Position numbers and translations under genes: made by a program. Source: a virus. Taken from it: 23,632 bases of DNA. The first letter of the stretch is position 1. The number at the start of each line of letters is the position of its first letter. Below, one piece after another: positions 1-23,632 of the stretch. Below the pieces are notes generated by a model. It was not told the DNA's origin and did no database searches. It was given only the letters and a program-made list of their open reading frames with translations. The stretch spans positions 1-23,632 of the IMG/VR virus record IMGVR_UViG_3300002835_001105, one strand, 5' to 3'.

Positions 1-3000
1 AAAAACTGTGAGGAAGTACCACCTGATTTGACTAAAGATACAGCTGTCAATACTCCACCAGTTGTAACACTAAATGTATCAGTACCTACAGAGTTTGTCA
101 TGATCATGGAGAAGTTCTGATCTACTCTCCATCTATAGTTGCCAGCACCATTAGAAACACGTATAATGTTAGTAGTCCCTGCTGTATGTGACACATCAAG
201 TATAGCTTGAGGTGCGTCTATATTAATACCTACTCTACCTCCACCTGAATCACTACCTTGCAAGATTAAATGTCCACCTGAAATCTGGTTAGCTATCTCA
301 AAAGTATTACCAGCAACATTATAGATTATACTGGCTTTTCTATTAGCTGCAGAAGGTGTTATTGCAGCAGAGTTATAAAACGTTATCTGAGCAAAGTTGT
401 CGGAAGCCAGCTGTAACTGACCAGCATATGATACGTTAGTTCTGCTTAAAGTAAGACTTGTTTGTGGAGTACTAGTACCTATACCAATATAACCACTATT
501 TAATATACTAAGTGCTAAGGTTGCAGCAAAAACGTCATCATTAGAAGCGTTAACCCAAAAACGCATAGCAGCACTATAGTCATAAGCTATACCTGCCCAC
601 TTGCTTCCATTACTGTTAAAAATAAGTGCTGGATAGGTAGCTGCTAAAGTTGCTGTTCTATTCCAACTACCTGTTCCTGCTGGTCCACCTAAAACATGTA
701 ACGGTGTAGCTGGGCTAGTTGTACCTATTGCTACATAACCCCCTGCTGCATTAAGCAAAAGATCCATTGTAGAAGCCCCTGCTCTTGCTTGAATAGCAGC
801 TTTACCACCTTGGGCTTCTATACATACATCATTAGCATTAGCTGCATATCTAAATGTAGCTATTTTAGCATTAAACGGAGAAGTATCTGCTGCTGAAACA
901 AAGAAACCATTTTGATTATTAGTTGCAACAAGTTCTAGTTTATAAGAAGGAGTGGTTGTACCTATACCTACATTACCTTCTATAATAGCACCATTAGATG
1001 GCGGTGTTGTAAAGTAATTTGCTCCAATAGTAAGACCTGCCCTTATATGAGAAGTATATGTACTACCTCCTCTAACAACAAAAGCAAATCCTCCTGATGC
1101 TCCATCAACCCTTAGACCTTCACTTCCAGAAGCAGTAGATACAATATCAAGTTTAGCTCCTGGTGCAACAGTACCAACACCAACATAACCTGTTGGTAGC
1201 ATTGTCATAAGGTGATTAAATGTACTATAAGCTTGAGTAGAACCATCAGTTCCACTTTGCTTACCGTAAAAGTCCATTATACCTTCACCACCATTTCTCT
1301 GCTTCATCACAAACATACCAGCAGAGGCTACTCCTGCATACTGAGGAGTATATGTATTAGTTTGACCTCCTGAATATGTTGCGTTGACAGTTATTTGAAA
1401 TCCACTATTGTATCCAGTTAAAATAGTACCATAACCTTGTACAATTGATGAGTTAGCTGTAATAGTTCCGTTGAAAGTAACGTTAGTATTTGTACTTGCA
1501 CCTCTACCAGTAACTGATGCAAGTGTGTCTGTTTCAGTATATCCAGTTATATATCCGGGACCGTTACTTAGCTGGTTTAAGTTAGTCAGGTTTCCTGAAT
1601 GCCATACATTGTTTCCTTTATACTGAAATTGATTAATATTTACGTAAAGAAGTTCACTACCCGTAGTAGTAACTTTTAATCCTTCATCTCCGTTGTCAGT
1701 AAGAGCAATAAGTAGGTTAGATAATGCTCTACCACCACTTGCTCCGTCACCTGTAGATTCAAATATTATAGATGCACCATCTGTATTAGCTGCCCAAAAG
1801 AAACCTTCGCCTGCTCCAAATGTTGCCATTTTTGCAGCGGTTATAGCACCATTATTAATCTTAGCAGTAGTTACTGCATTGTTAGCAATAGTTGTTACTA
1901 TAGATGTAGCTCCACTACCAGTAACATCACCACTTAAAGTAATGTTCTGGTTTCCGGTAATATAACCAGCTCCATTAGTAAGCTGATTAGTATTAGTAGG
2001 AATAGTAATAACTCCTGTAGTAGAATTGTACCCCCCGCTACCGGCAGTAAAACTTAAAGCTGCTCTTGCACGTGTGTCTGTGTAATACAGATTAGTGCCC
2101 TCACCAATATTAGTGGTAGTAAGAGTGATTATTCCAGTAAAACCATTTACAGAAGCTACTGCATCTGTAGTGTCAGACTTTTCCCAAACTGTTCCATTAT
2201 AGATAACATAGTCACCTATATCAAAAGTTATAGATCCGCTACCCAGGTTTCTTGTACCTGCGGTTGATACACGATAAACATCTCCAGTATCACCAGTTCC
2301 ATCAGCAAGAGTAGGACTATTTGTAGATGCATTCCAGGTTCCTTTATACTCCATTATAGAAGAAGGAAGCTGAGATACAGGTACTTTACCTGCACCATCC
2401 AAAGAAGCATATCCATTAGCCTGACCTTTCTGGCTAGCTAATTGAAACCTTGTATCGGATTCCGTTTCAGTATAATATCTGTCATCATGTGTATGAGAAG
2501 GTAAGTCACCAGATGCAAGAGATGCACCAACAGTAACCCGGCCTTTAGCATCAACGGTTACTTTTGTATAAGTACCAGCAGTAACACCTGAGTTTGCAAG
2601 AGTTAATGTGGTTGTAGATCCAGTAGTACCAGATCCAGTAACATCTCCAGTAAAAGTAAGTGATCCAGAAATACTTGCTGTTGTAACACCAGTAACCCGA
2701 CCTTTGGCATCAACGGTAATTACTGGTACAGCGGTAGAAGAACCATAAGTTCCTGCAACTACTCCTGAGTTTGCTAATGTAACAGCAATAGAAGTAGTAC
2801 CTGATCCGGTTGCGTCACCAGAAAGAGTAATTGTTTGGTTGCCAGATATACCGCCTATATCAGACAGCAACTGAGTACCAGTGCGGTATTTTACTACCCC
2901 AGATTCAACTACTATAAATCTGTCCGTGTCTGTAGTAGCGTTGGCTACACTATTAAGCGTAACTGTTCCGTCTACTACCAGACCGGCTTTTGCCAGTATG

Positions 3001-3017
3001 TCTGATAGAAACTTCAT
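1..3017 (-). CDS. Long tail-fibre protein, 3' end outside the window
   Basis: The reading frame is open from an ATG at 3017 to the left edge with no stop, so at least 1005 residues are present and the C-terminus is missing. The N-terminus has a short non-repetitive head. Around residues 60-160 there are two copies of the fibre repeat SGD(A/V)TGSGTT...VTVDAKGRVT. A segment with SHTHDDRYYTETESDTRF and VPVSQLP follows, then TTTNIGEGTNLYYTDTRA, then VWHSGNLTNLNQL. The second half carries five (V/I)GIGTxxP-type motifs (VGVGTVAP, VGIGTTTP, VAIGTTSP, IGIGTSTP, VGINIDAP) about 70-85 residues apart, near residues 613, 685, 763, 845 and 930. Such low-complexity, Gly/Ser/Thr-rich arrays are known from trimeric phage fibres that often end in a self-cleaving S74 chaperone. 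Whether one exists here lies outside the window. It is the last visible gene of the fibre block, 12 nt after the 400-aa fibre gene. A role in host binding is inferred. Confidence 0.9.
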   Translation of the reverse strand, partial: MKFLSDILAKAGLVVDGTVTLNSVANATTDTDRFIVVESGVVKYRTGTQLLSDIGGISGNQTITLSGDATGSGTTSIAVTLANSGVVAGTYGSSTAVPVITVDAKGRVTGVTTASISGSLTFTGDVTGSGTTGSTTTLTLANSGVTAGTYTKVTVDAKGRVTVGASLASGDLPSHTHDDRYYTETESDTRFQLASQKGQANGYASLDGAGKVPVSQLPSSIMEYKGTWNASTNSPTLADGTGDTGDVYRVSTAGTRNLGSGSITFDIGDYVIYNGTVWEKSDTTDAVASVNGFTGIITLTTTNIGEGTNLYYTDTRARAALSFTAGSGGYNSTTGVITIPTNTNQLTNGAGYITGNQNITLSGDVTGSGATSIVTTIANNAVTTAKINNGAITAAKMATFGAGEGFFWAANTDGASIIFESTGDGASGGRALSNLLIALTDNGDEGLKVTTTGSELLYVNINQFQYKGNNVWHSGNLTNLNQLSNGPGYITGYTETDTLASVTGRGASTNTNVTFNGTITANSSIVQGYGTILTGYNSGFQITVNATYSGGQTNTYTPQYAGVASAGMFVMKQRNGGEGIMDFYGKQSGTDGSTQAYSTFNHLMTMLPTGYVGVGTVAPGAKLDIVSTASGSEGLRVDGASGGFAFVVRGGSTYTSHIRAGLTIGANYFTTPPSNGAIIEGNVGIGTTTPSYKLELVATNNQNGFFVSAADTSPFNAKIATFRYAANANDVCIEAQGGKAAIQARAGASTMDLLLNAAGGYVAIGTTSPATPLHVLGGPAGTGSWNRTATLAATYPALIFNSNGSKWAGIAYDYSAAMRFWVNASNDDVFAATLALSILNSGYIGIGTSTPQTSLTLSRTNVSYAGQLQLASDNFAQITFYNSAAITPSAANRKASIIYNVAGNTFEIANQISGGHLILQGSDSGGGRVGINIDAPQAILDVSHTAGTTNIIRVSNGAGNYRWRVDQNFSMIMTNSVGTDTFSVTTGGVLTAVSLVKSGGTSSQF

Positions 3018-3029
3018 TTAGTTAGTATA

Positions 3030-4232
3030 TTACAGTGAGCTTACAATAACACGATATGTACCAGATATAGATGCTCCAGAAATTGCAAGAGTAACTACGT
3101 TTGCAGAAGTAGCAGTAACATCACAAAGGATAGTGTCACCGTTTGAATCCGCAACTTTTACCATTACATCTGTTGTACCAAGGTTATGTGTCACAGTATA
3201 TGAACCTGCTGTAGTTACAGAAACGTTTGCTGCATACTTATAAGTAGCAAGGTTTGTTTTTAATTTAAGAGGAGTAACAATACGAGCATCGTCTGTACCA
3301 GTATTTGTCTCAGCTTGAGTAGCAAGCTCAGCAATACCTGTACGAGATTCTGTTGCAGTACGTCCAGCTAATTTAAGCGGGGTAACAGCAGCTGTATCAT
3401 TAACACCAGCATCTGTTTCAGCTTGAGTAGCAATCTCTACAAGACCAAGTACAGTTTCTGTAGCCTGATCACGATTAACTTCCAACTGAACCCAGTCTGA
3501 AGCAAGAGTAGTAGAAGCGTTATTTACTTTAGCAATAATTACATCACCAACATTAAAAGCTACACCACCAGTTGTACCTGCAGTAGTTACATACCAGTAG
3601 TCACCTGCTTTTGTACCCGCAACTGGAGAAGATCCCGTAGGAAATGTTCCAGAAGCTGCACTCCAGCCTCCTTCCAAGTTACCAAGAGCACCAATGTTTG
3701 CATCAATGTAAGTCTTGATAGAAGAAGAGGTAGCTAGTGTAGTAGAACTAGAGTTTGCTAAGTCAGTAATAACTGTTACTTCTGCAACATCTGCCGCACT
3801 ACCAGAAAGGTTACCAAGTACTCTTAAACCTGCAATCTGCTGGATTTTACCAAGAGTAACAGCATTAGCATTAATCTTGATAGTTGTTACTGCAGAGTCA
3901 GCAAGTTTTGCTGTAGTAATACCCAAGTCTTTTACACGAAGAGTATCTGCATTAATTTCAATAGTAGCACTATCTACGTTTACATCAAGTGTTACTTCAT
4001 CACCATCAGCTGTATACGTAGCAGTAAGACCGCTACCACCAATTACTGAACGCAGGTCACCGGATACGTCAACCCACGCTGTTCCGTCCCAAAAATAAAT
4101 GCGGACGTCCGTTGTGTTAAAATAGATCTGACCGGCTACTGGACTAGCAGGAGCGGAACCCAGATTCTGCAACGCAACGTTAAGGATCTGGTTTTTGGCG
4201 AGATCTAAGTTTGTTAAAAACTTTTTTGCCAT
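3030..4232 (-). CDS. Tail-fibre protein with fibre repeats and C-terminal THNLG domain
   Basis: This 400-residue protein is probably a tail fibre or collar component. The N-terminal 60 residues (FLTNLDLAKNQILN, then GQIYFNTTDVRIYFWDGTAW) match the attachment-type start common in phage fibres. The middle holds two tandem copies of the classical fibre repeat G(L/I)(V/A)E(I/L)ATQAET...VTPLKL at about residues 263-325. The last 65 residues, starting near YKYAANVS and including TVTHNLG, resemble the C-termini of the next two genes upstream, 4256-4801 and 4801-5397. It starts with ATG at 4232, 23 nt after the stop of the upstream gene, and ends in TAA. The exact place of the protein in the virion cannot be read from sequence. 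Confidence 0.88.
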   Translation of the reverse strand: MAKKFLTNLDLAKNQILNVALQNLGSAPASPVAGQIYFNTTDVRIYFWDGTAWVDVSGDLRSVIGGSGLTATYTADGDEVTLDVNVDSATIEINADTLRVKDLGITTAKLADSAVTTIKINANAVTLGKIQQIAGLRVLGNLSGSAADVAEVTVITDLANSSSTTLATSSSIKTYIDANIGALGNLEGGWSAASGTFPTGSSPVAGTKAGDYWYVTTAGTTGGVAFNVGDVIIAKVNNASTTLASDWVQLEVNRDQATETVLGLVEIATQAETDAGVNDTAAVTPLKLAGRTATESRTGIAELATQAETNTGTDDARIVTPLKLKTNLATYKYAANVSVTTAGSYTVTHNLGTTDVMVKVADSNGDTILCDVTATSANVVTLAISGASISGTYRVIVSSL

Positions 4233-4255
4233 AGGATTTAGATTTTAAATATTAA

Positions 4256-4801
4256 TTAGTTTAAATAAGCTTTTCCACTAAATGCTGCAGAGAACTTTAC
4301 TTTTAGCTGGGTGTCTGTTAAGTACTCAACTTCACCAATTACTTCAGCACCTGACGAGTCAACCACACTGACTGATGGATACTTTCCAAGGTTGTGTGTA
4401 ATGACCCACTCTGTAGAAGCAGCTGACTGATTATGAATATGAGCATACTTATAAACATCTGCAATAAATGTATTATCTCTATAGTTAAGAGTTATAGTTC
4501 TATTTGTGTTATCACTAGTAACATCTACACTCATTACAGAGCGATTATATGCCTCTTGTAATTGACTTAGCTGTAACTGTGTTACACCTACCTGTAGCCA
4601 TTGGTTACCATTCCATGCAAAAAAAGTGTCTAGAGTTATATCATAGACCAGCACACCTTCATCGTCAGAATTATAAAGAGAACCTAAGGATACTCTTTCA
4701 GCTGTTGTTATAGGATGTATACGAGCATTTAAAAGCTGGTTAGTATCCAGATTTATATCATATAGATATACAACAGATGTAGGTTGACCTTCAGGTACCA
4801 T
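4256..4801 (-). CDS. Short fibre-associated protein with C-terminal THNLG domain
   Basis: A 181-residue protein. Residues 10-80 look like a fibre-type N-terminus: DINLDTNQLLNARIHPITTAERVSL, then a DTFFAWNGNQWLQV segment close to the DGTAWVDV of the 400-aa fibre. Residues 115-181 hold a domain with WVITHNLGKYPSVSVVDSSG and a terminal FSGKAYLN. The ATG at 4801 shares one base with the TAA of the upstream gene (TAATG), which suggests translational coupling. Domains with an ITHNLG...P.V.V.D..G pattern are frequent in phage tail proteins. A role as a virion accessory or fibre-tip protein is inferred from that and from position. Confidence 0.82.
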   Translation of the reverse strand: MVPEGQPTSVVYLYDINLDTNQLLNARIHPITTAERVSLGSLYNSDDEGVLVYDITLDTFFAWNGNQWLQVGVTQLQLSQLQEAYNRSVMSVDVTSDNTNRTITLNYRDNTFIADVYKYAHIHNQSAASTEWVITHNLGKYPSVSVVDSSGAEVIGEVEYLTDTQLKVKFSAAFSGKAYLN

Positions 4802-5397
4802 TATGACAAGTAAGCTTTGCCCGCTTTAGCGGTGTTAAAGTAAATTTTGATTCTATTATTATCCACTATATCAATAATACCTTGGATATCTTGTCCGGTA
4901 GTATCTTCAGCATGTACGTTTGGTACCATGTTCATACTGTGAGTAATATCCCAAACAGTCGATGGTGTAGCCTGTGTATATACAAATGAAGTATTGTAAT
5001 GGATAGAGATAGCAGGATTAAGATTAATTCTGGTAATACATCCACCAGAGTTGATCTCTACAATGTTAGGTCCAACTTGTTGTTGACCCATATATGCAAG
5101 ACCCATAGAGGGGGATTTACCTTCATCAGAAACAATATATCCTGTTCCACCTTTAGAGTAAAGAACATCATCATACTTAAGACCAAGCCAAGTTTTAAAT
5201 TGAACCTTGGTTTCAGATAATGCTCCATCATCTTCGTTTGCCTCCCAGTCACAAAGTTCTTTACGCATAGTAATTAGCTGACGATCCAGATCAGGTTTAC
5301 AAGACCCAATCCCATAACGCATCTGCTTATATACACGATGCATTACGTCAGCAAACTGCTTATGGTATTTAACTTTGTTGGGTAGGTAAGTTCGCAT
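4801..5397 (-). CDS. Short fibre-associated protein, THNLG-like C-terminus
   Basis: A 198-residue protein with a positively charged N-terminal 60 residues (YHKQFADVMHRVYKQMRYGIG) and no recognisable enzyme motif. Residues 135-198 repeat the pattern of the two downstream genes: TVWDITHSMNMVPNVHAEDTTG and a terminal AGKAYLS, with the HNLG core changed to HSMN. Its start overlaps the 3' end of the small zinc-knuckle gene by 29 nt and its stop overlaps the start of the next gene by one base. The context places it in the tail-fibre block. Divergence of the C-terminal motif suggests an older duplicate. The function of the N-terminal part is unknown. Confidence 0.78.
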   Translation of the reverse strand: MRTYLPNKVKYHKQFADVMHRVYKQMRYGIGSCKPDLDRQLITMRKELCDWEANEDDGALSETKVQFKTWLGLKYDDVLYSKGGTGYIVSDEGKSPSMGLAYMGQQQVGPNIVEINSGGCITRINLNPAISIHYNTSFVYTQATPSTVWDITHSMNMVPNVHAEDTTGQDIQGIIDIVDNNRIKIYFNTAKAGKAYLS

Positions 5398-5527
5398 TCT
5401 GGTTCTGATTTAGTAACTGCTGCTCATAAAGAGCTACACAGTTTGAGCATACTTTCTTTCCATCTGAAGCTACTCTTTCTTGACAACCGCAAGTAATTTG
5501 AGCTCCACAGTTTGGACAATTTTTCAT
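5369..5527 (-). CDS. Small zinc-knuckle protein (52 aa)
   Basis: The reading frame runs from an ATG at 5527 to a TAA at 5369-5371. The protein starts MKNCPNCGAQITCGCQ and continues with KKVCSNC, giving cysteines at 4, 7, 13, 15, 27 and 30. The paired CPNC and CSNC knuckles would suit one Zn site, with two extra cysteines in CGC. The rest is a glutamine/asparagine-rich tail. It is preceded by the leader element ACCAAAAAACC (5529-5539), which also precedes the 338-aa gene, and its end overlaps the next gene by 29 nt. The coding call rests on the cysteine pattern, the leader and the tight fit between neighbours. The function is unknown; a small accessory protein or structural zinc ribbon is possible. 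Confidence 0.72.
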   Translation of the reverse strand: MKNCPNCGAQITCGCQERVASDGKKVCSNCVALYEQQLLNQNQNANLPTQQS

Positions 5528-5551
5528 AGGTTTTTTGGTTTTTATGTTGAT

Positions 5552-6118
5552 CTAGCAATTTGAGCAGCTATCTGCACAGAGATTGTTGGTAATCTTATCC
5601 AACCTCTTTTTTGCGTAGAGCAAAAGCTCCATGCCGGCCTCCGGATCATGGCAGTATTCCACCTTGGCTTTGGCGGCATCAATAAAACTTTTGATTAGTC
5701 TGAGTTCATTAAGCCTTTCTTTAACATCAGCATCTGGCTCACATGCAGCCATTTCCAGCTCACAAAGAAGATTATAAAACCTGTTTACGGTTTGAGTTAC
5801 ACGAAGGTGATTATACTCTACAAATACAGAAGTATTAGGAGATACTGAATAACGTATTACGTAAATACCATCGGGTAAAGGTTGTACACTATCAGAGCAT
5901 CCAGTTCTTTGGATACCTAATGTACAAGCAGTAAGAGTTGTATTAAAGCCTGGCAAGATCTCTATATTAACAGGAAGATTAAATCCTGGAGAGGTTATAC
6001 TCAAAGTTCCACAGTCCTTACCAATGCCATCAGCATAGATACTTGTGTCAAATATGCGTAAAACCTTGATATTGTTAGTATCAGGCAGCTCTAAACTTAG
6101 CTGATGTTTGCTTATCAT
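5552..6118 (-). CDS. Cysteine-containing phage protein of unknown function
   Basis: A 188-residue protein that I do not recognise. The N-terminal 110 residues are beta-rich by composition (ISKHQLSLELPDTNNIKVLRIFD and DGIYVIRYSVSPNTSVFVEYNHLRV). The C-terminal 75 residues look helical (FYNLLCELEMAACEPDADV through AKAKVEYCHDPEAG). It ends in CADSCSNC, a cluster that could bind metal or form disulphides. Nine cysteines in all is high for this phage. It is the first gene after the promoter at 6169-6200, begins with ATG at 6118 and stops with TAG. Being first in the fibre block suggests a tail or baseplate-side protein, but this is only inference. Confidence 0.78.
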   Translation of the reverse strand: MISKHQLSLELPDTNNIKVLRIFDTSIYADGIGKDCGTLSITSPGFNLPVNIEILPGFNTTLTACTLGIQRTGCSDSVQPLPDGIYVIRYSVSPNTSVFVEYNHLRVTQTVNRFYNLLCELEMAACEPDADVKERLNELRLIKSFIDAAKAKVEYCHDPEAGMELLLYAKKRLDKITNNLCADSCSNC

Positions 6119-6168
6119 GAGGATAAACTTTAATTATTTATTACAAAACTGAGTAGAGGTTCTCAATA

Positions 6169-6200
6169 ATAATATACTGATTTTTTAGGAGTTCTCCAAA
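6169..6200 (-). promoter_or_regulatory. Bacteroidota-type promoter for the tail-fibre block
   Basis: Reading on the minus strand, TTTG (6200-6197) is followed after exactly 20 nt by TATATTAT (6176-6169). This matches the Bacteroidota -33 TTTG / -7 TAnnTTTG architecture. The promoter at 22669-22700 has the same TTTGGAGA-N15-GTATATTAT string. The element lies directly downstream of the terminator that closes the capsid block, and the first gene starts about 50 nt further on. Confidence 0.7.
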
Positions 6201-6237
6201 AAACAAAAAGGGAGGGGCTATTAAGCCCGCTCCCTTT
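6198..6237 (-). terminator. Strong intrinsic terminator after the 448-aa gene
   Basis: On the minus strand AAAGGGAG (6237-6230) pairs with CTCCCTTT (6214-6207). An inner GGGCT/AGCCC stem closes on a TAAT loop, with a single bulged C. A T-rich tail follows (TTTTTGTTTTTT). That is 13 base pairs and a U-tract, placed 22 nt after the stop of the 448-aa gene. The T-tract shares bases with the -33 element of the next promoter. Confidence 0.9.
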
Positions 6238-6259
6238 AAGTATATAGGGCAGGGTAACC

Positions 6260-7606
6260 TTAGAAGGACTCCAAGGCAACTGCGTTTCCAGCAGCTGAGC
6301 AGCTGTTTACAATGAAGTTTGTAATGCTGGTTGTAGCAGTTCCGGCAGGAACATGGATAACCAACAAATACTGATCATTGTCAAAAGTGCTAGTTGGGTT
6401 GTTCCAACGAGGTACGTTGTGAAGGATCAAGACTTGATCATACAGACCACTGCGAGTTACTGCAGCAAGAGCTGGATCAGCCTCAATTTCACGCATACGC
6501 AAGCTGTCAACACGGCTGCTATCAGGGTAAGCATTTTGGAGGTAACGACCATCCAGAATTAGTTCACGAAGAACTGACTCACCAACACCAGAAGCCTGTA
6601 CAGGAGCTTGAGACTCAGATACACTAATACACTCTACTTTACAAGGATCTCCAGACTCGTCAACTACAGAAGCGTAGATGAACAAAGGCTCAAGATCGTA
6701 CTTGTCTGTAGGAGTAAAAGTACAGTTACCGAAAGTTGTGTCAACGTAAGCAGCAATGATGTCCATGTGGCTGTTTACAGCTCCCAAGCTAGAAGTAGCT
6801 GGAGTGTAAGTAGCAGATGCAACAGCATCAAAAATAGCTGCGTTAACATTTGTAGAAGCTGTAGCAGCTTTACTAAGAACTACGTTACCGTTTCCAGTGC
6901 TAGCAGAGTCAGCAGCACCTACAGATACAACAACTGTATTAGCAGGGATACCAGCAGCTACCACTTTGTCACCAACTGTGAACTTAGCCAAGTCAGCGTT
7001 AGCTACAACAATAGTTGCAGAAGCTGCAGTAGGATCAATAGCTACGCTAGCGTGAGCTTCTTTCCAAACTTTAGCTTGTACAAATTCTTTAACCAAAGGC
7101 TCTTCGTTAATCTGATCAGCCCATTTCAAAAGAGCTACAGTGTGATCAATTGCACTATTAGATGCATCACAGCAACCTGTGTAAGCATCCAAAGTTTGAT
7201 ACAACTGGTGGTTCAAGAAACGGAGAGCAGGAGAACCTTTAACATCAAGACGAAGACGTACTGTGCTATCACAGGCAAGACCTGCACAAGCATTAGCTTC
7301 TACTTTGATGATTTGGTTTACAGCAGCCTTACCAGAAACTTTGATAAGACGGCTTACATACTTAGGGTTGATAGCCTTAGACTTCTTAGACTCTTTGTAA
7401 CCACCGTGAACGGGGCCAATCTTGTCAGAAGCAAAACGACTACCTTCTGCTAGAATAAATGGTGAAGCTTGAGCTGAAACAACCTGGAAACTCTTGGCAT
7501 CAAAGAAGCCAATCTGACCAGCTGTCAACGCATCTGTACCACCGCTAGCAGCAAGAGTTGTGCTCGCAGGCAAAAAACTCTTACGGAATGCATTAGGAAA
7601 ATACAT
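6260..7606 (-). CDS. Putative major virion (tail or accessory head) protein
   Basis: A 448-residue protein that I do not recognise with certainty. It begins MYFPNAFRKSFLPA and holds GQIGFFDAKSFQVV at 30-43 and NPKYVSRLIKV at 80-90. Residues 186-260 form a Thr/Ala/Val-rich insert of the type GDKVVAAGIPANTVVVSVG...VVLSKAAT, which looks like an Ig-like or beta-sandwich decoration domain. The C-terminal part has LRELILDGRYLQNAYPDSSR and DQYLLVIHVPAGTATTSI. The gene has its own 3' terminator and its codons look clean and regular, as in highly expressed capsid-type genes. A tail-tube, sheath or abundant structural protein is a reasonable guess from size and position. It starts with ATG at 7606; the leader contains AAAACCC. 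Confidence 0.82.
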   Translation of the reverse strand: MYFPNAFRKSFLPASTTLAASGGTDALTAGQIGFFDAKSFQVVSAQASPFILAEGSRFASDKIGPVHGGYKESKKSKAINPKYVSRLIKVSGKAAVNQIIKVEANACAGLACDSTVRLRLDVKGSPALRFLNHQLYQTLDAYTGCCDASNSAIDHTVALLKWADQINEEPLVKEFVQAKVWKEAHASVAIDPTAASATIVVANADLAKFTVGDKVVAAGIPANTVVVSVGAADSASTGNGNVVLSKAATASTNVNAAIFDAVASATYTPATSSLGAVNSHMDIIAAYVDTTFGNCTFTPTDKYDLEPLFIYASVVDESGDPCKVECISVSESQAPVQASGVGESVLRELILDGRYLQNAYPDSSRVDSLRMREIEADPALAAVTRSGLYDQVLILHNVPRWNNPTSTFDNDQYLLVIHVPAGTATTSITNFIVNSCSAAGNAVALESF

Positions 7607-7642
7607 GGGTTTTCAATTTTAGGGTTAATAAATAAAAAAAAA

Positions 7643-8056
7643 TTAGCTTAAGAACATTAGTTTATACTTGGTTGAAGCAATCAGACTCTTCATCTCATCT
7701 AACTGATTAACTACTTCTGAGAACGGCATTATTTTCTGCAGTTCTGCTATTTCGTTATACAGCTCTTTTACATGACTGAGAGCTTCTTGTACAGAACCAC
7801 ACTTATACGGAGGTACTGTAGGATATTCCAGAAGTTTTTCACGAGCTCCCTGGTATTGCTCTGCTACTTTGTCAATTAGACCTGGCATATCTTCATAAAA
7901 CTCACCAAGAGCTTTATGAGCTGCTAATGATCCTGGTCCTGTTATCTTTAAATGCAGCTGGTGAAATGAAACCACCATAGATTGAGCGTGGGCAATCATG
8001 GCTGCAGTTTCCATACAAGGACCCATTGGACTTGGTCTAGGTATAGTTTTTATCAT
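7643..8056 (-). CDS. Ferritin/Dps-like four-helix protein
   Basis: A 137-residue protein that resembles the phage-borne Dps/ferritin-like family (DUF5856-type). Residues 18-70 carry the diagnostic spacing: HAQSMVVSFHQLHLKITG, AAHKALGEFYEDMPGLID, AEQYQG. This places His32, His35, His47, Glu52, Glu55, Asp56, Asp62 and Glu66 where Dps-like proteins carry helix-contact and metal-ligand residues. The last 25 residues (VVNQLDEMKSLIASTKYKLMFLS) form the final amphipathic helix. The ATG shares one base with the TAA of the upstream connector-like gene (TAATG). Family members in phages have no settled role. Metal binding, DNA protection or a structural role in the particle are possible. I am fairly sure of the fold, not of the activity. 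Confidence 0.75.
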   Translation of the reverse strand: MIKTIPRPSPMGPCMETAAMIAHAQSMVVSFHQLHLKITGPGSLAAHKALGEFYEDMPGLIDKVAEQYQGAREKLLEYPTVPPYKCGSVQEALSHVKELYNEIAELQKIMPFSEVVNQLDEMKSLIASTKYKLMFLS

Positions 8057-8757
8057 TAGCTATTCTTTTGAACTTCTTGAGATTCTCTTTGATACTGGTT
8101 CATGCTTTCTATGTCACCGGCAAGAATAGCTGCAGCTTGGTCTACTAAGATTTCAGCAATGTCATCTTTAAACTCACACTCTTGGTTTGCTGTAAAAGTT
8201 TGACCAGTGCTTGCATTTACACATCCTTGAAACTGTACAGGTCTGGGTAGTCTGTAATAAACAACTCCCATATCTGTAATATTGAACTCTCCGTTTGTGT
8301 AAACTCTTAGTTTGTCCCCTACCAGCGTACTTAAAGTTTCAGCCCATTCAAAGCTTGGTCCTTTTGTATCACTTGTAAGAAGAACTCCCATATTGGCTTC
8401 CTCTACTTCATAAACTGTCATCCTTCTTTTTTCAGGACAACACTCAGAATTAGCATAAACATCTGTACGTACATAGTACAGATAGTCTGCAGGAAGTGTA
8501 GCTTCAAAGAACGTTTTCTTGTCTGCCGGAGTTAGATCCTGACTCTTTAATAAGACTCTAAGATCATCTACCAGTCCGGTTGATTGTTCAGATCCCTCTT
8601 TACGAGTATTGATACCGTAGACCATTCTACGTACCCACTCAAGCTGACCTTTATTAAATGCTTCCTGGATCTGCCAACATTCTATATTGTCATAATCCAA
8701 AGAAGCAAGCTTGTTCAGCCTTTGTTTGATCTTTATCTGTAAGAGGTTGTTGTTCAT
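8056..8757 (-). CDS. Putative head-tail connector protein
   Basis: A 233-residue protein. It starts with a helical segment containing WQIQEAFNKGQLEWVRRMV (residues 28-46). The central motif LPADYLYYVRTDVYANSECCPEKRR lies at about 89-113. Then come VEEANMGVLLTSDTKGPSFEWAE, a DKLRVYTNGEF...VYYRLPRPVQF strand pair, and an acidic end (CEFKDDIAEILVDQAAAILAGDIES). The pattern of P.DY.Y...S/T.VY...C, then YR.P..., then E...EI.D.A......GDIE occurs in structural proteins downstream of capsid genes in Bacteroidota phages. From position and size I infer a connector, ring or tail-completion role. It lies 6 nt after the 338-aa gene. Confidence 0.75.
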   Translation of the reverse strand: MNNNLLQIKIKQRLNKLASLDYDNIECWQIQEAFNKGQLEWVRRMVYGINTRKEGSEQSTGLVDDLRVLLKSQDLTPADKKTFFEATLPADYLYYVRTDVYANSECCPEKRRMTVYEVEEANMGVLLTSDTKGPSFEWAETLSTLVGDKLRVYTNGEFNITDMGVVYYRLPRPVQFQGCVNASTGQTFTANQECEFKDDIAEILVDQAAAILAGDIESMNQYQRESQEVQKNS

Positions 8758-8763
8758 ATTCTA

Positions 8764-9780
8764 TTAAGCGTTCCAGTACTTTTCTACTTTCTTGGTGAGG
8801 TCTATCAAAAGTTCCTCGTTCAGAGGATTTTTCAGATACTCAACTACATCTGATGGTGTTCTACCCAGCATAGTGACTGTCTGCATGTGATAGATAAACC
8901 CGTCCGCTTTTGTAGCTATGAACTTGTAATAAGAACTGTCTTTTACAATAGCCCTGATCTTTAGCGTTTCCATATCTAGGTTAGCAGCATCAAGGAATCT
9001 TTGAGCAGTCTTACGTTTATCCTTTTCTATCAGATCTCCGTTAATGTACTTATCCATGTTGTCATAGATAATATCATTTGGAGTAGACTTCTTATACTGA
9101 GCACTGTTTGGATCAAGAACCTTAGCTACATACATCAGCTTATTCTGATTCTTGTCAAACAATTTTTGAAGTTCAGAAAGAGCTTTATTACGCAGCTTCT
9201 TTACTTCAGTCTGAATAGATGCTGTTTCTTCCAGCTTATCCAGATAAAACTTAGGAGGAACCGGCATACGCCTTGCTTCTTCTAAGCTTTTAGCTACTAT
9301 AGAAAATCCACCAGTTTCTATCGCATACATTCTAATAAGATCATAAGGATCTTTATCAGGCTCTAGATATACTGGTTCATTACCGCAGCGGACTTTAATC
9401 TTATCCCAGAAATCACTGTTATCTGGACGTAAGAGTTTTACTTTATTCCAAAAGTTTTCATCATTTGGATCTATCACATTTGCAGCAAGTTCTCTTTCTA
9501 ACTGAGCTACAATTTGACGGATCTGCTTGACTTTAGCTTCTTGCTCTTCAGCATCAAGCTCTTTTACTTCTGGAGCAAACTCGTTTAGACCTGTCAGGTA
9601 GCGTTTGATACCGTTAATTTCTAAACAAGCCAGCTGCTCTTCATGAAAGGCCCCGTCAAAAAGACTAAGACCATACTTTTGAAGACCCATGTTATCAACC
9701 ATCGGATCAAAATAAGGTCGGATGGCAATAGAGGATCTTTTGTTTTGTGGGTACTTTTCTACGATAGTTACCGTACTCAT
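8764..9780 (-). CDS. Capsid-adjacent protein of unknown function
   Basis: A 338-residue protein starting MSTVTIVEKYPQNKRSSIAIRPYFDPMVDN. I chose the ATG at 9780. A longer frame beginning with TTG at 9867 would have to run through the structured intergenic element and past the leader ACCAAAAAACC at 9786-9796. The middle (residues 70-105) is a charged helix (LDAEEQEAKVKQIRQIVAQL). Two WNKVK / WDKIK segments follow, then a Lys/Glu-rich helical region to the end. No enzyme motif is visible. It sits between the major capsid gene and the connector-like gene, so a head-completion, inner-capsid or ejection role is possible. I do not recognise the family. Confidence 0.8.
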   Translation of the reverse strand: MSTVTIVEKYPQNKRSSIAIRPYFDPMVDNMGLQKYGLSLFDGAFHEEQLACLEINGIKRYLTGLNEFAPEVKELDAEEQEAKVKQIRQIVAQLERELAANVIDPNDENFWNKVKLLRPDNSDFWDKIKVRCGNEPVYLEPDKDPYDLIRMYAIETGGFSIVAKSLEEARRMPVPPKFYLDKLEETASIQTEVKKLRNKALSELQKLFDKNQNKLMYVAKVLDPNSAQYKKSTPNDIIYDNMDKYINGDLIEKDKRKTAQRFLDAANLDMETLKIRAIVKDSSYYKFIATKADGFIYHMQTVTMLGRTPSDVVEYLKNPLNEELLIDLTKKVEKYWNA

Positions 9781-9920
9781 TGTTGGGTTTTTTGGTTTAA
9801 GAATAGCCGGATTTACCGGTGATCTTATTTGAACCTGCCAGGAGCTGCAAGCCCCCCGTGTGATCAAGCACGGTTTGCGTACGACAGGTGGTCTTAGGAT
9901 ACTATCCTAAGGGTGGTAGA
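9781..9920 (-). other. Structured intergenic RNA element between capsid gene and 338-aa gene
   Basis: This is 140 nt without a gene. Reading from the capsid stop, a perfect 9-bp palindrome comes first (CTTAGGATA-G-TATCCTAAG, 9911-9893). Then ACCTG/CAGGT (9889-9885 with 9837-9833) encloses two hairpins: CCGTG/CACGG with an 8-nt loop (9873-9869 with 9860-9856) and GGGGCT/AGCTCC with a TGC loop (9855-9850 with 9846-9841). A CCGG-N5-CCGG repeat and the AAACCAAAAAACC leader end it. Neither hairpin has a U-tract, so an ordinary terminator is unlikely. It could be an mRNA-processing or stabilising structure that sets the level of the downstream gene. Its role is unknown. Confidence 0.5.
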
Positions 9921-11540
9921 TTAGAATGATCCGCCAGTTACAGGGTTTCTCATAACAATCTTCAATACCTTGGTTGGGTCTTTAACCCAGATAGCAGGCA
10001 TTGTTTGAGTCATGAACACACGGTAACCGTTGAAGTTGCCGGAGCTTTGGAAACCTTGAGTACGTCCCATGTAATCCATGGTACCGTTCTGATAGAACCA
10101 CTTCAATTGATTATCCCAAGATAACTTCAACAAGAAGATGTTGTCGTTAGTATTCTCAGTGATATCAAAGATGATGAAGTTATAAGAAGACAGAGGGAAA
10201 CCATCAATGATTGGGTTCTCAATGTCATTAGTGTGAATGTTATCAAACGCTGGGTTGAGAACAAACTTAACGTTAGCCAAGAAAGGAATAACGTATTGAG
10301 TGTAAGCAAAACCAAAGTTCAGATCCATTCCTTTACCGGTAATAGCACCGATTTCAGAAGCATTGATAACAAGTCCGCTGTTGATAGCTTCCTTCTTAAT
10401 TGCCTCGTTAACCAGCTTCATACCGCCCAAGCCAGTTTGTACAACCAACTGACGCTTAGGATCAGGTCCCTGAAACTCAACCTTACCATTGAAGAAGTTG
10501 AAGATTTCAGACTTGAACAAGTCAAGATTGAAAGAACCTTTGTTGTAGATACGCTTGTAAGAGTTATCCAACTGCTTCCAAAGACCTACAGAGAGACGGA
10601 TATCATCTGGACCATCTTGCTTAACCTTACCACCTTGACCCCACATAAGGTAAGTCTCGATGTCGTTAGCAACTTTAGTCAAATGAGCAGCCTCAAGAGT
10701 AGTCAAGAATGTACGAGTAAGCTGACCAGACTGGTAAGCCTTCTTTACATAATCTTTACCCATCTTAGAAGCCATGCTCTCAAGAGAGGTGATTGAAGGA
10801 TCAGTTGTTTTGTCAAAGTTTCTCCACAGCTCGATTACAGGAACTGTACCGTCAGCTTTCATACCACCTTTCATCATAAGGTCAGCACGAGAACTGATGC
10901 TGTAGTGTACGTGAGCTTCTGCACCACCAACGTAGTTGTAGAATTCACGGAAACCTGCAGAAACATTACCCAAGTCAGAGAAACGCTCTCCGTATTCACC
11001 ACGGGCAGAACCCTTGCGGAATACTTTAGTTCCTACTTTCAGGTACTTGTTGTCCAAAAACTTAGCGTTGTCGTTGTTAACAAGCTGAACAGTGTAGATG
11101 AAACCGTCACCAGCTGGGATAATATCATCAGCAGTGATGTACATTTCAACACCGTTGTACTTGTCATAGGTGATGATATCACCATGTCCAAAAGAACGCT
11201 TGTTTACTTTAATTTTAAAGCTCTGTCCGTCAATACCTTTAGTGGCATTGCCAGATTCTATATCTTCTGTGATATAGGGTAGATCCTGAGCTACAGGGAT
11301 CTGCCATTTGTACTCACCACGTGCGTTATCTACAGAGATAACGTTCTTTCCTCCAAAGCTGGACATCTGGTACAAAGGCATTTCTACCTTTTGAGCCATT
11401 GCCCATAGATCTACGGGACCAAGGTCAGTTGGCTCCGCACTCTTCAAGAGGTTTGAAAGGTGGTAAGAATCTACGTGTGAGCTAGTTTGATAGCTGGTAT
11501 CTCGTAGAAATATACCATTGTTCAAAACAGGAGTTGCCAT
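9921..11540 (-). CDS. Major capsid protein, probably HK97-type fold
   Basis: A 539-residue protein. I call it the major capsid protein from size, from position directly after a scaffold-like gene downstream of portal and terminase, and from its regular, clean codon use. The N-terminus is MATPVLNNGIFLRDTSYQTS. An N-arm and E-loop-like region contains VISVDNARGEYKWQIPVAQD, an aspartate/tyrosine-rich middle follows, and a C-terminal P-domain-like stretch includes SGNFNGYRVFMTQTMPAIWV. No protease or catalytic motif is seen. It begins with ATG at 11540, 29 nt after the scaffold stop, and is followed by a structured 140-nt spacer. The HK97 fold itself is inferred from context and not proven by motif. 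Confidence 0.85.
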   Translation of the reverse strand: MATPVLNNGIFLRDTSYQTSSHVDSYHLSNLLKSAEPTDLGPVDLWAMAQKVEMPLYQMSSFGGKNVISVDNARGEYKWQIPVAQDLPYITEDIESGNATKGIDGQSFKIKVNKRSFGHGDIITYDKYNGVEMYITADDIIPAGDGFIYTVQLVNNDNAKFLDNKYLKVGTKVFRKGSARGEYGERFSDLGNVSAGFREFYNYVGGAEAHVHYSISSRADLMMKGGMKADGTVPVIELWRNFDKTTDPSITSLESMASKMGKDYVKKAYQSGQLTRTFLTTLEAAHLTKVANDIETYLMWGQGGKVKQDGPDDIRLSVGLWKQLDNSYKRIYNKGSFNLDLFKSEIFNFFNGKVEFQGPDPKRQLVVQTGLGGMKLVNEAIKKEAINSGLVINASEIGAITGKGMDLNFGFAYTQYVIPFLANVKFVLNPAFDNIHTNDIENPIIDGFPLSSYNFIIFDITENTNDNIFLLKLSWDNQLKWFYQNGTMDYMGRTQGFQSSGNFNGYRVFMTQTMPAIWVKDPTKVLKIVMRNPVTGGSF

Positions 11541-11569
11541 AGGGCATCGGATTTAGGGGTTAATAATAA

Positions 11570-12841
11570 TTAGCGTTTAAAAATATTTTGAGGTCTTGCG
11601 ATCTTTCTTGGTCTTTGTTCTTCTTCTTCCTGATAGGTTGAGACGTTTTTACGACTCTGCTCAGTCTTAAGCTGGCGTACTGTTTGTTCCACCGCTTGGT
11701 TCTTTCCTTGCTTTACCAAGTTTTGACGGTACTCATCAGGGTTAGAAAGTAACCAAAGAGCTTCTGCAATCAAGGGATAGTTAGGCTCTACAAACTGATA
11801 CTTTTCTAAAAGGTGACCCAACAGATTGGTTGGTCTACCACTGACAGATGGATATTGAGGCTGGACAAGACCACTATAAAGTTGTGCTTGAGTTTTCTTA
11901 TCTAACTTCAGACCATTAATTTCAGCTGGTCTAAGTGCTTCAAACACATTCTGCATATAAGCCTGAGCAGCTTGTTCTTGTTGTTGTTTCCTAGCTTCTT
12001 GCTCTACAAGCTGGCTCTGCACGATTTCTTCCTGCATCTGATCCAGCTTAGGTTTGAACTGTTTGGCTTTCTTTTCCAGTACTCCAAGATCTTTCCAGGT
12101 AGTAAGCTCTTCTTCAATTTCTTCTTCACTACCAAATCCGGTAGCTTGGAGATAAGATCTTACAATACCTTCCTGGTCACTTTCGTCAGACGGGTTCAAA
12201 GAACGAACCTGTTCAACCTGAGCCAGGGCTTGGAAAAGACCTTTAAGATCCTGCCCACCGTCCATTACATACTTAGCTGCATACTGCAACTCTTCAGGTA
12301 AAGACTCAAAGAACTCTTTGGGAGTCTTGGCTGCTACTTCTTGCTTGAGATTATCAACGTTAGCCTGCCAAAGCTCCTCTATGTCTTTCTCTCCGAGTCC
12401 ACCTAAGTACTCATCAAGAGATTGTTTACTTTCATCATAGTCATCAAAGGCAAACATTTCCTTTGACTCAATGCGTTTTTTAAGAAACTCAACCAGTCCG
12501 GACTTTTCTGTTCGAGGACGACCACCTTTAGGTTTAGCCTCTTCTTGTTCCTCTTGGTCTAGTTCATCAAATACGTTTGTAGATGTTTCACGAGAAACAG
12601 GGGGTTCTGTGTCTTTGTTATCTTCTCCCTTGTCTTCAGGCTCCTGTTCTTTTTCTTCAGACTGATCTATAAAACTTAGATCTACATCCTTATTAGAAAA
12701 GATACTGGGCTTTGCCTCAGGCTTTTTAGCCTCAGCTGCTGTAGGAGTTACGATGCTTTCTGCACCAGGGGCTCCGAGCCAGCTATCAATGTCTACATCT
12801 ACTTGTTGTACATTAGTCTGTACAGTGGTTTGGTTTTCCAT
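11570..12841 (-). CDS. Scaffold-like acidic coiled-coil protein
   Basis: A 423-residue, very acidic and Gln/Glu/Lys-rich protein placed exactly between portal and major capsid protein, the usual place for a scaffolding protein. Residues 50-110 are disordered and charged (SEEKEQEPEDKGEDNKD, ELDQEEQEEAKPKGGRPR). Residues 240-300 are predicted coiled coil (KAKQFKPKLDQMQEEIVQSQL, EARKQQQEQAAQAYMQ). The C-terminus is basic (QRPRKIARPQNIFKR), as expected for a capsid-contacting helix. It has its own promoter region and follows the terminator that closes the portal gene. No protease triad is seen, so any scaffold cleavage would need another protein. Confidence 0.8.
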   Translation of the reverse strand: MENQTTVQTNVQQVDVDIDSWLGAPGAESIVTPTAAEAKKPEAKPSIFSNKDVDLSFIDQSEEKEQEPEDKGEDNKDTEPPVSRETSTNVFDELDQEEQEEAKPKGGRPRTEKSGLVEFLKKRIESKEMFAFDDYDESKQSLDEYLGGLGEKDIEELWQANVDNLKQEVAAKTPKEFFESLPEELQYAAKYVMDGGQDLKGLFQALAQVEQVRSLNPSDESDQEGIVRSYLQATGFGSEEEIEEELTTWKDLGVLEKKAKQFKPKLDQMQEEIVQSQLVEQEARKQQQEQAAQAYMQNVFEALRPAEINGLKLDKKTQAQLYSGLVQPQYPSVSGRPTNLLGHLLEKYQFVEPNYPLIAEALWLLSNPDEYRQNLVKQGKNQAVEQTVRQLKTEQSRKNVSTYQEEEEQRPRKIARPQNIFKR

Positions 12842-12877
12842 AAGTTACTTGGTTTTTTATGGTGTACTTCTACAATA

Positions 12878-12910
12878 AAAATATACAACTTTAAACTCTA
12901 AAAATTTAAA
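12878..12910 (-). promoter_or_regulatory. Probable promoter for scaffold and capsid genes
   Basis: On the minus strand the -7-like TATATTTT lies at 12885-12878 and a TTTA at 12910-12907, 21 nt away, stands for the TTTG -33 element. The stretch GTATATTTTTATTGTAGAAG resembles the other two promoters of the window. The -33 box is one base off, so confidence is lower than for those. A perfect 9-bp inverted repeat, AACTTTAAA (12887-12895) with TTTAAAGTT (12905-12913), overlaps the spacer and could be an operator or only AT-rich symmetry. Confidence 0.5.
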
Positions 12911-12919
12911 GTTGCTCTA

Positions 12920-12970
12920 CAAAAAGGACCTGAAGTGCGGATAATAGAGCTATAATTTCCGTTAGTCCTT
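12920..12970 (-). terminator. Probable terminator after the portal gene
   Basis: On the minus strand AAGGAC (12970-12965) pairs with GTCCTT (12929-12924), followed at once by TTT. Inside, CGG/CCG and an imperfect ATTATAG/CTATTAT helix extend the stem. It is less compact than the 6198-6237 terminator but ends in a T-run and lies 5 nt after the portal stop. Confidence 0.6.
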
Positions 12971-12974
12971 AAGT

Positions 12975-15719
12975 TTATTTTGCTTTTTTACCCGGTTTGT
13001 CGTACTTGTTCTTGTTTTCACGGGCTATCTGTAATTGTTTCTCTGCTATTTCCTTTTGAGTCTGAAGCTTTTCACGCTCTATTTGTAGCTTAGAACTTCC
13101 TTGTTCTTTTTGAGTCAACAACTGTTCTCTTTTAACATTCATCTGATCTTGATAGCGTTGCTCATTACGTATACCTTCTAAAGCATCTTGAAAATCAGAT
13201 TGTTGGTTCTTGTTTAAATCAACCATAGAACCATATCCTGCTGCTCTAATCTCAGCAACAGTAATATCTTTCTGACGGTTAAGTTCATTTTCTTGTGATC
13301 TAAACTCAAGATCCATCTGTTTTTGACGTTCCTGGCTTTCAAGCATTTCTTGCTGCATTTGTTGTTGCTGCTGAAGTTCAGCTTGTTTCTGAGCCATAGA
13401 TTTTTCTTCTGCTGCTTTTAACACACCAGTAAGTTCAGCAATAGACTCAGATTTAATTACATTTCCTAAGTCATAAATAGATGCTCCAGTAGTATTGTTA
13501 TTAAGAGCTACCTGTTTAAGCTGCTCCATAATTGCACGTGAGTTAGTCTTTGTAGTACAAAATATATTTAGATCTCTTAATAAAAGTTCTGTACCGTTAA
13601 CTTCAAAATTTACTTTCTCATCTTTTCCTGTTATGTAAGTTAATCTTACACTAGGCTTCTTTGAATGATAATACTGGGCCAAATCAGTTCTCATTTGGTG
13701 AACTCTTGGCATTAAATTATCTGAGTGTTGTATAAAGTATTGTTCTGTTTGAGCATATGAAGCATTCATGGCTTGCTCTATACCAGTAGCCGTTTGCTGT
13801 TGGGCAATCTGTTGACCCATACGCTGTGGAGTAAGACCAATAACCTCAAAGGCTTGGTTCTTAAAATAGTTAGCAAGTTGAATACGAGAAAGCAAACGAT
13901 TGGTTTGCTCCAAGTTTAAAACTTGGTAGTGTTGAAAATTAAGAGCATTTTCTGTATTGGTAATAGATGTATCCAGAGGTAACATCTGAAAGTTCTTCAT
14001 TGCCACATAGGCTTTAGCCAGATTATTTTTACCCCAGTCTTCTCCCAAAGAGTGACGTGGTAAAGCATTCTGGTCTAACATAATAACCGTACCAAGCTCA
14101 TCTACCAGGATGTCTGCAATCTGGTTATTGACAATGTTGTAGCCTATCTGATATGGCTTCATAAGATCTACCAGTGAAATACTGCGGGTGTTACGATCAC
14201 TAAATACAGCACCTTCCACCGGTAGCTTACAGCCATAAAGAGTGTGGTCTCCTTTAAACTGGAATGGAACTTTACCTGGTTTACCACCATTAAGACCTAA
14301 ATAAATAGGATTTATACCACCTGGATTATTCATACCCCAGAAAGCAGGACGGTTAGGTCCGATCTTAATACCACCCCAGGTTTCATTGATCCAAATCCAA
14401 TCAATATGCTCTCCAAAAACCAAGTTATCCTTAGACTTTTGTTTATATAAAATAGTATTATACTGTGGCTTATCAGTTATTTTATAAGTTTCAGTAACAA
14501 TATCTTGTATGATTTCTCCTTCTGTTGTGATTTTTGTCAGATGTCCAACTTTACGTTGTGATTTCCAATAGATAGTAGAAACTCTAAGTAAATGACTTTT
14601 ACCAAAGTCAACAGTGTCTTCAGAGTCAGCCATAATCCATTCTACTATATCACCGGTACCAAACTGTGCGTCATATACAGAAGTAAATTGACGATAAGCC
14701 AGTGATGGCATTTGTGTATTCCACTCATGAGAACGAGTAGGATCATAATAAGTTCCGTCGTTTTGATAACCTTGAATAGCATAGCCGGCTGAACGTACAG
14801 GATATATAGCTTCTAAAGATTCTAACTGATCTTGAGTCATCATCCAACCAAACTTGTCAATCACATCTGATACACTCATCATATCCATCTTACCTACCCA
14901 GTTACCTTGAGAAATGTAACGTACATCAGGAGACTTGTGATAGAAAGTAAGTAAAGGATTCCATAACTCTACTTCATAATCATCTTCCATCATACGGAAA
15001 TGCCAGAACTCACGGTCCGTAATAAGCATATCACGAAAGCCTCTTTCCTCAAGTTCTTGCATTTTAAAACGTTCTTCATCTACACTCATCTGGTGGCTAG
15101 CCCACTCCTCAATCATTGATCTATAATCTTTTTTAAAGAAAGATTCTATTTCAGGAAGCTGCTTTAGGTTCTCAGGAGACATTGCCTTCTGCATTTCTTC
15201 ACTTTCTAGATCTATACCCATGCCTAACATCTCAACAAGCATCCTTCTTTCAGCATCTTCTAAAAGAACTTTTTCTACCATGGATCTTTTTTCTTCCAAC
15301 ATTTCGTTGTAAGAAATATCATCCACAGCTTTAAACATAATACGAGAAGATCTTTTGGCAAACTCATTACATAGTACATTGATTACATTTGGAACAATAG
15401 GATAGAACTTCAGTTCCAGGGCAGAAACGTCCTCTTTAGTCAGGGTGTCTATAAGATCTGCCATTTCATTGTCTTCCTCTACAATATAATCCGTCTTATC
15501 AATAATACCTTTGGCCAGCTTATAATTCTTCATCAGACGTCTTGCATTACGTCTAAGCTGCTTCATGCCCTGAAACTCTAGCCAATCCAGGTTCCACGCT
15601 CTCCACTCTTCATCCTTTTCTTTCTCTGAAAGAAACTGAATAGGCTGGGTAAGAGTACCCATCTTGTTATAGTCGGCCTTTTTGCCAGCCTTCAGATCTA
15701 GAGCATTATATACTTGCAT
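12975..15719 (-). CDS. Portal protein
   Basis: A 914-residue protein between terminase and scaffold/capsid, the position of the portal. The first 150 residues are helical and charged (EEWRAWNLDWLEFQGMKQLR, TKEDVSALELKFYPIVPN), followed by VLCNEFAKRSSRIMFKAVD. The core carries WHFRMMEDDYEVELWNPLL and ISQGNWVGKMDMMSVSDVID, segments typical of large portal proteins of Bacteroidota phages. Residues 600-665 include LEQTNRLLSRIQLANYFKNQ and LTPQRMGQQIAQQQTATGIE, fitting the stem and crown-contact helices. The last 150 residues are a long Gln/Glu/Lys coiled coil ending in a basic tail. At 914 residues it is at the large end for portals, the excess being mainly this coiled coil. Confidence 0.85.
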   Translation of the reverse strand: MQVYNALDLKAGKKADYNKMGTLTQPIQFLSEKEKDEEWRAWNLDWLEFQGMKQLRRNARRLMKNYKLAKGIIDKTDYIVEEDNEMADLIDTLTKEDVSALELKFYPIVPNVINVLCNEFAKRSSRIMFKAVDDISYNEMLEEKRSMVEKVLLEDAERRMLVEMLGMGIDLESEEMQKAMSPENLKQLPEIESFFKKDYRSMIEEWASHQMSVDEERFKMQELEERGFRDMLITDREFWHFRMMEDDYEVELWNPLLTFYHKSPDVRYISQGNWVGKMDMMSVSDVIDKFGWMMTQDQLESLEAIYPVRSAGYAIQGYQNDGTYYDPTRSHEWNTQMPSLAYRQFTSVYDAQFGTGDIVEWIMADSEDTVDFGKSHLLRVSTIYWKSQRKVGHLTKITTEGEIIQDIVTETYKITDKPQYNTILYKQKSKDNLVFGEHIDWIWINETWGGIKIGPNRPAFWGMNNPGGINPIYLGLNGGKPGKVPFQFKGDHTLYGCKLPVEGAVFSDRNTRSISLVDLMKPYQIGYNIVNNQIADILVDELGTVIMLDQNALPRHSLGEDWGKNNLAKAYVAMKNFQMLPLDTSITNTENALNFQHYQVLNLEQTNRLLSRIQLANYFKNQAFEVIGLTPQRMGQQIAQQQTATGIEQAMNASYAQTEQYFIQHSDNLMPRVHQMRTDLAQYYHSKKPSVRLTYITGKDEKVNFEVNGTELLLRDLNIFCTTKTNSRAIMEQLKQVALNNNTTGASIYDLGNVIKSESIAELTGVLKAAEEKSMAQKQAELQQQQQMQQEMLESQERQKQMDLEFRSQENELNRQKDITVAEIRAAGYGSMVDLNKNQQSDFQDALEGIRNEQRYQDQMNVKREQLLTQKEQGSSKLQIEREKLQTQKEIAEKQLQIARENKNKYDKPGKKAK

Positions 15720-15724
15720 GATAA

Positions 15725-16036
15725 TTAATTATTTAGGTCAGTTTCAGCCTCAGTCTTAGCCGTAAAAAAAGAGTTAGCTGGTATTGTCGTAGTTCCAGAT
15801 CCACTGCCACTCCAAGTAATAGTTCCAGTACTAATACCTGAACCATAAGGGCTTACAGGAATTGTCCACGGTGTGGTAGTACCTGGCAGGTAACTAGGGG
15901 AAGTAATAACAGGCTCAGTTTCCTCCTCCTCTTCTTTTAAAAGCAGTAAAGCCTCTTCTAAAGTCAAGGAGCTTTCTTTAATCAAACGGGAAAGAATGGT
16001 TACTTTCTGGGCATGTAATGGGATATTTTCCATCAT
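15725..16036 (-). CDS. Small acidic protein between terminase and portal
   Basis: A 103-residue protein. Residues 8-35 form a helix (HAQKVTILSRLIKESSLTLE, then EALLLLKEEEEE), followed by a Pro/Thr/Ser/Gly-rich low-complexity C-terminus (YLPGTTTPWTIPV, GSGSGTTTIPA). It overlaps the terminase stop by four bases (ATGA) and ends 5 nt before the portal ATG, so it belongs to the packaging operon. I do not recognise a family; a small adaptor that binds portal or terminase through its helix is possible. Confidence 0.75.
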   Translation of the reverse strand: MMENIPLHAQKVTILSRLIKESSLTLEEALLLLKEEEEETEPVITSPSYLPGTTTPWTIPVSPYGSGISTGTITWSGSGSGTTTIPANSFFTAKTEAETDLNN

Positions 16037-18237
16037 TTTATATTTTTAAAGGGCGATCTAGGTAGTCTCATACCGTTAGAACCTCCTTTAGAGGACCCTA
16101 TATGTCTAAAAGGTCCCCAATTTAATTTACTAAATTTCTGGGAGTTATCCAACTTTTGTTCGCTAACCTCTACACGTTTAGCCAGTCCTCGGTTAGCTTG
16201 TTGAACCTTTGCAAAAGCTATAAGAGCACAAAAAGCTACCAGCCGGTCAACGTTGACTCCTTCCTGGTAAGCTTGCATCTCTTTTAAAAGCATGATGTCC
16301 GGAATCCTCTCTACACCATAGATTGTTTTTACAATCTCTCCATCTGGTTTGGTTTCATGGTCTAGCTCTTCTTTTAAATATTCAACCCCATAGGACAAGA
16401 GGTTTCCTTTAAAAATGGTTCCTACGTTCTTCCAGCCATATTCTTGGAATACATTTCGGTTAGCACCAAGATCTTTTAAGAATAGAATCATGTCTTTAGG
16501 TACTAGGTAACGCTGTTTCTTCTTTGATATCATGTACTGGATGAACAGAGCTACGTTATTCTCCACTATAGTCCAGGCGTTATACCACTCTATAAGCAAC
16601 TCAAGTCTTTCATGAGTTTTGTTAAGATCATCAAACCTGCCACACCAGCTTGCCACTATCTTATCCCGCTCAATAATGTTGGTAACCTTTCCATTGCCCT
16701 CATCTTTGATTACTTCCACCGGGTTTTTATAAACGTAGATGGCACAAAGAGATTCTGATGTAGTGGTCTTTCCTTCTCCCACCGGGTCAACCGATGCATA
16801 ATACATCCCAAACTGAGGATCTTTTACAGGTCTCTCATACACACAAATAACACCTTCTTTATCTTCTGTCTTTTTAGAAATAGGAAACTCCATAATAGGA
16901 ATCTTCCTGGATGGTTTATCTATGATCTTTCCTTCTGCATTTCTTGATAAGTCTAAATACTCAACAGAATACTCTTTATCCTGTATACGCTGTATTTGTT
17001 TAGATACAAGATGCGGAGGAAACTTAGATTCTTTTCTTGTTGCAAAAGCTTCTTCTATGTTAGTTGGTTTCTGAGATATACGAAGCTGATACTGTTCAGG
17101 AGTAAGATCTCTTTTCCATTTTATTCTTTCTTCTATGATTGCTTCTAGAGCTTCTTCAACTTTTGAGTTACCATACTCATCTATAAAGGGAGGCATACTC
17201 CACTGCTCAGGAATAAACAGTCCTGTTTTTCCAAGTGTACCTTCCTTGTCTATAAGATTAGAATCTACTGCATAGATATCATTTGCTTCTGGTTGAAGTA
17301 CCATTAGTTTTAATGGTTCACATGCATCAAGATCACCCACTGAGCCGGCAGCAATAAACATACCAGTGGTAATCATACCACTCTGCATAGCTGGTCTCAT
17401 ATACTCATAGGTAAGATCCATCTTTGGAGCAATGCCGGCCTCCTCATGAAAGAAGTAAGTACACGGACCACCCACACCATTTGTTGGATCTTTTTCAAAA
17501 GAGGTTCCAGTAATAATAGATTTATTACCCTTATGTGTATCTCTTCCTCCAATCCTTACCTTAATACGTTGTTGCCAAGAAAATACTTTATCTGGATCAC
17601 TTGGTCTATACCAAGCAGTGTGTTCATTCAAAAAAGTTCTATACTCAGTAAGCATACGCCAAGTACCTTTCTCTGAAATGTAATCTTTAAGACTAGCACC
17701 TATTTTTAGTACAGCACCATTTTCAAACCAGTACATATTTATAAGCTTTGCAGCATGAAAATATGAAGAAGCTATCTGACGTTTTTTTAGAATAGCTGAG
17801 TGCCTGTAGTGTAATTCAGCAAGCAGCTCATATAAAGCCATGTGATACTGAGCGTCTCTTACTTTAGCAAAGTCAAAACGTTTTTCTTCTTTGTCATAGA
17901 TAGGAAGAAAGTTTAGCCACATGTAGTAGTCCCGACTGATATACCATACATTGTCGTTGTTTTTGACAATAATGCCTGATTTACACTTCAGTTTCTGATC
18001 ATCCCAGTAGTTTATAAAATCTTTAGTCTTTACAGGAGCTGGACAGTAATATCCATTCTTCTGGTACTTTCTTGCTTCAGCATTAAAGATTAAACTACTT
18101 TCATCAAACTGATATTTACCAGGTTCTTTAAAACAAGACAATACGAAGTCCCTAAACTCTTCTCTTGTATAAAAAGTAGTAAGGTCCCATTGACCTTTAT
18201 CATAAGTAGGAACTTCTATGTAGTAATTACTTTTCAC
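16033..18237 (-). CDS. terL: Large terminase subunit (TerL)
   Basis: A 734-residue DNA-packaging motor with N-terminal ATPase and C-terminal RNase H-like nuclease. The ATPase shows ILKKRQIASSYF at 149-160 where a Walker A of the RQxGxS type is expected, CTYFFHEEAG at 259-268 as Walker B with His in place of the usual Asp, and FIAAGSVGDLD at 294-304 as the coupling motif. The nuclease shows the expected acidic residues: Asp484 in YYASVDPVGEGK, Glu559 in TIVENN, and Asp664 in GVNVDRLVAF. The length suits large terminases. The start codon is GTG at 18237, overlapping the upstream 70-aa gene by 11 nt. The Walker A has no GKS/GKT, so it is a variant rather than a textbook motif. The TerL assignment is secure from the nuclease signature and gene order. 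Confidence 0.9.
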   Translation of the reverse strand: MKSNYYIEVPTYDKGQWDLTTFYTREEFRDFVLSCFKEPGKYQFDESSLIFNAEARKYQKNGYYCPAPVKTKDFINYWDDQKLKCKSGIIVKNNDNVWYISRDYYMWLNFLPIYDKEEKRFDFAKVRDAQYHMALYELLAELHYRHSAILKKRQIASSYFHAAKLINMYWFENGAVLKIGASLKDYISEKGTWRMLTEYRTFLNEHTAWYRPSDPDKVFSWQQRIKVRIGGRDTHKGNKSIITGTSFEKDPTNGVGGPCTYFFHEEAGIAPKMDLTYEYMRPAMQSGMITTGMFIAAGSVGDLDACEPLKLMVLQPEANDIYAVDSNLIDKEGTLGKTGLFIPEQWSMPPFIDEYGNSKVEEALEAIIEERIKWKRDLTPEQYQLRISQKPTNIEEAFATRKESKFPPHLVSKQIQRIQDKEYSVEYLDLSRNAEGKIIDKPSRKIPIMEFPISKKTEDKEGVICVYERPVKDPQFGMYYASVDPVGEGKTTTSESLCAIYVYKNPVEVIKDEGNGKVTNIIERDKIVASWCGRFDDLNKTHERLELLIEWYNAWTIVENNVALFIQYMISKKKQRYLVPKDMILFLKDLGANRNVFQEYGWKNVGTIFKGNLLSYGVEYLKEELDHETKPDGEIVKTIYGVERIPDIMLLKEMQAYQEGVNVDRLVAFCALIAFAKVQQANRGLAKRVEVSEQKLDNSQKFSKLNWGPFRHIGSSKGGSNGMRLPRSPFKNIK

Positions 18238-18439
18238 GAATTAGCTTTGCAATCTTACTTACTTCACCGCCAGTTTTTATTAATAACTCTGTAAGAGTAG
18301 AAATAGACTTACTACGCAATACTCCAGGAACATCTGGTTCACTCCAGTATGCTGTATACTTATCACGTGGAATAGCTGCCCAAGTCTTGGTAAATGTGTT
18401 ATAGTGAAACACGTAATCATAAAGTGTACTTTCTTCCAT
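18227..18439 (-). CDS. Small conserved-looking phage protein upstream of TerL
   Basis: A 70-residue protein: MEESTLYDYVFHYNTFTKTW, AAIPRDKYTAYWSEPDVPGV and RSKSISTLTELLIKTGGEVS are its successive segments. The pattern YVFHYN...W.AIPR..Y..YW.......VLRS.SI.TL.EL looks like a small protein often found near packaging genes in Bacteroidota phages. It overlaps TerL by 11 nt and follows the tRNA-Met gene. No functional motif is visible and a role in packaging is only suggested by position. Confidence 0.75.
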   Translation of the reverse strand: MEESTLYDYVFHYNTFTKTWAAIPRDKYTAYWSEPDVPGVLRSKSISTLTELLIKTGGEVSKIAKLIREK

Positions 18440-18456
18440 AAAATATAAGTTTATAG

Positions 18457-18527
18457 TTGCGGGGCTTAGAGTTGAACTAAGATCCCTGGGTTATGAGCCC
18501 AGTGTGCTACCATTACACTACCCCACA
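18457..18527 (-). tRNA. tRNA-Met (anticodon CAT)
   Basis: On the minus strand the acceptor TGTGGGG pairs with CCCCGCA (one G-U). The anticodon arm is CTGGG-CTCATAA-CCCAG with anticodon CAT. The T-arm is CTTAG-TTCAACT-CTAAG. The D-arm has the usual TGGTAG. The discriminator base is A and CCA is not encoded. The length is 71 nt. It is a standard elongator- or initiator-type Met tRNA; which one cannot be decided here. Confidence 0.92.
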
Positions 18528-18534
18528 ATAAAGA

Positions 18535-18570
18535 GTGCAGTGGGAGACGTCACCCCTGCGGCTACTGCAC
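18535..18570 (-). other. Hairpin between the two tRNA-type elements
   Basis: A perfect 7-bp stem, GTGCAGT (minus strand 18570-18564) with ACTGCAC (18541-18535), encloses a GGGG/TCCC inner stem around the loop TGACGTC. It lies in the 59-nt spacer between the tRNA-like element and tRNA-Met. No U-tract follows, so it is more likely a processing structure of a tRNA precursor than a terminator. Confidence 0.45.
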
Positions 18571-18586
18571 GTTTTATCCGCTTTAG

Positions 18587-18730
18587 CTGTAAGGGGTTGA
18601 GTCGAACAACCATGTGGTCTTTAGGATCAGGACAGCTACTAGTATTGTGGTCAACCCATTATCCTGTCTTTATCAGAGCGTCCACACCCTCGAGACAAGA
18701 GGGCACGTCTGCCAGTTTCGTCACCTTACA
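18587..18730 (-). tRNA. Enlarged tRNA-like element with a long extra segment
   Basis: On the minus strand a perfect 7-bp acceptor (TGTAAGG with CCTTACA) encloses a class-II-type D-arm (ACG-AAACTGGCAGA-CGT), an anticodon-like arm CCCTC-TTGTCTC-GAGGG and a standard T-arm GGTTG-TTCGACT-CAACC. Between the anticodon-like arm and the T-arm lie 75 nt (18612-18686), where a normal tRNA has 5 to about 20. Within this segment TGTGG/CCACA and GACAG/CTGTC can pair. The anticodon position reads GTC (Asp), but the base after it is U and the D-arm is Leu/Ser-like, so amino-acid identity is not safe. It starts directly after the stop of the preceding gene. It may be a functional tRNA with an expanded variable arm, an interrupted or intron-bearing tRNA, or a decaying one. 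Confidence 0.55.
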
Positions 18731-19243
18731 TTATTGATCATAAGCTAAGTTCTGTCCTCCCCTTACTTGGCTTTGCTGCTCTTCTTCCAGATCTCGTAAC
18801 GTACCTTTAAAACTCTGCCTGATGGACTCAAATTTTGCGGCTGCATTAACAAGAGCCGTAATGTTGCCATCTCTGCCGTGTTCAATCTCTGTGGTTTCCA
18901 TATACTTCGCAAGCCTATCAAGCATTGCTTTAATACCCATGTATGCTCTATACGTTGGTGTCTGGTAGAGCTTTTCACACATCTTAATGCCGTTTGCAAT
19001 AAGATCATCATCAAGGGAGAAATCAGCGTCAATCTCTCTAAGAATAATTTCTTCTTTCTCGGTTTCCGGTACATCAAAAAAGGGATTAAGGTCAGGGTTA
19101 GGACAAGTCATATAAAACAGATAAGCATATATCTGTAAATGTTCAGTTGGATATGCATCCATTATATCTTTTAAAAACTTTAAGGTATAGCAGTGTTCTG
19201 ATGCTGTTACCTTTCCGTTTTGTATATCAAATAGTCTTATCAT
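18731..19243 (-). CDS. Conserved-looking phage protein upstream of tRNA genes
   Basis: A 170-residue, mostly helical protein starting at the ATG at 19243 (MIRLFDIQNGKVTASEHCYT); a TTG two codons earlier is less likely. It continues LKFLKDIMDAYPTEHLQIYA, with MTCPNPDLNPFFDVPE at 46-61 and a charged helical C-terminus (EIEHGRDGNITALVNAAAKF, SFKGTLRDLEEEQQSQVRGG). No catalytic motif is seen. Location two genes before TerL and the helical character would suit a small terminase or a packaging or assembly factor, but no DNA-binding motif is evident. Its stop is at the very edge of the tRNA-like gene. Confidence 0.75.
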   Translation of the reverse strand: MIRLFDIQNGKVTASEHCYTLKFLKDIMDAYPTEHLQIYAYLFYMTCPNPDLNPFFDVPETEKEEIILREIDADFSLDDDLIANGIKMCEKLYQTPTYRAYMGIKAMLDRLAKYMETTEIEHGRDGNITALVNAAAKFESIRQSFKGTLRDLEEEQQSQVRGGQNLAYDQ

Positions 19244-19469
19244 CTTCAAAAGGTTTAGGTTTTATTGTTTCTCCTGCTGTTGGATTTCCATACACACGTA
19301 TATCATTTTGGTCTACTGTTCTTAATTCACCACTATGATAAAACCTAACAATAAACTGTGGATTAGAATGAATAGAGCCGGCAATCATAAACAGGGCAAC
19401 ACCATAACCAAGCTCTCTGACTTCTACATCAAAAGGATTAAGTATTTCATGTATAGTCTGTACAATCAT
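19227..19469 (-). CDS. Small beta-rich protein
   Basis: An 80-residue protein with alternating hydrophobic residues (GYGVALFMIAGSIHSNPQFIV, then FYHSGELRTVDQNDIRVYGN). The layout of short strands, then GE(L)R..DQNDIRVYGNPTAG, resembles small SH3- or KOW-like beta-barrel proteins of phages. Its ATG shares one base with the nuclease stop (TAATG), and its TGA lies 17 nt inside the next gene. No function can be assigned. Confidence 0.68.
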   Translation of the reverse strand: MIVQTIHEILNPFDVEVRELGYGVALFMIAGSIHSNPQFIVRFYHSGELRTVDQNDIRVYGNPTAGETIKPKPFEDDKTI

Positions 19470-20299
19470 TATTTAGCTTTTAATTTATTACGGTTATCTT
19501 CTAACCAGTGTAAAAGACTAATTACTTCCTGCTTAAAAAAAGGAAGATCATATTGTACAATATCTTTTACTATTGGATCACCATTTGTATCTAGTGCAGT
19601 GATTGGATTACCAAACTTATCTTTATCTACTTCTTCAAAAAGAATGTGATGAATAGTAAGACTACCAAACTTAAGCCTGGGGTTATGCTTAAGAATAATA
19701 AACATATAAAGAGATAACTGTAAAGCGTAATGATTAAAGTTACAATCATCAAGATGAGAAACAGGAGCAAGCATTTTTTGAGTAACGCCTTCCCAGTTTG
19801 TAAATCCTTCTACTTTAATCTCTTTGTTTGTCTTATAGTCTGTAATGTGTACAGCTCCGTCTACTACTTCTACCAAGTCTGACTGACCACATAGTCCTGC
19901 TGATTTTAAGTATACCATGTGTTCAGGGTATACACCATTTGCAAGCTTTTGATTTGGAGATAATTTAATACCATCTTTTTCTATTGGCTTTACAACAGGA
20001 ACTACAAAGCCATGTCTTTCCATAGTTGACAGTTCACATATATCTCTTTCTCTGCAGTTATGATACCAGGTACCAAGAGTTGTTGCTCTATTTGCTTCTG
20101 ACTTCCAAGCTTCTTTGATAGCTTCTGGAGTCATGCCGTACCATTTAGATTTTTTACTTTTACTTGTTTTAGCAGCTATAGTGTCAGCGTCAAATGGTTG
20201 TTTAAAGTTTGATATAAACGAGGTTACACTTAGCCAGTCAATTCCGTCTGGCTCTATACTGCTGTATTTGTGATGTTGAGGAGTGAACGTTATTATCAT
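19469..20299 (-). CDS. PD-(D/E)XK (RecB/Cas4-like) nuclease
   Basis: A 276-residue protein from the ATG at 20299; an upstream TTG four codons earlier is less likely. Motifs in order: GTWYH at 76-80, YPEH with Glu126, GQSD with Asp141, ITDYKTNKE with Asp154 and Lys156, and YALQLSLY with Gln194. These are the expected conserved residues of the PD-(D/E)XK exonuclease fold, in which Asp and Lys of the D-x-K motif hold the metal and the catalytic Lys, and Q...Y is the RecB-family motif. The protein may trim or recombine phage DNA. It overlaps the upstream gene by 62 nt and is coupled to the 80-aa gene downstream by TAATG. No helicase or annealing partner is visible in the window. Confidence 0.85.
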   Translation of the reverse strand: MIITFTPQHHKYSSIEPDGIDWLSVTSFISNFKQPFDADTIAAKTSKSKKSKWYGMTPEAIKEAWKSEANRATTLGTWYHNCRERDICELSTMERHGFVVPVVKPIEKDGIKLSPNQKLANGVYPEHMVYLKSAGLCGQSDLVEVVDGAVHITDYKTNKEIKVEGFTNWEGVTQKMLAPVSHLDDCNFNHYALQLSLYMFIILKHNPRLKFGSLTIHHILFEEVDKDKFGNPITALDTNGDPIVKDIVQYDLPFFKQEVISLLHWLEDNRNKLKAK

Positions 20300-20678
20300 G
20301 GTTGAATCCAATTGGGTTATTCATAGGGGTGGAGGATATTTGACGTAAAACTTCTTGTGGACTATGAAAGGTTGCATAAAACCTTCCTGAGAATTTATCA
20401 AACACCACAGAGCGGTGCTTACTTATTTTATTTTTACTGTTTACGTATTCTTCTATTGAGCTGATGCAATCTTTTTTAAACCACTTTTTTACCTTGATCT
20501 GTTTGACCAGGACCTCTTTTTTTTCTGGATATAGCTCACCACCTTCTATCTTTTGATAGATGGTCTTTGTCTTGTAGATTGAGTGAACTACATCTAGTGC
20601 TATCGTTTCTTCCGGTCTCAAAGGCCAAGCTTCTGATTTAGATAATCTTCTTCTTGCTGACTCATCTCTGCTTTCCAT
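20238..20678 (-). CDS. Unknown basic protein preceding the nuclease
   Basis: A 146-residue protein that I do not recognise. It overlaps the cysteine-rich gene upstream by 61 nt and the nuclease downstream by 62 nt. The overlaps are unusually long, so the true start could be further downstream (for example a GTG near residue 30). Visible features are a basic and aromatic middle (EKKEVLVKQIKVKKWFKK), VVFDKFSGRFYATFHSPQEV, and a Ser/Asn/Arg tail in the overlapped end. The middle 80 residues look like real protein. Possible role: a nuclease accessory or DNA-binding protein. Confidence 0.55.
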   Translation of the reverse strand: MESRDESARRRLSKSEAWPLRPEETIALDVVHSIYKTKTIYQKIEGGELYPEKKEVLVKQIKVKKWFKKDCISSIEEYVNSKNKISKHRSVVFDKFSGRFYATFHSPQEVLRQISSTPMNNPIGFNHDNNVHSSTSQIQQYRARRN

Positions 20679-20947
20679 TTTCCAAGCGGACAGTCAGAGC
20701 TTAATGATCTGGTTTTAAATCCAAGAGAACAACCACATCCACCTTTTGTCTGATTACAACACGGAGTTGTACCTGCAACTACACACCCAGAGTCTGCCTC
20801 TGTGTAGAGGTCACACTTTCTGCAGATACTCATTCTTTCTTTAGCTATTTCTTCAACATCTTCTCTTTTAAAGATGGAGTTCGTAACACCTTCAAGTATC
20901 TGATTCTTTGCTTTCCAGATCCGTATTATGTTCTCTTTTAGACTCAT
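20618..20947 (-). CDS. Cysteine-rich zinc-binding-type phage protein
   Basis: A 109-residue protein. Residues 1-38 are a helical N-terminus ending in AKERMSIC. From there come CRKC, GC, TPCCNQTKGGCGC and SSDCPLGKW, giving a set of nine cysteines between residues 42 and 86 that would bind one or two Zn ions. The pattern ICRKC.........C....CCNQTKGGCGC.L..K.....CP..KW is seen in small zinc-binding proteins of phages. The C-terminus is charged. The start overlaps the IHF-like gene upstream by 56 nt. It might act as a transcription or replication cofactor, by family habit only. Confidence 0.75.
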   Translation of the reverse strand: MSLKENIIRIWKAKNQILEGVTNSIFKREDVEEIAKERMSICRKCDLYTEADSGCVVAGTTPCCNQTKGGCGCSLGFKTRSLSSDCPLGKWKAEMSQQEEDYLNQKLGL

Positions 20948-21302
20948 TTTTATGCATCTTTATAAACTCAGCTCTCTGGCTTTCCTCTGCCATAAGCTTT
21001 TTTAAATTTTTTAGATCAAACAAAGTTTCTGCAGTTTTATACCTTGCTGTTATTTTCTGCAATCCTTTTTGTTTGTTATTCTCTTCAAACTTCTCAAGCA
21101 TATCAATCTTGTCATCTAGCTTCCAGTGTTTTGTCACAAAATCTCCAAGATTTGAGACATGTATTCTGGGGTGTTTCAAACTACTCAAGCTTTTTCTTAC
21201 TTCTTGCCAGTAATAAGAAACAATAGCTGAAACTGCTTCTTCACTAAGAGCAGTATCTTTTGCTACTTCGGGTATAAACTCTTTTGCTTTACGAGGACGC
21301 AA
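20892..21302 (-). CDS. IHF/HU-like DNA-bending protein
   Basis: A 136-residue protein. The start codon is TTG at 21302; the next in-frame stop upstream is at 21345-21347 and there is no ATG in between, so a TTG start is likely. The N-terminal 60 residues fit the HU/IHF body: KEFIPEVAKDTALSEEAVSA forms the helix-turn-helix dimerisation part and HPRIHVSNLGDFVTKHW gives the turn and first beta strand, with LGDF in place of the GFG motif. The flexible DNA-clamping arm with RNPxTG is not visible. It seems replaced by a longer helix and a basic, Ser/Glu tail. Virus-encoded IHF-like proteins with such divergence occur in crAss-like phages. It overlaps the preceding gene by 14 nt. Confidence 0.65.
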   Translation of the reverse strand: MRPRKAKEFIPEVAKDTALSEEAVSAIVSYYWQEVRKSLSSLKHPRIHVSNLGDFVTKHWKLDDKIDMLEKFEENNKQKGLQKITARYKTAETLFDLKNLKKLMAEESQRAEFIKMHKNESKREHNTDLESKESDT

Positions 21303-21654
21303 CGCATAAGAATTTAAAGTCCAGTAATATGTTTCCTGCAGAGCTTACCTTCATGTCCGGATGGATATAGATCTTCTTCTTGTTTTTGCCTTCTTTCTTT
21401 ATCAAATTCTTTTTCTCGGCTTTGGTCAGACAGTTACGTACAGACTGAGTAGAAGAAAAAATCTTTTTCTCATATGCTTTGTTACAGAAACTTGTTAATT
21501 CCTGGTCTCCTTCTATAGCAAGTAGAGTCAGACAGTTTAGATCTGCTTCACTTACCGGTATATCATACAGGTAGCAGTGCGTAAGAATTTGATACTTGAC
21601 AGCTTGCCAAGTATTCATCCTCACTCTTTTTTCCACCTGATTAACTATTGCCAT
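21289..21654 (-). CDS. Winged-helix-like protein
   Basis: A 121-residue protein. After MNTWQAVKYQILTHCYLYD comes a helical bundle (VSEADLNCLTLLAIEGDQEL). Then FSSTQSVRNCLTKAEKKNLI looks like a helix-turn-helix with a recognition helix, followed by KKEGKNKKKIYIHPDMKVS, a beta-wing-like hairpin, and LLDFKFLCVASS at the end. This fits a small winged-helix DNA-binding protein, though I cannot name the family. It is coupled to the acetyltransferase gene by TAATG and overlaps the IHF-like gene by 14 nt. Being in the same unit as an IHF-like protein suggests work on phage DNA or transcription. Confidence 0.65.
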   Translation of the reverse strand: MAIVNQVEKRVRMNTWQAVKYQILTHCYLYDIPVSEADLNCLTLLAIEGDQELTSFCNKAYEKKIFSSTQSVRNCLTKAEKKNLIKKEGKNKKKIYIHPDMKVSSAGNILLDFKFLCVASS

Positions 21655-22085
21655 TATACTTCCATTTTAAAACTCATATAATCTTCTCCGGTCTTACCCC
21701 AGTTTTTATGAAGCACTACCGGTTCTGCTCCAAGATTTTCAAAGATGTGCCAGCTGGCTCCTTTCCTTGCTTCTCCTATTAGATACTCATATCTCATGTC
21801 TTTTGCCCAGTCCAGAACGGTGGTGATCAACTGATAACCCAGACCTTGACCGCGGTGAAATGGCAGGACCGTAAAACTATCTATGTGTACTACGTTATCA
21901 CTTTGCCAGGTCATGATAGCTTCTGCTGCCAGACCTTTTTTGTCCTTAAACCAAATACCCTGGCACTCTTTGTTTTCGTTGAGCATGTATACTTTATACT
22001 TCTCGTCCCAACGTAGTTCTTTGGGATGCTCACGCTCAAAGATGTATGTCTCTCTGTAGTCTCTAAGCTTATAGAGCGTGTTCAT
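21654..22085 (-). CDS. GNAT-family N-acetyltransferase
   Basis: A 143-residue protein with the GNAT layout. Motif A is at about 70-85, SFTVLPFHRGQGLGYQLI, with the R/Q-x-x-G-x-G/A acetyl-CoA pyrophosphate-binding loop as RGQGLG (78-83). It is followed by a long helix (TTVLDWAKDMRYEYLIGEAR) and a C-terminal strand/helix (SWHIFENLGAEPVVLHKNWG) typical of motif B. The length is normal for the family. The substrate is not visible: it may be a protein amine or a small molecule. Phage GNATs have been linked to modification of host proteins or phage products, but nothing here fixes the target. TAATG overlaps couple it to genes on both sides. Confidence 0.85.
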   Translation of the reverse strand: MNTLYKLRDYRETYIFEREHPKELRWDEKYKVYMLNENKECQGIWFKDKKGLAAEAIMTWQSDNVVHIDSFTVLPFHRGQGLGYQLITTVLDWAKDMRYEYLIGEARKGASWHIFENLGAEPVVLHKNWGKTGEDYMSFKMEV

Positions 22086-22339
22086 TACTTATCTTTTTTC
22101 AGGGACCGGGGTGCTTTTGGTTCATCATCTTCTTCGTTCTGGCTCGCAGGATTAGTAAGCTGAGCTATAAAAGCCAGTGCTTTGAGCTCTTCAGCTCTAC
22201 CTACTGCCATTGCAGTATTTAGTTCCTGAAGCTCAAGCTGTACTTTCTTTACCTCAATTTGTTCTTGGAAGAATGCTATTACCTCTTCTTTGGTTGGAGG
22301 AGTCTTTTGCTCTTCTTGTTCTAGTTGTTCAGTGCTCAT
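22085..22339 (-). CDS. Small acidic helical protein
   Basis: An 84-residue protein: a charged N-terminus (MSTEQLEQEEQKTPPTKEEV), a helix (IAFFQEQIEVKKVQLELQEL, then NTAMAVGRAEELKALAFIA), and a charged, disordered tail (EEDDEPKAPRSLKKDK). The middle probably forms a coiled coil or helical hairpin. It shares one base with the acetyltransferase start (TAATG). Family unknown. The leader upstream of its ATG carries AAAACCAACC. Confidence 0.72.
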   Translation of the reverse strand: MSTEQLEQEEQKTPPTKEEVIAFFQEQIEVKKVQLELQELNTAMAVGRAEELKALAFIAQLTNPASQNEEDDEPKAPRSLKKDK

Positions 22340-22350
22340 ATAGGTTGGTT

Positions 22351-22641
22351 TTAAAAATTAAGATCCTCGGCTGGCTTAGAGCCTTCCTGAGTATGATATA
22401 ATTGAAAAATAGTCTGGAACTCTGTGTACGGGGTATCTATAATATAAGAGTCCCCCTGGTCAGTAAAGACCGTGGTACAGTTATACACTGTCTCTTCTTC
22501 ATCGTCAGTGGTTAACTTACAGGCAACAACAATATCTAGGTGGAAAGCAAAAGGTAGCCACTTACCTTTATCAGTTAGGCCCATTAGATCGGCTCTATCT
22601 AAATCCATCGTATGGCAATGGATGTTACAGGTGTGTATCAT
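22351..22641 (-). CDS. First gene of the operon, unknown function
   Basis: A 96-residue protein with MIHTCNIHCHTMDLDRADLM at the start, then FAFHLDIVVACKLTTDDEEE, VYNCTTVFTDQGDSYIIDTP and an end rich in Phe, Gln and Tyr. Cys5, His9 and His11 near the N-terminus could bind metal. Beta-rich composition, no recognised motif. It is the first gene after the promoter at 22669-22700, with the leader AATAAACCGACC just before the ATG. As the first product of this operon it may be made early, but function is unknown. Confidence 0.7.
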   Translation of the reverse strand: MIHTCNIHCHTMDLDRADLMGLTDKGKWLPFAFHLDIVVACKLTTDDEEETVYNCTTVFTDQGDSYIIDTPYTEFQTIFQLYHTQEGSKPAEDLNF

Positions 22642-22668
22642 AAGGTCGGTTTATTAAGGTCTACACTT

Positions 22669-22700
22669 ATAATATACTTAATAAGTTTAAACTCTCCAAA
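22669..22700 (-). promoter_or_regulatory. Bacteroidota-type promoter of the small-gene operon
   Basis: On the minus strand TTTG (22700-22697) is followed after exactly 20 nt by TATATTAT (22676-22669), the Bacteroidota -33/-7 layout. TTTGGAGA-N15-GTATATTAT is shared with the promoter at 6169-6200. The spacer contains the 10-bp palindrome AGTTTAAACT (22684-22693), a possible operator. The first gene starts at 22641, about 28 nt downstream of the -7 element. Confidence 0.72.
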
Positions 22701-22798
22701 TTTACCTTCTTAATTATAGAGGTTAGCTTTTAACTTTTCAACACATGTGTAAAAAACAACAAAAACGCAGAAAAAGATGCTTGTAGTATGTAGAGGTC

Positions 22799-22841
22799 AG
22801 TTACTGTTTAGTGAGTTATAACTATAAAATGGTGAGTAACT
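22799..22841 (-). terminator. Weak hairpin at the 3' end of the HxlR-type gene
   Basis: AGTTACT (22799-22805) and AGTAACT (22835-22841) form a perfect 7-bp inverted repeat with a 29-nt interior. On the minus strand it overlaps the TAG of the regulator gene and is followed, tens of bases on, by T-rich stretches. It could act as a weak terminator or simply be symmetry; the remaining spacer down to 22701 shows nothing else I can support. Confidence 0.35.
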
Positions 22842-23175
22842 AAATTTCTTCAGCCTTATAGAGCTTATAAGCCATAGTAAAATATTCTAAGGAGCTTTCT
22901 AGATAACTAAGTAAAGATAGGCCGGTCTTTGATAACTCGTAGGTAACCTTTGGGGGGACCTCGTTATAAGAGGTGCGGGTAACTAACTTTTGGTTCTCCA
23001 TCCTCTTTAAAGTCTGGGTAAGTACCTTGGCTGAGCAGCCGGGAAGGTTATCATGGATCTCATTAAACCTAAGAGGATCTCCATTTCCCAGTACTAGGAT
23101 ACACTCTATACTCCACTTATTATAGAGTAAAGATCTTTTAAAATCTATTATATCCTGTAGTTCCTTGGTAATCAT
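22840..23175 (-). CDS. HxlR-family winged-helix transcription regulator
   Basis: A 111-residue protein with the full HxlR layout: NKWSIECILVLGNGDPLRFN (helix 1 and start of helix 2), EIHDNLPGCSAKVLTQTLKR (helix-turn-helix with recognition helix), MENQKLVTRTSYNEVPPKVT (the conserved L..R..Y...PP.V.Y wing), and YELSKTGLSLLSYLESSLEY for the dimerisation helix. The N-terminal cysteine common in redox-sensing HxlR members is absent; Cys remain at positions 24 and 48. It lies alone, divergently from the plus-strand gene that starts at 23457. It may regulate its own promoter and the adjacent divergent one. Both an early repressor and an activator of a later block would fit. Confidence 0.85.
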   Translation of the reverse strand: MITKELQDIIDFKRSLLYNKWSIECILVLGNGDPLRFNEIHDNLPGCSAKVLTQTLKRMENQKLVTRTSYNEVPPKVTYELSKTGLSLLSYLESSLEYFTMAYKLYKAEEI

Positions 23176-23456
23176 TAACCTTGTAAGGTATCCTTATATA
23201 GACAGAGTACCCATGATTACCAGCAGGTAAGCTAATAACCAAGGGGTTCCTATTTCCAATCCCCGTCATGTTTTATACCATAAACTACCCCCCGGGTACT
23301 ATATCCTTCTATGACCCCCGGTACTGTAGAACTAGTATGTAGGAGGGGGTGAGTACCACCCCGCAGAAGGTCCCCCACCACCTTCTGAAACTCCGTATAC
23401 CCGCTTAGGTTCAGCGTGTTCGTAAACTCTATTTCTTAATCTTAAAATGCTTCAAA
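23176..23456. promoter_or_regulatory. Divergent control region with repeated GGTACT sites
   Basis: This 281-bp gene-free region separates the HxlR-type gene (minus) from the plus-strand gene. It contains GGTACT four times, twice forward (23295-23300, 23320-23325) and twice inverted (23206-23211, 23352-23357). The two forward copies sit in an imperfect 25-nt-period direct repeat, C5-6 G(G)GTACT(A/G)TA. A hairpin CAGAAGGT-N8-ACCTTCTG (23364-23387) follows. The stretch 23281-23385 is C/G-rich against an AT-rich genome. Likely uses are binding sites for the HxlR-type protein, a divergent promoter, or a replication or packaging-related site. I could not fix a -33/-7 promoter here. Confidence 0.5.
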
Positions 23457-23632
23457 ATGACAAAGCAAAAGATTTCCTTCCTTTCGGTTGCAGGATTCAA
23501 AAAAGCAATCGGTGCCTCTCGTCTTGACATCGTTCATAACGAAAAGTCAAACAAACTTTCGGTCCTTGCTGATGAAGACAGCTTCTATCGTTGCCAACAG
23601 GATATAGACCCTCAAGGTCATATGGCTTTCCT
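23457..23632 (+). CDS. Plus-strand gene start, unknown product (partial)
   Basis: A reading frame opens at an ATG at 23457 and stays open to the window edge, giving 58 complete codons. The product begins MTKQKISFLSVAGFKKAIGA and continues SRLDIVHNEKSNKLSVLADE, then DSFYRCQQDIDPQGHMAFL. It has no recognised motif, and its codons are more GC-rich than those of the minus-strand genes. It is the only plus-strand gene visible and starts after the divergent control region, so it heads a second transcription unit. An ATG 10 nt upstream opens a 26-codon frame that I reject. Confidence 0.75.
   Translation, partial: MTKQKISFLSVAGFKKAIGASRLDIVHNEKSNKLSVLADEDSFYRCQQDIDPQGHMAF

Follow-up and report, generated by a model that had tools for sequence, protein, structure and literature searches.

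The window analysed here (the whole 23,632-nucleotide stretch of the IMG/VR virus record IMGVR_UViG_3300002835_001105) is a fragment of a crAss-like phage (Crassvirales), in which a crAss-type major capsid protein (MCP), portal protein, terminase large subunit (TerL) and ring protein are encoded in the crAss order. Genes follow one another as TerL, portal, a 423-aa acidic protein, MCP, a 367-aa protein, the ring protein, a 137-aa protein that is the target of this work, and a 448-aa protein. The features referred to below are the following:

16033–18237, minus strand: terminase large subunit (PHROG 6681, 1.5e-66)
12975–15719, minus strand: portal protein (PHROG 6547, 8e-92)
11570–12841, minus strand: probable scaffolding protein, 423 aa, acidic (pI 4.6), from position, composition and alignment
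11573–11605, minus strand: C-terminal tag KIARPQNIFKR of the probable scaffold, conserved past a variable acidic linker
9921–11540, minus strand: crAss-type MCP (Pfam Crass_capsid, 2e-30)
8056–8757, minus strand: crAss ring (tail barrel) protein homologue, 233 aa (csAssE-Sib homologue; phicrAss001 gp34, E 0.0073)
8054–8058, minus strand: TAATG stop/start overlap of the ring gene and the DUF5856 gene
7643–8056, minus strand: Dps-like mini-ferritin (DUF5856), 137 aa (Pfam, PHROG, AlphaFold, Foldseek, VIA-align, PDB profile)
8033–8050, minus strand: N-terminal tag K3-P8 (KTIPRP) of the mini-ferritin, a short form of K[ILT]xRP(x)xIFS, conserved in relatives and shared with the probable scaffold
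7859–7963, minus strand: putative ferroxidase segment H32 to E66, with H35, H47, D62 and E66, invariant in 50 homologues and aligned with Dps
6260–7606, minus strand: capsid protein, probably of auxiliary or decoration type, 448 aa (structure model and profile)
6215–6228, minus strand: terminator-like hairpin after the 448-aa gene (consensus scan only)

The gene upstream of the target had been called connector-like from the letters alone, which agrees with the homology of its 233-aa product to the csAssE-Sib protein named “ring protein” and with the phicrAss001 ring protein gp34 as best PDB profile match. The gene right after the target is structural, as had also been proposed: the model of its 448-aa product (m13d91607ea16, pLDDT 80.9) best matches the 333-residue chain a of 7qof, the phicrAss001 icosahedral capsid (E 2.3e-10), its profile reaches the 8eci decoration protein with an E of 0.007, and on these models an auxiliary capsid protein is the most likely assignment. 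The 423-aa protein was without family match in Pfam or PHROG, so that its role as a scaffold is called probable, and is read from its position between portal and MCP, its composition and its alignment.

The same gene order, minus the target, is found in csAssE-Sib, Cellulophaga phi17:2 and Leptolyngbya phage Lbo-JY46, and PF19174 (the Pfam family DUF5856) is absent from the whole records of these three phages and of Fpv3 and cr55_1. The best annotated relative of the MCP belongs to a phage of the cyanobacterium Leptolyngbya (L141, PP438436; 28% identity over 99%), and the hosts of the clade may for this reason not be Bacteroidota. Upstream of the packaging genes, an HxlR-type regulator (22840–23175, minus strand; 1e-19) and a GNAT acetyltransferase (21654–22085, minus strand; 7e-11) are also encoded.

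The target ORF starts with an ATG at 8056 and runs to 7643 on the minus strand, a strand left unstated in the sequence-only reading, its start overlapping the stop codon of the 233-aa gene (8757 to 8056) in the letters AGCTAATGATAAAA. The TAATG coupling pointed out in the sequence-only reading is real and recurrent: of 155 loci from relatives, 77 have a DUF5856 start codon whose first base is also the final base of the upstream stop codon, and in all 155 the two codons are at most 21 nt apart. Since the spacing of start and stop recurs across these loci, the arrangement is not due to chance.

The place of the gene is also conserved, across a large group of uncultured crAss-like phages. Loci were collected both with the DUF5856 protein itself (56) and with the MCP (80), the latter selection being unbiased for the DUF5856 gene. 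Of the loci selected by MCP, 47 contain a ring gene followed by 700 bp or more of sequence; DUF5856 directly follows the ring gene in 45 of them, one carries a true ferritin in its place and one carries neither (L110). Taken together, the environmental loci in which a ring gene leaves 1.5 kb of space number 162, of which 161 (all but L095) have DUF5856, and 156 of those have it adjacent, a set that was mostly fetched by the DUF5856 gene itself, the 47-locus figure being the fair one. Each of 11 long genomes contains exactly one DUF5856 copy. A scan of host genomes gave a single match (L143, RFPL01000035.1), on a contig binned as Sphingomonadaceae, which is probably a misbinned phage contig because it resembles the phage loci.

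The target matches Pfam DUF5856 (8.2e-17; 62.5 bits, above the curated cut-off of 34.6) and PHROG 858 (2e-21). The name of the latter, “starvation-inducible transcriptional regulator”, has been widely copied and, for a protein of ferritin-like type, appears to be wrong. The AlphaFold model (pLDDT 91.8) is a four-helix bundle (helices at residues 14-37, 43-72, 89-109 and 113-135), and its best structural matches, by both Foldseek and VIA-align, are Dps proteins (VIA-align against MsDps2: Z 16.3, 126 residues, 2.2 Å). Searching the PDB with the sequence by itself gave weak matches (best E 7e-4), and it was the profile search, which retrieved Dps proteins across the PDB (best E 7e-8), that settled the assignment. 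By all these routes the target falls inside the ferritin-like superfamily, and the sequence-only reading was right both in assigning it there and in naming DUF5856.

The spacing of His and acidic residues on which that assignment had leaned also stands. H35 and H47 are 12 residues apart, D62 and E66 lie at +15 and +19 from H47, and the four align with the ferroxidase residues of Bacillus Dlp-2 and H. pylori NAP (HP-NAP). Over 50 aligned homologues, H32, H35, H47, Y54, D62, E66, Q69 and G70 are invariant, and homologues with as little as about 30% identity, from Ackermannviridae, Straboviridae and several small phages, also keep the H, H, D, E set. The fifth Dps ligand (an Asp four residues past the second His) is not conserved, being N in 23, G in 10 and D in 2 of 35 representatives; where Dps has a Trp behind the first ferroxidase His, all 50 homologues have a Leu; and the BC helix between helices B and C is absent from the model, in which residues 73-88 form a loop. 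The target is a Dps-like mini-ferritin, which we do not file as Dps because it lacks the BC helix and the conserved fifth ligand. An iron function of the DUF5856 protein appears highly probable.

At L095 (12767-13366), the DUF5856 position is taken by a 199-aa protein that matches Pfam Ferritin (1e-19) and has a bacterial ferritin as best PDB match (5e-18). A search with this protein gave 32 loci, 38 together with the earlier ones (35 contigs); the ferritin adjoins the ring gene in 31 of the 38, of which 5 also have DUF5856, and follows the portal gene in 4. True ferritins with long N-terminal tails are located in head-tail modules at L095:12767-13366, L148:5315-5941 and L231-L262, and the two families stand side by side in L148, L156 and L185. 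The ferroxidase residues are invariant across the 25 distinct ferritin sequences, numbered after E. coli FtnA; the alignment with V. cholerae ferritin covers the same region as this numbering. On an MCP tree, the ferritin label changes 11 times, with at least 8 of the changes forced by supported branches, a count to be read as approximate given the quick method and the long outgroup branches. Two families of the ferritin superfamily alternate repeatedly at one virion locus, which argues that ferritin chemistry is what selection keeps there.

Besides the fold, the N-terminal tails deserve attention. In DUF5856 proteins they comprise 11-50 aa and are variable apart from K[IL]xRP, which is followed by IFS in several clades; many DUF5856 tails and several ferritin tails bear K[IL]xRP, some of them extended to (x)xIFS. 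A motif of this type is shared by such tails of both families and by the C-terminus of the probable scaffold (RKIARPQNIFKR), which in the alignment ends as RK[IL]xRPxNIFKR after a variable acidic linker. The core motif is present in 95% of the distinct scaffold C-termini and 70% of the DUF5856 N-termini, compared with 0-13% of other termini (both ends of 14 conserved virion genes) and a genome background of 1.5-2.6%, in a comparison designed after the likeness had been noticed and made over related rows. The chance that the five-residue core alone matches some virion-protein terminus is not negligible, and it is the long form that gives the comparison its strength. In genome G011, a scaffold profile scores the scaffold with 31.7 bits and the DUF5856 tail with 26.0, the next best of the 125 proteins reaching 8.4. 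Ferritin tails such as MQKIARPTIFSTKG obtain 19-21 bits (p 0.001-0.002). The DUF5856 tails of G005 and G010 have the short form only and do not stand out with the full scaffold profile, and the tag of the window (KTIPRP) is a short form too. Composition as the source of the likeness was rejected by shuffling for 68 of 96 tails (p ≤ 0.05). A DNA-level cause was ruled out by the tag codons, which vary synonymously; the constraint therefore acts on the peptide. The table of K/T or I/L choices in scaffold versus ferritin tags is dominated by K/K, and no co-variation is claimed.

A second type of tail (xLKR) occurs in both the DUF5856 protein and the ferritin of the same clades (L134, L148, L178, L185, L237, L244 and L254); the scaffold profile matches neither the xLKR ferritin tails nor those of the clade with a post-portal ferritin (L250-L253). 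The N-terminal region of the probable scaffold contains a conserved KPNIFS (KPSIFS in the window, 12695-12712), like the IFS part of the ferritin tails. Both the alternation of DUF5856 with ferritin and the scaffold-like tag are new beyond what had been read from the window before.

To regard any role in the virion as entirely new had, however, gone too far, as members of DUF5856 are known from purified virions of LIMEstone1 and Sajous1. LIMEstone1 ORF78 (DUF5856, 8.8e-29; 117 aa; 13,149 Da, as computed from the identical phiDP10.3 protein) is listed in Table 2 of the virion mass spectrometry with 13.15 kDa, 28.21% coverage and 3 peptides, and the unknown structural proteins of this phage all have structural counterparts in phage ViI (PMC3296691); the LIMEstone1 record labels ORF78 “confirmed structural protein”. 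Sajous1 gp217, also a 117-aa DUF5856 protein, gave 10 spectra from CsCl-purified virions, was modelled as ferritin and was suggested to have a “ferrojan horse” role, the authors cautioning that low spectral counts can reflect contamination (PMC10892097). The published virion detections of DUF5856 rest on few peptides (3 peptides and 10 spectra, respectively). In T4-like phages, DUF5856 (rI.-1) sits by rI, outside the head genes. In the P22-like podovirus MW202483 (L202:14998-15360), it is the next gene after that of the portal, the two overlapping by one base, a further association of DUF5856 with head genes. Association of the DUF5856 protein with the virion is, in our opinion, likely. In the collection of papers searched, DUF5856 is nowhere mentioned, nor is Crassvirales together with ferritin.

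We propose that the DUF5856 gene product is made together with the head-tail proteins and would be carried in, or built into, the particle. The four-helix domain would pair and assemble like Dps, and H35 and H47 of one subunit, together with D62 and E66 of its neighbour, would form an Fe(II)-oxidising site. The N-terminal tail with K[IL]xRP (K[IL]xRPxIFS in some clades) is a candidate docking peptide, whose likeness to the scaffold C-terminus would bring the ferritin to the same procapsid partner, the most economical one being the inner face of the MCP lattice. The outcome would be a ferritin cage within an HK97-fold shell, as in encapsulins, this being the location that we infer for the particle of the window phage; the likely benefit would be that iron and peroxide are kept off the viral DNA during assembly or after entry. 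The basis for this explanation is formed by the fold, the ligand conservation, the gene position, the repeated swap and the shared tag, along with the published virion detections of distant family members; against it count the design of the tag comparison after the fact and over related rows, the shortness of the five-residue core, the xLKR tails, the missing fifth ligand, Trp and BC helix, the T4-like location and the few published peptides. For the whole chain, namely a packaged, ferroxidase-competent mini-ferritin recruited by a scaffold-like docking peptide, we put the probability at about 0.5.

Alternatively, the protein could act free in the infected cell against iron and oxidative stress, as an unpackaged, Dps-like protector of DNA encoded in a late operon for timing and provided with a DNA-binding tail. 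The intact ligands and the use of a true ferritin as replacement would suit this role, as would the family members outside the head module of T4-like phages and the Dps and manganese catalase of gut phages, which have been so interpreted (PMC8008677). Nonetheless, the place after the ring gene is kept throughout the clade, the tail motif matches the scaffold and not a generic basic tail, and DUF5856 relatives have been found in virions, so we consider an exclusively intracellular protector rather unlikely. Mounting at the portal, neck or tail barrel, either as a ferrojan-type iron carrier or as a neck component keeping its iron site, appears improbable: in its favour are the translational coupling to the ring gene, the other phages in which ferritin or DUF5856 comes right behind the portal gene, and the ferrojan role suggested for Sajous1 gp217, but the tag resembles that of the probable scaffold, whose site of action is the procapsid interior, and host tonB and feoB mutants showed no reduced infection by Vi01-like phages (PMC10892097). 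A purely structural four-helix bundle with its iron chemistry lost, which the sequence-only reading had also considered, would agree with the non-conserved fifth ligand position and Trp and with a gene sitting between two structural ones, but is very improbable, since the four metal ligands stay unchanged even at about 30% identity and a ferritin whose ferroxidase site is complete has taken the place of the gene several times.

The packaged mini-ferritin that we favour can be compared with several known systems. The target shares its family and the invariant H, H, D and E with the other PF19174/PHROG 858 proteins (T4-like rI.-1, LIMEstone1 ORF78 and Sajous1 gp217), but has a tail, whereas LIMEstone1 ORF78 and Sajous1 gp217 begin at the first helix, without the tagged tail. 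With Dps (MsDps2, HP-NAP, Dlp-2) it has in common a fold of four helices and, from the ferroxidase site between subunits, the two His residues and the Asp/Glu pair; unlike Dps, it has no BC helix in the model, does not conserve the fifth ligand or the Trp, and carries a tail motif like that of a phage scaffold. The proposal for Sajous1 gp217 also concerns a DUF5856 protein in a phage particle with a suggested role in iron handling, although that study put gp217 on the tail, and the family, the tag and the exchange with true ferritin were not noted there (PMC10892097). The virion of phicrAss001 contains non-structural cargo, as proposed for the target, but this cargo consists of large ejection and RNA-polymerase proteins (PMC10172136).

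By analogy, the cargo of encapsulins would be the closest working parallel. Encapsulin shells are HK97-fold and are thought to derive from HK97-type phages (PMC8346489), and those with ferritin-like cargo likewise join a ferritin-type protein, an HK97-fold shell and a short conserved peptide ending a flexible tail (PMC8346489, PMC11202242). The DUF5856 gene lies in the same operon region as that of the crAss MCP, an HK97-fold shell, an arrangement like that of encapsulin-type cargo encoded beside its shell protein. Unlike in encapsulins, the phage shell is a working capsid and the peptide sits at the N-terminus, with a likeness to the end of a scaffold; loading is here a prediction. More tentatively, it is possible, if doubtful, that the HK97-fold capsid of this whole clade serves as a natural compartment for iron, into which interchangeable ferritins (Dps-like or true) are brought by an N-terminal peptide that was either copied from the capsid-binding end of the scaffold or converged on it; it would then be the phage counterpart, possibly the living precursor type, of ferritin-carrying encapsulins.

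If the proposed explanation is true, phage heads would bear ferritin cages by design, linking their assembly with iron and oxidative-stress biology, and the study of encapsulin evolution would gain a testable phage parallel. It also suggests that a short peptide could direct cargo into a phage head, and offers a defined system in which the “ferrojan horse” idea, iron carried by phage particles, can be put to the test. Even without packaging, the recurrent exchange of two ferritin families at one locus shows sustained selection for ferritin chemistry among the late genes of these phages.
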